Shown here in pieces: positions 1-64,000 of a stretch of 64,000 nt of DNA. Under the pieces are notes generated by a model. It ran no database searches. It was not told where the DNA came from and saw nothing but the letters and a program-made list of their open reading frames with translations. Made by a program: the position numbers and the translations under genes. The DNA is from an uncultured Collinsella sp. (GTDB taxonomy: Bacteria; Actinomycetota; Coriobacteriia; Coriobacteriales; Coriobacteriaceae): positions 1-64,000 of the forward strand of contig UQKL01000015.1 of the NCBI GenBank assembly GCA_900541695.1. Direction: 5' to 3'. The first letter of the stretch is position 1. Each line of letters starts with the position of its first letter.

Positions 1-4
1 TCAT
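1..4 (-). other. Possible start of a gene leaving the window
   Basis: On the minus strand an ATG (4 to 2) is preceded by the purine-rich stretch TGAGGGTG about 5 bases upstream, which looks like a ribosome binding site. Only the start codon lies in the window, so nothing can be said about the product. It would be the next gene after coaX on the same strand, beyond the terminator hairpin at 37-70. Confidence 0.25.
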
Positions 5-36
5 GCTTCACCCTCAAATCAACGCGCATAAAGAAA

Positions 37-70
37 GCCTCCCATTTCTCATGTCCAAGAAATGGGAGGC
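37..70 (-). terminator. Rho-independent terminator downstream of coaX
   Basis: A perfect 13-bp stem (37-49 with 58-70) closes an 8-base loop. Read on the minus strand it is followed by TTTCTTTATG, a U-rich tail. It lies about 150 bp past the stop of coaX on the same strand and probably ends that transcript. Confidence 0.6.
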
Positions 71-122
71 AGTTCACTGCACCGGGGAGGGCTTTTGCGT
101 GACTGTGGAGCGGCATCTCGGT

Positions 123-165
123 CCTATTCCTCAAAATCGAAAAAATTTCGATTTTGAGGAATAGG
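123..165. repeat. Perfect 20-bp inverted repeat with a 3-base loop
   Basis: Bases 123-142 are the exact reverse complement of 146-165, separated by AAA. The stem is AT-rich in the middle (TTTCGATTTTGAGG) and has no T-run on either side, so it is not a classical terminator. It sits between coaX and the terminator at 37-70. Confidence 0.8.
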
Positions 166-220
166 CTTGGCGAACGTTTGCGGGGCTGTGACATCGGGCG
201 TGCTCGACTTAAGCCCCGTC

Positions 221-994
221 TTACCCCAGCTCCTGCATGCGGCGGTAGATTTCGCAGATGCCCTTGATGGTGAGCTGTCCGTCGACCACGTCGAAGGCAT
301 CGGTCGAATCGGCGACGATGCCGGCGAGACCGCCCGTGGCGATAACGGTGGCGTCCTCGCGGCCCAGCTCGCGCTTCATGCGCGCGACCAAGCCCTCGGC
401 CATGGCGGCGGCGCCCGTTACGGCGCCGACCTTGATGCACTCCTCGGTATCGCGGCCGATGGCGTGCTCCGGCGCCTCGAGCGGAACGCTGGCGAGCTTG
501 GCGGCACGGGCGGCAAGCGCGTCCATGGAGATGCGGATGCCCGGCGCGATCGCTCCGCCAATGTAATAACCGTCCTTATCGATGACGTCGATATTGGTCG
601 CGGTGCCAAAGTCCACCACGATCGCCGGCGCGCCGTAGAAAGTCTCGGCCGCAACGGCGTTGGCGACGCGATCGGCACCTACGGCCTGGGGGCGCGCCGC
701 GCGCAGCTTGGTTACGGCGGCCGTCTGCGGCCCGATGACGATGGCGTCCGCGGCAATGCGGTCGGCCACGGCGTGCCACTCGCGCGAGAGCTGCGGCACC
801 ACGCCCGCAAAGGCGATTGCGTCGACCGCGTCGAGCGAAAGGCCGTACATCTTAAAGAAACCCATCAGGCGCACATGGATCTCGTCGGCGGTATAGGAGC
901 GGTCGGTGGGCATGCGCCACGACTGCACCAGCTCGTTTCCGTCAAACAGACCCATGGCCGTCTGCGTGTTTCCCATATCGATAGCGAGCAGCAT
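221..994 (-). CDS. coaX: Type III pantothenate kinase
   Basis: This enzyme phosphorylates pantothenate in the first step of coenzyme A synthesis and is cytosolic. The 257-residue length is normal for CoaX. The N-terminal phosphate-binding motif of the ASKHA fold is present (LLAIDMGNTQTAMGLFD, residues 2-18). GADRVANAVAA (around residues 126-136) and the metal/phosphate-binding DFGTATNID (around 148-156) follow, then GGAIAPGI and the late ATGGLAG motif. The ATG at 994 fits the family N-terminus. It is a single gene on the minus strand, with a candidate -10 box about 37 bases upstream. I see no anomaly. Confidence 0.95.
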   Translation of the reverse strand: MLLAIDMGNTQTAMGLFDGNELVQSWRMPTDRSYTADEIHVRLMGFFKMYGLSLDAVDAIAFAGVVPQLSREWHAVADRIAADAIVIGPQTAAVTKLRAARPQAVGADRVANAVAAETFYGAPAIVVDFGTATNIDVIDKDGYYIGGAIAPGIRISMDALAARAAKLASVPLEAPEHAIGRDTEECIKVGAVTGAAAMAEGLVARMKRELGREDATVIATGGLAGIVADSTDAFDVVDGQLTIKGICEIYRRMQELG

Positions 995-1030
995 GTCTAC
1001 TCCAGGTGTCGGCGTAAAAGGACGCGCACC

Positions 1031-1036
1031 ATTGTA
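1031..1036 (-). promoter_or_regulatory. Candidate -10 box for coaX
   Basis: Read on the minus strand the bases are TACAAT within TATACAATGG, 37 bases upstream of the coaX ATG. No convincing -35 box is seen at 16-18 bp spacing. Confidence 0.35.
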
Positions 1037-1130
1037 TACGCGCCGCCGACGGCGCTAGGCTGCGATTTGTTCACGGTGATATGGGCTGAGGGGTTTAAAT
1101 ATGAAGGAATTATGCTCTACGAGATTTTCC

Positions 1131-1159
1131 TTGCCGTTTACCGAACTCCCACGTAATAT
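1131..1159 (+). promoter_or_regulatory. Sigma-70-type promoter of the initiator tRNA gene
   Basis: TTGCCG (1131-1136) and TAATAT (1154-1159) are separated by exactly 17 bp and lie 32 bp before the first base of the tRNA. This is the clearest consensus promoter in the left part of the window. Confidence 0.6.
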
Positions 1160-1190
1160 TCTTTCTTGCGCACATGAGGCGCCCAGACAT

Positions 1191-1267
1191 TGCGGGGTGG
1201 AGCAGTCTGGTAGCTCGCCGGGCTCATAACCCGGAGGTCGTAGGTTCAAATCCTGCCCCCGCGACCA
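1191..1267 (+). tRNA. Initiator tRNA-fMet (anticodon CAT)
   Basis: The 77-base sequence folds into a cloverleaf and includes an encoded 3' CCA. The anticodon loop is CTCATAA and the anticodon stem carries three consecutive G-C pairs (GGG/CCC), the mark of an initiator tRNA. The T arm contains GGTTCAAATCC. The acceptor stem pairs bases 2-7 with 66-71. The first pair is T1-G72 (a weak U-G pair) rather than the usual C1-A72 mismatch, in keeping with the weak 1:72 pair of initiators. A terminator follows. Confidence 0.95.
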
Positions 1268-1277
1268 AGAACTTGCA

Positions 1278-1306
1278 GCTCGTCGGTCAAGCCGGCGAGC
1301 TTTTTT
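1278..1306 (+). terminator. Rho-independent terminator of the tRNA gene
   Basis: GCTCGTCGG (1278-1286) pairs with CCGGCGAGC (1292-1300) with one G-T wobble. Six Ts follow (1301-1306). It starts 11 bases after the tRNA 3' end. Confidence 0.85.
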
Positions 1307-1356
1307 GTTATCCCGGGATCGTTTCTTCGGTTCAATTCTCAGCCTCTCAATCAAAG

Positions 1357-1815
1357 ATCTCGATCTGTAACACCAAGACCCGATTTGGGCGGCTAGGTGT
1401 TACAGATCGAGATATACCGGCGGTTTGGGCCGCGTTTGTCTAAATCTGTAACACGAGGGACGGATTTTGCCGGGCAGCTGTTACAGATTGAGATTTTCTA
1501 GCAGGCGGGTTTGGTTTGTCTTGATCTGTAACACCTGGGGTCGTTTTTGGCCGATGGATGTTACAGATCGAGACATTTTGTTGGGACGGTTCCCGTTGTC
1601 CCGATCTGTAACAGGTAGGGGCCAAAAGTGGGCCTAGATGTTACAGATTGAGATGTTTGGTCGGACCGAATTTGTTCGTCTCGATTTGTAACATCTAGGG
1701 TCGTTTTTGGTCTGTAAGTGTTACAGATCGAGATTTTCCGACGGACCGCTCCCGTTTGTCTTGATCTGTAACAGTAAGACCCGGTTTTTGCCGAGTAACT
1801 GTTACAGATTGAGAC
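1357..1815. repeat. Six-unit tandem array of inverted repeats, 80-bp period
   Basis: The left motif ATCTGTAACA starts at 1363, 1444, 1524, 1604, 1684 (one change) and 1764. Its inverse TGTTACAGAT starts at 1398, 1479, 1559, 1639, 1719 and 1800. The period is thus 80-81 bp and the left-to-right distance 35-36 bp in every unit. The inner sequence is loosely conserved (GGGTCGTTTTTGGCC-like) and the between-unit spacer carries weaker GGACGG/CCGT-type pairing. In unit 1 the arms match over 18 bases. The array fills the 680 bp between the tRNA terminator and the oxidoreductase gene. Small open frames across it are not coding because 80 is not a multiple of three. Confidence 0.9.
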
Positions 1816-1956
1816 GAACCGACGGGCCGTCCCGCCCCATCCACCTGCCGTCACCTGATATTCGCCGATTTTCGTTGTGCCGCCGTGCTCTCATGCCATA
1901 TCCTCTAGACAACTACGCGGCACCATCGCCGCCGCGTCTACAAGAGAGGAATGTCC

Positions 1957-3987
1957 ATGACCGCACCTGCATCCAAGCTGCTCCAGCCCATTACGGTTGG
2001 CCCCCTTGAGCTCAAGAACCGCATTATGTTTCCGCCGCTGACCACCGGCTACGAGGAGCGCGACGGCTCCATTGGCGAGCGCAGCCTGGCTTTTTACGAG
2101 CGCCTGGCCCGTGGCGGCGTGAGCTACATCGTCATCGGCGACGTCGCTCCCGTCATGACCGCGAGCCCCACGCCCAAGCTGGCGACCGACGCCCAGATCC
2201 CCACGTTTAAGGCACTGGCCGACGCCGTCCACAAGCACGGCGCCAAGATTGCGCTGCAGCTGTTCCACCCCGAGTACGACGTGCCCGGTGTCGGCCGCAT
2301 GGTCATGGGTTCCATGGCTGCCGCCAAGGCCGCGCAGGAGGCCAAGGCTGCCGGCGACGAGGAGACCTTTGCCGCCAAGATGGCCGAGTCCAACGAGATC
2401 CGCAAACAGGCCTATGCCAAGCTGCACCACGACATGCAGCACTTCGTGAACGAGGCGAGCGTAGAGCAGCTCACCCAGATCAAGGAGGCTATCGCTGCCT
2501 CGGCCGCTCGCGCGCAGCAGGCCGGAATCGACGCCATCGAGGTCCACGGCGACCGCCTGGTGGGTTCGCTGTGCTCGGCCATCCTCAACAAGCGCACCGA
2601 CGAGTACGGTGGCTCGTTCGAGAACCGCGTTCGCTATGCGCTCGAGGTCGTCGCTGCCATTAAGGAAGCCGCGCCGCAGCTGATGGTGGAGTACAAGCTC
2701 CCCGTGATCATGGAGAACCCCGACGGCACGCCGCGCGGTAAGGGCGGCCTGCAGCCCGACGAGGCCTGCGAGTTTGCCAAGCTGCTCGAGAGCGCGGGCA
2801 TCGACATGATCCAGGTTGCACAGGCAAATCACACCGGCAACATGGGCGACACCATTCCGCCCATGGGCGCCATGCCCTACAACTGGACGCTGCCCGTGGC
2901 CGAGCGCGTCAAGGCCCTGGTCTCCGTGCCGGTGGCAACCGTCGGCCGCGTGGTCTCGGTCGAGGCCGGCGAGAAGATCCTGGAGGATGGCTCTGCCGAC
3001 ATCGTCGCCTATGGCCGCTCGCTCATGTGCGACCCCGACATTGCGCTGAAGGCCGCCACGGGCGAGCCCATTCGCGAGTGCCTCAACTGCAATAAGGGCT
3101 GTGTCGACGCGATTCAAAACCGCAAGTACATCTCGTGCGTGCTTAATGCCGAGAACGGCGACGAGGCGACCATCGCCATTAAGCCGGGCGAGGGCGACAA
3201 GAAGATCGCCGTGGTGGGCGGCGGTATTGCCGGCCTGGAGGCCGCGCGCGTGGCGGCCAAGCGCGGTTACGACGTGACCGTCTACGAGGCGAGCGATCAT
3301 CTGGGCGGCCAGATTGTGCTGGCGGCCGCGCCTCCGCGCAAGGACGAGATCATGCGCTCGGTCGAGTACTACGAGAAGATTCTGCCTGGCCTGGGCGTGA
3401 AGGTTGAGCTCAACCATGCCGCTACCGCTGAGGACCTCAACGCCGCCGACGCCGCGATTGTGGCCGTGGGCGCGCACGACGTGGTCATCCCCGTTCCGGG
3501 TGCCGACTCGGAGAAGGTCGTCTCGAGCTGGGACGTGCTGGCCGGCAAGGTGGAGCTTACGGGCCGCATCACCGTCATTGGCGGTGGCCTGGTGGGCACC
3601 GAGACTGCCGAGTACCTGCTGCAGCACGGCTGCGAGGTGGCGATCGTGGAGATGCTCGATAAGATTGCCGCGGGCGAGTCCGAGACCATTCTGCCGCTGA
3701 TCATGAGCGACTTTGCCGAGCATAACGTGGAGCAGCACGTGAAGACCCGCCTGACCGCCATTACCGACGAGGGCGTGGAGGCCATTCGCGCCACCGAGGA
3801 CGGCGCCGAGGAGCCGGTGAAGATCGCCTGCGATTACGTGGTGATGGCCGTGGGCTCCAAGGCCAACGCGTTTGACCTGGACGGCGTGACGGTGCCCGTG
3901 ACCTGCGTGGGCGACTGCTCGGGCGAGCGCACCGCCGACATTGCCAGCGCCATCCGCACGGCATATCACGCGGCCAACGAGCTGTAG
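1957..3987 (+). CDS. Old-yellow-enzyme/enoate-reductase family FMN-FeS-FAD oxidoreductase
   Basis: This is a 676-residue flavoprotein of the 2,4-dienoyl-CoA reductase/enoate reductase type, which reduces activated C=C bonds with NAD(P)H. An FMN TIM barrel occupies about residues 8-365 (LKNRIMFPPLTTG near the start, EVHGDRLVGSL, RSLMCDPD). A 4Fe-4S cysteine set follows (RECLNCNKGC...SCVLN). The FAD/NAD(P) half has two Rossmann motifs (VVGGGIAGLEAARVA and VIGGGLVGTETAEYL). Two in-frame ATGs exist. AGAGGA abuts the first (1951) but sits 6 bases before the second (1957), so 1957 is preferred. It is monocistronic with its own terminator. The substrate is unknown; bile-acid or other gut-metabolite reduction is possible, as in related Coriobacteriia and Clostridia enzymes. 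Confidence 0.9.
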   Translation: MTAPASKLLQPITVGPLELKNRIMFPPLTTGYEERDGSIGERSLAFYERLARGGVSYIVIGDVAPVMTASPTPKLATDAQIPTFKALADAVHKHGAKIALQLFHPEYDVPGVGRMVMGSMAAAKAAQEAKAAGDEETFAAKMAESNEIRKQAYAKLHHDMQHFVNEASVEQLTQIKEAIAASAARAQQAGIDAIEVHGDRLVGSLCSAILNKRTDEYGGSFENRVRYALEVVAAIKEAAPQLMVEYKLPVIMENPDGTPRGKGGLQPDEACEFAKLLESAGIDMIQVAQANHTGNMGDTIPPMGAMPYNWTLPVAERVKALVSVPVATVGRVVSVEAGEKILEDGSADIVAYGRSLMCDPDIALKAATGEPIRECLNCNKGCVDAIQNRKYISCVLNAENGDEATIAIKPGEGDKKIAVVGGGIAGLEAARVAAKRGYDVTVYEASDHLGGQIVLAAAPPRKDEIMRSVEYYEKILPGLGVKVELNHAATAEDLNAADAAIVAVGAHDVVIPVPGADSEKVVSSWDVLAGKVELTGRITVIGGGLVGTETAEYLLQHGCEVAIVEMLDKIAAGESETILPLIMSDFAEHNVEQHVKTRLTAITDEGVEAIRATEDGAEEPVKIACDYVVMAVGSKANAFDLDGVTVPVTCVGDCSGERTADIASAIRTAYHAANEL

Positions 3988-4013
3988 TCGAGAAAGCTAT
4001 CGCGTATTGAGTG

Positions 4014-4049
4014 GGCGGGGAGTGCCGTATCGGTGCTCCCCGCCTTTTT
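4014..4049 (+). terminator. Rho-independent terminator of the oxidoreductase gene
   Basis: GGCGGGGAG (4014-4022) pairs with CTCCCCGCC (4036-4044), with further TGCCG/CGGTG pairing inside, and is followed by five Ts. Confidence 0.85.
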
Positions 4050-4082
4050 GTCGATAAGAGGTGCCCCTGACCAGCGGATTCA

Positions 4083-4186
4083 GAAAATCCGAATCTTATG
4101 CATCCGAAAATCCGAATCCTTAGAACAGGAAAATCCGAATTATATGAACACGAAAATCCGAATCGCAACCACCCGAAAATCCGAAT
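4083..4186. repeat. Five direct repeats of a 12-mer with exact 23-bp period
   Basis: GAAAATCCGAAT occurs five times without mismatch, starting at 4083, 4106, 4129, 4152 and 4175. The 11-base spacers are not conserved. The array ends 59 bp before the start codon of the AAA/DUF4143 ATPase gene, where a promoter or operator would be expected. Confidence 0.95.
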
Positions 4187-4245
4187 TTGCTACAGTGGAA
4201 TAGAAGAATTAGAAAGCAGGAACTGGAAATCTGCGGGGGTGGCTC

Positions 4246-5550
4246 ATGGCAGGCGAGAGGCTACATCGGGACGGATACATCCCACGTATCGTGGATGCGC
4301 AAATCGCGCGCTACCTTCGTGTCTTTGGCGCGGTCGAGATTGCGGGCACCAAGTGGTGCGGCAAGACGTGGGCCGCGCTCGAGCACGGGGCGTCCGCCTC
4401 GTATGTCGACGAGAATCTCGACCTCGCGCGTGCCGACCCGGCGATGATGTTGCTGGGGGACCGTCCGCATATTATCGATGAGTGGCAGCGCGTTCCCCAG
4501 ATTTGGGACTACGTTAGACACGAGGTCGACCGCACCCGGGGTACGCGCGGCGCCTATATCCTCACGGGTTCCGCCACGCCTGCGTTTGGCTCAAAGGCGG
4601 AGGCGCCCGCGCATAGTGGAGCCGGCCGCATCGGCCGCGTCCGCATGCACCCCATGACGCTTGCCGAGACAGGTGAGTCCAACGGCAAGGTGAGCCTGGC
4701 GGGCTTGTTTGAGCATCGTTTTGAGCCCTGCCGGTGCAATGGCGATACGCCGGGGCTTGTCGAAGCCGCTTGCCGCGGCGGCTGGCCCGAGGCGATCGAT
4801 ATGGTTTCGGCTGACGCCCAGCTCATCGCCCGCGAATATCTCAACACCACGTTTTCGAGCAGCTTCCCGGCGGTCGGTCTCGACCCCGATATTGCTCGTC
4901 GAGTCTCCGCATCGATCGCGCGCAATCTGGGACAGGCAACCACGTATAAAACGATTCTTATGGATATGTTCGGTGCCGAGGAGGAACCCACAGCGTTTGC
5001 CGATGAGACCAAGGTGCGCAGGTACCTAGATGCCCTCAAAGGCATGTTCATTCTCGAGGAGGTCCCCGGTTGGGTTCCCGCCGCGCGCGACAAACGGCGC
5101 TTTACCGTCAAGCCCAAGCGCTATCTGGCAGATCCGAGCCTTGCTTGCGCCTTGCTAGGTATGTCCTCGCGGGCGCTGCTTGCCGACTGGCAGACATTTG
5201 GTCTGGTGTTTGAGAATTTGGTCATACGCGACCTTTTGGTCTACGCACGTTCGCTCGACCTGCTGGATAGCACGCCCGTGCGCTATTATCGCGACGATTC
5301 GGGCCTTGAGTGCGATGCTATCGTGCAGCTAGCCGACGGACGGTGGGCCGCCTTTGAGATTAAGGTGAGTGAAGATAAAGCGAACGCCGGCGTCGAGAGC
5401 CTCAAGCGCGTTCGCAAGAAGGTCTGTGGAAATCCTCGTTCACGCACACGCGAACCGGAGTTTATGGCCGTGATTGTGGGGGTGGGTGAGTACGCCCGCG
5501 AGGTCGAGGACGGTATCTACGTGATACCCGTTCGCGCGTTGGGGTGTTAA
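4246..5550 (+). CDS. AAA-family ATPase with C-terminal DUF4143 domain
   Basis: The 434-residue protein has an AAA_14-type ATPase domain followed by a DUF4143 domain. The Walker A is IAGTKWCGKTW (around residues 32-42) and the Walker B-like strand is HIIDEWQRVP. ILTGSATP (sensor 1-like) follows. The C-terminal part has the restriction-endonuclease-like signature LECDAIVQLADG...FEIKVS (around residues 352-374). The function of this common family is unknown; proteins of this type are often multicopy in gut bacteria and suspected to belong to accessory or defence regions. The gene is alone. The phased repeat array immediately upstream suggests dedicated, perhaps autogenous, control. The ATG at 4246 is weakly preceded by GGGGGTGG. 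Confidence 0.85.
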   Translation: MAGERLHRDGYIPRIVDAQIARYLRVFGAVEIAGTKWCGKTWAALEHGASASYVDENLDLARADPAMMLLGDRPHIIDEWQRVPQIWDYVRHEVDRTRGTRGAYILTGSATPAFGSKAEAPAHSGAGRIGRVRMHPMTLAETGESNGKVSLAGLFEHRFEPCRCNGDTPGLVEAACRGGWPEAIDMVSADAQLIAREYLNTTFSSSFPAVGLDPDIARRVSASIARNLGQATTYKTILMDMFGAEEEPTAFADETKVRRYLDALKGMFILEEVPGWVPAARDKRRFTVKPKRYLADPSLACALLGMSSRALLADWQTFGLVFENLVIRDLLVYARSLDLLDSTPVRYYRDDSGLECDAIVQLADGRWAAFEIKVSEDKANAGVESLKRVRKKVCGNPRSRTREPEFMAVIVGVGEYAREVEDGIYVIPVRALGC

Positions 5551-5833
5551 GGGGCGGCACGCCGTGTGTCCGCTGCCCGGTGCCACAGATTGGTGCAAGT
5601 GGTCATGTTTGTTTGCGCCATGTTGGTGCGAAGTGACCTGACCCCTTGCGCCAAGGGTTTGACTTTTAAGACATCGTTAAGGTTTGCGTTGTGGAGCAAG
5701 CCGCAGGTCAATGCTATTCTTTTACCTTATCGTATGGTGTTGTATTCTGCCTGAATTCTCTACCTGCGAACAACAGATAAACGCGACCAAGCAGAAAAGG
5801 ATGGCACGCCCGCAAGCAGGGCAAACGTAAGCG
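5551..5833. other. Intergenic region before the surface-protein cluster
   Basis: These 283 bp hold no convincing gene. Two related stretches (TTGGTGCAAGTGG and TTGGTGCGAAGTG) occur near 5592 and 5624. A weak promoter-like pair TTTACC and TATTCT about 16 bp apart lies near 5720-5750 and might serve the downstream cluster. Confidence 0.35.
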
Positions 5834-6856
5834 ATGAGTGGCATGGACCGACATAGCGAGCTCCAGCAGCACAAGACAGCGGCCGAGTACCGCCAAGCTG
5901 TCGACGAGCACGTGCGGACCCTCAAGGATTTCTGGAAGGATTTCCTGGTGAGCGGCCTGTTTGTGCTGGCTGCCATCGTTGCTATCTTTGCGTGCCTGGC
6001 CTGGTTTGCCGCGAACAATCGAGTGAGCGCCACGGGGAGCACGATCGGGGCGAAGGCCGCGCGCTATAGCCTTACCGCCACCGGCGAAGGCGAGCCCGAC
6101 GCCCACACGGGATATTACGAGCGCACGGACGCCGAAAAGCAAAACATCACGAGGCTCGATACGACGGACGCCATGACGGTGACGCTCGGCTCCAACCTCA
6201 ACAACGAGTCCGCCGGCTCTCTGTATCCGGGTGCCCGAGGCAAGATTACGTTTACGGTGAAGCCGCTGGTGGATGACCTGAACGGGGTCACGATCAACTT
6301 GTCACGCGTGCTTAAAGTCACGGGCAATGTCGTTGTTGAGGACGGAAAAACGCTGACGTCTGATGCGCAAACGCTCCTTGGCTTGGTTAAGGGCCATTTA
6401 CTGTTCTTTACGAAATGCGACAACGGGTATTACTCGGATCGTGTAATAAACAACCAAATCACGATTCCAAAGAGCAAATTTTGCGAAGACGGCAAAACGA
6501 CCAACCCCACAAAGAAGTCCGTCCCCGTCACCCTGTACTGGGTATGGCCGGAGTACTTCCAGAACTTTGTCCTTACCGGCAACACGAATTACTACAAGAA
6601 TCTGTTTGCGGCGGCGGGCGACGCAAAGTCTGACTACGGCGCTCTGCAGGCAGATATGAACGCGCATAAAACGAACTACTTCTATGGCGCGGTAAACGGC
6701 ACGAGTGCTGCCAACGCCCCCGCGGTTTCGTCTAGCATGTCCTTCGGCGACACCGCCATCTGCTCGGCGCTGTACAACAATGCTGACGAGCAGATCGGCA
6801 ATAAGGTCGAATACATCCAACTTAGAATTAGCGCTCAGGAGGGCGTGAGCTCATGA
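5834..6856 (+). CDS. Membrane-anchored exported protein, surface cluster member 1
   Basis: I do not recognise a named family. The 340-residue protein has a short cytosolic N-terminus, one membrane segment (about residues 37-59, ending in LAWFA) and a long extracytoplasmic part. The transition LAWFAANNRVSATGS, the later LYPGARGKITFTVKP and the VTLYWVWPEYF motif recall TasA/camelysin-like matrix-fibre subunits with SipW-type signals, but this is only a resemblance. It overlaps the next gene by 4 bp (ATGA), so the two are translationally coupled. An alternative ATG lies at 5843. It probably works with the two following small proteins and the giant secreted protein. Confidence 0.75.
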   Translation: MSGMDRHSELQQHKTAAEYRQAVDEHVRTLKDFWKDFLVSGLFVLAAIVAIFACLAWFAANNRVSATGSTIGAKAARYSLTATGEGEPDAHTGYYERTDAEKQNITRLDTTDAMTVTLGSNLNNESAGSLYPGARGKITFTVKPLVDDLNGVTINLSRVLKVTGNVVVEDGKTLTSDAQTLLGLVKGHLLFFTKCDNGYYSDRVINNQITIPKSKFCEDGKTTNPTKKSVPVTLYWVWPEYFQNFVLTGNTNYYKNLFAAAGDAKSDYGALQADMNAHKTNYFYGAVNGTSAANAPAVSSSMSFGDTAICSALYNNADEQIGNKVEYIQLRISAQEGVSS

Positions 6857-7656
6857 GCACCATGCAAACGCGCCTCGGCGATGCCCGCAATTGGATAGAA
6901 AACCACCGTGCACAGGCCCTTGCGGTCTTGGTGCTCTTGGCGGCAATCGTTCTTATCATCGGCTTGTCGCTCTCGTGGTTTGTGGGCAGCAAAAGTCTGT
7001 CCACGGTGGGCAAGATCCAAACGCCCGCGCAGCTCAAGATCATGGGCCCCAACCAGACAAGCATTGAGCCCATCGAGATTTCGTATGACGAGTCACGGGG
7101 CGGTGAGAAGAAAGACGACGGCACCGTGACCGTTCGTCGCGCGTTTTGTGTGCAGAGCGACAATGGCGATCCCGCTGCCGGCGGTCAAGCGTTTGAGCTG
7201 CAGATTGCCAACACAACGAATATCACGGGGCTGACAATCAACGTGTATCACGTGACGGTCAATAATCCGAACGATAAAAACGGCACCGTGGTCGGCCTCG
7301 ACGGGCTCAACCGCACCTACTCATGGAGCAAGAAGAGCAGCACCCCGATTGAGTTTGCTTTTATCAACTCCGCGGACGGGACAAGTGCGTTGGCTAAAGA
7401 GCTTGAGGCAAACGACCCGACGTACGGCTCGTACGCGAAAGTCCAGAAAAACGCCCGTCCGCTGTATCGGTACCACAAGTTCGCAGGGAGTGGGCTCGAT
7501 GGCTGGAATGGCAAAACAGCCAACGCCGCCACGAACTTCATCATCGAATGTACGTGGAATCCAGGCGTTGTGACCAACACGGACGGTACTAAGGTCTCCA
7601 ACGTCAAAGAGACCGACATGGTTTATCTAATCGCTCGCGTCACGAGCGGCAACTAA
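6853..7656 (+). CDS. Membrane-anchored exported protein, surface cluster member 2
   Basis: The 267-residue protein has the same layout as its upstream neighbour: an amphipathic N-terminus, one hydrophobic segment (about residues 20-43, ending in LSLSWFVG) and a beta-rich, Thr/Asn-rich exterior. No enzyme motif or sortase signal is visible. SWFVGSKSLSTVGK after the membrane segment again resembles the region following TasA-type signal peptides. The start ATG overlaps the stop of the preceding gene and the next gene begins 24 bp later behind a strong AGGAGGGGAGGGG stretch. Its function is unknown; a subunit of a surface fibre is a reasonable guess. Confidence 0.75.
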   Translation: MSTMQTRLGDARNWIENHRAQALAVLVLLAAIVLIIGLSLSWFVGSKSLSTVGKIQTPAQLKIMGPNQTSIEPIEISYDESRGGEKKDDGTVTVRRAFCVQSDNGDPAAGGQAFELQIANTTNITGLTINVYHVTVNNPNDKNGTVVGLDGLNRTYSWSKKSSTPIEFAFINSADGTSALAKELEANDPTYGSYAKVQKNARPLYRYHKFAGSGLDGWNGKTANAATNFIIECTWNPGVVTNTDGTKVSNVKETDMVYLIARVTSGN

Positions 7657-7680
7657 TAAGTAGGAGGGGAGGGGCACCAG

Positions 7681-8682
7681 ATGCGAAAAGACAAGAACGA
7701 GCAAAATGAAATCGCGAGGCCTGTTGGCAAACACTTTGCACAGGTTGATGATTCTAAGGCAGAGCCTTGCTGCGCGGAGTCGGCGGCCCCTGCTTTCAAA
7801 GTGCGTAAACGCCTATGGGCAGTTGCGGTGCTGCTGTGTGCCGTCGCGATTGCAACGGGAACCTACCTTACCTACACGGCCTTTTTGGCGGGTGACTTTC
7901 TTAAGTCGGTCGCTGTCTCGGGCACGTCACAGGCGCTGTTTGCCTCGGACATGCTTACGGGCTACACGAATGAGACGCTGAATGACGGGGATATTGCCGT
8001 CCGAAGCGTCATTGCCGACACGAGTGGGGAAAACTGCTCTTTTACCTTTCGCATTTACAACCATCTGCTGGGCGACAAGAACAAGGTCAACGACAAGGAC
8101 GTTAACACGACGCTGAGCGTGACGGCGACGGGTACGACGGGCACTTGGAGTGTTGACGGTAAGCCCGCGCTGACGGAGGGCAGCAGCGTTGCCCTATCTT
8201 TCCCTGCCAACAAGGCGACCATGTATACCTATAAGGTTGCGTTTTCCAAGGCGGACCTCAACAAAGCATCCTTCACCGTTAAGGCCCAGGTCGGCTCCAA
8301 TAGCCCCGGCACCAACCTTAAATGGCTCGCCGCCAAGATTGCGCCTTCCGAGCGTGCAGAGGTAACGGCTTCGGGCGTTTCGGGCGAGTGGGTCGACGAG
8401 AACTCGGATACCGGCGCTTTTGACGCCTACAACTATCGTGTGACGGTTACGGGCGTTACGACTAAGGTAAAGCTCACGTGGGGAAGCGGGGTCGAGCTCG
8501 ATCCGTTCTTTAAGCAGAACCACGAGAACGTTGACGTGCAGAAAACCGTCAACGGCGGCTCGGTCGAATATGATGCATCTCCCGGCTCGGAAATTATTAC
8601 CTTTTACCGAGCGGGCACCGGTAAGCCGACCGGCTGGGATGCCGACGACATCAAAGTTACGTGTTCGGCCGCACAGAACTAG
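7681..8682 (+). CDS. Membrane-anchored exported protein, surface cluster member 3
   Basis: This 333-residue protein has a charged cytosolic N-terminus of about 43 residues, a membrane segment (about 44-66) and an external domain rich in Thr, Val and Asp. The sequence after the membrane segment (TYLTYTAFLAGDFLKS) is comparable in position with the AYFTD region of TasA-like proteins, but similarity is weak. No catalytic motif is seen. It is the third small gene of the cluster; the giant gene starts 69 bp later with no terminator between, so one transcript is likely. Confidence 0.75.
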   Translation: MRKDKNEQNEIARPVGKHFAQVDDSKAEPCCAESAAPAFKVRKRLWAVAVLLCAVAIATGTYLTYTAFLAGDFLKSVAVSGTSQALFASDMLTGYTNETLNDGDIAVRSVIADTSGENCSFTFRIYNHLLGDKNKVNDKDVNTTLSVTATGTTGTWSVDGKPALTEGSSVALSFPANKATMYTYKVAFSKADLNKASFTVKAQVGSNSPGTNLKWLAAKIAPSERAEVTASGVSGEWVDENSDTGAFDAYNYRVTVTGVTTKVKLTWGSGVELDPFFKQNHENVDVQKTVNGGSVEYDASPGSEIITFYRAGTGKPTGWDADDIKVTCSAAQN

Positions 8683-8751
8683 CCGAAGCGATCCGCAAGC
8701 ATAGATTTTGAGACCCCACGCGGGGCATGAGATAGAACGAGGTAGGATCAG

Positions 8752-11700
8752 ATGAGAACGGCAAAGCGCATAACAACCGCATGCCTGACTGCGATCATGA
8801 TTTTCCAGGCGCTCGCGCCTTCCACAGAGGTGTTCGCGCAAGAGCTCGACGCCGTTATAGAGGCGTCCGTCTCCGCCGCGCGCGCCGCGGGCAATACTGC
8901 CCGCTCCGTACAGGATGCCGTGGCCACCTCGCTGCAAGATGCTGACCAGGCTGCATCTGATGATGCCGCGACGACTCCGGGCGCCGATGCGGGCGCCACC
9001 GAGGGCGGCGACGGTTCTACCAACGCTGGCGAATCGCAGGACTCCACGACCGATGGAACCACTAACGGCGATACCCCAACGGAGGGCGACGCATCCCAAG
9101 ACGATGCGGCTGCCGATGAGGGCGCCGCCGACGAAGATCAGGCGGATGACGCGGACACAGATGCGGCTGCGCAGGCTAGCACCGACCCCGCCATCAAGAC
9201 CGCTGGTGAGCTTGATGGCGCGCTGGTCGACGGCAAGGTCACCGTGAACGACGCTGGCGAGGTCACGGCCATCACCTTCGGATCCAACGCCGACCTTATC
9301 GCCATCTCCAACACCGACCCCGCCATCTACCAGAACGCGAGCATCTCCAAGACCGGCTTGAGCGGCGTCGACTTCGACGTGTGCAGCGCGCAGGCCGTGG
9401 GCGACCTGGGCAATCTCGCGTTCCAGGGGTTCGGCAGCGATGCCCACCCCTTCAAGGGTACGCTCGACCTGGGCGGCAGGTTCCTTACCGCCAACAAGAC
9501 GCTCTTCAACAACATCGAGCTCAACGATAACAACGGCACCGTAAAGCTCACCTGGAAGGGCACCGATGCTCAGCCCATCGTGGCCGCAAAGGTCACGGGC
9601 GCGGGCAAGACGCTCAGCGCTGCCATTACCGTAGACAAGCCCGAGAGCGGCGATACGAGCGTCGTCAAGCTCACTTCGCCGCTCGTGGGTGAGGTTACGG
9701 GCGAGCTCACGCTTGACGCCACGTATTCGACAAGCGCGAATAGCCCCCTGGCGATTGGCATGCAATCGTCCACGGGCAATCTGGGCCTACTCGCGAACAC
9801 CCTTACTGCAGGCGCATCTCTTACGATTGCGGGGCTGAATGGCCTGCCGAAGAGCTTCAACGGCACCCCCACCATCGATGCTACGGGCGCTGGTGCCAAT
9901 GCCGGCGGCCTTATTGGCGAGGCAGGCGAGGGGGCTGCCGTCACCCTTGCTTCGAATGTCGATGTTTCGGCACTGAGCGTCGCGGGTAATAATGCGGCGG
10001 GCGGCCTTATCGGTAAGGCGACCAGGCTTACGCTTGCCGTAGATACGGACAACAGCGGAAAAGATGCCTCGGGCAAGGATATCAGTATCAAGCCAGCGCA
10101 CTCGGTTGGGTCGTCATCAGCCGGTACGTATGCCGGCGGCCTTATCGGTGACGCCTCGTTTGCCAGCGATTTCACTATCGAGAATGGCACCTTCGATTTT
10201 GGCGAGGGCGTGGCGCTCAGTGTGGCCAACACGACCGCCGCCCCCTCTGTCGGTGGCCTGTTCGGCGTGCTCGACATCTCGAACGGCGATGTGACCGTAA
10301 ACGGCGGATTGTATAAAAGCACGCTGCAAAACGGCGCGGACAACAGCAACAACAACGGCGTGCGCGGGAACTACGGCGGCTTGGTGGGCAAGCTGTGGGG
10401 CCAGAAATACGGCGACGCACTGCACGCGTTCACGGTGAAGGGTGGCGCTGAGGTGTCGTTTGGCGTGGGCTCTAACGGCAAGCTCGCGTATGCGGGCGGC
10501 CTGGTAGGCTACCTTGGTGAAGGCGGCGGGAGCGACAATGTGTCCGCCGTGGTCATCAGTGGCGCAGCGGTGACGTGTGCAACCTCGGGCTACGCCAGCA
10601 ACAACGGCAAATACGGCGGCGCCGTGGGCGTCGTGGACACCAAAAACGTGCTGGAAGTGCGCGGCCTAACGGTCAAAACCGCCAGCGGCGCTACCATCGG
10701 CGGCACAAACGGCGGCTTTGCCGGAGTCGTTGGGTCGTCGTGGCTCGGCATCGTCAAGTTCAGCGGTATCACCGACCTGTCGGATGCCGCCTTCGTGGAA
10801 AATGATCACACCGCGCAGCTGATTTATGAGAACTTCAATTCACTGATTTTTGCTGCCGGTAGCGGAAGCGACAGAGGTGCCACCGTAGGCGGTACCACGG
10901 AATGGCAATACAAGCGTCCCTCTAAGCCGGTCAAGATCGATGACATCTACAGCTACGGCCAGGTTATTCGCCTGGGTGATAGTTTTATTACGCTGAACCC
11001 GACGACACACGAGCTGACTCTACCGGCACCGTTGGAACTGACTAACGGCGTCTATGCTCTAGCCTCGCTTGAGGATTTCGCCAAGCTTGCGATTACCTGG
11101 CAAACCAACGGCTACTACTCAATGGTCGAAGGCGTTACCGAAAACAATCTGAATGGTTTAAAGTCCTCGACCATTACGGTGAACGGCACAATTGACCTCA
11201 AGGGTACAGGCCTGACGGGCTTCACTCAGGACCGCGCAAACGACTCGCAAGTTTTCTCGGGTACGTTGAACGGCGGCGGCACGATCAAGCTTGCTGTCGG
11301 TGAGCCTTACGGCATGCGCGGGAACGCCCCTCTGGGCGCCGACGACATCAGTGCCGGCAACGGAAAAATCTACCGTCACGGCCGCCTGGGCTTGTTCGCA
11401 GCAATCAACGGCGCAGCCGCCAACAGCGAGACTGTCTCCAACGTCACCATCGCTGGCTCCATGAGGTTCGATAACGGCTCGGCAATCGAGGCTGGATCGC
11501 TTGCGGGCGCCATTGCGGGTGGTCTGACGCTGTCTGGCGCAACGTGCGAAACGAATATCGCATGCGATGATACGTTCACCAACGATGTGAACATTGGTGG
11601 TATTGCAGGCAGCGTGTCGGCAGCTTCTACGGTTACGTTTAGGGACAGTAGCAAGGCTCAAGCGAGCATCACTGCAACTAAAACGCTTAATGGCAACAGC

Positions 11701-14700
11701 CGTATTGGCGGCGCCATCGGCTATGTGGGCAATTATGTCTCGACATTCAACGTTACGGGCCTTGAGGTCAGCGGAAAAATCGAGACCGGCAATTGCACCA
11801 GCGGCAAGATTGCCCAGGTCGGCGGTCTTATCGGCTGCATCGCACAGAGCACCTATGGGGCTGATGGGGCAATAGCCAACTCGGCCAAAAAGGACGTTAA
11901 CATTACGGGCCTTTCGTTCAACTCGTTCAAGATGGGAGTCGGAAAGAACGGCGATAAGCTCAATGGCGTGGGCGGTCTCTTGGGTTATAGCTGGGGCAAC
12001 GCGGTCGTAACTATCGGAGATGACAACATTAACAAGAGTGAAAACTCCTATGCTTTGAAAACGACCAACGCTTCTATAATCGCGACTGTGGATGATTCCA
12101 AGGAGCTTGGCGGCCTTGTATACGCAGCCAGCGGTCACTGGATTATCAACAACTACGCCATCGATCTCTCGGGCACAAAGATTAATGCAGGCGCCGCTCA
12201 GACGCTCGGCGTTCTAGTTTGCCGCGGCTGCAAGGTGGATGATAAGACGACATATGGCGTCGAGAGCTACCTAGGCCTGTACTTGGAGGACAGGGCTTAT
12301 TGGGATACCGCCTATAGGGTGCCCACCGGCGAGGGGGCCATCGTTGCGTCGGGCGTAACGTCCTTCGATGAATGGGTTGGCAGCGGTGTAAAACCAAACA
12401 ACGGCAGCAAGCTCATGGACGCCGACTGGAACACGGTCGTTTCGCTACACACACAGAAAAACAAGCTGGACATGGACGGCGATTCCACAAAAGACAACAG
12501 CTACCATAATCGCTCGTCTTTCGGTCGAAGCCAGAATACGAACGGCAATACCCGCTACTTCTACAACCTCGACATAGCCTCTAAGAATTGTGAAGGCGGC
12601 TTTAGTGGCAGTCAAATCGATACAGCGGACAAGCTGCTCTTATGGTCTGCTTTCTGCTATGCTCCCGCCGGTATTCGTTCGACAATCGTTCCCGATGGTA
12701 CGACAGGGCTCGATGATTCCATAACCATAACGGGCACAATCGATTTGGCCGGCTACAGCTACTATCCCACTCAACCGATCGGAGAGGTGACGGTTAATAA
12801 TGCGGCCATCACCTTCTACTACTCCAAGATCAAGGCCGAGCAGAATGGCAACAAGCTAAACTCCGATGCCACCCAGCACGAGAACATGCACTGCGGTCTT
12901 TTTCAAACGGTGGCAGACGGCGATCTCACAGTAAGCAACGTCACTTTGGGTGGTACCGTTGGGCCCGTTATCAATGACGGAAAGAGCTCTACTGACGCTA
13001 TTGGCGCGGGCGGAAGCTCATCGGGCGCGCTCGTGTGCCGCTACGTGTATGGGTCCAGCGACGGCAATGGCACCAAGATTAGAAAGATCTCAATTGATGA
13101 TCTTACACTCAACAATCTGATTGTCGACGGCGCCAACAGCCCCACGGACGCTAACGCCTATATGCCTCTGCTTATCAACGAGATGCAGAAGTACGTGAGC
13201 CTGAACGCGAAGAATATCAAGACTACTGGGTACACGAGTGGCACCAAGGCGGCTACGTCGCTGTTCGGAAAGCTTGGTGTAGGCAGTGAGGCCGATCAGG
13301 TGACGGCGAAGTTTGAGCAAATCAGCTTGCCCAGCCAAGAGAACAATACGATCTTCACCCATGCGAGCCTGCTGGAGAGTTTTGGCTACGGAAGCACGAG
13401 CACGGGCTCTGCGGACTACACCTTTACTAAGGCCGATGGCGATGCGGGCAAGGTGACCTACGGATCCGAGATTGATGGGAGTACGGAGTACCCGGGCAAG
13501 CAGCTTTGGTATTACGACGAAGCGACGTATGGTGCCGTGAGCGGCTATGTGACGGTTGATGGTAAGAAGGACGGTGACGTCAGGCCTTGGTTCGGTGACT
13601 ACCTTCCTTATGTTTACAAGGGAAAAGCCGCCGAGGATGGCGTCCAGTATCACGAAATTAAAGTCAACCAGCGCATTCCAAAGCTGGTAATGGGATGTGG
13701 TACCTACGGCGATCCTTATTCCGTCACAAACGCGGCGGAGATGAATGCCATTGCCAACTACATTAATAACATGACGGCGCTTGACGGCTGGGAGGTCACC
13801 ATTGTCGCCGACCAGGGTAGGCTCTGCACTCGCCGCAGCAGCGATCACTCGACCGACAATGAGGTTACGTACGTCTACAAGCAGGCGAACGGTACCGATA
13901 ATAAATGGGAGAAGAAGACCGGAGACGCGTCGACCAATTCCCCGCAGACGCTGAGCGACGAAACCATGCACCGCTATATGCAGAGCGCGTATTACAGCAT
14001 CGAGCCTACTGAGGGCAATACGATTACTCTCGACGGCGCATCGTTTGGCGGTTTTGGAAATAGGGCCAACCCGTTTAGGGGCGTCATCGTTGGCAACTTT
14101 GGCAGTGATAATAAAAACGCAACCATCAAGATAGAGAATAACGAGGGTTCGCTTCGCGGCCTTATTCCCTATAGTTACGGCAGCGTGGTGCGCGATCTGA
14201 ATATTCGCTATGTGAACGCGTCGGCGACTATTACTTATTCTGCCAAGGATGCCGACGGCGTTCCGACGGCGTTTTTCGGTGGCGTTGTCGGCTGCATCCT
14301 TGGTGGCGATAACATTATCGATGGCGTGGTCGTTAATGGGACGACGGCCGAAAACCCTACAACGGGATTTACCGTCACGGGCGGTGGCGACAAGCCGCAT
14401 CTTGTTCCCATTGGTGGCTACGTCGGTGCCATTGCGGGTGGCGGCGTGATTTTCCGCAATATGGACAAAAGCGGAAAATCTTCCTGGCGTGCTGGAACTG
14501 GTGACAAATCTCGTGGTCTGGGAAAGGGCAACTTTGATCTCTACAACAATCCCTACGTCGGTCGCGTGATTGATGGCTATGCCTTTAGCGAGGGCTGTAA
14601 GGTTGAAAACGGTAACGCTAACTACCAGATTAACGAGCTCACAAAAAAAGGAACCCCCTGTGTCACCACCACGGGCACCGACAACAAGTACCTCGGCACT

Positions 14701-17700
14701 AACGCCGAGGCTCCTGTGACCATGGTGAAAAACGCCCAGGGCCTTTTGGTGCTCTCGGCCATCATCAGCTCGGGTGCGGGTGCTGGCGCGGCACATACCA
14801 ACTACTCCAATAATGGCGTGTTCCGCGGTTCCAAGGCTTACTGGGGCAGCGATTCGCAAGACCCGGCGATATGCGGCTACCTGTTTGGCAACAAGGAATA
14901 TGGCAAGGTACGGAATGCTAACTACGCAAATGTGGGCAAGCCTGAGAGTGCTGCCGGCGATTTCGAAATCGCCAAAAACGACGACCAGAAGGCCCCCGGC
15001 AAGCAGGGGTGGCACGGCCCGCTCGACCATGATGACGATGTAAATTCGCCCTACCTGGTGGCGTCCTACGCTGCCGACTACCAAACGGGCTATGTGTGCG
15101 CGTCGAAATCGATCGGCATGAGCTTGGAGTTCAAGCAGGGCGACACCTACGATATGACCGACTACGGCACGGGGTACGTGGGCCTAAACGGCCGCTACTA
15201 TTCCAATGCCTGCAATTCGAACCAGCCGGGCACCGACCGCGACCGTATTACGCCGCACGTAGCCACGATCGACGGTAACGGCGCCACCATCACGGTGGGT
15301 ACCGAAGGCACCGCCTACGGCGTCGTCGAATACGCCGACGACGACTATAAGGTCTCGGGCGTGGGTGGTCTATTCAGCACCGTGATGTTCACCTCCACCA
15401 ATGTGGGGCAGAGCGTCACCGCGAACGACGGCGCGCAGGTCAAAGACCTCACCTTTAGCAACTGCAACGTAGCGCTCACCTATATCGACACCAACGGCGA
15501 AGCCAAACCAGGAGAGGCGCCGAACGACCTTACCGGTGCCGGCCTTTTGGCGGGTGCAACGGGCAACTACGACGACGGCACGTGCGGCATCTACCGCAAC
15601 GTGCAGATGAAGAACTGCACCGTGTCGGGCGCAAAGAGCGTAGGAGGGCTTCTTGGCAGCTCGGGCCGCGCCAGACGAACTACGAGCGAAGACAGAACCT
15701 ATATGGTCGAGTTCGGGGACGGGTGGGGCCCCGCGTATCTCTATGACTGCTCATACACTGGCCTTAACGTCACGGGCGAGAAGAATGTCGGTGGCTATGT
15801 GGGTACGGTCGCCTCGGCGTGCGGTGTGTGGACAACCGCAAGCACAGGGGTGAGCGAAAGGACCGTTGGCAAAAACTCGACCATAACTGCCACAGGGACA
15901 GTGCCCTACGTGGGCGGCGTGCTCGGCTATGTCGAAAGAAGCGATATCTCGGTCAACACCAACATCGGCACCACCACAGCGGCCCAGTCGTCGTGCACGG
16001 CAGTCATCTCTGGGGTAAACGTGCTAGCCACCGGGTCGAACTCCGATGACCATATGGGCGCCGGCGGCGTGGTCGGACGCGCCCGTGGCGGCGTTATTTC
16101 TATGAGCAACGTGCGCATTGATGGCGGAAACGGCACCGAGAACGCCGTCATCGGCGATAAGGCCGGAACGAACAATAGCATCTACAATGCGGGCGGCCTG
16201 ATTGGTGAGGTTACGAGTAGCGGTAGCCCCAACAAGTACTGGTTCGACGACTGCAGTGTCAAGAATGTCAGCATCGCCGGCACCGGCAAATGCTCGGGCG
16301 GGCTTATCGGCTACTTCTTCAGCAATGTGAATATAGCCTGCAACAACATCGCGATCGAGAACGCTACGATTAAGGGTAACTGGAGCGGCGGTCTGCTGGG
16401 CGCGAATAACGCGAGTAACAGCGGATCCGTCGTCATCGACGTTACCAACACAAAGGTATCCAACACCACGTTTAGCGAAAGGTCCAACGGCGGCATTATG
16501 GGCGACGGGCGCGGCCAGTTCCATCTGTTAAACGTGCTCATGGACAGCAATAGCTACAATGCGGGCAAAACCCAGGGCGTACTCTTGGGCGAGGTTGACA
16601 CGGGGGATGGTAAGTACAGCCTTTCCGCAGCGGGCGTGGAAGTAAAGCCCGGTAGTGGCAAGACCACGAGCGACCTGCCGCCGATGGTTTACACGACCAA
16701 TACGAATACGGCTGCTGTTAACGAGAAAACTTATATTGCCTTCGGCGACTACAACGGCACGGCTGCCGCGCCCAACGAGAACAAAACGCTTTACGGCGCA
16801 GGCGATACTGCTACCACGGCAACGAGTCCGTACGTGACCACGAGGCCCGTGAGCACGCTGGCGGTGCGTGCCTCCGACGGCGACACCACCGACCGCTACC
16901 TGTTTGGCGACGGCGCCGCCATTGACACCGCGACGACCATCCAAAGCCAAGCGGGTGCCCGCGTTCCCGGCCGCTACACCTACACCAACATCGCCGGCAT
17001 CAATGATGCCGGCGCATACCAAAACACGAGCACCTATAGCGCGGACAGCTCGCGTAGCACCTATAACGCTAACAACATTACTTCGGGCAAGAAGGCCAAA
17101 ACTGACTTCCCCGTGCTCGTGATTCCGGGCAACGATACCACGACGGTGGAGAGCTACCTGAACATCGTGACCAATGGCGGCTTCTCCGATGCCCGCCGCC
17201 TCAACGGCAGCACCGCGCATGTGACCGCCACCGCCGAGGTCTTCTCGCTCGCCGATAACGGCACCTTCGTCAAGGACGTAGCCGCCTCGCAAGCGCCCAC
17301 GCTCAAGGTGCTCAACAATGGCACGAGCTCTATGGCATTCCGCGCGAGCACCGACTGGGACAATGAGCAGGGGCGCTTCACGCTGCTTACGGTCACCTTT
17401 AGCGAGGCCGGCCAGAGCTACCGTGTACAGGTACCCATCATCGTCAAGCGCATGCTCGAGATCGACTTTACCGCCACCTACTCCGAAGGTGCGAACTTCA
17501 AGGCTGCCGACTATGCGACAAAATACGACAAGCACGTACTTGTGAGCAGCGGCGACACCATGACCGGCTACCTTACCTGGACCTATGGCAGCGCTCGGGG
17601 CAAGCCGGTCGATTACGGCTGGAACACGCTGCTCGAAGCCGGCGGCTCTATGGGTCCGCTCAACAAGAGCATTACCTTCGGTGCCACGCTGCCCGAGGGT

Positions 17701-19479
17701 ACACAGCTCACACTCGTGGACACGGCCAACAACAGCCGCGAATATCACTACACGGTGGGCACGGGTGGCGCGACGTCAGTCAAGCTCACCGAGTTTGTGG
17801 ACGCTGGCAACAAGGCTTACTACACCGAACCGTGGCTGAGCGAAATCGTGGGCGTGAAGGCCGATGAGGCCAAGGAGGACAAGGACGGCGCTTGGGTCAA
17901 GCTCGCCGATGACGAGGTCAAGGACAAGAGCCAGGCCGAACTCGCGAAGATGGCTGGCGCCAAGGTCGATGGCGCGTACTACCGCGCGCGCACTTCTTCC
18001 GACGCGACGGGCACGTTCTATACCCTCTCCGTTGATAAGGAAGAGCCCAAGAGCGAAAACTTCTACTTGGTGGTGCGCACGCCGGCGGGGTCCGCGGGCG
18101 TCAACGGCTACACCGCCACCACGGTGGACACGAGCCTCAACGAGCACATCAACTACCTGCTGCGAGGCAAGAAAGCAGCCGACGGCAAGGCTGCCGAGGA
18201 TGGGCACCAGAATACGCCCTCGACCTACAGCGTGGCATCAAACTACACGCACGGCCTCGTTGACAACAAGCGTAACCTCGTCGACAACAGGGACAGCATC
18301 AACCGGATGGAGCTCAAGGAAGCCACCTATTCGCTTTCCATGAACGTGAGCGACACCGTGACGTTTGACTCGAGCCAGCAATACACGAGCTCTGACGCGC
18401 TGTATTATCAGCTCGATTCGTCGCTTGTCACCTATCACGATGGCGTCATCGCGGACTCGGTAGGATACCCCACGGGCACGCAGGGCACGTATGAGTTCTA
18501 CGTTAAGGTGGGTGATAGCTACTGCACCTGGGGCGGGTCGGGTTGGAATCTGGCCGGCACGAAGGAGACCCCAGTGGTGTCGGGCCTTAGTTGGACTGCG
18601 AACGGTGGCGACATGTCACTGGTGCTTACCGATGCTGAGGGTAATCCCATCGATATGTCGGGCCTGCGCGAGATCGCCAAGAACCATGTCAACGCCTTCA
18701 CCGTTACCATGAGGGCCGCGCTCACCATGACGGAGCCTGCCTGCCAGGCGGGTATCGTGGCCTCGCAGAACAGCGGCACCGACCGCTACACCAAACCCAA
18801 CTACCGCGCGTACCTTTCCACGCATGCCGACACGCTCAGCACCAGTAGCAACTCGGCATACAACGATGGCGGCGCCGGCTACTACCGTATGGATGTGGGC
18901 TCATCGACCATCGCGCTCGAGGCGTCTAAGAAATCCCAGTTGGGCATCAACATCGATGACCTCAAGTCCGCTGACGGCGAGATCGCTCTGGTGGGTACCT
19001 ACGACCTGAGCAAGCTCACGGGCGCCGAGGCTAAGATCGACGCCGCAAACACGGTGACCTACACGCTGAGCCTGGAGCAGCGGCAAGATAATGGCGGCTA
19101 TGCTCCGGTCGGCGATATCTCGAACTACATTACGGTGCTCGGCAGCGATTTCCTAGGCACGGGTGCGGCATCCGCCGACGGCAACAGCTATGTGTTCACC
19201 GACACCAAGACCAACGGCGCGTTCCTCACGCGCGACGGCAACAGCCTTGCCTTTAAGCATGCCTTCCGCGTTAAAGTGAATACGAATGTTGAGGGTGAGA
19301 ACCAAACTTACGCAAACTACCGCTTGGTGCTTACGGCCAATATTATGACCGGCAACGTTGTCGACGACACACCGGTCAACGTTAGCAACCTTGATGGCTA
19401 TTCGCACTCCGACTACGTGACGTACACGCTAGCGCGCATCAACACCGAGGGCATTCGGCACGAGACGAAAACCAACTAG
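8752..19479 (+). CDS. Giant secreted beta-helix surface protein (3575 residues)
   Basis: A Sec signal peptide (about residues 1-29, ending VFAQE) is followed by an Asp/Ala/Thr-rich acidic segment (about 64-143). From there to about residue 2860 many short repeats of the type AGGLIG, GGLVG and GGVVG occur, as in GLUG-type right-handed beta-helices. Cap-like motifs recur: GFGSDAHPFKG near 226, GTYGDPYSVTNAAEMNAIA near 1651, and GGFGNRANPFRG near 1766. The last 700 residues look like beta-sandwich domains. The chain ends in INTEGIRHETKTN with no LPXTG motif, no hydrophobic tail and no charged anchor. A role in adhesion or matrix formation is inferred from architecture. It is the last gene of the cluster and is followed by a strong terminator. 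Confidence 0.9.
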   Translation: MRTAKRITTACLTAIMIFQALAPSTEVFAQELDAVIEASVSAARAAGNTARSVQDAVATSLQDADQAASDDAATTPGADAGATEGGDGSTNAGESQDSTTDGTTNGDTPTEGDASQDDAAADEGAADEDQADDADTDAAAQASTDPAIKTAGELDGALVDGKVTVNDAGEVTAITFGSNADLIAISNTDPAIYQNASISKTGLSGVDFDVCSAQAVGDLGNLAFQGFGSDAHPFKGTLDLGGRFLTANKTLFNNIELNDNNGTVKLTWKGTDAQPIVAAKVTGAGKTLSAAITVDKPESGDTSVVKLTSPLVGEVTGELTLDATYSTSANSPLAIGMQSSTGNLGLLANTLTAGASLTIAGLNGLPKSFNGTPTIDATGAGANAGGLIGEAGEGAAVTLASNVDVSALSVAGNNAAGGLIGKATRLTLAVDTDNSGKDASGKDISIKPAHSVGSSSAGTYAGGLIGDASFASDFTIENGTFDFGEGVALSVANTTAAPSVGGLFGVLDISNGDVTVNGGLYKSTLQNGADNSNNNGVRGNYGGLVGKLWGQKYGDALHAFTVKGGAEVSFGVGSNGKLAYAGGLVGYLGEGGGSDNVSAVVISGAAVTCATSGYASNNGKYGGAVGVVDTKNVLEVRGLTVKTASGATIGGTNGGFAGVVGSSWLGIVKFSGITDLSDAAFVENDHTAQLIYENFNSLIFAAGSGSDRGATVGGTTEWQYKRPSKPVKIDDIYSYGQVIRLGDSFITLNPTTHELTLPAPLELTNGVYALASLEDFAKLAITWQTNGYYSMVEGVTENNLNGLKSSTITVNGTIDLKGTGLTGFTQDRANDSQVFSGTLNGGGTIKLAVGEPYGMRGNAPLGADDISAGNGKIYRHGRLGLFAAINGAAANSETVSNVTIAGSMRFDNGSAIEAGSLAGAIAGGLTLSGATCETNIACDDTFTNDVNIGGIAGSVSAASTVTFRDSSKAQASITATKTLNGNSRIGGAIGYVGNYVSTFNVTGLEVSGKIETGNCTSGKIAQVGGLIGCIAQSTYGADGAIANSAKKDVNITGLSFNSFKMGVGKNGDKLNGVGGLLGYSWGNAVVTIGDDNINKSENSYALKTTNASIIATVDDSKELGGLVYAASGHWIINNYAIDLSGTKINAGAAQTLGVLVCRGCKVDDKTTYGVESYLGLYLEDRAYWDTAYRVPTGEGAIVASGVTSFDEWVGSGVKPNNGSKLMDADWNTVVSLHTQKNKLDMDGDSTKDNSYHNRSSFGRSQNTNGNTRYFYNLDIASKNCEGGFSGSQIDTADKLLLWSAFCYAPAGIRSTIVPDGTTGLDDSITITGTIDLAGYSYYPTQPIGEVTVNNAAITFYYSKIKAEQNGNKLNSDATQHENMHCGLFQTVADGDLTVSNVTLGGTVGPVINDGKSSTDAIGAGGSSSGALVCRYVYGSSDGNGTKIRKISIDDLTLNNLIVDGANSPTDANAYMPLLINEMQKYVSLNAKNIKTTGYTSGTKAATSLFGKLGVGSEADQVTAKFEQISLPSQENNTIFTHASLLESFGYGSTSTGSADYTFTKADGDAGKVTYGSEIDGSTEYPGKQLWYYDEATYGAVSGYVTVDGKKDGDVRPWFGDYLPYVYKGKAAEDGVQYHEIKVNQRIPKLVMGCGTYGDPYSVTNAAEMNAIANYINNMTALDGWEVTIVADQGRLCTRRSSDHSTDNEVTYVYKQANGTDNKWEKKTGDASTNSPQTLSDETMHRYMQSAYYSIEPTEGNTITLDGASFGGFGNRANPFRGVIVGNFGSDNKNATIKIENNEGSLRGLIPYSYGSVVRDLNIRYVNASATITYSAKDADGVPTAFFGGVVGCILGGDNIIDGVVVNGTTAENPTTGFTVTGGGDKPHLVPIGGYVGAIAGGGVIFRNMDKSGKSSWRAGTGDKSRGLGKGNFDLYNNPYVGRVIDGYAFSEGCKVENGNANYQINELTKKGTPCVTTTGTDNKYLGTNAEAPVTMVKNAQGLLVLSAIISSGAGAGAAHTNYSNNGVFRGSKAYWGSDSQDPAICGYLFGNKEYGKVRNANYANVGKPESAAGDFEIAKNDDQKAPGKQGWHGPLDHDDDVNSPYLVASYAADYQTGYVCASKSIGMSLEFKQGDTYDMTDYGTGYVGLNGRYYSNACNSNQPGTDRDRITPHVATIDGNGATITVGTEGTAYGVVEYADDDYKVSGVGGLFSTVMFTSTNVGQSVTANDGAQVKDLTFSNCNVALTYIDTNGEAKPGEAPNDLTGAGLLAGATGNYDDGTCGIYRNVQMKNCTVSGAKSVGGLLGSSGRARRTTSEDRTYMVEFGDGWGPAYLYDCSYTGLNVTGEKNVGGYVGTVASACGVWTTASTGVSERTVGKNSTITATGTVPYVGGVLGYVERSDISVNTNIGTTTAAQSSCTAVISGVNVLATGSNSDDHMGAGGVVGRARGGVISMSNVRIDGGNGTENAVIGDKAGTNNSIYNAGGLIGEVTSSGSPNKYWFDDCSVKNVSIAGTGKCSGGLIGYFFSNVNIACNNIAIENATIKGNWSGGLLGANNASNSGSVVIDVTNTKVSNTTFSERSNGGIMGDGRGQFHLLNVLMDSNSYNAGKTQGVLLGEVDTGDGKYSLSAAGVEVKPGSGKTTSDLPPMVYTTNTNTAAVNEKTYIAFGDYNGTAAAPNENKTLYGAGDTATTATSPYVTTRPVSTLAVRASDGDTTDRYLFGDGAAIDTATTIQSQAGARVPGRYTYTNIAGINDAGAYQNTSTYSADSSRSTYNANNITSGKKAKTDFPVLVIPGNDTTTVESYLNIVTNGGFSDARRLNGSTAHVTATAEVFSLADNGTFVKDVAASQAPTLKVLNNGTSSMAFRASTDWDNEQGRFTLLTVTFSEAGQSYRVQVPIIVKRMLEIDFTATYSEGANFKAADYATKYDKHVLVSSGDTMTGYLTWTYGSARGKPVDYGWNTLLEAGGSMGPLNKSITFGATLPEGTQLTLVDTANNSREYHYTVGTGGATSVKLTEFVDAGNKAYYTEPWLSEIVGVKADEAKEDKDGAWVKLADDEVKDKSQAELAKMAGAKVDGAYYRARTSSDATGTFYTLSVDKEEPKSENFYLVVRTPAGSAGVNGYTATTVDTSLNEHINYLLRGKKAADGKAAEDGHQNTPSTYSVASNYTHGLVDNKRNLVDNRDSINRMELKEATYSLSMNVSDTVTFDSSQQYTSSDALYYQLDSSLVTYHDGVIADSVGYPTGTQGTYEFYVKVGDSYCTWGGSGWNLAGTKETPVVSGLSWTANGGDMSLVLTDAEGNPIDMSGLREIAKNHVNAFTVTMRAALTMTEPACQAGIVASQNSGTDRYTKPNYRAYLSTHADTLSTSSNSAYNDGGAGYYRMDVGSSTIALEASKKSQLGINIDDLKSADGEIALVGTYDLSKLTGAEAKIDAANTVTYTLSLEQRQDNGGYAPVGDISNYITVLGSDFLGTGAASADGNSYVFTDTKTNGAFLTRDGNSLAFKHAFRVKVNTNVEGENQTYANYRLVLTANIMTGNVVDDTPVNVSNLDGYSHSDYVTYTLARINTEGIRHETKTN

Positions 19480-19488
19480 CTACGCGAG

Positions 19489-19519
19489 GGGCGGCAACCA
19501 CCCGGTTGCCGCCCTTTTT
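19489..19519 (+). terminator. Rho-independent terminator of the surface cluster
   Basis: GGGCGGCAACC (19489-19499) pairs perfectly with GGTTGCCGCCC (19504-19514) and is followed by five Ts. It starts 9 bases after the giant gene. Confidence 0.9.
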
Positions 19520-19554
19520 CTTGTTCGCTTGGCCTACTGCTGCCCCAGCTCTCC

Positions 19555-19652
19555 ACCAACTTTCCAGCTGTCCACTTAACTTACCACTCAAGGTGGAAAG
19601 CTGGAAAGTTAAGTGGAAAGCTGGTAAGTTAGGTGGAAAGTTGGAAAGTTGG
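19555..19652. repeat. Upstream repeat block of the AlbA_2 gene (20-bp period)
   Basis: Three direct copies of GTGGAAAGCTGGAAAGTTAA-type repeats start at 19593, 19613 and 19633, an exact 20-bp period. Inverted copies lie at 19555-19590, so the block as a whole is an imperfect inverted repeat. The last copy runs into the GGGAGG ribosome binding site of the gene at 19663. About 65 bp of this block recur almost unchanged downstream of the gene (21169-21238). Confidence 0.9.
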
Positions 19653-19662
19653 GAGGTTCGGC

Positions 19663-21132
19663 ATGAATGAGGAGTGGTTGGCGCAGGTTATCCATCATCT
19701 GCGGGCAATAGGAAACGACACCCAGCAGTACGAAGTAAAAGAAGCCAAGGGCGCGCTCCCCAAAAGCATCGTCGAGACGCTTTCGGCATTTTCCAACGCG
19801 CAGGGCGGCTTTATCATCCTCGGCATTTCCGAAAAGAACGGGTTTATGCCCGTCGAGGGTTTTGATGCCCGCAAGATGCAAGACGCCCTCTCTTCTGCAT
19901 GTGAAAAGCTGACGCCCGTTGTGAGGCCGGATATCCAAGTGCTCCCCTTCGAGGGTAAGCTGGTGCTTTGCGCGCGCATCAAAGAAATGCATCCACGCGA
20001 TAAACCCTGCTATATTGCGGCACGCGGAATGTACGATTCGTCCTTTATCCGTACGGGCGACGGCGACCGGCGCATGACTCCCTACGAAATCGATCGCTTT
20101 ATGGAGGAGCATGTTCAGCCTACATACGACGACGAGCCGGTCGAAGGTGCCACGCTCGATGACCTTGACGCCGATCTTTTGCAAGGGTTTATAAAACGCC
20201 AGCGCGAGCTACACCCTAGGCTTTTGGGCACCAGAAGCGACGATGAGATTCTCCTTGACCTGCATGTGACCAAAAGGGTGGACGACGCAATCGTGCCGAC
20301 GCTTGCTGCAATTGTCGCGATGGGACGGTTTCCGCAAAAGTTCTTCCCACGTCTCAATGTGACCTTTACGGCGTACCCCGGGACCACAAAAACGCAGCGA
20401 GTAAGTGATAACAAGCGTTTTGTGGATTCTCAGACCATTTTGGGTCCGATCCCTTTCATGATTGAGGACGTGCTTGCCGCCGTTGCGAGAAACACCCGAA
20501 ACGCAGCGGTTATCGAGGGCGCGTTCCGGAAAGATGTGCCCGATTATCCGCCCGTGGCGCTGCGCGAGGCGGTGGCGAACGCGCTCATGCACCGCGACTA
20601 CTCTTCCGCCGCGCGCGGCTCACAAGTGCAGGTCAACTTGTATATCGACCGCGTCGAGATTCTCAATCCCGGCGGGCTGTACGGCGACGTAACGATCGAT
20701 TCGCTGGGAGTTTCTGGGGTTTCGTCATCCAGAAACCAGTTCCTTTCAAATATCCTCGAGACCACGCCGTACCCAGACGGTGGCTACGTGGTCGAAAATC
20801 GCGGCACTGGTTATCAGGAGATAGGTGAGCAGCTCGAGCGGGCAAACATGTTGCCGCCCGAACCAAAGAACTCGACAGTTTCTTTTTCGTTGACGTTCGA
20901 TAAGCGAAAGATAATGCGGGCGGAACAGGTGACGTCTGTGGGGCATGTGGACGAGGCAATCTTGGATTACCTGGCAACACATTCTTCGGCCTCGACCAAG
21001 GAGCTCACCGACGCTTCGGGTTTGAGCAGGAGCGCCGTTTCCAACCACATAAAAGGCTTGATTGGTGCGGGCAAGATTGAGGCGATGGAGCCTCCGCGCA
21101 GCCCGCGACAACGGTATCGACTCGCGAAGTAG
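19663..21132 (+). CDS. AlbA_2 (Schlafen-type) ATP-binding transcriptional regulator-like protein
   Basis: The 489-residue protein has an N-terminal AlbA_2 domain (EVKEAKGALPKSIVETLSAFSN at residues about 22-43, then GGFIILGI). A middle region has HATPase-like features (LREAVANALMHRDYS and EILNPGGLYG). A C-terminal winged helix has LTDASGLSRSAVSNHIKGL. Such proteins are annotated as ATP-dependent helicase-like or RecG-like regulators; their biochemical role is unclear. The ATG at 19663 is chosen because GGGAGG lies 6 bases before it; an upstream in-frame ATG at 19633 lies inside the repeat block. It is a stand-alone gene flanked on both sides by the same repeat, which suggests a cassette. Confidence 0.85.
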   Translation: MNEEWLAQVIHHLRAIGNDTQQYEVKEAKGALPKSIVETLSAFSNAQGGFIILGISEKNGFMPVEGFDARKMQDALSSACEKLTPVVRPDIQVLPFEGKLVLCARIKEMHPRDKPCYIAARGMYDSSFIRTGDGDRRMTPYEIDRFMEEHVQPTYDDEPVEGATLDDLDADLLQGFIKRQRELHPRLLGTRSDDEILLDLHVTKRVDDAIVPTLAAIVAMGRFPQKFFPRLNVTFTAYPGTTKTQRVSDNKRFVDSQTILGPIPFMIEDVLAAVARNTRNAAVIEGAFRKDVPDYPPVALREAVANALMHRDYSSAARGSQVQVNLYIDRVEILNPGGLYGDVTIDSLGVSGVSSSRNQFLSNILETTPYPDGGYVVENRGTGYQEIGEQLERANMLPPEPKNSTVSFSLTFDKRKIMRAEQVTSVGHVDEAILDYLATHSSASTKELTDASGLSRSAVSNHIKGLIGAGKIEAMEPPRSPRQRYRLAK

Positions 21133-21163
21133 GGCTGTCCGTCGCCCATGCTTCGGTCTCCCA

Positions 21164-21260
21164 ACTTCTTTCCAGCTTTCCACTTAACTTACCACTTAAG
21201 GTGGAAAGCTGGAAAGTTAAGTGGAAAGTTGGGAAGCAAGTGGAAAGCTGACATGTTAGG
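21164..21260. repeat. Downstream repeat block of the AlbA_2 gene
   Basis: This block is near-identical to the one upstream of the same gene. It shares the inverted segment CCACTTAACTTACCACT, and GTGGAAAGCTGGAAAGTTAA occurs at 21201-21220. Degraded copies start at 21221 and 21240. It begins about 30 bp after the stop codon. Confidence 0.9.
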
Positions 21261-21515
21261 TGCGGACTGACGAGGGGTTAATAATTGCACAAACCATACC
21301 AGCTAAACAAAAAGATACCAATCTGGTTGGTAAAACACCGTCAATGAGCCGCGAGCCAACTAGCTGCGTAAATAAAACCTAAAGAACTGTTGCAAATGAA
21401 TGGCAAATACCCAGATGCCGCCGTTGCGATTTTCAATTAACTGTTACGCGGGAACAGCAAAATGCTACTATCTAACTTGCACGTAAGAAAGCAGATTAAC
21501 GGTTAAGGCTAAGAA
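21261..21515. other. AT-rich intergenic region before the HTH gene
   Basis: Together with the repeat block this is a 383-bp gene-free stretch. It is visibly more AT-rich than its surroundings and contains a small dyad, ACCAA-TCTGG-TTGGT, near 21338. A weak promoter-like pair (GTTACG and TACTAT, 17 bp apart) lies near 21443-21471. Nothing else is recognisable. Confidence 0.35.
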
Positions 21516-21920
21516 GTGGCAGGTATGTCGGAAGCAACTAGGACTCGCACGCATGCGCCCGAGGTTAGGCAGCGCGCCGTCGAGATCCTCCAAGAGGGGG
21601 TCGGTCATCGCGCCCTCGCCGCGGAGCTTGGCATTCCCCAGGCCACGGCTCGTCAGTGGGCCCGCGCGTATGCCGTAGGCGGTGCCGATGCCGTTCTCAA
21701 CGCCGGTTCGCATCATCACACCTATTCGTACGAAGTTAAGCTCGCCGTGGTCAAGGACCGCTTGGAAAACGGCTTAACGGTTCGCGAGGCCATGATCAAG
21801 CACAAGATTCCCAGCGAGTCTTCGGTCAAGGCTTGGTGCCGCCAGTATCGCGAGAGCGGTGAGTCCGCGCTGGTTGATAAGCCGCGCGGTCGCAAGCCGC
21901 GCGTTAAAAAGGCGGAATAG
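21516..21920 (+). CDS. Solitary IS-type double helix-turn-helix protein
   Basis: The 134-residue protein has two helix-turn-helix units of the IS3/IS150 OrfA kind: VRQRAVEILQEGVGHRALAAELGIPQATARQWARAY and the later VKDRLENGLTVREAMIKHKIPSESSVKAWCRQY. A basic tail (KPRGRKPRVKK) follows. No integrase-domain OrfB follows and no terminal inverted repeats were seen, so this is either a transposase remnant or a domesticated DNA-binding protein. The GTG at 21516 is preferred because AAGG lies 7 bases upstream; an ATG at 21525 is the alternative. It has its own terminator. Confidence 0.75.
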   Translation: MAGMSEATRTRTHAPEVRQRAVEILQEGVGHRALAAELGIPQATARQWARAYAVGGADAVLNAGSHHHTYSYEVKLAVVKDRLENGLTVREAMIKHKIPSESSVKAWCRQYRESGESALVDKPRGRKPRVKKAE

Positions 21921-21932
21921 CGAACGGGATGG

Positions 21933-21955
21933 TGCGCCCACAGGGGCGCATTTTT
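21933..21955 (+). terminator. Rho-independent terminator of the HTH gene
   Basis: TGCGCCC (21933-21939) pairs with GGGCGCA (21944-21950) and is followed by five Ts. Confidence 0.8.
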
Positions 21956-22101
21956 CTTGCCGCCCCTCTGCTCCAATGCGGACAGACTCCTTACCCCGCA
22001 CGTACAAAACTCCCCAGTTGACCGAAAACCCGCCGCCGCTACTCCTCAATTGAGCTATAACGTTAAACAATTGCAGCGTTTTTGCATGGGGGAGTGATGG
22101 T

Positions 22102-24984
22102 ATGACGCTACTGTATTTCCTTACCCTGTTTCCGCTGGTACCGGCGCTGGGCATGCTGCTCGCGCGCGGTGACCGCGCCCGCGATGCGGTGGGGCTCATA
22201 GGTTCCGGCATCATTATGGCGGTGACAGTTGTAGTCGCCGTCATGTTTTTTGGCGCGGGCCCACAGAGCTTTGAGGTCGCCCCCGGCACCTCGCATGTGC
22301 TCTCGATCATCAGCTCCGCCATCGATGTCATCCTGTGCGCCGTCATCCTGTACAACGCGTATAAATATAGGAACGCGCTCACCACGGTGCTCGGCATAGT
22401 CCAGCTGGTGGGCTCGCTCGCCTTTGCAGCCATGACGCTGCCCGCGGCCGAAGCCGTCACCGCAACGCCGCTCTACCTGGACTATATGAGCGTGATCATG
22501 GTCCTCGCCGTCGGCATCGTTGGCAGTCTAATCTGCTTGTATGCCCTGGGCTACATGAAGGACTTCCAGGCCCATGACGAGCACGAGGCTGCGCTGCGCG
22601 GGCAGACCGCGCCCGACCGACGCCCGCAGTTCCTGGCGCTTATGTTCCTGTTCCTCTCGGCCATGTTCGTCATCGTGACGAGCGACAACCTGGAGTGGCT
22701 GTTCTGCGGCTGGGAAATCACCACCGTGTGCTCGTTCCTTATGATTGGCTACACGCGCACGCCCGAGGCCATCAAGAACGCCTTCACCCAGATCATCCTC
22801 AACATGCTGGGCGGCATCGCGTTTTTGGCCGGACTCATGTACCTGTATCTTAACGGCATGCCGCTGACCATCTCGGGCATGATCGAGCTTTCCGGCGCCG
22901 GAACCGCGCAATCCGCGCTGCTGGTGATGCCGGTCATTCTGCTGTCGCTCGCTGCCCTTACCAAGGCCGCGCAGATGCCGTTCCATACTTGGCTGCTGGG
23001 TGCCATGGTTGCCCCCACGCCCACGAGCGCCCTGCTGCACTCGTCAACCATGGTCAAAGCCGGCGTGTTCCTGATGGTCAAGCTGAGCCCACTCTATGCC
23101 ATCTATCCCGTGACCGGCTTTATGGTCACGAGTGTGGGTGCCATCACGTTTTTGCTCGCTGCCCTCATGGCCATCTCGCAGAGCAACGCCAAGCGTGTGC
23201 TCGCGTACTCCACCATTTCCAACTTGGGCCTCATCAGTGCCTGCCTGGGTGTCGGCGCGCCCGAGGCCGTATGGGCAGCCATCTTCCTGATCTTGTTTCA
23301 CACGGTGGCCAAGTCGCTGCTGTTCCTGTGCGTGGGCACCGCCGAGCATCATATCGGCAGCCGCAATATCGAGGACATGGACGGTATGTTCAGCCGCATG
23401 CCGCACCTGACGCGTCTGATGATGCTGGGCATCATGGGCATGTTTGTGGCGCCGTTTGGCATGCTCGTGTCCAAATGGGGCGCCCTGGTGGCGTTCGCGC
23501 AGACCGGCAACGTGCTCATGATCATGGTGCTTGCCTTTGGCTCGGCCGCGACGTTTTACTTCTGGGGCAAGTGGCTTGCCAAGCTTTCGGGCGTCGACCC
23601 CACGGCTCAAAACGTTGAGGTCAATGTCCATAAGACCGAATGGATGGCCCTCAACACCATCGCCGCGCTGCTGATTCTGTGCTGCGTGGCGTTTCCGATT
23701 GTCTCGAGCGGTCTGGTGTCGCCTTACTTGGCCATGGTGTTTGGCCGCGTGCCGTACGTTATCGGCAAGGACGCCATGTATCTGATGGTGGTTATCGTGG
23801 CTTTTATCGCCGTGGTGCTGCTGACCTCGTTCCGCGTGAGCAACAAACCGCACGTAAACGTATATCTTTCGGGTGTGGGAACCGACAATTACCGCCATTT
23901 CCGCGGCTCGATGGGACACGAGGTGAAGGCCGAAAAGCGCAATTGGTACTCGGAGGACGCCCTTGGCGAGAAGCGTATTGGCCCCGCGGGTAGCGTCGTG
24001 TGCTGCAGCATTATCTTGTTTGCGCTGCTGTGTTGCGCGTGGATTGGGCCCGAGCGGCTTGCCATGAGCGCGCCCTCGGTGCTGCGCGGCAAGTATTTCG
24101 AAGGTTCGGGCGTCGTGGGCATCTTTATAGGCACCGTGGCGTTTGCCCTGATTGCGCCTTTGGTTGGTGGCCTGATCGACGGCGTTGACCGCAAACTTTC
24201 GGCCCGCATGCAGGGCCGCGTGGGGCCGCGTCTGCTCCAGCCTTTCTACGACGTTGCCAAGCTCCTGCGCAAGGCTCCTGCCAGCGTAAACACGATGGAC
24301 GATACCTACATGGCGTGCGCGCTCATCTTTACCGTCGTGGGCGGCGGCATCTTTGTGTCGGGCTCCAACACGCTGCTGTGCGCTTTTATGGTGACGCTCG
24401 CCGCGATCTTTGTGGTGCTGGCGTCCGCCTCGACGCAAAGCCCGTTTGCCCAGGTTGGCGCCGATCGCGAGTTGCTGCAGGTTATGAGTTACGAGCCCGC
24501 TGTTCTGCTGATGAGCGTGGGCCTGTACCTTGCCACCGACAGCTTCGATTCCATTGCCGTGACCGGGCAGTCGGCCCCCATCATCGTGTACAGCGCGCCC
24601 ATTTTTTTCGCGCTGCTCGCGGTGCTTACCATCAAGCTGCGCAAGTCGCCGTTTGACCTTTCGTACTCGCATCACGCGCATCAGGAGATCGTCCAGGGCG
24701 TCGCCACCGAGATGAGCGGCGGCACGCTGGCGAAGATGACCCTTATGCACTGGTGCGAGACCGTGCTGTTTTTGATGTGGGTGGGCATGTTCTTTGTCTG
24801 GGACAACCCGGTGAGCTGGGTGGTCGCCCTGGTCGTGATGGCCGCGACGTACTTTGTCGAGGTGCTGATCGACAACACCTTCGCACGCAGCACCTGGCGC
24901 AGCTGCTTTAGGCTCGGATGGGGCGTGGCGCTGGTGTTTGGCTTGCTCAACCTTATGCCCATCCTCGTCGACGTGTTTATTTAG
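22102..24984 (+). CDS. Fused Ech hydrogenase membrane subunits EchA-EchB (NuoL-like plus NuoH-like)
   Basis: This 960-residue membrane protein joins two subunits that are normally separate. Residues about 1-600 form a NuoL/MrpA-type antiporter-like module with the conserved GWEITTVCSFLMIGYTR (membrane Glu) and LTKAAQMPFHTWLLGAMVAPTPTSALLHSSTMVKAG (channel Lys residues). A hydrophilic linker follows (about 600-665). From about 670 a NuoH/EchB-type subunit begins with IDRKLSARMQGRVGP-like sequence (here VDRKLSARMQGRVGP) and QPFYDVAKLL. It would pump H+ or Na+ using electron flow through the soluble subunits encoded next. GGGGGAG sits 7 bases before the ATG. It is the first gene of the operon. 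Confidence 0.9.
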   Translation: MTLLYFLTLFPLVPALGMLLARGDRARDAVGLIGSGIIMAVTVVVAVMFFGAGPQSFEVAPGTSHVLSIISSAIDVILCAVILYNAYKYRNALTTVLGIVQLVGSLAFAAMTLPAAEAVTATPLYLDYMSVIMVLAVGIVGSLICLYALGYMKDFQAHDEHEAALRGQTAPDRRPQFLALMFLFLSAMFVIVTSDNLEWLFCGWEITTVCSFLMIGYTRTPEAIKNAFTQIILNMLGGIAFLAGLMYLYLNGMPLTISGMIELSGAGTAQSALLVMPVILLSLAALTKAAQMPFHTWLLGAMVAPTPTSALLHSSTMVKAGVFLMVKLSPLYAIYPVTGFMVTSVGAITFLLAALMAISQSNAKRVLAYSTISNLGLISACLGVGAPEAVWAAIFLILFHTVAKSLLFLCVGTAEHHIGSRNIEDMDGMFSRMPHLTRLMMLGIMGMFVAPFGMLVSKWGALVAFAQTGNVLMIMVLAFGSAATFYFWGKWLAKLSGVDPTAQNVEVNVHKTEWMALNTIAALLILCCVAFPIVSSGLVSPYLAMVFGRVPYVIGKDAMYLMVVIVAFIAVVLLTSFRVSNKPHVNVYLSGVGTDNYRHFRGSMGHEVKAEKRNWYSEDALGEKRIGPAGSVVCCSIILFALLCCAWIGPERLAMSAPSVLRGKYFEGSGVVGIFIGTVAFALIAPLVGGLIDGVDRKLSARMQGRVGPRLLQPFYDVAKLLRKAPASVNTMDDTYMACALIFTVVGGGIFVSGSNTLLCAFMVTLAAIFVVLASASTQSPFAQVGADRELLQVMSYEPAVLLMSVGLYLATDSFDSIAVTGQSAPIIVYSAPIFFALLAVLTIKLRKSPFDLSYSHHAHQEIVQGVATEMSGGTLAKMTLMHWCETVLFLMWVGMFFVWDNPVSWVVALVVMAATYFVEVLIDNTFARSTWRSCFRLGWGVALVFGLLNLMPILVDVFI

Positions 24985-24996
24985 GAGGTGGCATCC

Positions 24997-25599
24997 ATGG
25001 ATCATAAAATGTCGCGCTCGCCGTGGGTTATTCATTACGACGGCTCGAGCTGCAACGGATGCGATATCGAGGTGCTGGCCTCGCTCACGCCACTGTTCGA
25101 TGCGGAGCGCTTTGGCGTGGTCAACACCGGCAACCCCAAGCATGCGGATATCTTTTTGGTGACGGGGTCGGTCAACGCTCAGAACCTGCCCGTCGTGCGC
25201 CAGATCTACAACCAGATGCTCGAGCCCAAGTGCGTGGTGGCCTGCGGCATCTGCGCATGTTCGGGCGGCGTGTTCCGCGATGCCTACAACGTGATCGGCG
25301 GCGTGGACCGCGCGATTCCCGTGGACGTGTACGCGCCCGGGTGCGCCATTCGCCCCGAGACGGTGATCGATGCCATCGTGGAGGCGTGCGGCATCCTGGA
25401 CCAGAAGGAGGCCGTGATGCGCGCCGGCGGCGATCCGCTTACCGTGGGCGGCGCCGCTGCCTGGGACGGTGGCGTTGAGCTGGGCGAGGACGGGTTTGTG
25501 GCTGCGGGGGCCGGGGCTGGGGCCGGCGACGCGGCCGCCGCTGGCGACGTACCTGCTGAGAAGCCCGCCGCACCCGCTGCTGCAAAGGAGGCCGAGTAA
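24997..25599 (+). CDS. Ech hydrogenase small subunit EchC (NuoB-like)
   Basis: This 4Fe-4S subunit passes electrons to the NiFe large subunit. The four cluster cysteines of the NuoB/HycG family are visible: SCNGCD (C19 and C22), ACGIC and APGCAIRPE. The core ends near residue 145. An Ala/Gly/Glu-rich tail of about 50 residues follows that is not part of the family fold. The start is placed at ATG 24997, with AGGAGG 8 bases upstream; the in-frame GTG at 24988 overlaps that ribosome binding site. It follows the fused EchAB gene by 12 bp and shares one base with the next gene (TAATG). Confidence 0.9.
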   Translation: MDHKMSRSPWVIHYDGSSCNGCDIEVLASLTPLFDAERFGVVNTGNPKHADIFLVTGSVNAQNLPVVRQIYNQMLEPKCVVACGICACSGGVFRDAYNVIGGVDRAIPVDVYAPGCAIRPETVIDAIVEACGILDQKEAVMRAGGDPLTVGGAAAWDGGVELGEDGFVAAGAGAGAGDAAAAGDVPAEKPAAPAAAKEAE

Positions 25600-26312
25600 T
25601 GCAAAAGGCAATCTATACCATCGTCGGGATCGACGAGCTCCTGTCACATGTGCAGGCGCTCAAGGGTGTCGGCGCGCGCTTTGTGCAAATGCACGCCGAG
25701 CGCAACGTCGACGACGGCTCGTATCGCCTGGTCTACACGTTTATCAACGTTCGTGCTGCTCAGGAGCAGATTGCGCGGGACGGAAACTATGCGATTGAGA
25801 ATCTGGTAGTCGAGGGCATCGACCAGTACCAGGAGATTCCGTCCATCAGCTCGTACTATCCGGCGGTGTTCCCGTTTGAGAACGAGGCGCATGACCTTTT
25901 TGGTCTTGCCATCATCGACATGCAGCTCGACTTTAAGGGCTTTTTCTACCAGGTCTCGACCGCCGAGCCCATGAGCGTTATCACGCCCGAGGTGAAGGCT
26001 GCGCGCGAGAAAGCCATGAAGGTCCGCGCGGCTGCAGAGGCCAAGGCGCGCAAGGCTGCGGCCGAAAAGGCCGCCGCGGCTGCGGCTGCGGGGGAGGGCG
26101 CCGCGGGTGCCGGCGATGCCGCGAGCGCCGCTGCTCAGCCCGCTGCGGCTGCCGGCTCCGATGCTCAGCATGACGATGCCGCTGCCAAGGCCGCGCTCAA
26201 AGCCGCCGAGCTGGAAGCAAAGCTCGCCGCCATGGATCCCGAGAAAGCGGCCAAGGTCCGCGCGGCGCTTGCCGCCAAGGCCGCTCGCGACAAGCAGAAA
26301 AAGGAGGCGTAA
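25599..26312 (+). CDS. Ech hydrogenase subunit EchD (NuoC/30-kDa-like)
   Basis: The first 130 residues match the NuoC-type 30-kDa subunit, including the signature ENEAHDLFGLAI (around residues 91-102), normally ERExHDLFGI. This subunit clamps the small and large subunits together. After about residue 135 comes an unusual Ala/Lys/Glu-rich tail of some 100 residues, likely helical, ending in KAARDKQKKEA. The start codon overlaps the echC stop by one base, implying coupling. The large-subunit gene begins 5 bp after the stop. Confidence 0.88.
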   Translation: MQKAIYTIVGIDELLSHVQALKGVGARFVQMHAERNVDDGSYRLVYTFINVRAAQEQIARDGNYAIENLVVEGIDQYQEIPSISSYYPAVFPFENEAHDLFGLAIIDMQLDFKGFFYQVSTAEPMSVITPEVKAAREKAMKVRAAAEAKARKAAAEKAAAAAAAGEGAAGAGDAASAAAQPAAAAGSDAQHDDAAAKAALKAAELEAKLAAMDPEKAAKVRAALAAKAARDKQKKEA

Positions 26313-26317
26313 GGTCC

Positions 26318-27406
26318 ATGGCGCATCGCTCCGTTATTCCGTTTGGCCCGCAGCACCCGGTGCTGCCCGAGCCGCTTCATCTGGACCTGGTGATCGAGGA
26401 CGACCGCGTTCTCGAGGCAATTCCGCAGATCGGCTTTGTGCACCGCGGACTCGAGAAGCTCACCGAAAAGCGTGATATGCACCAGTTTGGCTACATCGCC
26501 GAGCGCATCTGCGGCATCTGCGCCGTGGGCCATAGCTATGGCTATGCCAGCGCCTGCGAGCGTATGCTCGACATCGAGGTGCCCGGCCGCGTGCAGTATA
26601 TCCGCACCATTCTGCATGAGCTTTCGCGCATTCACTCGCATCTGCTGTGGCTGGGCCTACTCGCCGATGCCTTTGGCTTCGAGGCGCTGTTCTATCGTTC
26701 GTGGACCCTGCGCGAGCAAATTCTCAAGATCTTCGAGAGCACCTGCGGCGGCCGCGTGATCCTTTCGATTAACGAGATCGGCGGCCTTAAGCACGACATC
26801 GAGGACTCCGAGCTGGCGGGTATTGTCCAGACACTCGATGCCATGCGTCCCGACTACGAGGCCCTGATGCATACGTTTTTGGACGACAATAGCTGCGGCG
26901 AGCGCCTGCATGGCGTGGGCGTGATCAGCAAGAAGGACGCGCTGGATCTGTCGATGGTCGGCCCGTTCGGTCGCGCCTCGGGCGTGGATTACGACGTGCG
27001 CATGTTTGGCGACGGTGCCTATGCGGATCTGGCCGCGTTTGAGCCTATCGTTGCTGGCGATGGCGACTGCTATGCCCGCTGCCAGGTGCGTTGTGCCGAG
27101 GTCACGCAGGCCATGGACATCATCAAGGAGCTTGTGGGCAAGATCCCGCACGACGGTATCGGTGGGCGTACCAAGCTCACGCCGGCCGACGGCGCGCGCG
27201 GCGAGGTTGTGATTGAGCAGCCGCGCGGCGAGGCGTATTACTATGTGCGCGGCAACGGCACCAAGAACCTGGACCGTTTTCGCGTGCGCACGCCGACGTC
27301 GCAGAACCTGGCGGGTCTGACGCATGCGCTGCAGGGCGTGCTCCTTGCTAACGTGCCCATGATTATCCTGACCATCGACCCCTGCATTAGCTGCACGGAA
27401 AGGTAG
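26318..27406 (+). CDS. Ech NiFe hydrogenase large subunit EchE
   Basis: The 362-residue catalytic subunit interconverts protons and H2. Both Ni-binding CxxC motifs are intact: ERICGICAVGHS near residue 63 and DPCISCTER at the extreme C-terminus. The sequence thus belongs to the active group 4 hydrogenases and not to complex I NuoD. The protein stops right after the second motif, so there is no C-terminal peptide to be cleaved by a maturation protease. The GGAGG ribosome binding site is within the end of echD. No hyp maturation genes or formate dehydrogenase are in the window. Confidence 0.93.
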   Translation: MAHRSVIPFGPQHPVLPEPLHLDLVIEDDRVLEAIPQIGFVHRGLEKLTEKRDMHQFGYIAERICGICAVGHSYGYASACERMLDIEVPGRVQYIRTILHELSRIHSHLLWLGLLADAFGFEALFYRSWTLREQILKIFESTCGGRVILSINEIGGLKHDIEDSELAGIVQTLDAMRPDYEALMHTFLDDNSCGERLHGVGVISKKDALDLSMVGPFGRASGVDYDVRMFGDGAYADLAAFEPIVAGDGDCYARCQVRCAEVTQAMDIIKELVGKIPHDGIGGRTKLTPADGARGEVVIEQPRGEAYYYVRGNGTKNLDRFRVRTPTSQNLAGLTHALQGVLLANVPMIILTIDPCISCTER

Positions 27407-27413
27407 GCGCGGC

Positions 27414-27755
27414 ATGAGTTTACTGACATTTGCCAAGACGGCCTTGGGTTCTATGGTCAAGCGGCCGGTCACGGTGTGCTATCCGCAGGAGAAGCTCGCG
27501 GCGCCCGAGCGCCTGCGCGGGCATATCGTCAATGACATGGACGTGTGCATCTGCTGCGGCATGTGCGCGCGGCGTTGCCCGGCGGGCGCGCTCGCGGTCG
27601 ATCGCAAAGGCGGCACCTGGTCGATCGATCCGTATGCCTGCGTGGTGTGCGGCGAGTGCATCGAGAGCTGTCCCAAGCGCTGCCTGACTATAGATACAGC
27701 CCGCACTCCGGTCGCAGCGGACAAGACTCCCACGGTAGAAACCAAACCGGAATAG
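27414..27755 (+). CDS. Ech hydrogenase ferredoxin-like subunit EchF (NuoI-like)
   Basis: This 113-residue 2x[4Fe-4S] protein carries CICCGMCARRCP (about residues 44-55) and CVVCGECIESCP (about 75-86), the two cluster motifs of NuoI/HycF-type subunits. It takes electrons from a soluble donor, probably ferredoxin, and hands them to EchC. It is the last gene of the operon, 7 bp after echE, and is followed by a long GC-rich hairpin. Confidence 0.92.
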   Translation: MSLLTFAKTALGSMVKRPVTVCYPQEKLAAPERLRGHIVNDMDVCICCGMCARRCPAGALAVDRKGGTWSIDPYACVVCGECIESCPKRCLTIDTARTPVAADKTPTVETKPE

Positions 27756-27776
27756 AGCTGGAATAGAGCTGGAATA

Positions 27777-27810
27777 GGGGCCGGTGGGGCAAAAATGCCC
27801 CACCGGCCCC
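27777..27810 (+). terminator. GC-rich hairpin at the end of the ech operon
   Basis: Fifteen bases (27777-27791) pair perfectly with 27796-27810 around an AAAA loop. No T-run follows, so if it is a terminator it is a non-canonical one; it may instead protect the 3' end. Two and a half copies of GAATAGAGCTG precede it. Confidence 0.55.
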
Positions 27811-27837
27811 GCGCTTAAACGCGCGGTTGGGCCGCCG

Positions 27838-28372
27838 CGAACAAAACTATGCCGGATTACGGGGCTGGATTGCGAATCCCCAACCATACAGAAAATCGCA
27901 AAAATAAAACCGCAGGTAGATAGCCTGCCGTTTTTCAAAAAATGAATGTATGGATGAGGGCCCCGACTTTAGCCCCGTAATCCGGCATAGTTTTGAAATG
28001 GCACCATATCCGTAACAGCCTTTAATCTCCCGTGGACGGAGAAAAACGGACCATTTTGGCCTTGCGAGGGCTGCCGCGTGACCCGTCTGCCACGAAATGG
28101 GCCCATCTACTACGTTTAAGCCGCTACCCTCAACCATGGCGAAAAACGCAAAAACAAAACTGCAGGTAGAACGCCTGCGGTTTTTCATGAAAAGCGGTTA
28201 TGGTCGAGGGTGCTGGACTAAACGTAGTAGATGGGCCCATTTCGTGGCAGACGCCGTCAGCCGATCTCCGCGGGCGGAAGAAAAAGGATCATTTCGGTCC
28301 CGCGAGGCTTGCGGAGGCACTCGTGCAGGCTCGCCCGAACAAAACTATGTCGGAGTGTCGACAGTTGGGTAA
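27838..28372. repeat. Tandem units (~250 bp) of nested inverted-repeat elements
   Basis: Unit 1 has 25-bp perfect arms (27842-27866 with 27971-27995). Unit 2 has 35-bp perfect arms (28084-28118 with 28219-28253). The arm sequences of the two units are unrelated, but the centres are about 90 percent alike over 46 bases (27891-27936 and 28141-28186, offset exactly 250). They hold a hairpin, AAAAC-N-GCAGG...CCTGC-N-GTTTTT, that looks like an intrinsic terminator. A 60-bp flank is also shared (from 28025 and 28264). The opening CGAACAAAACTATGCCGGA (27838) recurs with one change at 28336, in register for a third, truncated unit. The block fills the 617 bp between the convergent ech and response-regulator operons. 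Confidence 0.9.
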
Positions 28373-29002
28373 TTACCCTCGCAGGTACGCAATGGCGATT
28401 TGCGTACGGTTGCGAAGCCCCATTTTGGCCAGAATCGAGCTGATGTGGTTGCGTACGGTGCCTTCGCCCATGTAGGCCGTGGCGGCAATCTCCTTGTTGT
28501 CGAGGCCGCGGGCGATGAGCTCTGCGACTTCGAACTCGCGGTCGGTCAGGCTGGCAAAGGCGGTGGGCCGGCGGAGCGTGCCCGCCTCAACGCCCGTTCC
28601 GTCAAAGTCGATATCCTCGATCGCCTTACCCTCGAGCACGCGCTTGCCACTCATGACCTGCGCCAACGCCGGAGGAATGGCGGCGACATCGGTTTTAATC
28701 AGGTAGCCGCGGGCGCCCAGTTTGAGCGCCGACACAATGTACTCGTCGTCCGAGAATGTCGTCAGGAACACCACGCGCGCCGCAGGGTCGTGCTCGAGGA
28801 TCTCGCGCGCCGCCGATAGGCCGTCGCGTCCCGGCATCTGAATGTCGAGCAGCGCGATGTCGGGCGCGTGCTCGGCGTAGAGCGCGACCGCGTCGTCGCC
28901 GTTGGCGCCGGTGCCCACTACCTCGATCTGCGTCTGGGCACCCAGGATAATCTTGAGCGAATCGACCACTAGGCGGTCGTCGTCGACAACGATGAGCCTC
29001 AT
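28373..29002 (-). CDS. NarL/LuxR-family response regulator
   Basis: This 209-residue DNA-binding regulator has a receiver domain with acidic pocket VDDD (residues 6-9), phosphoacceptor D53 (LLDIQMPG), and the conserved T and K (VFLTTFSDD, GYLIK). A LuxR-type helix-turn-helix at the C-terminus has LTDREFEVAELIARGLDNKEIA and GTVRNHISSILAKMG. Its start overlaps the end of the kinase gene by 4 bp (ATGA), so the pair is co-translated. The divergent ABC-2 exporter operon is the obvious candidate target. Confidence 0.93.
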   Translation of the reverse strand: MRLIVVDDDRLVVDSLKIILGAQTQIEVVGTGANGDDAVALYAEHAPDIALLDIQMPGRDGLSAAREILEHDPAARVVFLTTFSDDEYIVSALKLGARGYLIKTDVAAIPPALAQVMSGKRVLEGKAIEDIDFDGTGVEAGTLRRPTAFASLTDREFEVAELIARGLDNKEIAATAYMGEGTVRNHISSILAKMGLRNRTQIAIAYLRG

Positions 29003-30144
29003 CGGCCCTCATCTCCTTGCTGTTTGGGAACGGTGGCAAACACACGCCAGCCGCCGGCGCCGGCGCGCGGGCCGGCGGTGAAGGTGCCGCCAAGCGCCTC
29101 GACGCGCTCGCGCATGGAGCCGAGCCCCATGCCTTCTGCGGCGCCGCGGCCGCTTGCTTGAACCCCGCCCGCGCCATCGTCGCTAACAATGAGCTGGTAA
29201 AACGACGGATGCTCCATGCACCGTACGGTGACAGCATGGGCGCAAGCGTGGCGCATGGTGTTGGAGAGCGCCTCGCGCAGGACCGCCGCAAAGCAGTTGG
29301 CGACATTTGCGGGCGCATGCTCGGCCATAACTTCAAGCTCAATCTGCGGGCTGCCGTCCGAGCGTGCGCCTTCAACAATGCGTTCGAGCTGTACGGAAAG
29401 ATCGACGGCGTTGTCGTTGAGCGCGTGGACGCTGGTGCGCACAAGCTGGAGCGCCTCGTCAACCGTGCGTTTAACGTCGGCGAAATCGGCGGCGACGCCG
29501 GGCTCGTCGGCGTGCACGACGCGCAGGGCCTCGGTCTGCAGCGAGGCACGCGTGAGCTGGTGCCCGACGTTATCGTGGATCTCGCGCGCGATGCGGGCGC
29601 GTTCGGCGAGCGTCGCGAGCTCGACTTCGTAGTCCTGGCGATCGGCAAGATCGCGGTTGCGCGCTTCGAGCGCGAGGGCTCGTTCCTGCAGCTCGTCACG
29701 GGTACGGCGCATGCGCTGCTGCTCGCGCTCCAACTGGGCGGTACGTAGCGATAGCAAGGTGGCGGCAACCGAAAGGATGGCGGTCAGCAGGAGTGTTTGG
29801 GCGGTGAGCGCGTCGGCGCGAAGGTCCACAGCAAGCGCAAAGGCAAAGACGGAGCCAATGCCTAGCGCGACCCAGGCGTGCTCACGGCGCACCCGCCGCG
29901 CGATGTCATAGAGGGCGAGGGGCGCAAACGGCACAAACGGCGGCACAAAGACAGCCGCGATAATGAAAGCGTAGCTCATGGCCTCGCTCGCACGGCGGAC
30001 ACGGTTTCCCTGCATGACCTCGGCCAGTGAGGTGGCAATAACGCCAAGGCAAAACGCCGCGACCAGGCGAGCGTCCACAGCAAGACCCATGGCGGCCGCA
30101 ATACAGCACGCCAGCACGATCGATTTGTCGAAAAGCCTGTTCAT
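28999..30144 (-). CDS. Sensor histidine kinase of the HisKA_3 type
   Basis: The 381-residue kinase has about five N-terminal membrane segments (residues about 8-125) with no large external domain. A coiled linker follows, then the HisKA_3 box LAERARIAREIHDNVGHQ with the phospho-accepting His. The ATPase domain has REALSNTMRHACAHA (N box), DDGAGG and GMGLGSMRERVEALGG (G boxes). The ATG at 30144 is preferred: the open frame runs on to 30378, but that would include the neighbouring gene's start region. TACAAT lies only 7 bases upstream of this ATG, so the message may be leaderless. It is paired with the downstream response regulator. Confidence 0.88.
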   Translation of the reverse strand: MNRLFDKSIVLACCIAAAMGLAVDARLVAAFCLGVIATSLAEVMQGNRVRRASEAMSYAFIIAAVFVPPFVPFAPLALYDIARRVRREHAWVALGIGSVFAFALAVDLRADALTAQTLLLTAILSVAATLLSLRTAQLEREQQRMRRTRDELQERALALEARNRDLADRQDYEVELATLAERARIAREIHDNVGHQLTRASLQTEALRVVHADEPGVAADFADVKRTVDEALQLVRTSVHALNDNAVDLSVQLERIVEGARSDGSPQIELEVMAEHAPANVANCFAAVLREALSNTMRHACAHAVTVRCMEHPSFYQLIVSDDGAGGVQASGRGAAEGMGLGSMRERVEALGGTFTAGPRAGAGGWRVFATVPKQQGDEGR

Positions 30145-30343
30145 ACGGGTATTGTACGCGAAGCCGCGCATGGTGGAGGGGCCGCCTGCGCAACCGTGAC
30201 ATTCCTCCCGCGCGGCAAAGCGGGGGCGTTGGCAGGCCGCACGACCAAGACCCCCGCACTCGTGACAAAGCTCACTGGTGCGCGCCGCCCGCTCCTGCGA
30301 TGATGCAATCGTACCGGGCCACGACCAACAGAAGGGCCGCCTC

Positions 30344-31282
30344 ATGACAGATATCGTCCACGTCGAAAACCTCGTCAAGCGCTACGATGACCTTATTGCG
30401 CTCGACCACTTTAACCTGAGCATCGCCCCCGGCGAGATCTTTGGCCTGCTGGGCCCCAACGGCTCGGGCAAGACCACGTCCATCAACTGTATTCTGCAGC
30501 TGCTCGCCTACGACAAAGGCACCATCGAGCTGTTCGGCGAGCCCATGACGCCCGCCCGCTACGACCTCAAGCGCCGCATCGGCGTGGTGCCGCAGCAGGT
30601 GGCGGTGTTCGACGAGCTCACGGTGCGCGAGAACATCGACTATTTCTGCAGCCTTTACATCAACGACCGCAAGCGCCGTCGCGCGCTCGTGGACGAGGCG
30701 ATCGACTTTGTCGGGCTGGGCGACTTTACCAAGTTCCGCCCCGGCAAGCTCTCGGGCGGTCTGGCGCGCCGCCTCAACATTGCCTGCGGTATCGCGCACA
30801 AGCCCGAGCTTATCTTCTTTGACGAGCCCACGGTGGCAGTCGACCCACAGAGCCGCAATGCCATCCTGGAGGGCATCTGCCGCCTGCGCGACGAGGGCGC
30901 CACGGTGGTATATACCAGCCATTACATGGAGGAAGTTGAGCAGATTTGCAGCCGCATCATGATCATGGACGGCGGGCGTGTGCTGGCGCAGGGCACAAAT
31001 GACGAGCTCAAACGCATGATTCAAATGGGCGAGCGCGTGACTGTCGAGGTCGGCGCCGTCGAGACCGCCACGGTCGAGCGGCTGCGCGCCCTCGAGCACG
31101 TGCTCAGCGTCGATCTGTCCGGCGGCGAACTCGTCTGCACCTGCGAGACGAGTCCGCATAACCTGGTCGACATCCTCGACACATTGCGCGCCGCCGACGT
31201 TGCGCTCGGCCGCGTGTGGAGCGAGCCGCCGACCCTCAATGACGTGTTCCTCGAGATTACCGGCCGCGAGCTGCGCGACTAG
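30344..31282 (+). CDS. ABC-2-type transporter ATP-binding protein
   Basis: This 312-residue ATPase energises an exporter with the two permeases encoded next. Walker A is GPNGSGKTT (around residues 38-46), the Q-loop is VVPQQ, the signature is LSGGLARRLNIACG (LSGGQ variant LSGGL), Walker B is LIFFDEP and the switch His is in TSHYMEE. A C-terminal domain of about 85 residues follows, as in drug-export and bacteriocin-type ATPases. The ATG at 30344 is chosen because GAAGGG sits 8 bases before it; an upstream ATG at 30278 lacks such a site. It is divergent from the kinase operon. Confidence 0.92.
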   Translation: MTDIVHVENLVKRYDDLIALDHFNLSIAPGEIFGLLGPNGSGKTTSINCILQLLAYDKGTIELFGEPMTPARYDLKRRIGVVPQQVAVFDELTVRENIDYFCSLYINDRKRRRALVDEAIDFVGLGDFTKFRPGKLSGGLARRLNIACGIAHKPELIFFDEPTVAVDPQSRNAILEGICRLRDEGATVVYTSHYMEEVEQICSRIMIMDGGRVLAQGTNDELKRMIQMGERVTVEVGAVETATVERLRALEHVLSVDLSGGELVCTCETSPHNLVDILDTLRAADVALGRVWSEPPTLNDVFLEITGRELRD

Positions 31283-31291
31283 GGGGCAGCC

Positions 31292-32479
31292 ATGTTCAAC
31301 ACCATTATCATTACGGTCAAGACGCTGCTGCGCCGGCCGAGCACGTGGGTTTGGGGCGCGGTCTTTCCCGTCGCGCTTTCCACGATGTTCATGTTTATGT
31401 TTGCGAATCTGAGCTCCGACGGTACGGTAGACCCGGTGCCGGTTGCCGTCGTGGCGGACGAAGCCTGGGACGCCTCGACCTTTAAGGACGTGGCGACGTC
31501 GCTTGCCAAGGAAGGCGACGACCAGCTGCTCGATGTGAGCGAGTACGAAGACTTGGCTGCCGCGCGCAAAGCACTCAAGGCCGGCGAGGTCGCGGGCATC
31601 TACACGGTCGATGCCGCGGGCACGCCCAAACTCACGCTGCTTTCGAGCTATGACGGCTCACGTGCGTCGTCGGTGCTCACCGACCGCAGCATTCTGGAGA
31701 CGGTGGCAAGCTCGTATACACAAAATGCCGAGCTCATGTCCCAGATTGCCCAAGACAACCCGGCGGCGCTCGCCGATTCGACGGCGGTTGCGCGCGCCCT
31801 GTCGCTCGAGGGCGGCACCCGCCGCGTAAGCCTGACACGCACCACGCCCGATGGCACGGTCATCTACTACTACGCGCTCTTTGGCCTGGTCGCGATGATG
31901 TCTGCCGAGTTTGCCGCTTTGAGCGTCGTCGACCTGCAGCCCAATCTGTCGGGCCTTGGCGCGCGCCGCTGCGTGGGTGGCCTTTCCAAGACGGCGTCGC
32001 TAGCCGGCATCTTTGTCGGCTCGTGGCTGGTTTCCTTTGCCTCGATGGCGGTCGCGATTGGTTACGTGCGCCTGGTCGTTGGCGTCGACTTTGGCGGGCG
32101 CGAGGGGCTGTGCCTGCTGGGCGGTGCTGCATCCGCGCTTGCCGCCACGGGCCTGGGGCTCTTTGTGGGCACGCTTCCCGTTAAGGGCGGCAAGGCGTCC
32201 AAGTCGGGCATCCTCACGGGCTTTGCTACCACGTGCGCCCTGTTCGCCGGCCTCTACGGCGAGCCGGCGATGGCGCTTGCCGACGACGTCGCCCGCGCCT
32301 GCCCGGCCGAGTGCTGGCTCAATCCCGTCAAGCTTATCTGCGACATGTTCAACCGTCTGTATTTCTTTGAGGACCTGGGGCCCTTTGCCGTCCGCGCCGG
32401 CGCGCTCGTCCTGATGGCCCTGGTGTTTGTCGCCGCCGCTACGCTGATCTTTGGAAGGAGCCGCTATGAGCACCTTTAA
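31292..32479 (+). CDS. ABC-2-type transporter permease, first subunit
   Basis: The 395-residue permease follows the ABC-2 plan. It has one N-terminal membrane helix (about residues 23-42), an external domain of about 150 residues, and five or six helices in the C-terminal half starting at YYYALFGLVAMMSAEFAAL. The external part resembles the YhgE/Pip-like ectodomain layout of such exporters. It begins 9 bp after the ATPase stop and overlaps the second permease gene by 14 bp. The substrate is unknown. Confidence 0.88.
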   Translation: MFNTIIITVKTLLRRPSTWVWGAVFPVALSTMFMFMFANLSSDGTVDPVPVAVVADEAWDASTFKDVATSLAKEGDDQLLDVSEYEDLAAARKALKAGEVAGIYTVDAAGTPKLTLLSSYDGSRASSVLTDRSILETVASSYTQNAELMSQIAQDNPAALADSTAVARALSLEGGTRRVSLTRTTPDGTVIYYYALFGLVAMMSAEFAALSVVDLQPNLSGLGARRCVGGLSKTASLAGIFVGSWLVSFASMAVAIGYVRLVVGVDFGGREGLCLLGGAASALAATGLGLFVGTLPVKGGKASKSGILTGFATTCALFAGLYGEPAMALADDVARACPAECWLNPVKLICDMFNRLYFFEDLGPFAVRAGALVLMALVFVAAATLIFGRSRYEHL

Positions 32480-33671
32480 GACCGCGCTTCGCATGGCGCT
32501 CGCACACCCGTTCTACCTGCTCATCTATACGGTGTTCATCTCGCTCATGGGCGTATTCATCGCGGCATCGGTGAGCTGGAACTCGTCGCAGCTCACCGAG
32601 TACAAGCCCTATGATGCCAATGTGATCGTGGTCGACCGCGACGACAGCGACCTTTCGCGTGCGCTTACCAAGCATCTGGGTTTACGCTTTGAACTGGTCA
32701 CGGGCGTTGGTGACGACACGTACGACCTTGCGGACGCGCTCTCCAAGAGCAACAGCGCCAAGGGCAGCGCCGACTGCGTGTTCTTTATCCCGGAGGGGTT
32801 TGAGGGCGACCTCGTTGCAGCCGCCCGCGCGGGGGAGGCCCTGCCCAAGCTCGACGTGACCTATGGTTCCGGCACCATGGCGGCGGCGCTTTCGTCTGCC
32901 GAGGCCTCGCGCTGGATCTCGCTCGCGGGCGCTGCGGCCGCGCTTGAGCCCGCCGCCTCTAACGGTAGCGTCGCCAAGGCTGCCGAGCATGCGGCCGCGA
33001 AGCGCGCCAAGGTCGAGATCGAGCAGGTCAAGGTTGACTCGACAGCCGCCGCCACGCTCGAGTCGTATTTCAACTTTGGTGCGTACGCGATCATCTCGTC
33101 TGTCATCGTGTCGGTGGGGCTGGTGTTCTCGGGCATGAACGAGCCCGAGCGCGTGCGCCGCATGGAGGCCGGCCCAATCTCCGGGCGCCAGCGTTCGCTT
33201 GCCGTGTTTGCGGCTGCCGCGGTGCTCACCGTCTGCATCTGGTTTGTGTCGAGCATGATGGGCGTCGTGGGCTTTGCCGGCGCGGTTGCCGAGGTCGGCG
33301 TGGGTCGCGTGTGTCTGGCACTGGCGGCGACGTTTGCCCTGGCGTGCACGCTGCTGGCCGTTGGCTTTGCGCTTTCGAGCCTGGGCGCGCGCGAGGAGCT
33401 GCTCAACGGTGTGGGCAACCTGCTCGGCATGCTCATGACGTTTTTGGGCGGCGCCTGGATGCCGCTGTCGCTGATGGGCCCGGCCGTGCAGACGGTGGCG
33501 CACTTTGTGCCGACATATTGGGTGAACGACGCGATCGGCAAGGCGCTCGCCGCGGACCTGACGTCCACCGTGCTGGGCGACATCGCCTGCGACCTGGGCG
33601 TCACGGTGCTCTTTGCCGCCGCCATCGCCGCCGCAGGCCTGGCCCTCGCTCGCACCAAATCCCGCGCCTAG
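32466..33671 (+). CDS. ABC-2-type transporter permease, second subunit
   Basis: The 401-residue protein has the same design as the preceding gene: one N-terminal helix (about residues 13-34), an external domain, and a C-terminal bundle of about six helices (from SYFNFGAYAIISSVIVSVGLV on). The two probably form a heterodimeric channel. The ATG at 32466 lies 8 bases after GGAAGGAG and is preferred over the TTG at 32451. It ends the exporter operon. Confidence 0.88.
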   Translation: MSTFKTALRMALAHPFYLLIYTVFISLMGVFIAASVSWNSSQLTEYKPYDANVIVVDRDDSDLSRALTKHLGLRFELVTGVGDDTYDLADALSKSNSAKGSADCVFFIPEGFEGDLVAAARAGEALPKLDVTYGSGTMAAALSSAEASRWISLAGAAAALEPAASNGSVAKAAEHAAAKRAKVEIEQVKVDSTAAATLESYFNFGAYAIISSVIVSVGLVFSGMNEPERVRRMEAGPISGRQRSLAVFAAAAVLTVCIWFVSSMMGVVGFAGAVAEVGVGRVCLALAATFALACTLLAVGFALSSLGAREELLNGVGNLLGMLMTFLGGAWMPLSLMGPAVQTVAHFVPTYWVNDAIGKALAADLTSTVLGDIACDLGVTVLFAAAIAAAGLALARTKSRA

Positions 33672-33675
33672 CCAC

Positions 33676-33704
33676 CTAGTCATTTTAGAACACCCAATGA
33701 CTAG
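33676..33704. promoter_or_regulatory. Perfect 9-bp inverted repeat, possible operator or weak terminator
   Basis: CTAGTCATT (33676-33684) and AATGACTAG (33696-33704) are exact inverses with an 11-bp centre. The pair lies just after the ABC-2 operon and about 95 bp before the next ABC operon. It lacks a T-run. It could be a repressor site for the downstream genes. TATTAT at 33754-33759 is a possible -10 box. Confidence 0.4.
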
Positions 33705-33797
33705 TCTGAAATAAATCCCAGGCCTCGCTCCAAAATAGTTCGCCAAGGTTTACTATTATCTCATAAAGTAGTACGAGGCTAACAATGGGGGGGCAGC

Positions 33798-34511
33798 ATG
33801 GCGACAAAGCAAGCCTATGTCCAGGTCAAAGGGCTCAAGAAACACTACGGCGACGGTGATGCGCGCCTGACGGTACTCGATGGCATCGACACGTCCATCA
33901 ACCGCGGCGAGATCTGCGTCATGCTGGGGCCCTCGGGCTCGGGTAAATCGACGTTCCTCAACCTGATCGGCGGCCTGGAGGATGCTGACGGCGGCTCCAT
34001 CATGGTGGACGGCTGCGACCTCACGGTGCTCAAGCCTGCCGACCTGGGCGAGTATCGCCGCCGTGAGCTGGGCTTTGTCTTCCAGTTCTACAACCTGGTG
34101 CCCGACCTCACCATCAAGGAGAACATCAAGGTCACGGCGCACCTGTCCAAAAACCCGCTCAATGTCGACGACCTGCTGCGTTCGCTGGGCCTTTACGAGC
34201 ACCGCAACAAGTTCCCGCGCCAGGTCTCGGGCGGCCAGCAGCAGCGCTGTGCCATCGGCCGCGCACTCGTCAAAAACCCGGGCCTGCTGCTGTGCGACGA
34301 GCCTACGGGCGCGCTTGACTATAAGACGTCCAAGGAAATCTTGCAGCTCATGGAGGATGTCAACCGCACCTACGGTTGCACCATCATCATTGTCACCCAC
34401 AATGCCGCCATCGCGCGCATGGCCAATCGCGTGCTGCGCCTGCGCGACGGGCGTATCGTCGAGGATGAGCTCAACGAGTCGCCCGTCGCGGCCGCCGAAC
34501 TCGATTGGTAG
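33798..34511 (+). CDS. MacB/LolD-type ABC transporter ATP-binding protein
   Basis: The 237-residue ATPase belongs to the MacB/LolD/FtsE-like family that drives FtsX-fold permeases. Walker A is GPSGSGKST, the Q-loop is [13 protein letters not shown], the signature is [15 protein letters not shown], Walker B is [12 protein letters not shown] and the switch His is in VTHNAA. GGGGGG precedes the ATG at 33798. The permease gene starts 8 bp after the stop, so the two form one transporter operon. Typical substrates of the family are peptides or lipids; nothing here identifies one. Confidence 0.93.
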
Positions 34512-34519
34512 GCGGCGCC

Positions 34520-37186
34520 ATGACACCTCTCGCAAAACGTCTCCCGCGCGAGCTGCGCCGCAATATCGGCAAGTACCTGGGCATCTTTTTGCTTATGTGC
34601 GGAAGCATCGCCCTTACCTCGGGCTTTTTGCTCGCAGCGCATTCCATCGGCTGCCTCATTGATGACATGCGCGACGACTACACGATTGAGGACGGCCGCG
34701 TAACTACCTCCTTCGAGGCCACCGACGAGCAGCTCAAGGCTGCCGAAGACGCGGCTGAGGACGTCGGCGGCGTTACGCTCTACAAGAACTTCTCTATCGA
34801 CGCCATCATCAAAAAGGCGTCCGGCGACGACGGCACCAAGCGCACCCTGCGCACCTACGCGCATCGCACCAAGGTCGACATTGCGTCCTACTGCGAAGGC
34901 AAGCAGCCAAAGGCGGACGACGAGGTGGCCATCGACCGCGTCTTTGCCACCAATAACGACCTCGCCATCGGCGATAAGGTCGAGCTCGAGGGGCGCACCT
35001 ACACCATCTGCGGCATCATGACGCAGCCCGATAGCCAGGCGCTGTTCCTCGACAATTCGGACTTTACGGTGAACACCATCACGTATGGTGTCGCCGAGGT
35101 CACCGACGCCGGTTTTGCCGCGCTCGAGGATGCCGGCGGCGCGTCCGCCTACACGTACTCCTTTACCTTTAACGACCGCGACCTCCCCACCGCGGATCGC
35201 GTCGATGCGGAGCAGGATATGGTCGAGGCGCTGACCGACGCCGATGCGCGCGTGGACGATCTGATCGATGCCGATTCCAACCAGGGCATTGGCTATGCGC
35301 GCGATGACGTGGACGGCGATTCCATGATGTGGATGACGCTGCTCAACATTATCATCGTGATCATGGCGTTTGTCTTTGTGGTGCTCACCGACGCCACCAT
35401 CGAGGAGGAGAGCGCCATCATCGGCACGCTGCTTGCCAGCGGCTATCGCCGCCGCGAGATCGTGCTGCACTACCTGGCACTTCCCGCCATCGTGGGCATG
35501 CTCGCGGCACTTTTGGGCACCGCGCTCGGCGTTGCGTTCTTTACCGAGCCCATGCGCGGTCTCTATTACGGTTCGTACAGCCTGCCGCCCTTCCAGGTGT
35601 ACTGGAGCTGGGAGATCTTTGTGAAGTGCGCCGTGGTTCCCGCCGCCGCGCTCATCCTTATCACGCTGGTGGGTCTGCTCCGCAAAATGGGCAAGACGCC
35701 GCTGCAGTTCCTTCGTCACGAGGCGAGTGGCAAGTCGGGTACCAAGCGCGGTCTGCAGCTGCCGGAACGCATGGGCTTTGTCTCCCGTTTCCGCCTGCGC
35801 GTCTTCCTGCGCAACCTGGGCAACTTCGCCACGCTCTTCGTGGGCATTGCGTTTGGGTCGCTGCTTTTGCTCTTTGGCCTGGCGATTCTGCCCACGATGA
35901 CGCACTATGCGGACAACCTGGAGACGAGCCTGGTCGCCGAGCACCAGTACACGCTCAAGGCTCCGCTGGAGCTCGAGGGCACTGCCGAGGAGCGCGAGCA
36001 GTGGTCGGCACTCGAGCGCTTGCAATCGGTTGACGGTGCGCTGCTTTCCGCCGCCCAGGATGCCGATGACGAGCTTGACGACGCGGCCGATGCGGCGCAG
36101 ACGGCAGCCGATGCCGCGACCGCATCTCCGTCTGCCGAGAGCCTGACTGCGGCGCAGGATGCGCTTGCCAAGGCCCAGGACAAGAAGGATGCGCTCTACG
36201 CGCGCCTTGACGATCTTGCCGATGCCCTCGGCTGCGACCGCGATGAGGCTATCGACCTGGTCGACAAGGCCTCGAAAATCGACGCCGACAACGACGACAT
36301 TCACCCGGTCAACACGACCGACAACGGCGCGGGCGCAATCGCGCAGGCCGAGAAATACGCTGTCTACCAGCTGCAATACAATCGCGGCGATGGAAATGGG
36401 CAGGAGACGATTTCCGTCTACGGCATCTCGCCCGATTCGCGCTACTGGAAGGGCCTCAACGTCGGCGACGGACGCGTCGCCTTTGGTGGCGGTCTACTCG
36501 ACAAGTTTGGCTGGAGCGAGGGCCAGAAGGTCGAGCTTCGCGACAAGTACGAGGCTCGGGATTATTCCCTTGAGTACGCGGGTAAGGACTGCATCTGGGG
36601 TTCAAAGTCGGACATGAATATCTATATGAGCATCGATGACTTTAACGAGCTGTTCGGCAGCGACGCCGCCTACTTTAACGGCTATGTGAGCGACGAGAAG
36701 CTCGACCTCGATGCGCGCTACTTTGCCGGCGACACCACGCCCGACGACATGCGTGCCGTGGGCGACCAGTTTATTGGCATGATGAGCAAATTGATTGGCA
36801 TGATGGTCGGGCTCGCGGTGTTTATCTTCCTGCTGTTTATGTATCTGTTGACCAAGGCTGTTATCGACCATAGCGCCCGGTCGATCAGCTACATGAAAGT
36901 CTTTGGCTATCGCGATGGCGAGATCTCGCATCTGTACATCCGCTCGATCACGCTGTGCGTGGCGGCGTCGCTCGTGCTGAGCCTGCCAGTCATTATTGGC
37001 TCGCTCACGGCCATCTTTCGCTCGATGCTGCTCGCCTACAACGGCAATATCGAGATCTACGTGCCGACCTGGTCCATGGCGGCATGCGTCGGCATTGGCT
37101 TTGCGACCTACCTGGTCGTGGCGCTGCTACACACGCGTTCTATCAAGCGCGTCAGCCTGGCCGAAGCCCTCAAGGTGCAGGAGTAG
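34520..37186 (+). CDS. FtsX/MacB-type ABC transporter permease
   Basis: The 888-residue permease has an N-terminal helix (about residues 17-38), a large extracytoplasmic domain, and three helices near residues 275-400 (from MMWMTLLNIIIVIMAF on). A second module has a helix near 435, a long external domain that includes an Ala/Asp-rich coiled stretch (about 510-575), and three C-terminal helices. This tandem FtsX arrangement is typical of Gram-positive export or mechanotransmission systems. The end KRVSLAEALKVQE resembles the usual family C-terminus. The ATG at 34520 is preferred over the TTG at 34505. Confidence 0.9.
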   Translation: MTPLAKRLPRELRRNIGKYLGIFLLMCGSIALTSGFLLAAHSIGCLIDDMRDDYTIEDGRVTTSFEATDEQLKAAEDAAEDVGGVTLYKNFSIDAIIKKASGDDGTKRTLRTYAHRTKVDIASYCEGKQPKADDEVAIDRVFATNNDLAIGDKVELEGRTYTICGIMTQPDSQALFLDNSDFTVNTITYGVAEVTDAGFAALEDAGGASAYTYSFTFNDRDLPTADRVDAEQDMVEALTDADARVDDLIDADSNQGIGYARDDVDGDSMMWMTLLNIIIVIMAFVFVVLTDATIEEESAIIGTLLASGYRRREIVLHYLALPAIVGMLAALLGTALGVAFFTEPMRGLYYGSYSLPPFQVYWSWEIFVKCAVVPAAALILITLVGLLRKMGKTPLQFLRHEASGKSGTKRGLQLPERMGFVSRFRLRVFLRNLGNFATLFVGIAFGSLLLLFGLAILPTMTHYADNLETSLVAEHQYTLKAPLELEGTAEEREQWSALERLQSVDGALLSAAQDADDELDDAADAAQTAADAATASPSAESLTAAQDALAKAQDKKDALYARLDDLADALGCDRDEAIDLVDKASKIDADNDDIHPVNTTDNGAGAIAQAEKYAVYQLQYNRGDGNGQETISVYGISPDSRYWKGLNVGDGRVAFGGGLLDKFGWSEGQKVELRDKYEARDYSLEYAGKDCIWGSKSDMNIYMSIDDFNELFGSDAAYFNGYVSDEKLDLDARYFAGDTTPDDMRAVGDQFIGMMSKLIGMMVGLAVFIFLLFMYLLTKAVIDHSARSISYMKVFGYRDGEISHLYIRSITLCVAASLVLSLPVIIGSLTAIFRSMLLAYNGNIEIYVPTWSMAACVGIGFATYLVVALLHTRSIKRVSLAEALKVQE

Positions 37187-37255
37187 TCATCGGGGACAGT
37201 CTTTGCCGATTCGCCGGCCGGGCGGCAAGCACTCATTTAAGTCTGTCCCCAATGA
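37187..37255. repeat. REP-like inverted repeat containing GGGGACAG
   Basis: Bases 37187-37203 and 37239-37255 are inverses at 15 of 17 positions, with GGGGACAG and CTGTCCCC as the invariant part. A related TCATTGGGGAC occurs at 45752-45762. It starts directly after the FtsX-like gene. Sequences of this form are common dispersed repeats in several bacteria. Confidence 0.7.
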
Positions 37256-37345
37256 GTGGCCAGGTGCGGCGCTTGACTTCGACCCTACTTTAACGGGTAC
37301 CATCCTCTATGTCTGTAACGCCATATAGACCGAGGGGATATATCT

Positions 37346-38551
37346 ATGACCGCAACTGCACCCGCAGCACCCGCTAAGGTGTACTTCACCAACCTGCGCA
37401 CACATGCTCGCGAGAGCCAGCTCGACAAGCTCAAGCGCCTCATTCGCCGCGCCGGTATTGAGCAGATCGACTTTGAGAACAAGTTCGTCGCCATCAAGAT
37501 CCACTTTGGCGAGCTGGGCAACCTGAGCTTTTTGCGCCCCAACTATGCCCGCGCCGTTGCGGATGTCGTGAAGGAGCTGGGCGGCAAGCCCTTCCTCACC
37601 GACTGCAACACGCTCTATGTGGGTAGCCGCAAAAACGCGCTCGAGCACATCGACACCGCCTACCAGAACGGCTTTACCCCGTACGCCACGGGCTGCCAGG
37701 TCATCATCGCCGACGGCCTCAAGGGTACCGACGAGGCGCTCGTCCCGGTCGAGGGCGGCGAGTACGTGCACGAGGCCAAGATCGGTCAGGCACTCATGGA
37801 TGCCGACATCGTGATCAGCCTTACGCACTTTAAGGGTCATGAGCAGGCCGGTTTTGGCGGCGCCATGAAGAACCTGGGCATGGGAGGCGGCAGCCGTGCC
37901 GGCAAGATGGAGCAGCATGCCGCCGGCAAGCCGAGCGTCGATACCACCAACTGCGTAGGTTGCCGTGCCTGCGAGAAGATTTGCGCGCACAACGCTATCT
38001 CGTTTGACGATACCCGTGAGCGCGAGCTTGCCAACGGCAACACCCGCACGGTTCACGTGGCTGCCATCGACCACGATCGCTGCGTGGGCTGCGGACGCTG
38101 CATTGCGGCGTGCAACCAGGACTGCATCAAGCCCGACTATGATGCCGCGGCCGACGTGCTCAACTGTAAGATCGCCGAGTACACCAAGGCCGTCGTCGAC
38201 GGCCGTCCGAGCTTCCACATCTCGCTCGCCATGGATATCAGCCCCAACTGCGATTGCCATCCCGAAAACGACACGCCTATCGTCAACGACATCGGCATGT
38301 TCGCGAGCTTCGACCCGGTCGCCATCGACCAGGCCTGTGCCGATGCCGTCATGGCATCCGAGCCGCTGCCCAACACCGAGCTTACCGATAGCGCGGCCAA
38401 GATGGAGCACAACCACGAGCATCTGGAGGGCGATCAGGCCAAGGACCCCTTCTGCATCACGCATCCCGACACCGACTGGCGCACCTGCATCGCGCACGCC
38501 GAGAAGATCGGCCTGGGCACGAGCAAGTACGAGCTCATCGAGGTCAAGTAG
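37346..38551 (+). CDS. DUF362 domain protein with two 4Fe-4S clusters
   Basis: The 401-residue protein has a DUF362 domain in two parts. Residues about 10-190 have KIHFGELGN and LTHFKGHEQAGFGGAMKNLGMG. The other part is in the C-terminal third (SPNCDCHPENDTPIVNDIGMFASFDPVAIDQA). Between them lies a ferredoxin-like insert with CVGCRACEKICAHNAI and CVGCGRCIAACNQDCI. The reaction is unknown; a cytosolic electron-transfer or redox role is inferred from the clusters. It has its own promoter region of about 90 bp and a strong terminator. Confidence 0.88.
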   Translation: MTATAPAAPAKVYFTNLRTHARESQLDKLKRLIRRAGIEQIDFENKFVAIKIHFGELGNLSFLRPNYARAVADVVKELGGKPFLTDCNTLYVGSRKNALEHIDTAYQNGFTPYATGCQVIIADGLKGTDEALVPVEGGEYVHEAKIGQALMDADIVISLTHFKGHEQAGFGGAMKNLGMGGGSRAGKMEQHAAGKPSVDTTNCVGCRACEKICAHNAISFDDTRERELANGNTRTVHVAAIDHDRCVGCGRCIAACNQDCIKPDYDAAADVLNCKIAEYTKAVVDGRPSFHISLAMDISPNCDCHPENDTPIVNDIGMFASFDPVAIDQACADAVMASEPLPNTELTDSAAKMEHNHEHLEGDQAKDPFCITHPDTDWRTCIAHAEKIGLGTSKYELIEVK

Positions 38552-38599
38552 CACCTGTCCATTGGACATATCAAGCGCTTTTGTAGCGCAACGTTAGCA

Positions 38600-38636
38600 A
38601 AAGCCGCCCGTGAGCACAGCGCTCGCGGGCGGCTTT
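38600..38636. terminator. Terminator hairpin between convergent genes
   Basis: A 16-bp stem with one wobble pairs 38600-38615 with 38621-38636 (AAAGCCGCCCG...CGGGCGGCTTT). As runs on one side and Ts on the other are short, so it can act in both directions. It follows the DUF362 gene. Confidence 0.7.
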
Positions 38637-38637
38637 C

Positions 38638-38761
38638 CGGAAGTATGCGGCAAATTTCGAGACCGCCGAGCACACGACATTTTTTGGCAACAAAACCCCT
38701 GATAAATTGTTGGTAAAACTGCGGTCTGGTCGGCAGTTCCAGATTTTGTCGCATACTTCCG
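38638..38761. repeat. Nested inverted-repeat element, 124 bp
   Basis: The outer arms are CGGAAGTATGCGGCAAA (38638-38654) and its inverse with one wobble (38745-38761). Inside are a second pair, AGACCGC/GCGGTCT, and a third, TTGGCAACAA/TTGTTGGTAA-like. The architecture matches the elements at 27838-28372, although the sequence differs. It lies between the convergent DUF362 and hydrolase genes. Confidence 0.75.
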
Positions 38762-38802
38762 AAAATAGGGGGTCAGATAAAGCCCCAGACGTTGCTTTTT
38801 GC

Positions 38803-39768
38803 CTAAAAATACTCGTCGAGGAAGTCGTCGACCGTGTTCCAGTAGAGCTCGGGGTCAACTTGCGCACTCTTGGCGTGGGTGGCGCCATGAATGGTGAGCT
38901 TTTGCTTGACTTTGCTGGCGCACGCGTCGTAGTTTTGGTCGAGCATGTCGTACGGCACAAAGGTGTCCTGGTCGCCGTGGATAAACAGCATGGGAACCGT
39001 CGCGTGTTTGAGTTGCTCCACACTGCTCGCCTTATGGAAGTCATAGCCTGCGCGAACGTTGCACACCAGGTTCGCCACATCGAGCAAGGGAAAGCTGGGC
39101 AAGCCGAATACGTCCTTGAGCTGCAGGGAAAACTCGTCCCAAACACTCGTATAACCGCAGTCCTCGATAATGCATTTCACGTTCGCGGGCAGAGATTCCC
39201 CCGCGACGTTCATGGCGGTTGCCGCACCCATCGACTCTCCAAAGACCAGGATGCGCGCCTCGGGGTCAGCCTGAACGATCCGCCCAATCCATGCAACGAC
39301 ATCGAGCCGCTCGGGCCAGCCCATGCCGATATAGTCGCCGCCGGAGCGCTCGTGGGCGCGGGCGGCGGGCGCGAGCACGTTCATGCCGCGGTCGTGGAAG
39401 CGCTTGGCGTATCGGGCCATGCCGATGGGCTCGCTGGTATATCCATGCAGGCAGACGGCGTAATCGTGGGTGTTCTCCGAGGCGGCAAAATACCAAGCGG
39501 CGAGCTCGGTTCCGTCATCTGCGGTGAGGCTGCTGCTCTTGCGGTTTTCTTTAAACCATGCCCGCGCCTCGGTGTCCTCGGCATCCGGCTGCTCACCTTC
39601 TTTGTTGTTCTTGCTATCCTGCATCATCTTCATGGTGTACGGCGCTTGGGGGTTCAGGGCAAAGTCAAACAAAAAGTTGCCGGCAAATCCGAGCAACGTG
39701 ACAACGAGCGCCAGCGCAACAACGACGGTTATCTTAAGCTTTCGATGGGGGTGTGCGCTTTGAGTCAT
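38803..39768 (-). CDS. Membrane-anchored alpha/beta hydrolase
   Basis: The 321-residue protein has an N-terminal membrane helix (about residues 11-33) followed by an extracytoplasmic alpha/beta-hydrolase domain. The Ser nucleophile elbow is FGESMGAA, the acid is in HGDQDTFVP and the His in HGATHAKS. CLHGYTSEP forms the oxyanion region. This set is typical of the DUF1749/BAAT-like esterases called prolyl-oligopeptidase-family or YqkD-like. The substrate is unknown. AGAGGAG lies 8 bases before the ATG and a consensus promoter lies about 50 bp upstream. Confidence 0.9.
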   Translation of the reverse strand: MTQSAHPHRKLKITVVVALALVVTLLGFAGNFLFDFALNPQAPYTMKMMQDSKNNKEGEQPDAEDTEARAWFKENRKSSSLTADDGTELAAWYFAASENTHDYAVCLHGYTSEPIGMARYAKRFHDRGMNVLAPAARAHERSGGDYIGMGWPERLDVVAWIGRIVQADPEARILVFGESMGAATAMNVAGESLPANVKCIIEDCGYTSVWDEFSLQLKDVFGLPSFPLLDVANLVCNVRAGYDFHKASSVEQLKHATVPMLFIHGDQDTFVPYDMLDQNYDACASKVKQKLTIHGATHAKSAQVDPELYWNTVDDFLDEYF

Positions 39769-39817
39769 GCAGCGTTCTCCTCTAAGATGTTAATACGTCA
39801 ACAATTAAACGAAGCGC

Positions 39818-39846
39818 ATTATGGACGTTCACCGTTGATGCGTCAA
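39818..39846 (-). promoter_or_regulatory. Promoter of the alpha/beta hydrolase gene
   Basis: On the minus strand TTGACG (39846-39841) and CATAAT (39823-39818) are 17 bp apart, about 50 bp upstream of the start codon. A second copy of the GTTGACG motif lies further downstream (near 39797), so the region has two TTGACG-type direct repeats. Confidence 0.5.
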
Positions 39847-39954
39847 CAGGCAAAGAATGGGTAAACAAAGGGTCACGTATGGTGCAAATTTCGCACGTAC
39901 CTAGACGCTTTGATATAGTGTTGAGAACTCTTTACGTTGGAGGATGTAACCGGC

Positions 39955-40638
39955 ATGTCCGATTCGAGCGACAGTTCTAAGCCGCGACCCAAGACCGCGG
40001 CCGTTCCACACTACACGGTGGGCGAGGAGATCATGAACTCCGTCACCCATGGTGTCGGCTGCCTGCTGGGTATCGCGGGCCTGGTGCTCCTGATCGTATT
40101 TGCCGCCCTGCGCGGCGGAGGCCCGGCCCACATGGCCGCGGCGATTGTCTATGGCGTCAGCATTATCCTCGAATATCTAGCCTCTACGCTCTACCACGCG
40201 ATTCAGCCCGCGCGCGCCAAGCGCGTGTTTCGCATCATCGACCACAGCTGCATCTACCTGCTCATAGCCGGCAGCTATACGCCGTTTTGCCTCATCACAC
40301 TCGCAAACGACGGCGGCCCTGCGCTGTTCTTTGCCGTATGGGCCATCGCCATTATCGGCATCGCCCTCGAGTGCTTTATGCGCGAGCGTCAACCGCACTG
40401 GGTAAGCGGCCTGGTCTACCTGCTGATGGGCTGGCTTGTCGTCTTTAAGCTGCCCGAGCTCGTGTCGCTGCTCAACCCCGTGGCACTTGCCCTGCTCGCC
40501 GTCGGCGGCGTGTGCTACACCGCGGGCGTGCCGTTCTATATCGCCAAAAACGTGCGCTATCTGCACAGTGTGTTTCACCTGTGGGTGCTCGCCGGCAGCA
40601 TCTTCCAGTTCATGGCGGTGATCCTCTTCGTAATCTAG
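39955..40638 (+). CDS. Hemolysin III (PAQR-like) membrane protein
   Basis: The 227-residue protein has seven membrane segments and the conserved metal-site residues of the hemolysin III/PAQR superfamily: STLYHAI, IDHSCIYLLIAGSYTPF and YLHSVFHLWVLAGS. The family is suggested to be metal-dependent hydrolases acting in the membrane; the name hemolysin is historical. The ATG at 39955 is chosen; GGAGG is 11 bases upstream, and a TTG at 39937 is a less likely start. It is followed after 109 bp by the CNNM-like gene. Confidence 0.9.
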   Translation: MSDSSDSSKPRPKTAAVPHYTVGEEIMNSVTHGVGCLLGIAGLVLLIVFAALRGGGPAHMAAAIVYGVSIILEYLASTLYHAIQPARAKRVFRIIDHSCIYLLIAGSYTPFCLITLANDGGPALFFAVWAIAIIGIALECFMRERQPHWVSGLVYLLMGWLVVFKLPELVSLLNPVALALLAVGGVCYTAGVPFYIAKNVRYLHSVFHLWVLAGSIFQFMAVILFVI

Positions 40639-40747
40639 CGACCATGCCTGCGCGCCCGCGTCTTCGTTTGGGCGCCGGCGCAATTGCCGTATCCGTCATC
40701 AACGTTTTACCCTGACGCCCGAATCTTGGAGGTTCGAGAAACTCCCG

Positions 40748-42121
40748 ATGGACATAACCATCTCCCTTATCACCACCCTTGTTTTGACCCTCATCAACGG
40801 CTACTTCTCTATGTCCGAGATGGCGCTCACCACGGCAAAGCGCGCCGTGCTGGAGCACGAGGCCGAGGAAGGCGACAAGCGCGCCGAGCGCGCCATTAAG
40901 CTGGCCGCCGATTCCGACCAGCTGCTCGCCACCATCCAGGTCGCCATCACGCTCGTGGGCTTCGCCTCGTCCGCCGTCGCCTCGACGAGCCTGTCCGACC
41001 CGCTCGCCACGTGGCTCATGAGCTTTGGCATCGCGCCGCTCTCTGCCATCGCACGCGGCCTGGCGCCGGTCATCATCACCGTCGCGGTCGCCTTTGTGTC
41101 CATTGTGATTGGCGAGCTTGTGCCCAAGCGCATCGGCCTCGCCAACGCCGAAGGCGTGTCCAAGCAGGTCGTGGGGCCGCTTTCGGTGTTTCAAAAGATC
41201 GCCCGTCCGCTCGTGTGGCTGACCGGCGCTTGCTCCGATGGTCTGGCCCGCATCCTGCGCATCAAGAGCGCCGACGACCGCCAAAACGTCTCGGAGGAAG
41301 AGATCAAGTACATGGTCTCGGAGCAGGATGATCTGCTCGACGAGGAAAAGCGCATGATCCACGAGATCTTCGACCTGGGCGACACCGTTGCCCGCGAGGT
41401 CATGGTGCCGCGCGTGGACACCACCATGTGCGAGGACGACGAGACGGTCGCCGACGTGCTGTCCGCCATGCGCCAGACCGGCTTTAGCCGCATCCCCGTC
41501 TATCACGAGGATCCCGACAACGTCGCCGGCATCGCGCACATCAAGGACCTGATCCAGCCTTCGCTCGACGGCAAGGGCGACCAGCCCATCGCCGACTTTT
41601 TGCGCGACGCCACCTTTGTGCCCGACACCAAGGACATCCTGCCGCTGCTGTCCGAGATGCAGACCTCGCACGACCAGATCGTAGTGGTCGTGGACGAGTA
41701 CGGCGGCACGGCCGGCATCATCACCATCGAGGACATCGTCGAGGAGATCGTGGGCGAGATCGAGGACGAGTTCGACCCCGACAACAAGTACCTCACGCGC
41801 CTTTCGCGCCGCGAGTGGCTTGTCGATGGGCGTTTTTCGTGCGATGACGCGATTGAGCTTGGTTGGCCGCTCGAGGAAAGCGATGATTATGAGACCATCG
41901 CCGGCTGGATTTTGGAGCTTTGCGACTCGGTGCCCGACATCGGAGAGGTGTTTGAGGTTGCGGGGTACAAGTTTAAGGTGCAGTCGATGCGTGGCCAGCG
42001 CATCTCGCTCATTCGCGTGATCGCTCCGGCCGAAACCGATAAGAAGGATTCCGAGCCCTCGGCAGATAAGCCGACGGCGTCGGGTGCGGGTTCTGCGGAC
42101 CCGCACGACGGCGACGAGTAG
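40748..42121 (+). CDS. CNNM/CorC-family transporter with DUF21, CBS pair and CorC_HlyC domains
   Basis: The 457-residue protein begins with a DUF21 (CNNM) membrane domain of about 3-4 helices (residues 1-185; NGYFSMSEMAL, IGELVPKRIGL). Two CBS motifs follow (about 205-320; REVMVPRVDT and VVVVDEYGGTAGIITIEDIVEEIVGEI). A CorC_HlyC domain (about 345-430) comes next, then a short acidic tail. Such proteins are linked to Mg or Co export and Mg homeostasis. The gene is followed 24 bp later by a small-domain gene, probably in one operon. Confidence 0.92.
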   Translation: MDITISLITTLVLTLINGYFSMSEMALTTAKRAVLEHEAEEGDKRAERAIKLAADSDQLLATIQVAITLVGFASSAVASTSLSDPLATWLMSFGIAPLSAIARGLAPVIITVAVAFVSIVIGELVPKRIGLANAEGVSKQVVGPLSVFQKIARPLVWLTGACSDGLARILRIKSADDRQNVSEEEIKYMVSEQDDLLDEEKRMIHEIFDLGDTVAREVMVPRVDTTMCEDDETVADVLSAMRQTGFSRIPVYHEDPDNVAGIAHIKDLIQPSLDGKGDQPIADFLRDATFVPDTKDILPLLSEMQTSHDQIVVVVDEYGGTAGIITIEDIVEEIVGEIEDEFDPDNKYLTRLSRREWLVDGRFSCDDAIELGWPLEESDDYETIAGWILELCDSVPDIGEVFEVAGYKFKVQSMRGQRISLIRVIAPAETDKKDSEPSADKPTASGAGSADPHDGDE

Positions 42122-42145
42122 GGCAAGGAAGAGTAGGGGAGAGTT

Positions 42146-42991
42146 ATGGCAGGCCTGTTCAACATCCTTAAGGTCACCGTCAGCGAGGACAAGATCTGCG
42201 CGCATGTGCTGGTGAACCCCGGCATGCCGCTCATGACCTCGGAGGACATCGAGGCCACGGCGCGCGTGTACTACCTGGTGCCCGCGATTGCCAAGCATCT
42301 GTGCCTGGGCGATTCCGGTCGCGAGTTCCAGGACTGCATGGGCCAGACCGAGCTTTGCCATCTGCTGGAGCACGTGACGGTCGAGCTCATGAACGAGACC
42401 GGTCTCGCTGGCAGCATTTCGTGCGGCCGCACTCGCGTGAGTGAGCACGATGAGCGTGTCTTTGAGGTCGAGCTTTCGTGTCCCGACGACGCGCTGGCCA
42501 TCGGCGCGCTGTCTTCGGCGACCTTTATGATGGATTGGGCCTATCTGCATGCCGACCAGCCCGCTCCCGATGTGGACGGTACGGTCGCGGGCCTGCGTAA
42601 CCTGGTACTGGGCATGCGTGCCGAGGCCGAGGGCAAGGACCCGCACGAGGCCGTCGCCGCCGCGAACGCCGAAGGCGAGGCCGGGGACACGACCGAGGGC
42701 GAGGCGCCTGCCGAGGTTGCCGCCGAGTCTGTCAACGATGCCCCTGCCGAGGCTGCCTCCGAGCCCGAGCCCGCGGAGCCTCAGGGCGTCCCGAGCTTTG
42801 ACGACGAGCCGCAGGAGGTAATCGATACCGAGGGCGCGACCGCCGAGAGCCATGAGGCCCCCGCTGCCGTCTACGGTGGCGCGGCGACGGCTCCGGTTGC
42901 CCCCGCGCACGAGGGAGCGCTGCCGCTCGTTGACGGCGCCGGTGAGGACCCGGCCGCCACAGTGGCCATGCCTGCCATGCCGCAGGAGTAG
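42146..42991 (+). CDS. Uncharacterised protein with cyanophycin-synthetase-N-like motif and acidic tail
   Basis: I do not recognise a named family with certainty. The first 165 residues are ordered and include FQDCMGQTELCHLLEHVTVELMNETGL, which resembles the (L/V)xEHVxLEL motif in the N-terminal domain of cyanophycin synthetases; no ligase domain follows. The rest (about 175-281) is an Ala/Glu/Pro-rich acidic tail, likely disordered. There is no signal peptide. It follows the CNNM-like gene by 24 bp, so co-transcription is likely. Confidence 0.7.
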   Translation: MAGLFNILKVTVSEDKICAHVLVNPGMPLMTSEDIEATARVYYLVPAIAKHLCLGDSGREFQDCMGQTELCHLLEHVTVELMNETGLAGSISCGRTRVSEHDERVFEVELSCPDDALAIGALSSATFMMDWAYLHADQPAPDVDGTVAGLRNLVLGMRAEAEGKDPHEAVAAANAEGEAGDTTEGEAPAEVAAESVNDAPAEAASEPEPAEPQGVPSFDDEPQEVIDTEGATAESHEAPAAVYGGAATAPVAPAHEGALPLVDGAGEDPAATVAMPAMPQE

Positions 42992-43070
42992 GCTCACCCG
43001 CTTATCACCATCATGTACCTGCGCCCTTACCGTACGCAGATGAGCAAGACGGCAAGCGCTGTGCTGCGGG

Positions 43071-43076
43071 TATAAT
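43071..43076 (+). promoter_or_regulatory. Consensus -10 box of the YtxH operon
   Basis: TATAAT matches the consensus fully and lies 51 bp upstream of the ytxH-like start codon. No clear -35 box is visible at 17 bp. Confidence 0.45.
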
Positions 43077-43127
43077 GGACAGCATTCAAACGGTGGGCGC
43101 CGAGGTGCCCGCAGGAGAGGAATGAAC

Positions 43128-43517
43128 ATGGGTAAGACTTTCAACTTTATCTCGGGTGCGCTCTTCGGTGCTGCCGCCGGCGCCATCATCGGCGTTGCCC
43201 TGGCTCCGCGCTCGGGCGCCGAGACTCGCGCCATGGCTGCCGATATCGCCAACGACGCCTGGGATAACATGCGCGACACCTACGAGCACGGTGCCGAGGA
43301 GGCCCGCGCTGCGGTCAACGATTTTGGCCCGATGGTCGACGCCAAGACCGATGACCTGCGTGCCAAGGTTGACCTTGCCCGCGAGCGCATGGACCAGCTG
43401 CGCGAGCAGCTCAACGACGCCATCTCGGGCGGTAACGTGACGCCCGCCGCCGATGTCGTGGTCGAGAACGCCGTCGAGGCCGACACCGAGGCCACGGAGC
43501 CTTCGACCGAGGCATAA
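43128..43517 (+). CDS. YtxH-like small membrane-associated protein
   Basis: The 129-residue protein has the YtxH pattern: a Gly/Ala-rich hydrophobic N-terminal segment (FISGALFGAAAGAIIGVALAP, about residues 5-25) followed by charged helices predicted to be coiled. YtxH-type proteins are general-stress-related and of unknown mechanism. The second ATG (43128) is preferred over the first (43122) because GGAGAGG is 7 bases before it and only 1 base before the other. Its stop overlaps the next start (TAATG). Confidence 0.8.
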   Translation: MGKTFNFISGALFGAAAGAIIGVALAPRSGAETRAMAADIANDAWDNMRDTYEHGAEEARAAVNDFGPMVDAKTDDLRAKVDLARERMDQLREQLNDAISGGNVTPAADVVVENAVEADTEATEPSTEA

Positions 43518-44272
43518 TGCGCGCCGGGGATTTTGTCGGCGCCAAGATCTATCGCAAGCCTACCGAGGATAAGCGCACCAAAAAAGACGGCACGCCGCGC
43601 AGCCCTAAAAAGCTCGGCAAGATTCACTTTCCGGTCTTTACCCCGGGCGGCACGCGCGTGGTGGGCTTTATGGTTCGCCAGTCCGATATCGCGGGTATGA
43701 TCGAGCGCCCCGACCGATTTGTGGCGCTCGATGCCATTGGCGTCTACGAGGGCGCCATCGCAGTTGACGACGTCAAGGGCACCTACGATGCCGCTGCGGC
43801 CAAACGCCTCGACATCAACCTGGACGATTGCATTATCTGGGTTGGCATGGACGTGCGCACGGAGTCGGGCGATGTCGTGGGCTATTGCTCGGATGTGGAG
43901 TTCAAGCCGCGTTCGGGCGTCGTGCAGACGTTCTACGTGACCGCCGGCACTGCTTCGAGTGTGCTGGTGGGCGACACGCAGATGCCGCCGACGATGCTGC
44001 GCGGCTATGCGGACGGCGCGATGATCGTTTCGGACGAGGTCAAGTCGCTCGGGTATTCGGGCGGCGCCGCCGCAAAGGCTGCCGAGGCAAGCGTCGTGGT
44101 GGGCGATAAGGTCAAGAAGGGCGCCAAGGTGCTCGATGACAAGGGTTCGGTCGCCGTGGACAAGGGCAGTCGCGCGTTGGGCAAGCAGCTCGGCAAGACG
44201 CGCGGTATGTTCAAGGCCTTTAAGGACGAATACCAAAAGGCGAGCGGGGGCTCGTCGAAAGCTAGTAAATAG
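43517..44272 (+). CDS. PRC-barrel domain protein
   Basis: The 251-residue cytosolic protein has a PRC-barrel-like first half (GKIHFPVFTPGGTRVVGFMV, FVALDAI; a second barrel around VGMDVRTESGDVVGYCSDVEF). A Lys/Gly/Ser-rich tail follows (KKGAKVLDDKGSVAVDKG). PRC barrels bind partners in RNA processing or photosynthetic reaction centres; here the role is unknown. The start shares one base with the YtxH-like stop, so the two products are made together. A hairpin follows. Confidence 0.8.
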   Translation: MRAGDFVGAKIYRKPTEDKRTKKDGTPRSPKKLGKIHFPVFTPGGTRVVGFMVRQSDIAGMIERPDRFVALDAIGVYEGAIAVDDVKGTYDAAAAKRLDINLDDCIIWVGMDVRTESGDVVGYCSDVEFKPRSGVVQTFYVTAGTASSVLVGDTQMPPTMLRGYADGAMIVSDEVKSLGYSGGAAAKAAEASVVVGDKVKKGAKVLDDKGSVAVDKGSRALGKQLGKTRGMFKAFKDEYQKASGGSSKASK

Positions 44273-44293
44273 CGACGTTCCAAATGATGGGAG

Positions 44294-44323
44294 GCAAGCC
44301 GGAGACCTGTTGCTCCGGCTTGC
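44294..44323 (+). terminator. Hairpin after the PRC-barrel gene
   Basis: GCAAGCCGGAG (44294-44304) pairs perfectly with CTCCGGCTTGC (44313-44323). Only a short T-run follows after four bases (GTTT), so termination may be partial. Confidence 0.55.
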
Positions 44324-44344
44324 TGCGTTTATGAGGGAGGGCAC

Positions 44345-45751
44345 ATGCGCCAAAACGGATCTAACTTAAACGGGCGCTCGGGCGCGCGTCCGACGGTGCG
44401 CCGCGATCTGGGGCAGCTGCCCAGCGGTCAGCGCAAGCGTCACCGTAAGCCCGGCGCGATGTATCTCAACCATAGCCGCGGCTTTAGCGACCGCAGCGCT
44501 CGCATCGGCAACGGCCGCACGCCCCGTCGTCCGTCTCGTCTGCCCTATGCGCTCATTGCCGTGGGTTGCGCGCTCGTGCTGTTTATCGCCGCCGTCGTGG
44601 GCTATGTCAACCGCAGCGTGGATGTCGTCCTCAACGGTCAGGAGACTGCAGTGCGCGTCGGCTCTACGCTGCAAAATCTCATCGACGACCAGGAGCTGAC
44701 CGATACCTACGACGCCGGGGACCTGCTGGCCGTTGACGACAGCGTGCTGACCCGCCATGGCGGCGAAAAGCTGTCGGTAAAGGTGAATGGCAAGCGCATA
44801 AAACAGGGCAAGTGGAAAAGCCGCGAGCTTACGGGCGGCGAGAAGGTGACGGTCAAAGACGGCCGCGACATGTACGAGAAGCACGAGGTCCAGGCGACGG
44901 TTATCGAGCCCAAGCTCAAGGTCGAGGGCACGGGTGCCATCGAGTACGTCAAGACGTGGGGTATCCAGGGTCGCTCTGAGGTGTGGGTCGGCGAGCAGTC
45001 GGGCAAGACGCAGGACCGTGGCGAGGTCGTGCCCGCCACCGATTGCGTAGTCGAGTGCGCGAGCGTGGCACCCAAGGGCAACGAAAAGTACGTGGCGCTG
45101 ACGTTTGATGAGGGCCCGAGCGGAGCGACCAAGCAGATCCTGCAGGTGCTCAAGGAAAAGGGCGTCACCGCGACGTTTTTCCTGTCGGGCGATGCGGCCG
45201 AGGCTTCGCCCGCCACGGCCAAGGCGATTGTCGATGCCGGCTGCGAGGTCAGCTCCAACAGTTACCGCGACGAATCGCTCAAGGGCAAGGACCGCGATGC
45301 GGTGCGCGAACAGGTTTCGAAGGGCACCGAGGCGATCAAGTCCGCGACCGGAACGTCGACGATGCTTTTGCGTGCTCCCTACGCAGCCTTTGACGAGCAA
45401 AACTGGATTGATGCGATGGACTTGGTGTCTGCCGTGGTCTCGTGGAATATCGATTCGGGCGACTGGCTGCTCAACGGTGCCGACGAGCAGGTCTCGACGG
45501 TGCTCGATTCGGTGACGCCAGGCAACATTGTGCTGCTGACCGATAACGATGAATGTGCCGAGCAGACGCTCGAGGCACTGCCGCAGATTATCGACGGGCT
45601 TATTGCCGACGGCTACAAAATCGTGACATTGAGCGATCTGGTCAAGACGGATACATCGTTGAGCAAAAAGCTCACCTCGCTGACGAAGGTCACCATGCCC
45701 AAAAACGCCGTGTTCCCCCAACTCGCCGAAGATGACGACACCACAGAGTAG
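44345..45751 (+). CDS. NodB-like (polysaccharide deacetylase fold) membrane protein, probably inactive
   Basis: The 468-residue protein has a basic cytosolic N-terminus, a membrane helix (about residues 69-89), a domain with a YabE/DUF348-like segment (VVLNGQETAVRVGSTLQNLI, near 94-113) and a NodB-type domain from about 247. The deacetylase motifs are altered. The catalytic TFDDGP is TFDEGP (253-258). The metal-binding HSxxH position reads NSYRD (about 305). The motif-5 LLHD reads LLTD (about 396). RAPY (343) is kept. Loss of both metal-binding His residues argues against metal-dependent deacetylation. A structural or glycan-binding role in the cell wall is possible. Confidence 0.8.
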   Translation: MRQNGSNLNGRSGARPTVRRDLGQLPSGQRKRHRKPGAMYLNHSRGFSDRSARIGNGRTPRRPSRLPYALIAVGCALVLFIAAVVGYVNRSVDVVLNGQETAVRVGSTLQNLIDDQELTDTYDAGDLLAVDDSVLTRHGGEKLSVKVNGKRIKQGKWKSRELTGGEKVTVKDGRDMYEKHEVQATVIEPKLKVEGTGAIEYVKTWGIQGRSEVWVGEQSGKTQDRGEVVPATDCVVECASVAPKGNEKYVALTFDEGPSGATKQILQVLKEKGVTATFFLSGDAAEASPATAKAIVDAGCEVSSNSYRDESLKGKDRDAVREQVSKGTEAIKSATGTSTMLLRAPYAAFDEQNWIDAMDLVSAVVSWNIDSGDWLLNGADEQVSTVLDSVTPGNIVLLTDNDECAEQTLEALPQIIDGLIADGYKIVTLSDLVKTDTSLSKKLTSLTKVTMPKNAVFPQLAEDDDTTE

Positions 45752-45785
45752 TCATTGGGGACGTGCTTAAACGACTGGTCGTTTA
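45752..45785. repeat. REP-like segment and small inverted repeat
   Basis: TCATTGGGGAC (45752-45762) matches the arm of the repeat at 37187-37255. It is followed by TAAACGAC-TG-GTCGTTTA (45768-45785), a perfect 8-bp inverted repeat that may act as a terminator of the preceding gene. Confidence 0.5.
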
Positions 45786-45903
45786 GGACGGTCTTAATCG
45801 CTTTGCCCCACTGTGCTCATCCGGCTCTATGTCACGGATACGTCAGCGTTTGGTATGCCTGCAATGTGCAGCGCATAAATTCGGTGCCACGGCGCGATGC
45901 TGA

Positions 45904-45912
45904 TGCTATAGT
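45904..45912 (+). promoter_or_regulatory. Extended -10 promoter of the Mg-transport operon
   Basis: TGCTATAGT fits an extended -10 box (TG at 45904-45905, TATAGT at 45907-45912). A weak GTGCCA lies 17 bp upstream. If used, the transcript has a 5' leader of about 205 bases before the MgtE-like gene. Confidence 0.45.
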
Positions 45913-45948
45913 TACTGCGGATAACAAGGGTCAAGAGAAAGGTTACAG

Positions 45949-45981
45949 GTGAAATCCAAACCTCGACCATACAGTCGATGA
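45949..45981 (+). CDS. Possible leader peptide MKSKPRPYSR
   Basis: A 10-codon frame starts at GTG 45949, 6 bases after AAAGG, and ends at TGA 45979-45981. It contains two Pro codons and four basic residues. The stop overlaps an ATG (45978) that opens a second 13-codon frame (MTPCRCFLRMHGV), an ATGA junction. Its place in the leader of a Mg-transport operon recalls proline-containing leader peptides such as MgtL, but the sequence itself is not conserved with those. Confidence 0.3.
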   Translation: MKSKPRPYSR

Positions 45982-45983
45982 CC

Positions 45984-46016
45984 CCATGCAGGTGCTTCTT
46001 GCGCATGCACGGGGTG
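45984..46016 (+). promoter_or_regulatory. Structured segment of the long leader of the Mg operon
   Basis: CCCATGCA near 45984 pairs with TGCACGGG near 46006, around an inner GTGC/GCAT-type stem. More GC-rich pairing (GCGGCGTGCCGCC) lies downstream near 46030. I could not fit the leader to the M-box riboswitch consensus. It may still be a regulatory RNA, given its length of about 205 bases and its structure. Confidence 0.35.
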
Positions 46017-46123
46017 TGAGCGTCGAGCGGCGTGCCGCCCGCGCATGCGAATACATATCTAAAAGTCCACGGACGGCGTGCCGGCATGGCCGCGGCCCGA
46101 AGGGATAATGATGGGGAGCACCA

Positions 46124-47968
46124 GTGAATTATCTGAGTGAGATGCTCAAACTGCCGGTCTTGGACGTCGATGGCGAAAAGCTCGGCGTTGTGAATGATTT
46201 TGGCATTGCTACCGGCGAAGTATTTCCGCACGTGACGTCGCTCGCGTTCCGCGGGCCCGGCAAGACGCCGTTTATGATCAGCTGGCGCAAATGGGTCGAC
46301 CGCATCGACGAGACGGGCGTACACCTTAAGTCGCCGGCAACCGAAATCCGTTTTTCGTACCTGCAGCCGACCGAACTCTTGCTCGCGCGCGACGTGCTCA
46401 ACAAGCAGATTGTCGACACGCAGGGCATGAAGGTCGTGCGCGTAAACGACATCAAGTTTTCCATGTCGGGCGAAAATCAGCTGCGTCTGCTGGGTGCCGA
46501 AGTCGGCGCCCGCGGCCTGCTGCGCGCGATCAGCCCCGCACTCGAGCATGTCGTCGAGAGCTTTATGAAGCACCTGGGCAAACCGCTCGGCGAGGACATC
46601 ATCGCCTGGTCCTACATGGACCTGCTCGACCGTTCGACTAAGAACATCCAGCTTTCGGTGTCGCACAAGACGCTCGGCGAGCTGCACCCTGCCGACATTG
46701 CTGACATTATCGAGCAACTCGACCCGCGCCTGCGTGCGCAGGTGTTCGCGCAACTCGATACCGCCCAGGCCGCCGAGGCCATCTCGGAGTTCGATGACGA
46801 CGAGCTTATGACCGAGATGCTCGAGGGTCTGTCCGACACGGACGCATCGTCGATGCTGGCCATGATGGACCCGGACGACGCCGCCGACCTGATCGACGAG
46901 CTCGATTACGAGAAGGCCGAGAAGCTTCTGCGCCTGATGGGCGTTCAGGAGGAGAAGGCGATTCGTAACCTGCTGGGCTATGAGGACAACACCGCCGGCC
47001 GTATCATGACCTCGGAGTTTGTCTCCCTGCCCGCCACGGCGACGGTCGGTGACGCCATCGAGGCGATCCGCAAGCTCGATGAGGACTTCGAGAGCGTCTA
47101 CTATGTCTATACCGAGGACCCGAGCGGCATGCTCACCGGCGTCCTTTCGCTGCGCACGCTCATCGTGGCCGACCGCGATGCCACGCTGGGCCAGCTGGCC
47201 TATCGCGACCTGGTGTATGTGTCGCCCGACGATGACCAGGAAGACGTAACGGACGAGATGACCAAGTACGACCTGGTCGCCATCCCCGTTTGCGACGAGA
47301 ACCGTCACATCTTGGGTATCGTGACCTTTGACGACGCCATGGACGTTATCGCCGAGGAGCACCAGGAGGACCTGCAGATCGCAGGCGTCGGTTCGGGCGA
47401 TAGCGCGTCCGACGACTCGACGAATGTGCTCAGCTGGTTTGTGCATCGCCAGTACTGGGTTGTCGTGTGGGGTATTGCCTCGTGCATCATGGCAACAGTG
47501 CTGGGAACGGCGCTGGGCTCTGCGCATCTGGTGGTGTTTCCCATGTGCGCCATGCCGCTCGTGTTGTTGGCTGCCTCGCGCATGGTGTCGTTCGTCAAGA
47601 ATTACTTCCTGGAGTACGACGGCCATGACGATGAGCCCAAGCCGTATCTGGGGTTCTTCTTCCAGAGTACGGGCATGGGCTTAATTCTGTCGCTCGTGAC
47701 CTACCTGTGCGCCCAACTGGTGCGCACCGCCGCGTTCCTCGACGCGCCTATGTTTGAGGAGCAACTCTTTACCGGCTGCTTTAACATCGCGGCCATCGTT
47801 TGTCTGATTGGCAACATGAGCGCCGTGATTTACCTGATGGTGCTGTTCTGGCGTGATGAGCACGACCTCAATACGTCGGGCACCGCCATGAACGTCATTG
47901 CCGTCATGATTTCGTGCGTGGCGTACTGCATCGCCGCGGTGCTGCTTGCCATGTCGGTCATGGGTTAG
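46124..47968 (+). CDS. PRC-barrel/MgtE-N/CBS protein with a degenerate MgtE-like membrane domain
   Basis: The 614-residue protein starts with PRC-barrel-like domains (about residues 1-165), then an MgtE_N superhelix (about 185-290; LHPADIADIIEQLDP, DDELMTEMLEGLSD, DDAADLIDEL) and a CBS pair (about 293-420; GRIMTSEFVSLPATATV, VAIPVCDENRHILGIVTFDDAMDVI). About five C-terminal helices begin near 437. The membrane part lacks the GGNxGxQ signature of the MgtE pore, so it may sense Mg and regulate rather than transport. The GTG at 46124 follows GGGGAG. The Nramp-like gene starts 8 bp downstream and is probably its functional partner. Confidence 0.85.
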   Translation: MNYLSEMLKLPVLDVDGEKLGVVNDFGIATGEVFPHVTSLAFRGPGKTPFMISWRKWVDRIDETGVHLKSPATEIRFSYLQPTELLLARDVLNKQIVDTQGMKVVRVNDIKFSMSGENQLRLLGAEVGARGLLRAISPALEHVVESFMKHLGKPLGEDIIAWSYMDLLDRSTKNIQLSVSHKTLGELHPADIADIIEQLDPRLRAQVFAQLDTAQAAEAISEFDDDELMTEMLEGLSDTDASSMLAMMDPDDAADLIDELDYEKAEKLLRLMGVQEEKAIRNLLGYEDNTAGRIMTSEFVSLPATATVGDAIEAIRKLDEDFESVYYVYTEDPSGMLTGVLSLRTLIVADRDATLGQLAYRDLVYVSPDDDQEDVTDEMTKYDLVAIPVCDENRHILGIVTFDDAMDVIAEEHQEDLQIAGVGSGDSASDDSTNVLSWFVHRQYWVVVWGIASCIMATVLGTALGSAHLVVFPMCAMPLVLLAASRMVSFVKNYFLEYDGHDDEPKPYLGFFFQSTGMGLILSLVTYLCAQLVRTAAFLDAPMFEEQLFTGCFNIAAIVCLIGNMSAVIYLMVLFWRDEHDLNTSGTAMNVIAVMISCVAYCIAAVLLAMSVMG

Positions 47969-47976
47969 GTGGTCGC

Positions 47977-49239
47977 GTGCAAAACACGAAGCAAAAGGCG
48001 AACGCCAAGCAAAAGTTGACCATCGCGGCCATCTTTGGCGCCATGGGCCCTGGCCTTCTGGCGGCGCTTTCGGGCAATGACGCCGGCGGCATCGCCACGT
48101 ATTCCAGCGCCGGTGCCAGCTATGGCTACAAGATGCTGTGGATGCTTCCTGTCATGACCGTGCTGCTCATCGTGACGCAGGAGACTGCGGCGCGTTGTGG
48201 CTGCGTCACAGGCAAGGGCCTGGCTTCGCTCATCCGCGAGCGCTTTGGCGTGCGCAGGAGCGTGCTGGCCATGGCGGCGCTGCTGATCGCCAACACGGCC
48301 GTTACCATCTCAGAGTTTGCGGGTATCGCGAGCGGTCTTGCCCTCTTTGGCGTGCCGGCGAGCATCTCGGTGCCGCTCGTGGCGCTGCTGGTTTGGATGC
48401 TTACCATGTCGGGCAGCTTCCAGCGCATCGAGAAGATTCTGCTGCTGGTGAGCTGCGTGTTTGTGACCTACATCGTCGCTGCATTTATGGCTGGTCCCAG
48501 CTGGGGCGAGGTGGCGGTCGACCTGGTTGTGCCCAACATCCAAAACGACCCCAGTTACGTGTCGCTTGTGGTCGCAACGATCGGCACCACCATCGCGCCG
48601 TGGATGATCTTCTTGGCGCAGAACAACGTGGTCGATAAGAATGCGGGTGAGGACGATATCGTGCTGCAGCGCATTGATACCGTGAGCGGCTCGATCGCCG
48701 CCGATGTCATTGCCGGCTTTATTATCATAACGACCGGTACGGTACTGTTCCCTGCGGGCATTCAGATCAGCGATGCTGCCGACGCCGCCCGCGCGTTGGA
48801 GCCCATCGCGGGCCAGTGGTCCACGGTGCTGTTTGCCTCGGGCCTGGTCGCGGCGAGCTTCTTGGCCGCCTGCGTGCTTCCGGGCGTTACGTCCAGCGCT
48901 ATCTGCGAGGCATTTGGCTGGGAGCGCGGTGCCGATCGCAGCTGGGACGAGGCCCCGGTCTATCGCGGCATTATTACGGCTATCATTGGCATCTCTGCCG
49001 TGCTGGTGCTCATGCCCGGCGTCGACCTGTTCCAGATTATGATGACCTCGCAGGTCATCAACGGCGTGCTTTTGCCTGTGGTCCTGGTGTTCCAGGTGCT
49101 TATTGCCGCCGATCGACACATTATGGGCGCCAACCGCAACGGCCGCGTGTGGAATGTGCTCACGTGGGCGACTATCGGTGTGATTACAGTGCTGACGGTC
49201 GTCATGTTTGTGCTGCAGGCGATGGGCTACAGCGCATAG
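47977..49239 (+). CDS. Nramp (SLC11)-related transporter, probably the Mg-specific NRMT branch
   Basis: The 420-residue protein has about eleven membrane segments of the LeuT-like Nramp fold. The TM1 metal site, normally DPGN, reads DAGG (residues 35-38 within LSGNDAGGIAT). The TM6 MPH motif reads APW (within TIGTTIAPWMIFLAQNN). Loss of the Met ligand and the altered TM1 motif are features of the Nramp-related Mg transporters known from Eggerthella lenta. The neighbouring MgtE-type sensor gene supports Mg as substrate. The GTG at 47977 is chosen because AGGTGG lies 4 bases before it. A terminator follows. Confidence 0.85.
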   Translation: MQNTKQKANAKQKLTIAAIFGAMGPGLLAALSGNDAGGIATYSSAGASYGYKMLWMLPVMTVLLIVTQETAARCGCVTGKGLASLIRERFGVRRSVLAMAALLIANTAVTISEFAGIASGLALFGVPASISVPLVALLVWMLTMSGSFQRIEKILLLVSCVFVTYIVAAFMAGPSWGEVAVDLVVPNIQNDPSYVSLVVATIGTTIAPWMIFLAQNNVVDKNAGEDDIVLQRIDTVSGSIAADVIAGFIIITTGTVLFPAGIQISDAADAARALEPIAGQWSTVLFASGLVAASFLAACVLPGVTSSAICEAFGWERGADRSWDEAPVYRGIITAIIGISAVLVLMPGVDLFQIMMTSQVINGVLLPVVLVFQVLIAADRHIMGANRNGRVWNVLTWATIGVITVLTVVMFVLQAMGYSA

Positions 49240-49256
49240 CGCTTCTTTTGGACTCT

Positions 49257-49292
49257 AAACAGGTCGCCGCCATGGGCTGCGGCCTGTTTTTT
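49257..49292 (+). terminator. Rho-independent terminator of the Mg-transport operon
   Basis: AAACAGGTCGC (49257-49267) pairs with GCGGCCTGTTT (49279-49289) with one wobble, and the T-run reaches 49292. The run of As on the other side lets it serve the convergent acyltransferase gene too. Confidence 0.85.
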
Positions 49293-49371
49293 GCCCACGG
49301 CCTCTCGGAGTCGGCTCGAAAAGAGCGATTTTGGGTTGTTTGCTGCGGGTGGAAGCAGATTTGGCTGCGCG

Positions 49372-51588
49372 TTACTTGTCGGTGCCTAGCTTGTGCGGTT
49401 TGTAGGCGAGGGCGCTGACGAGTGCATCGGCAGCGGATTTGACAGCCGCCGGCTGCGGATCGTTAACGTGATCCTCGGGATGCACGGGCAGGTCCTTCTT
49501 GACGGCATCGTGGATGAGCTTAAGGTACTCGGTCACACCCGCGTTCGAGAGGTGCGTGCCATCGCCATCGAACAGATCATTGCGGTTGGCACTATATCCG
49601 TACCAGTCGATAACGCGTACATTCTTGTAGCGCGTGGCGGCGTTGGCGATGGCCTGGTTCGTGGACCCGACCCACGGCTGCGGGCTACGCGTGTTTACAA
49701 ATACGACAATACGCTGCTCGCCGGCGTCGGCCATGATCGCATCGACCTGGGCGTCCGTTACCAAACCGTTGGTGCCCAGGGCAAAGACCACGATCTTGCC
49801 GGCAAGGTTCTGCTGGATATAGCCCTCAAATGTCGCGCGGCCCGCATCAAACTGGCGACCCTTTTCGGCATCGATATGGCTGTGCGGGAACACATCGTCA
49901 AAGGAATCAACGGCGCGCAGCGACACGGAGTCACCGATCATCAACAGGTCGTAGGAGCCATCGGGGAAGCCGTCGTTGTCCTTGTCGGTGTCGTCGGCCG
50001 CCTGCTGGTCGGTGGGCGCGGTGTTTTTGGCTTCCTTGTTCAGAACTTCTGCGCCCTCGCCGCTCAGTGCAGACGTTTCGGGCACAAAGATCAGGCCGCC
50101 CAGTGCAACGACCAACACGACAGTGCAGGCTGCGCAGACAGGGACGTGCGCGCGTGCCCAGTTGGCGGGCGTGGTGGTGCCATCGCGGAATTCGGCGACA
50201 GTGCGGCCGAAGGCGCCCTTCCTAAACGGTGTTTCGATAAAGCGATAGGAGCACTCGGCTACGGCGACCACCACAAGTACCTGCAAGATGTACTGCCACC
50301 AGGGCGTATCGCTGATGTTGGCGACCGGGTTCATAAGCAGCAGCAGTGGATAGTGCCACAGATAGATACTGTACGAGCGCTTGCCAACCCACACGAGCGG
50401 CTCGGCGGACAGCGCGCGGGCAACCATTCCCTGGGGCTGCACGCAGGCCGCGATGACCATGAGCGTGAGGATGGAGCATAACAGCGTGCCGCCGCGATAC
50501 TGAAACGCGGTGTAGCCGTTGGTGAGCGCGACCATGGTGGCAAGGCCAGCCAGGCCCACGACACCCAACACATCGATGGACGCGGGCGAGGACCAAAAGC
50601 GTACGAGGGCGCTCGGCTGTGCCGGGGCGGTCTCGGCTGATTCGTCGACCTTCTTGTCAGGCTTGCCCTCGGCGTTCTTGCCATGCTTGGCGGCGCCAGC
50701 CAGGCGATTGAGTCCCAAACGATGAGCGAGACGCACCGGCGCCAGGTCGCGATCGGGGATAAAGGCCATCCAGGCACCCAGCAGCAGCGAGAACACGCGG
50801 GTGTCGGTGCCGTAGTACACGCGGCTGGGGTCGGCGGCAGGGTTGTAAAGCACCATCATGGCGAGGGCAGATACCGCGGCAAGGCCCAGAACCACGCGGC
50901 GCGTGTTGGGCTTGCTCACATGCATGGATACCATGGCAAACAGCAGTGGCGGCCAAATCAGGTAGAACTGTTCCTCGATGGCAAGCGACCAAAAGTGCGT
51001 GAGCGGCGAGGGGTCGCCCAGAGCATTGAAGTACGAGACGTTTTGGGCAATCTGCCACCAGTTGTTGAAGAACAACAGCGACGGCAGGATGTCGGGGCGC
51101 ATCTTGGTGAGCATCACGTGGTTAAAGATGGTGCACAGCGCGCAGGTCACGAACACTACCGTTACCACGGCGGGGACCAGGCGACGGATGCGGCGAATCC
51201 AGAAGCTCTTAAGGTCGATGCGGCCGGTCTTAGCGACTTCGTTGAGCAGCAGGCGCGTGATCAGATAGCCCGAAAGCACAAAGAAGATCGTGACGCCGAG
51301 CAGGCCGCCCTGAGCCCACGTGAGGTTGAGGTGATAGAGCACCACTGCGACGACGGCAAGCGTGCGCAAGCCGTCGAGGGCGGGGATATAGCGAGATTTG
51401 GGGCGCGTGGGCGCCTGTTCTTTTGCGGTGCTGTTGGTGCGGTCACCCTTGTTGGCGGGCACGCGATGAGAGCCTGCGGCGCGGCTCGGCTCGGTGGCTT
51501 GTCGGTTAGCGCGCGAACGTTCGTGCGGCGCTCGTTGATCGCTCGCGTGGCGTGAGCTGCGCGAGCTCGATCGCGGGAATTGTTCCAT
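49372..51588 (-). CDS. OatA-like acyltransferase-3/SGNH membrane protein
   Basis: The 738-residue protein has a basic, Ser/Arg-rich cytosolic N-terminus of about 65 residues. An acyltransferase-3 membrane domain (about 66-480) carries YIPALDGLRTLAVVAVVLYH with its family His, FFVLSGYLITRLLL, and IWPP after FWSLAIEEQFYL. A C-terminal extracytoplasmic SGNH hydrolase-like domain (about 545-700) has the GDS motif (LMIGDSVSLRA), GTNG and the catalytic pair DGTHLS. This layout matches peptidoglycan O-acetyltransferase OatA, which acetylates muramic acid and gives lysozyme resistance; other cell-wall glycans are possible targets. It is monocistronic on the minus strand. Confidence 0.9.
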   Translation of the reverse strand: MEQFPRSSSRSSRHASDQRAPHERSRANRQATEPSRAAGSHRVPANKGDRTNSTAKEQAPTRPKSRYIPALDGLRTLAVVAVVLYHLNLTWAQGGLLGVTIFFVLSGYLITRLLLNEVAKTGRIDLKSFWIRRIRRLVPAVVTVVFVTCALCTIFNHVMLTKMRPDILPSLLFFNNWWQIAQNVSYFNALGDPSPLTHFWSLAIEEQFYLIWPPLLFAMVSMHVSKPNTRRVVLGLAAVSALAMMVLYNPAADPSRVYYGTDTRVFSLLLGAWMAFIPDRDLAPVRLAHRLGLNRLAGAAKHGKNAEGKPDKKVDESAETAPAQPSALVRFWSSPASIDVLGVVGLAGLATMVALTNGYTAFQYRGGTLLCSILTLMVIAACVQPQGMVARALSAEPLVWVGKRSYSIYLWHYPLLLLMNPVANISDTPWWQYILQVLVVVAVAECSYRFIETPFRKGAFGRTVAEFRDGTTTPANWARAHVPVCAACTVVLVVALGGLIFVPETSALSGEGAEVLNKEAKNTAPTDQQAADDTDKDNDGFPDGSYDLLMIGDSVSLRAVDSFDDVFPHSHIDAEKGRQFDAGRATFEGYIQQNLAGKIVVFALGTNGLVTDAQVDAIMADAGEQRIVVFVNTRSPQPWVGSTNQAIANAATRYKNVRVIDWYGYSANRNDLFDGDGTHLSNAGVTEYLKLIHDAVKKDLPVHPEDHVNDPQPAAVKSAADALVSALAYKPHKLGTDK

Positions 51589-51774
51589 AAAACTTCATCC
51601 AATGACGAGAATAATCAGCACGCCTTCATTGTAGCCGCCTGCCCCTGTGAATGCTTGCTGCCGGCGCAAGCTCAAGCGCGCGTCCACATCAAAGTGAACT
51701 AAAGTTATAGAGGCGCGAGAGCGCACGATTGACGGCCAACAGCGGGCGCAGAGCCCGCGGACGAGGAGGTTTCC

Positions 51775-52770
51775 ATGGCAGATTGCGGCATCGTTGCGGT
51801 GTTCGGCAGCATGAACATGGACCTTTCGGTGGCGTGCGAGCGCATGCCGCGTGCGGGCGAGACCGTCGGCGGCAGCGGATTTATCGGCAATGCCGGCGGC
51901 AAGGGTGCCAACCAGGCCGTGGCAGCTGCGCACATGGGCGCGCGCACGTGCATGATCGGCGCGGTCGGGCGCGATGCGTTTGGCACGTCGCTCGTGGCGG
52001 GGCTCCAAGATGCTGGCGTGGACTGTGACTTTGTGGCGCGTCGCGATGATGTGGAGACGGGAACGGCGACCATCATTCGCTGTGAGGGCGACAACCGCAT
52101 CGTGCTGTCGCCGGGCGCCAATCATGCGCTTGCGGGCGAGGACGTTGCCCGCGCGCTAAGACGTCTGGTGGCCGATGAGCTCGACGGCGACGCCAGCGAG
52201 ATTGTCCCGGCTGCCGGAAGCGTCTTTATCGCCCAGGGCGAATGTGACCTTGCGGCGACTGCCGAGGCGCTTGTTTGCGCTCACGAGCTGGGGTTCTATA
52301 CGGTCTTTAATCCAGCGCCTGCCTGTGAGTTGCCTGCGGATGTCTGGTCTGCAGTCGACCTGGTCTGCCCCAACGAGACTGAGTGCCAGGTGCTGACGGG
52401 CATCTTGCCCGCGGATGATGCGAGCTGCGTCGCGGCGCTCAATGCCCTGCTCGCCAAGGGTGCCGGAGCTGCGGTCATCACGTTGGGTGGCGCTGGCTCG
52501 GTTACGCTTGGCGATGACGGCGAGCCGCTGCGCATGCCGGCGCTTTCGAGCGCGGTGGTTGATACGACGGCCGCGGGCGATACATTTATTGGTGCGCTTG
52601 CCGCGGCTCGTCTGGAGGACCTGCCGCTTTTTGAGTGCATGGCGGCGGGCGCACGCGCCGCGGCGGTGACGGTGTCGCGCTTGGGCGCACAGCAGTCGAT
52701 TCCCACGCGTGCCGAAGTTGAGCGCGTGTTTGATTTAGACGATTTGGTACAAGACGGAGAAGCGGAGTAG
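51775..52770 (+). CDS. rbsK: Ribokinase-like PfkB-family sugar kinase
   Basis: The 331-residue protein belongs to the PfkB family and most resembles ribokinase, which makes ribose 5-phosphate. The N-terminal GSMNMDLSV and the sugar-binding [15 protein letters not shown] (about residues 42-56) are present. The catalytic C-terminal motif is [13 protein letters not shown], with the base Asp. VCPNETE is also typical. GAGGAGG precedes the ATG. It is followed 4 bp later by nucleoside hydrolase, so ribose freed from nucleosides would be phosphorylated by this enzyme. Confidence 0.9.
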
Positions 52771-52774
52771 AACA

Positions 52775-53749
52775 ATGGCAATTAAGAAGCTGATCCTTGA
52801 TCTGGATATGGGCGTGGACGATGCGATGGCGCTTGCCTATGCCATCGCGAGCCCCGAGGTCGAGCTCGTGGGCATTACCACGTGCTTTGGCAACGTGCGC
52901 GTCGACCAGTCGGCGCATAACTGCCTGGCGGTGCTTGACCTGTTGGGTCGTCCCGAGGTGCCGGTGTACCTGGGTGCCGACCGTCCTCTGCAGGCGACTG
53001 AGCCCTATACGCCGCCGGCGTCCACCGCGCTCATTCACGGTAAGAACGGCATCGGCGGCGCGAGCGTGCCGGCGTCGCCCTACGAGCCGGTGGGGGCGAC
53101 GTCTGCCGACGGTAACGCTGCGGTCGATTATCTGATCGATGCCGCGCGCACCTATGGTCCCGATCTGGTCTACGTAGCGACCGGCCCGCTCTCCAACCTG
53201 GCGCTTGCCCTGGAGCGCGATGCGGCAGCGGTGATGTCTATCGGCCGCGTGGTGGTTATGGGCGGCGCCCTGACCGTGCCCGGCAACGTGAGCGCGGGCG
53301 CCGAGGCCAACATGGCAAGTGATCCCGAGGCGGCCGACGCCGTGCTGCGTTCGGGCCGCAAGCTCACCATGGTGGGCCTGGACGTGACGCATCGCGTGGT
53401 GCTTACGCGCCGCGACATTGCCGGCTGGACGGGCTCGGGCACCATGGTGGGCTGCGCATTTGCGAGCATGGTGGAGCACTATATTGGCTCGTACGAGATG
53501 AACGCCCCCTACCTTGGTGGCTGCGCGCTGCACGATCCGCTTGCCGTCGCCGTGGCGATTGACCCCACGCTCGTGGGCGCGCTCGGCTGTAACCTGCGCG
53601 TCGACCTGCTCGGCGAGTATCGCGGCCGCACCATCTGCGATGAGCGCCGTGTGGCCGACCCCGACAAGAGCGCACTCGTGGCGCTGACTGTTGACGCCCC
53701 GCGCTTCCTGTCCGAGTTCAAGACGCGCATGGCCCGTGTCCTTGGCTAA
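52775..53749 (+). CDS. Inosine-uridine-type nucleoside hydrolase
   Basis: The 324-residue enzyme splits ribonucleosides into base and ribose. The Ca-binding signature DLDMGVDDAMAL (residues about 8-19) matches the DxDxxxDD pattern of the IUNH family. YVATGPLSNLALAL and the active-site His in GGCALHDPLAVAVAIDP are also present. Substrate preference (pyrimidine or purine) cannot be read. It forms a two-gene salvage operon with ribokinase. Confidence 0.93.
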   Translation: MAIKKLILDLDMGVDDAMALAYAIASPEVELVGITTCFGNVRVDQSAHNCLAVLDLLGRPEVPVYLGADRPLQATEPYTPPASTALIHGKNGIGGASVPASPYEPVGATSADGNAAVDYLIDAARTYGPDLVYVATGPLSNLALALERDAAAVMSIGRVVVMGGALTVPGNVSAGAEANMASDPEAADAVLRSGRKLTMVGLDVTHRVVLTRRDIAGWTGSGTMVGCAFASMVEHYIGSYEMNAPYLGGCALHDPLAVAVAIDPTLVGALGCNLRVDLLGEYRGRTICDERRVADPDKSALVALTVDAPRFLSEFKTRMARVLG

Positions 53750-53758
53750 GTTGTCTTT

Positions 53759-53787
53759 TTGGATGGGGCTTTTTTGACTGGTATGAT
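53759..53787 (+). promoter_or_regulatory. Promoter of luxS
   Basis: TTGGAT (53759-53764) and TATGAT (53782-53787) are 17 bp apart, and TGG before the -10 makes it an extended -10. It lies about 65 bp upstream of the luxS start. Confidence 0.6.
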
Positions 53788-53851
53788 TGGTGCGACCATT
53801 CGAACCAGCTAAAAGAGCCCTGTTCCAATTTGACTATCGAGAGGATCTGCC

Positions 53852-54340
53852 ATGGAGCGCATCGCCAGCTTTTCCGTTGATCATCTGCTGCTTGAGCCCG
53901 GCGTTTATGTGAGCCGCACCGACCGCGATCCGGCGACCGGTGCTGCCGTCACCACCTTTGATCTGCGCCTGACCACGCCCAACAAGGAGCCGGTCATGAA
54001 CACGGCCGAGTGCCACACCATCGAGCACCTGGGTGCGACGTTCCTTCGCAACCATGCCGAGTGGTCGAGCCGCATTGTCTACTTTGGCCCCATGGGCTGC
54101 CGCACGGGCTTTTACCTCGTCGTTTTTGGTGAGCTGACGAGCGAGGAGATCTTGCCGCTCGTGCGCGAGCTGTTTGAGTTTGTCGCCGACTTCGAGGGCG
54201 ATGTCCCCGGTGCCGCTCCCGAGGAGTGCGGCAACTACCTGGACCAGAACCTTCCCATGGCTAACTGGCTCGCGCGCCGCTACCTCGACCGCGATCTGGC
54301 CGATATCGACGAGAAACACCTGCATTATCAGCAGGCGTAA
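53852..54340 (+). CDS. luxS: S-ribosylhomocysteine lyase LuxS
   Basis: The 162-residue enzyme cleaves S-ribosylhomocysteine to homocysteine and the precursor of autoinducer-2. The metal-binding HTIEH (residues 55-59), the MGCRTGFY active-site loop and the third ligand in EECGNYLDQN are intact. Length is standard. GAGAGGATCTGCC provides the ribosome binding site. It is transcribed alone between an extended -10 promoter and a terminator. No nucleosidase (Pfs) gene is in the window. Confidence 0.97.
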   Translation: MERIASFSVDHLLLEPGVYVSRTDRDPATGAAVTTFDLRLTTPNKEPVMNTAECHTIEHLGATFLRNHAEWSSRIVYFGPMGCRTGFYLVVFGELTSEEILPLVRELFEFVADFEGDVPGAAPEECGNYLDQNLPMANWLARRYLDRDLADIDEKHLHYQQA

Positions 54341-54369
54341 GGGCTTTATCGCCTAAAACGTGCGCATTG

Positions 54370-54400
54370 GGCGCCTTCGCTTATGCGGGGGCGCCTTTTT
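54370..54400 (+). terminator. Rho-independent terminator of luxS
   Basis: GGCGCC (54370-54375) and GGCGCC (54390-54395) pair around an inner CGC/GCG stem, followed by five Ts. Confidence 0.75.
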
Positions 54401-54421
54401 GTTGAGTGGTCGGGACGAGCG

Positions 54422-54450
54422 TTCAAAATCGCTCATGTTTGTTCTAGAAT
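54422..54450 (+). promoter_or_regulatory. Candidate promoter of the DUF4867 gene
   Basis: TTCAAA (54422-54427) and TAGAAT (54445-54450) are 17 bp apart, 35 bp before the start codon. Several GTTC/GAAC half-sites (GTTCTAGAATGTTC, then GAACAGGAGCGAAC) surround it and could be operator parts. Confidence 0.4.
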
Positions 54451-54484
54451 GTTCATACTGTCACATAAACGAACAGGAGCGAAC

Positions 54485-55129
54485 ATGCATATCTATTCTG
54501 TCGAGGATTCCGAGTTCAAGTCCTATGGCAACGTTTGGGATAACGTTCCGTCCGAGCTCACGTCGCCCGTGCTCGAGGCGCTTTCTGCCACGCCCATTCC
54601 CGAGGGCAGCAAGTACGTAGCAAGTGCGCCGGAGCTCGAGGGCGTCAAGGATGCCGATAAGCTGGGCTTTCTCATGTTTGGCGGCCGTCCCTTCCAGCTG
54701 GGTTGGTGCAACGGCCACAATACACGACTCAACTGTCTGGAGTATCACCGCGCGAGTGAGTTCAACCTGGGCGCGCGCGACTTTATCCTGCTCGTGGCGC
54801 ATCGCTGGGAGATTGAGGACGGCGGGCTCGACACCGCGTGCGTCAAGGCGTTCCGCGTGCCGGCGGGCAAGGTCGTTGAGGTTTTCAACACCACGCTTCA
54901 CTACACGCCGTGCATGGTCGACGACGGCGGCTTCCAGGTGATGGTGGCGCTGCCCGCCGGCACCAACGGTCCGCGTCCCGAGGCCGCAACCGACATGCCT
55001 GCTGCCGGTGACAGCTACTGCTATTGGAAGGCCGACAAGTGGGTTCTCTGCCATGCTGACAGCCCCAAAGCTGCCGAGGGCGGCTACGTAGGCCTCACCG
55101 GCAAGAACCTCGACATCACCTGCGACTAG
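54485..55129 (+). CDS. DUF4867 family protein
   Basis: The 214-residue protein matches the DUF4867 pattern: MHIYSVEDSEFKSYG at the start, a cupin-like core with DFILLVAHRWEIEDG and VKAFRVPAGKVVEVFNTTLHYTPC, and TGKNLDI at the end. The core suggests a cupin-type sugar or ligand-binding enzyme; the family is sometimes near sugar-phosphate genes. The ATG at 54485 is chosen because AGGAG lies 6 bases upstream, although the frame is open further. Its function is unknown. Confidence 0.8.
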   Translation: MHIYSVEDSEFKSYGNVWDNVPSELTSPVLEALSATPIPEGSKYVASAPELEGVKDADKLGFLMFGGRPFQLGWCNGHNTRLNCLEYHRASEFNLGARDFILLVAHRWEIEDGGLDTACVKAFRVPAGKVVEVFNTTLHYTPCMVDDGGFQVMVALPAGTNGPRPEAATDMPAAGDSYCYWKADKWVLCHADSPKAAEGGYVGLTGKNLDITCD

Positions 55130-55139
55130 AATCTTCTGT

Positions 55140-55275
55140 CTCGATCTGTAACATCTAGCGGGCTAAATTGTCTCTACCTGTTACAGATTTAGACAAACTG
55201 CAGGGGGCCGCCCGAAAATCTCGATCTGTAACACCAGGCCCGGTTTTGGTTGCCTAACTGTTACAGATCGAGACA
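55140..55275. repeat. Two-unit copy of the 80-bp-period inverted-repeat array
   Basis: ATCTGTAACA starts at 55144 and 55224, and TGTTACAGAT at 55179 and 55259. The period is exactly 80 and the left-to-right distance 35, as in the six-unit array at 1357-1815. The array begins about 10 bp after the DUF4867 stop and fills the first part of a 345-bp gene-free stretch. Confidence 0.9.
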
Positions 55276-55288
55276 AGCCGGTCCCAAA

Positions 55289-55321
55289 CCACCACAAAGG
55301 TGCCTGTCCCCTTTGTGGTGG
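55289..55321. repeat. Perfect 12-bp hairpin, REP-like
   Basis: CCACCACAAAGG (55289-55300) and CCTTTGTGGTGG (55310-55321) are exact inverses around TGCCTGTCC. It directly follows the two-unit array. The rest of the region up to 55474 shows only a short CCCCG/CGGGG hairpin (55420-55433) and the palindrome TCCTGAAATCAGGA near 55435-55448, just upstream of the glucosidase gene. Confidence 0.75.
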
Positions 55322-55471
55322 ATTGGACAGGTGGGTATCAAAAAGTGTCAGGTGGGGTGGCTGCCGGGCGCCTGCACGCGAAAAGAAGTGTCGACCCGCG
55401 CTGTTGTCGTTGAGTGGTACCCCGTTTGCGGGGATCCTGAAATCAGGACAAGCAGCGTATGAAAGGATTGA

Positions 55472-56905
<1,434 letters not shown>

Positions 56906-56941
56906 GGAAGCTGAGGCACTCGACTTCAGAGTTTCCTGACC

Positions 56942-56977
56942 AAGGCGCCCGGCGAGTATGTGCTCGCCGGACGCCTT
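56942..56977 (+). terminator. Hairpin after the glucosidase gene
   Basis: Fifteen bases (56942-56956) pair with 56963-56977 with one C-A mismatch. There is no T-run, so its strength is doubtful. Confidence 0.5.
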
Positions 56978-57044
56978 GCCGTCTGCGGATTTTGGGACAT
57001 GCGGCCCGCTTTTTCGATCCATCTGCCGGTACACTAAAGGGACT

Positions 57045-58928
57045 ATGGGTACCCGCGAGCGACATATCGGCCACGCGGCCGCCCGGACCGCGCCGGTTGC
57101 GGATCCCAGGGGCGGCAGGCTGTTCGCCATGCCGCGATTCCTGGTTGGTATAACGCACCGTGCATATCGCCACCGCGTCTTTGCTGTCGCCGGTGTCGCC
57201 ACCGCGCTGTTCCTTATACTTTTGGCAGTCTTGCCGGCGTTGTTCGCCTCCGATTCCAAGCTTTCCAATGCCGTGCCCGCCTATAGCGAGGTGTCCGAAG
57301 AGGTCGTGGATGCGCTCGTCCACTCGAGCTCTCTCCCGTTGCTTGTCGCCGCAATTATATTTTCGATCTGGGGCGTATCGGTCTATCTGCGCTGTTTGGA
57401 CTATGTGTTGCGCCGCCGCCTTGTTGCCATCGCCACCATCTGCGCCCTGTGGATGATCGAAGTCATTCTCAAGTACAAGTCGTTCACGCCGTTCTATGCC
57501 ACTGTGCTGTGGTACCTGTACTACGTGCCCATGACGCTCATTCCGCTGCTCTACCAGTTGTGTGGTCTGCGCCTTGCGGGCCTGGAGCAACACCGCCTGG
57601 GTCGCCGCTACTGCGCTGCGCTGTGGATTGTGGCCATCCTGCTTATCGGATTTGTGCTCACCAACGATTTTCACCAGCAGGTCTTCCGCTTTGACCGTAC
57701 AAGCGACACCTGGAGCAACGATTACACGTACGGCTGGGGTTATTTCGCCGTCCTCGTGTGGACGGCCTTTGACTTCGTGGCCTTTTTTATCCTGGTTGGT
57801 CGGTCCTCGTCCTTTCGCATCCAGCGTTTCTCGGGCACGGCGGCGCTCGTGCTGCTGGGTGGCGCATTCTTTGCCATCTCGTATGCGTTGCGTGTGCCCT
57901 GGGCATGGAGGCTCAACTTTTCGCTCGTCTATTGCATCCTGTGCGTGGTGGCGATGGAAATCTGTCTCGATTGCGGTGTCATTCCGTCGTATCACGACAT
58001 CGCCGGCATCTTCGACACCTTGCCGCTTGACCTCAAAGTTCTAACGCGCGACCTGCAGGAAGTCTATGCCACGCCGGTGTCAAAGCCAATGCCGGTAGGC
58101 GTGCGCGAGGAGTTGCGGACCCAGGAGCACGGCCGCGCCCATGCCTTTGCCGTGGCGTCCGATCCCGATGTGATGTACCGTGCCTTTCCGCTGCTGGGCG
58201 GATCGGCGCTGCTTGCCCAAGACGTGTCGGAGCTCAACGAGCTTAACCGTGAACTGGCGCATCGTCGCATGGAGCTGCAGCGTCAAAACGAGCTACTCGC
58301 CGCCGACTACGACCTTAAGACGCACCTGGCAGATCAAGAGGCCGAGACCTTGCTGGTCCAAGATGTGGACCAGGCGCTTGCCCGTGCGCTCGAAGGGATG
58401 TACGACCTGCTGAGCTCGCTGCCGCCGTTGACCGACGAAGCGTCTTCGCACGAGCGTTACCGCATGCTGCAGCGCGCCAAGATGCTCGTCGCCTATTGCA
58501 AGCGCAAGGGGTCGCTCACGTTGGCACAGCACGGGGAGAGCGGTTTTGATCGCGACCGCATTCAGCTCATTGCCAACGAGCTCGCAAGCGACCTGCGCAC
58601 CATCGATATCGATTGCGCCTCGATTATCGCCATACGGCGCCCGATGCACGCCAGTACGGTAAGCGCCCTGTACGACTGTGTGTATGACTTTGCGTTTTTT
58701 GCCTACACCACCGACCATCCGGCGCTTATGTATCACTTGGGCGACCATGACCGATGCAGTGTCGAGCTGCGCGCCACGCTTTTTTCCAACGATGATGCAG
58801 ATCTTTCGCAGACGCCCGCTGCGCAAGAGCTCGAAAGCGCTCTGCAAGGGCGCAACGTGGCATACCGCCTTGAGGGTGAGCCCGGCCAGCTGCGCATGAT
58901 CGTCTTGATGCCGAGGGCGGGTGAGTGA
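57045..58928 (+). CDS. Seven-helix membrane sensor with degenerate kinase-like C-terminus
   Basis: The 627-residue protein has eight or so hydrophobic segments (residues about 40-310), including the block typical of histidine-kinase N-terminal 7TM regions. A PAS-like or linker segment follows, then a coiled coil (NELNRELAHRRMELQRQNELLAADYD, about 415-440). The C-terminal 190 residues have the length and order of a dimerisation plus ATPase module, but no H box, no N box with conserved Asn and no Gly-rich G boxes. It is probably a pseudokinase partner of the next gene, which it overlaps by 4 bp (GTGA). The ATG at 57045 is chosen with AAAGGG 5 bases upstream. Confidence 0.75.
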   Translation: MGTRERHIGHAAARTAPVADPRGGRLFAMPRFLVGITHRAYRHRVFAVAGVATALFLILLAVLPALFASDSKLSNAVPAYSEVSEEVVDALVHSSSLPLLVAAIIFSIWGVSVYLRCLDYVLRRRLVAIATICALWMIEVILKYKSFTPFYATVLWYLYYVPMTLIPLLYQLCGLRLAGLEQHRLGRRYCAALWIVAILLIGFVLTNDFHQQVFRFDRTSDTWSNDYTYGWGYFAVLVWTAFDFVAFFILVGRSSSFRIQRFSGTAALVLLGGAFFAISYALRVPWAWRLNFSLVYCILCVVAMEICLDCGVIPSYHDIAGIFDTLPLDLKVLTRDLQEVYATPVSKPMPVGVREELRTQEHGRAHAFAVASDPDVMYRAFPLLGGSALLAQDVSELNELNRELAHRRMELQRQNELLAADYDLKTHLADQEAETLLVQDVDQALARALEGMYDLLSSLPPLTDEASSHERYRMLQRAKMLVAYCKRKGSLTLAQHGESGFDRDRIQLIANELASDLRTIDIDCASIIAIRRPMHASTVSALYDCVYDFAFFAYTTDHPALMYHLGDHDRCSVELRATLFSNDDADLSQTPAAQELESALQGRNVAYRLEGEPGQLRMIVLMPRAGE

Positions 58929-60424
58929 CGATGCGGATTTCGCTCATCCTTCCCCAAATCGTTGCGCTCGATGTTGTCTTTGCCCTGGCTGCGTGTCTGC
59001 AGACGATTCACGTCCCGCTCATCGCATCGCGCCGCTCGTCCTATAACCGAAAGGTGATTTGCGCCTACGAGGCGAGTCTTGTGCTTCACCTGATGATTTC
59101 GGCGCTCATCTTATTCGCGTCGTCTGGCTCGTATCTGATGGCGCCGCTTGACGTTTGCGCCAGGGCAATGGGCGGAGTGCTGTGGCTGAATGCCGCGATC
59201 TTTGCCTATGGCGTGGTACTTATGGTGCACTATCGTCGCCTCGTCATGCTGGTCGAGCTGTTGCTTGTTGTCGCCGTTACACCACCGGTGGTTTTTGCCA
59301 TGGGCTCGGCGTGGACCGTTGTCCTTATCGCAGAGGGAGCGTTCTTCCTGTTCCGCTCCATCGCGGCGCTCTTGATGGACGTCCGTAACCGCCAGGAGGA
59401 TATCACCGCGTTCTCGACGATCGAGACCATCAACGTGATTCCCGTGGGCATCCTGTATCTGGACCCGAGGGGCCGTCCGCTGCTCATGAACCGCTGCATG
59501 CGCAAAAACCTGGTGGAACTTCATATGCCTACCGATCTGCGTGACATGAGCAGCACATGGAACGACCTGCGCAAACTTAGTATGCAAATGCCCAAAAGCA
59601 GCGCTAATCGCGCCCATATCGACCTCGATCGCTTTGGTAGGGATCGCGCCGTGGTCGAGATCTCTCCTTCCGAGATTCGTCTGTTCGTGCGTGACTCCGT
59701 TACGGTCTCGGGCCGTCCATTCGAGCGCGTCGTCGGCCTGGACGTGACGGAATACGCTCACGCCTACGACCGTCTGGCGCAAGCCAACCACCTGCTTGAG
59801 CTTGCGGGCCAAGAGCTCCAGGCCCAGATCGAAGAAGTTAAAAAGGTTGCCGACAATGCGGCCTACCTACGTATGCGTGCCCGCGTGCACGACGTGATCG
59901 GGCAGCGCCTGTCCATTCTTCATCGCTATTTGGAGGAGGGGCGCCTGGATGACGAGTCACTCGAGCAGATTGACCCGTTGCTGCGCTCAATCGCCGCCGA
60001 TTTGCGTAGTGACGGTGCCAGCGAGCCTGCAGAGCAGCTGGGCGATATCGTCCATGCTTTTGGCCTGGTGAGTGTGCAGATCGATGTTGAGGGTGCGCTG
60101 CCTGAGGACGTGCGTGTCGCCGCCGCATTTTTGCAGATTATCCGTGAGGCCTCGACCAATGCCACCAAGCATGCGCAGGCGCATCGGGTCCACGTGCGTC
60201 TGTGGCAGGAGGGGGCGGATGCTGGAGCCGTCGCGCGCATGACGATTTCTAACGACGGCTCCCCAGCCCCCGTATCGTATCGCGAGGGAACGGGTATCCC
60301 TGGTATGAGGCATGTCGCACAGAATCTGGGCGGCAGCCTTGAGGTCCATGCCGCCCCACCCTTTACGCTTACGGTATCCATTCCGCTCGCCTCCAGCGCC
60401 ACGGTCCAAAGGAGAAGCTCATGA
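58925..60424 (+). CDS. Sensor histidine kinase (HisKA_3-like) with membrane N-terminus
   Basis: The 499-residue kinase has about six membrane segments (residues about 8-155), a PAS-like cytosolic domain (about 165-280), a coiled linker, and an H box RMRARVHDVIGQRLS with the phospho-accepting His. The ATPase domain has IIREASTNATKHAQAHRV (N box), NDGSPAP and GTGIPGMRHVAQNLGG (G boxes). The GTG at 58925 overlaps the preceding stop; an ATG at 58931 is the alternative. It overlaps the response regulator gene by 4 bp (ATGA), so the three genes are tightly coupled. The signal is unknown. Confidence 0.85.
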   Translation: MTMRISLILPQIVALDVVFALAACLQTIHVPLIASRRSSYNRKVICAYEASLVLHLMISALILFASSGSYLMAPLDVCARAMGGVLWLNAAIFAYGVVLMVHYRRLVMLVELLLVVAVTPPVVFAMGSAWTVVLIAEGAFFLFRSIAALLMDVRNRQEDITAFSTIETINVIPVGILYLDPRGRPLLMNRCMRKNLVELHMPTDLRDMSSTWNDLRKLSMQMPKSSANRAHIDLDRFGRDRAVVEISPSEIRLFVRDSVTVSGRPFERVVGLDVTEYAHAYDRLAQANHLLELAGQELQAQIEEVKKVADNAAYLRMRARVHDVIGQRLSILHRYLEEGRLDDESLEQIDPLLRSIAADLRSDGASEPAEQLGDIVHAFGLVSVQIDVEGALPEDVRVAAAFLQIIREASTNATKHAQAHRVHVRLWQEGADAGAVARMTISNDGSPAPVSYREGTGIPGMRHVAQNLGGSLEVHAAPPFTLTVSIPLASSATVQRRSS

Positions 60425-61041
60425 TCCGCGTGTTAATCGTCGAAGACCAGGCCATCCTGCGCGAAAGCCTGGCGCGCTCCGTTGGCGACCAGCCCGATAT
60501 GACCGTCGTCGCCGCGATCGCCGATGCCTCCGAGGCCTTGGGTGTCGCGCTCAAGGAGCGCCCTGACATGATACTGATGGACGTGTGCACCGAACACGAT
60601 TCAAACGGCATCGTGGCGGCGGCGCGCATCAAGGAGCAACTGCCCGAGTGTCGCATCATTATCATGACCGGCATGCCCGAGATCACCTTTGTCGATCAGG
60701 CCCGCGAGGCGGCCGTCGACAGCTTTGTGTACAAGAACGTCGGTATCGACGAGCTGTTCGCCGTGATGCGCTCCACGCTGGCGGGCTATTGCACGTTTCC
60801 CAAGCCGCCCGAGAGCATTTTTTCGGGTACGGCGGCACTCGACGATGTCGAGCTGTCGATTTTGCGCCTCGCCTGCGAGGGCAAGAGCCGTCGCGAGATC
60901 GCGGCCGAACTGTTTATGAGTGAGGGCACCATCAAGCGCCGCATCTCGGAGATCCTGAGCAAGACCGGCTACGACAACATCATGCGCCTGGCCGTGCATG
61001 CGGTGACCGAAGGCAGCATCGTTCCCAACATGGAGCGCTAA
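60421..61041 (+). CDS. NarL/LuxR-family response regulator
   Basis: The 206-residue regulator has a receiver domain (VEDQ acidic pair, phosphoacceptor D54 in ILMDVCTEHD, T in IIMTGMPE, K in FVYKNVG). A LuxR-type helix-turn-helix has LDDVELSILRLACEGKSRREIAAELFMSEGTIKRRISEILSKTGYDN. It is the last gene of the three-gene sensory operon. Its targets are not visible. Confidence 0.92.
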   Translation: MIRVLIVEDQAILRESLARSVGDQPDMTVVAAIADASEALGVALKERPDMILMDVCTEHDSNGIVAAARIKEQLPECRIIIMTGMPEITFVDQAREAAVDSFVYKNVGIDELFAVMRSTLAGYCTFPKPPESIFSGTAALDDVELSILRLACEGKSRREIAAELFMSEGTIKRRISEILSKTGYDNIMRLAVHAVTEGSIVPNMER

Positions 61042-61067
61042 CGCTCGTTGCGTATCGGCATAAAAAC

Positions 61068-61102
61068 GACGGGGCCGCAGGATCAACTCCTGCGGCCCCG
61101 TC
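61068..61102 (-). terminator. Rho-independent terminator of the lipoprotein gene
   Basis: Fifteen bases (61068-61082) pair perfectly with 61088-61102. On the minus strand the stem is followed by GTTTTTA. It lies between the convergent response-regulator and lipoprotein genes and may block both. Confidence 0.8.
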
Positions 61103-61150
61103 TGGTGTGCGCGGATGTGTCCGCCAACCCGCGGCTGATGTTACGTGCCG

Positions 61151-61993
61151 TTACGCGATGGTTGCGCTGTAGGAGGCGACGTCCTCGTAGGAATCGGTCA
61201 GGTAGGCGTCGATGCCGATGGTCGTATTGACGAGGTCGTCAAGGCTGTCAAGCTCGCCGCTCGAGAACGTGAATTCCTCGGTGGCGTTGGTGCCGGGCAT
61301 CAGGTGAGCCGAGAACCAGGGTTCCTTCATGGTGCCGTTGACGTTGGTCTTGCCGGAAGGAGCGTAGAAGGTCAGGTCCTTGTCGCTCTTGTTGGTGATG
61401 TTGACGACAAATCCGATGTCGCCCCAGTCGTCCTTGAACTTCTCGGTGATGGTGATGGTGCACAGGTCGTCATCGGCGACGGTGACGGCGGGGGAGATTT
61501 CGATGCTCTGGACGTCGTCGTCTTCGACGGCCTCATCGATCTCTTCTTCCTTCTCGGCGTTCTCGCGATCCTTCTTCACCGTACCGGACAGATCCTTGTC
61601 GGACTTCGTAAAGATAAGCTTGTCGCCTTCCACCTCGAGGACGAGCTTGTCGTCCTTGAGCTTCAGGTCGTGCGACTCATCTTCGGCGGTAATCGTTACG
61701 GTGGTGGCGTCCTTGGCCTCCCATTTCAGGTCGGCGACCTCAAGGAACATGTCGAGGACGCCCGTGCCGTCTTCGTCGAGGATCAGGATACAGTTGAGGC
61801 CCCACTCCTTGAGCATATCCATGTACTCATCGGTGAGCTCTTCGCCGTCCAAGGTTCCACCCGAGTACTGCCAGCTGCCGACGAAGTTGGCCTTGGGGTC
61901 CTTGCCGCCGCCGCTGCAGCCCGTCAGGGCAAAGGCGAGCGCCAGGACGCATGTCAGGAATGCGAGTACGGACTTTTTGAACGTTGTCTTCAT
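61151..61993 (-). CDS. Putative lipoprotein
   Basis: The 280-residue protein has a lipoprotein signal peptide with lipobox ALTGC (Cys about residue 26) after a hydrophobic stretch. SGGGKDPKANFVGSWQYSG follows, the start of a lipocalin-like domain of the kind found in many actinobacterial lipoproteins (FVGxWxxxG). A Lys/Glu/Asp-rich linker (KKDRENAEKEEEIDE) precedes a C-terminal DUF4352/DUF5067-like beta domain (ITNKSDKDLTFY). The strong AAGGAGG lies 5 bases before the ATG. Its function is unknown. Confidence 0.8.
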   Translation of the reverse strand: MKTTFKKSVLAFLTCVLALAFALTGCSGGGKDPKANFVGSWQYSGGTLDGEELTDEYMDMLKEWGLNCILILDEDGTGVLDMFLEVADLKWEAKDATTVTITAEDESHDLKLKDDKLVLEVEGDKLIFTKSDKDLSGTVKKDRENAEKEEEIDEAVEDDDVQSIEISPAVTVADDDLCTITITEKFKDDWGDIGFVVNITNKSDKDLTFYAPSGKTNVNGTMKEPWFSAHLMPGTNATEEFTFSSGELDSLDDLVNTTIGIDAYLTDSYEDVASYSATIA

Positions 61994-62032
61994 GGTGTCC
62001 TCCTTTATCGAACGAAACCCATAGAAGCAAAT

Positions 62033-62054
62033 GCGGGGGTGGCGGAACCCCCGC
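62033..62054 (-). terminator. GC-rich hairpin after the SPFH gene
   Basis: GCGGGGGT (62033-62040) pairs with ACCCCCGC (62047-62054). On the minus strand ATTTGCTT follows. It lies between the SPFH gene and the lipoprotein gene on the same strand. Confidence 0.5.
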
Positions 62055-62073
62055 CAATTACCAGATAAAGGGG

Positions 62074-63315
62074 TTAGGGCCTGGGTGTTCCGCAGTTGCT
62101 GCAGAACTTGCCGCCGTTTTCGCTACCGCAGTTGGGGCAGAACCACTTGGCCGGTGCCGGGGTGGGTGCGGGGCTGCCGCACTCGGAGCAGAACTTGCCG
62201 GTGTTGGTGGCGCCGCAGCTGCAGGTCCATGCGCCGGCCGCAGGTGCGGCAGCGGGTGCCGGTGCGGGGGCGGGAGCCGGAGCCGGCTGCGGGGCAGCCT
62301 GCTGCTGTGCCTGGCCGGCGGCGAACAGCTGGCTAGCGTTCATGCCGCCCATGCCACCTGCCATGCCCATGCCCATAAAGCCTGCCATCGCGCCGTTGGG
62401 GTTGGCCGCTGCCGCGCGCATCGCGTCGCTCTGGGCGCTGGCGATGTTGGCGGCCGCCATGGTGGGATCGCGCATGACTGCGGCCTTCTGCAGGTCCTTG
62501 ATCATCTGCTCGTCTTCTTGCGAGGCGGCGATGGAGTTGACGCCAAAGCTCACGATCTCGACGCCACGTAGGTCGCGCCAGTCGGCCGAGAGGACCTCGT
62601 TGAGCACGCGGGCGAGCTCGGTGGTGTGACCGGGGATGGCGCTGTAGCGAATGCCCATTTCCGAGATCTTGGCAAAGGCGGGCTGCAGAGCGGTGAGCAG
62701 CTCGGACTTAAGCTGGCTGTCGATCTTATCGCGCGTGTAGCTATCGGTCACGTTGCCGCACACGTTGGTGTAGAACAGCAGCGGGTTGGTGATGCGGTAC
62801 GAATACTCGCCGTTGCAGCGAACGGAGATGTCGACGTCCAGGCCAATGTTGTTATCGACCACGCGGAAAGGCACGGGCGAGGCGGTGCCGTACTTGTTGC
62901 CGATGATCTCCTTGGTGTTGATGAAGTAGACGCGCTGGTCCTTGCCTGCGTCGCCGCCAAAGGTAAAGCGGCTGCCGATATTGGCGAACGTCTCCTTGAT
63001 GGAGTCGCCCAGGTTGCCGCTAAAGACGCTCGGCTCGCTGCCGGTGTCAAAGACGAACTCGCCGGGCTCCAGCGCGACCTCGATGATCTTGCCGTTTTGC
63101 ACCACGAGCATGCCCTGGCCGTCGTTGACGGCGATGACGGAGCCGTTGGAGATGACGTTGTCCTCGCCGCGCGTGTTGGAGCTGCGGCCGCCGGTGCGCT
63201 TGCTGCCCTTGCAGGCCAAGACATCAGCGGGCATCGATTCGCAATAGATAAATTCCTTCCACTGGTCGGCCATGACGCCGCCGGCAGCGCCCAATCCAGC
63301 TTTCAAGAGTCCCAT
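62074..63315 (-). CDS. SPFH/virion-core-like protein with two C-terminal zinc ribbons
   Basis: The 413-residue protein starts with an SPFH-type domain (about residues 20-265; WKEFIYCESMPADVLACKG, LEPGEFVFDTGSEPSVF, VVDNNIGLDVDISVRCNGEYSYRI). A Gly/Met- and Ala/Pro-rich hinge follows (about 285-355). Two zinc ribbons end the chain (CSCGATNTGKFCSECG and CPNCGSENGGKFCSNCG). The pattern matches Bacillus YdjI-type proteins linked to envelope stress and membrane domains. AAGGAAG precedes the ATG. The gene upstream on the same strand encodes a zinc-ribbon membrane protein, again as in the ydjFGHI operon. Confidence 0.88.
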   Translation of the reverse strand: MGLLKAGLGAAGGVMADQWKEFIYCESMPADVLACKGSKRTGGRSSNTRGEDNVISNGSVIAVNDGQGMLVVQNGKIIEVALEPGEFVFDTGSEPSVFSGNLGDSIKETFANIGSRFTFGGDAGKDQRVYFINTKEIIGNKYGTASPVPFRVVDNNIGLDVDISVRCNGEYSYRITNPLLFYTNVCGNVTDSYTRDKIDSQLKSELLTALQPAFAKISEMGIRYSAIPGHTTELARVLNEVLSADWRDLRGVEIVSFGVNSIAASQEDEQMIKDLQKAAVMRDPTMAAANIASAQSDAMRAAAANPNGAMAGFMGMGMAGGMGGMNASQLFAAGQAQQQAAPQPAPAPAPAPAPAAAPAAGAWTCSCGATNTGKFCSECGSPAPTPAPAKWFCPNCGSENGGKFCSNCGTPRP

Positions 63316-63363
63316 GGTGATCTTCCTTTCTCGTCAAAGGCCGGGTGGTATTGGTCAGAATGG

Positions 63364-64000
63364 CTAATCGTCCTTGTTGTCCTTCATGACAACGGTGGTC
63401 TCGGTGTGGCTGAAGGTGTCGTGCTTCTCGGTCAGGTCGAGCTCGCCGCAGTAGCAATCGGCGTGGGTGGCCTCGTTGGCCGTCTTGAGCTGGCCCACCA
63501 GCAGCACGTCTGCGATGATCACGATGATCAACGGCGCGACGATGTTGATGAGGATACCATCGACATCAAAGGCGAGGTAGTCCGGATCGAAGGCGTTCTC
63601 CCCCATAAAGAGAATCTGGGAAAGGACAAATCCGATCGCAAAGAACAGCACCGAGGCGACAGCGAGCTTGGGCTTGGAGCAGGGAAGCTCGCCGACCATG
63701 CGGCCGGTTTGGCCGTTCATGGCAAACAGGTAACTCTTGCCGTTCCACGAGGTAGAGAGCATCCACACGGGGAACAGAGCATAATCGTTTTCTTCCCAGG
63801 TGTAGTCGAGCTGCTTGCTTTCGACCGTGGCGTCGTCGTACTCGTCGACGACGGTCTCGCGCAGGGCCGAGATCGTGCTCTCCTCCATGCGGCGCTCGGC
63901 GCGCGCCTTGCAGGTTTCGCAATCCTCGTCATAGCGGTTGGCGATGTAGCCGGGCATATAGGCGACCGAGAACGGGCGCAGCGCGTCGTAGTCAAACGGC
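63364..64000 (-). CDS. Zinc-ribbon-type membrane protein, 5' end outside the window
   Basis: The C-terminal part of a protein is encoded. The frame is open to the window edge and reads PFDYDALRPFSVAYMPGYIANRYD before the first internal Met, so the ATG at 63957 is not the start. SVAYMPGYIANRYDEDCETCKARAERRM resembles TFIIB-type zinc-ribbon proteins of the YdjG kind. Two membrane segments follow (about 105 and 145 residues past 63957; VASVLFFAIGFVLSQILFMG and LINIVAPLIIVIIADVLLVG). It lies 48 bp upstream of the SPFH gene in the same direction and is probably its operon partner. Confidence 0.8.
   Translation of the reverse strand, partial: PFDYDALRPFSVAYMPGYIANRYDEDCETCKARAERRMEESTISALRETVVDEYDDATVESKQLDYTWEENDYALFPVWMLSTSWNGKSYLFAMNGQTGRMVGELPCSKPKLAVASVLFFAIGFVLSQILFMGENAFDPDYLAFDVDGILINIVAPLIIVIIADVLLVGQLKTANEATHADCYCGELDLTEKHDTFSHTETTVVMKDNKDD

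Follow-up and report, generated by a model that had tools for sequence, protein, structure and literature searches.

We analysed a 64-kb stretch of Collinsella DNA (hereafter the window) in which a ferredoxin-type gene and a LuxR-type response regulator gene converge on an intergenic region containing two inverted-repeat units and the stump of a third (Table 1). The ferredoxin-type gene adjoins a complex-I 49-kDa/hydrogenase-like gene (Pfam Complex1_49kDa, 1.1e-47). As stated in the original prediction, both units carry long perfect arms, of 25 bp in unit 1 and 35 bp in unit 2; these arms sit in larger inverted repeats of 49 nt (80% identical) and 54 nt (89% identical), respectively. The cores were delimited by nhmmer at 27879-27956 in unit 1 (E 1.2e-18) and 28129-28206 in unit 2 (E 7.7e-21). 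Their predicted 250-bp spacing was confirmed as an 83-nt direct repeat of 77% identity, with starts at 27878 and 28128, exactly 250 bp apart. The predicted third unit start at 28336 likewise proved to be the stump of a real unit: it is 95% identical over 19 nt to the sequence starting at 27838, the response regulator gene ends just past it, at 28373, and, at the position of the stump, the orthologs L141 and L075 have a complete unit of the A' subtype (described below) in the opposite orientation. The GGACGGAG..CGGAYCATTTT module of the first linker was found again beside some other copies of the family described below.

Table 1. Coordinates of the features at the locus (window positions) and of the surface-protein gene in three relatives (locus positions).
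Feature	Position	Strand	Remarks
Intergenic region	27756-28372		between two convergent genes; holds units 1 and 2 and the third-unit stump
Left neighbour, 4Fe-4S ferredoxin-type protein	27414..27755	+	Pfam Fer4_10 3e-09
Unit 1, subtype A, + orientation	27838..27999	+	arms CAAAACTATGCCGG-ATTACGGGGCT; core motif AAAACCGCAGGTAGA
Unit 1 left arm, 25 bp perfect	27842..27866	+
Unit 1 central motif AAAACCGCAGGTAGA and apical terminator-like hairpin	27906..27935	+	terminator-like on both strands
Unit 1 right arm, 25 bp perfect	27971..27995	-
Linker, units 1 to 2	28000..28081	.	has GGACGGAG..CGGAYCATTTT module
Unit 2, subtype B, + orientation	28082..28255	+	arms GCCACGAAATGGGCCCATCTACTACGTTTA; left part B1-like, right part B2-like
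Unit 2 left arm, 35 bp perfect	28084..28118	+
Unit 2 central motif AAAACTGCAGGTAGA (one change from the family motif) and apical hairpin	28156..28185	+
Unit 2 right arm, 35 bp perfect	28219..28253	-
Linker, unit 2 to third-unit stump	28256..28335	.
Third-unit stump, outer arm only	28336..28354	-
Right neighbour, convergent LuxR-type response regulator	28373..29002	-	Pfam Response_reg 1.6e-24, GerE 1.3e-15
Large surface-protein gene in block	G015 L261:2658-9956; G040 L262:2383-8952; G049 L263:2382-8288

Other repeats occur elsewhere in the window. Another palindromic family, TCTCGATCTGTAACA...TGTTACAGATCGAGA, lies at 1354-1821, as an array with an 80-bp period, and at 55137-55281; a palindromic repeat on GGAAAGCTGGAAAG forms two clusters 1.6 kb apart (19553-19655 and 21161-21262); and tandem 23-bp units with a constant GAAAATCCGAAT and variable ends lie at 4083-4197.

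BLAST with the intergenic region matched the nearest genome 34 times. Of 39 relatives, 13 had matches, each of them one of the 24 that belong to the genus. A profile of the core, used with stricter filters that lose weak matches, was positive in 23 of 43 genus genomes, at 4-20 copies each, and in 13 of 149 genomes across the order, representing 1 of 77 sampled genera. Scanning named genomes with a pattern returned 106 stretches; among the 80 of these that were listed, all but one (Rhodococcus) came from Collinsella or from bins named Coriobacteriales or Coriobacteriaceae. Because most of the resulting 8-kb loci were selected for containing ACCAY-N18-AAAACCGCAGGTAGA without mismatch, they overstate how well the centre, and the spacing between it and ACCAY, are conserved. 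A profile search of all collected sequences produced 289 matches, reduced to 172 copies by dropping those with less than 80 bp of flank and repeats of one sequence. These 172 are distinct sequences, many of them orthologous to one another, and a few of the weakest (e.g. L069 and L149, the latter from a Coriobacteriaceae bin) lack the family arms and may be chance matches. Arm anchors were present on both sides in 168 of the 172 copies, the elements are taken as non-coding from their intergenic position, and those with an arm distance of exactly 124 bp are dispersed over 56 clusters. Gene context was at most weakly biased, with 8 convergent, 11 tandem, 1 divergent and 1 mixed arrangement and 4 contig edges among 25 locus groups, compared with 60/109/40 for background gaps delimited by a home-made gene caller that misses some genes. 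Viral contigs gave no match to the core pattern and one to the arm pattern: the metagenomic viral contig L264 carries a single A'-type element at 9943-10018. Judged from titles and the openings of abstracts, a full-text literature search found no description of this repeat family. Collinsella aerofaciens and its relatives are common human gut bacteria, and the family is an annotation target in Collinsella genomes.

The element is ~165 bp long; inside the arms lie a second inverted repeat, GACCAT/ATGGTC, and the directional centre AAAACCGCAGGTAGA. Arm anchors, measured in 168 copies after exclusion of the 4 of 172 that are unanchored, were 124 bp apart in 153 copies, 123 in 10, 125 in 4 and 127 in 1. 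The 33 B copies, chosen at exactly 124, aligned gap-free over 156 columns; copies at other distances were also dropped from the 27-cluster conservation analysis, the 56-representative tip count and the comparison of interiors described below. The fixed arm distance persists although non-orthologous interiors are only ~60% identical (median 0.60, 95th percentile 0.74), compared with a median of 0.89 for orthologs. Among 64 copies compared within their own fetched locus, a measure of paralog identity that refers to the locus and not to the genome, no pair exceeded 69% other than two B elements at L143 (929-1084 and 1869-2024), which lie ~940 bp apart and are 97% identical. Inside the element, the conserved parts are ACCAT/ATGGT and AAAACCGCAGGTAGA. 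Across 27 ortholog clusters, conservation was 0.950 for the left arm, 0.932 for the right arm and 0.982 for the motif. Because the exact-motif scan inflates the centre, we checked conservation with BLAST-found copies. In 9 clusters free of exact-motif selection, values were 0.955 for the motif, 0.951 for the left arm, 0.909 for the right arm and 0.935 for ACCAT, and 0.80 for the spacer, 0.76 for the A-rich stretch and 0.79 and 0.70 just outside the element. The exact 15-mer motif was present in 40, and GCAGGTAGA in 48, of 62 copies from the window or from BLAST-found loci. Comparison of aligned orthologs shows the arms and the centre to be conserved above the spacers and flanks.

The arms belong to three subtypes: CAAAACTATGCCGG-WTTACGGGGCT (A), CAAAACTATGCCGG-TTTACTACGATGA (A') and GCCACGAAATGGGCC-CATCTACTACGTTTAA (B). 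The outer part of the A' arm is common to A and the inner part is B-like. Both arms were of one subtype in 153 of 172 copies, and mixed arms occur in L004 and L192; fuzzy-match calling gives a few B copies the wrong label A/B. It had been claimed that the arms of units 1 and 2 have no sequence in common. That impression was an artefact of comparing two copies: because A' is intermediate and L004 and L192 have mixed arms, the two arm pairs of the window are the ends of one series. Independent perfect arms in each copy are likewise not supported, since there are only three subtypes and an arm pairs almost as well with that of another copy. In 157 unique arm pairs, scored at 25 arm positions, 87.6% of positions pair between a copy's own arms, 85.8% when the opposite arm is taken from another copy of that subtype and 63.8% when it comes from a random copy.

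We looked for paired changes in the arms of orthologous copies; whether arms always pair while varying had been put forward as a test. The 592 arm positions x clusters with a paired majority yielded 94 one-sided variants (31 left-only, 63 right-only), together with two-sided variants of which 5 were unpaired and 11 still paired; 9 of these 11 came from two clusters in which the whole unit had been swapped to another subtype. The 33 B copies had 11 doubly changed pairs, compared with 10.3 +/- 1.6 in shuffles, and 87.3% of their cells were paired, compared with 86.8% in shuffles (32 of 500 reached the observed value). Cross-copy pairing comes close to own-arm pairing, few double changes keep the pair, and doubly changed pairs do not outnumber those in shuffles. 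The two explanations originally offered, selection for pairing and renewal of one arm from the other, are therefore not supported; the repeated design with constrained arms stands. We conclude that the arms are probably kept mainly as sequence, with pairing largely following from dyad symmetry. A reading built on two copies with unrelated perfect arms dissolves when ~170 copies are compared, and the identification of the window units as copies of a dispersed non-coding Collinsella repeat family, constrained in sequence and with arms that pairing does not explain, is much firmer than the functional step considered below.

An alternative that we regard as doubtful is that the element is a structured RNA or bidirectional intrinsic terminator, in which the stem and the GCAGG/CCTGC-U5 tip would work at the transcript level, in termination or RNase III processing, and selection would maintain pairing. 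Both units are predicted to fold very stably on both strands, with z scores against dinucleotide shuffles of -10.1 and -9.5 for unit 1 (27845-27992) and -19.7 and -14.4 for unit 2 (28082-28255), the latter becoming -5.8 and -5.0 when the outer left arm is removed. Unit 1 has predicted terminator-like sites on both strands and unit 2 on the - strand; the region has 6, compared with 1.4 +/- 1.2 in shuffles. The central stem is 88% paired in the 33 B copies, and pair 14-143 of alignment A2, from which the hybrids L192 and L004 were left out, is CG in 14 copies, UA in 11 and UG in 5. The covariation score of the 33 B copies (0.112, compared with 0.102 in shuffles) was reached by only 18 of 500 shuffles, which speaks against a reading in terms of sequence only. 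Sense wobbles in the arms slightly outnumber antisense wobbles, 116 to 87, an asymmetry that we set aside as too small and too non-independent to serve as evidence. Against transcript-level pairing, doubly changed pairs in B copies do not exceed shuffles, few double changes in orthologs stay paired outside unit swaps, and among tandem genes the core faces either way equally often (27 copies each); stem covariation as expected of a structured RNA was found neither in the 33 B copies relative to shuffles nor in the ortholog clusters.

A GCAGG/CCTGC hairpin had been proposed as part of a shared core, but it was not conserved as a pair in the first 25 copies. Their consensus fold of the core kept only 3 pairs, which means that the family as a whole does not share a terminator-like core structure. 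Nevertheless, the apical stem was intact in 37 of 56 locus representatives, and the stem plus T4 in 34; the tip was tested in the 52 representatives with GCAGGTAGA, and the 22 for which a full tip was not shown include the other 4, which lack GCAGGTAGA. With the tip intact in only 34 of 56 representatives, terminator activity is not family-defining, but many copies, those in the window included, may have it. The only match above the gathering threshold in an Rfam scan of the 64-kb window was a tRNA outside the locus; the best sub-threshold match was MIR2599 (E 3e-06, 40 bits of the 120 needed). The claim that no named RNA or mobile element has this design agrees with the Rfam scan but is not supported for mobile elements, since the Correia repeats of Neisseria have a similar design.

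We next consider exchange between units. At the LuxR-side site, with the same flanks, we observed subtype A in the + orientation (9 distinct copies), A in the - orientation (1 copy, L182 in G020) and A' in the - orientation (8 copies). The interior of L182 is 98% identical to that of L153, and its flanks are unchanged. Orientation was mixed in 3 of 24 ortholog clusters: at this site and in two others, where the unit in the opposite orientation is of another subtype. For one of these two (L171/L003) the evidence from the flanks is weak. Because the subtype differs, the mixed-orientation copies other than L182 are replacements rather than flips. As judged from these alignments, renewal replaces arms and core jointly, as one complete unit. 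It is improbable that the element is an inverton, in which a recombinase flips the interior between the arms and thereby changes transcription: L182 is one clean inversion between species at an orthologous site, and a review refers to inversion in Correia elements, but mixed orientation is limited to those few clusters, where subtype replacement accounts for the copies beyond L182, and no sigma-70-like promoter was found in the window region.

In relatives, a 6-8 kb block lies between the element sites, the order being A-B-[7.7 kb]-B-A in G015, A-[7.0 kb]-B-A' in G040 and A-[6.4 kb]-B-A in G049. The tandem 250-bp arrangement in the window is therefore real but not a plain duplication. In each genome the block contains one long reading frame with the same start, of 2432 (G015), 2189 (G040) and 1968 aa (G049), and the G040 protein contains a VWA domain and 11 FctA (pilin-like) stretches. 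This large surface-protein gene is absent between the element sites in the window. The window, G001 and G008 each have a single B unit, whose left part resembles B1 and whose right part resembles B2. In the window, the first two 40-base bins matched B1 of G015 at 36/40 and 36/40 and B2 at 16/38 and 13/40, the right-flank bin matched B2 of G015 at 38/40 and B1 at 25/40, and the next bin matched B2 of G040 at 38/40. These matches show the window B unit to be, in sequence, a hybrid of the two B units that flank the surface-protein block in relatives, as expected from recombination between two B units. We infer that B-B recombination brought about loss or gain of the surface-protein gene, in one direction or the other. 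The family would offer a recombination site beside a large surface-protein gene.

We searched for traces of mobility. No constant flanking repeat indicative of a target-site duplication was found with 32 A and 39 B representatives (the best B offset falls inside the arms), and none of the three presence/absence loci examined had a clean junction; at the best of them, ~230 bp were gained or lost, exceeding the element length. Of the genomes aligned at the L008 locus, 3 have the element and the other 11 lack it, with imprecise edges; 1 genome was not placed. Exact arm patterns, which degenerate ends escape, revealed no transposase-bearing copy in the well-assembled genomes G008, G015, G040 and G049. 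In these four genomes 26 of 31 A-type arm matches pair, spanning 147-148 bp; the other 5 stand alone, though some of them probably have a partner with mismatches, and two were left aside. Only 6 of 16 B-type matches are in exact pairs, a low share that partly reflects the frequent departure of right arms from the pattern. Extra DNA lies beside the L004 element in G015, G008, G020, G011 and G003, and the inserts in G008 and G020, read by eye, carry another gene. The G015 insert (L255:1263-2597) encodes a Mutator-family (IS256-like) transposase (Pfam 6e-99) and was rejected as a partner: the hairpin is interrupted and 8 bases are shared at the junctions, so this insertion sequence hit the element.

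Slightly less probable than an inverton is an array of the REP/REPIN type, mobilised by a RAYT (IS200-like Y1 transposase). Collinsella genomes hold several divergent Y1_Tnp genes, at least two of them bordered by other palindromes, and the window linkers carry a GGGGACGGAG module of similar look. The two are the RAYT-like genes at L273:2515-3567 and L278:1746-3805, each with its own GTCCC-type palindromes of 33-54 bp. However, none of 11 divergent Y1 genes examined in five genomes was bordered by A or B elements in the core-profile search, the nearest being 2.3 kb away; 10 of the 11 were also searched by arm motifs within 900 bp, and 7 Y1 genes closer to consensus were left out. Moreover, the ~165-bp elements are not the 20-40 bp hairpins, with a GTAG or CGTC tag at one end, by which REP/REPIN sequences are defined in the source consulted. 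The least probable alternative is that hairpin-templated repair keeps each copy's own arms identical while arm sequences drift freely, for which the perfect arms of both window units, two same-type double changes that are still paired (L135, L181) and the 1.8-point excess of own pairing over same-type swaps can be cited, but that excess is small, the one-sided variants in orthologs are uncorrected and the arm subtypes are so few.

The reading that we favour, with a probability of roughly 0.6, is that the family is an old Correia-type (MITE-like) Collinsella repeat that was spread by transposition and is now retained as a protein-binding dyad. The family would have spread long ago within part of the genus, a date suggested by the finding that 95% of non-orthologous pairs are <74% identical, and would no longer be visibly moving. 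Elements would now be kept as spaced, putative protein-binding DNA dyads and, where the central hairpin is intact, would probably also provide a two-way transcript end. Similar units would recombine, with the effect of swapping or flipping units and of joining or deleting the genes between them. A bound DNA dyad is the candidate function suggested by elements that have been retained with constrained sequence and fixed spacing; this step, with a two-way transcript end as a plausible extra role, is tentative. It is less likely again that the element has a clade-specific architectural or boundary role, with a dedicated Collinsella protein binding arms 124 bp apart with three exchangeable specificities. 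If so, selection would keep sites in place across species, and unit-for-unit exchange would change the specificity at a given gene boundary. The family would be a test case for whether old MITE-like repeats turn into retained DNA sites, as its arms and centre stay conserved where spacers have drifted and signs of compensatory change are few.

The family can be compared with several known systems, as described in excerpts of the background literature (PMC8040213, PMC7771070, PMC12306157, PMC2649163, PMC10969869, PMC3733652, PMC2229807). Like the bacterial MITEs ERIC, RUP and YPAL, the Collinsella elements are <200 bp long with inverted repeats, and their transcripts would form long stems; unlike them, they have no detected parent insertion sequence with matching ends and no detected target duplication, and their centre is conserved and their spacing nearly fixed. 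Similarity to BIME/REPIN mosaics lies in palindromes joined by shared linkers, in intergenic arrays and in a host clade with RAYT-like genes, whereas the Collinsella units are larger, end in GCCACG or CAAAACTATG with no terminal GTAG, and border none of the RAYT genes examined. As in the BOX/RUP/SPRITE clusters of Streptococcus pneumoniae, different small repeats are bunched together, but the organism is unrelated and the likeness is one of description. BOX elements have a modular structure, and such modularity was not seen in the Collinsella family. The Correia repeat enclosed elements (CREE/NEMIS) of Neisseria differ in sequence and genus, in TA target duplication and promoters (neither found, respectively, in the Collinsella family and the window copies), and in number, with >100 copies compared with 4-20 per Collinsella genome; the Collinsella copies are old and retained, and of one length class. 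In design, however, the two agree: according to the descriptions available, Correia elements are likewise short non-coding repeats (with a class of 153-157 bp) with inverted ends, a conserved directional core and alternative ends, symmetric or not, and are suggested recombination hot spots with reported inversion.
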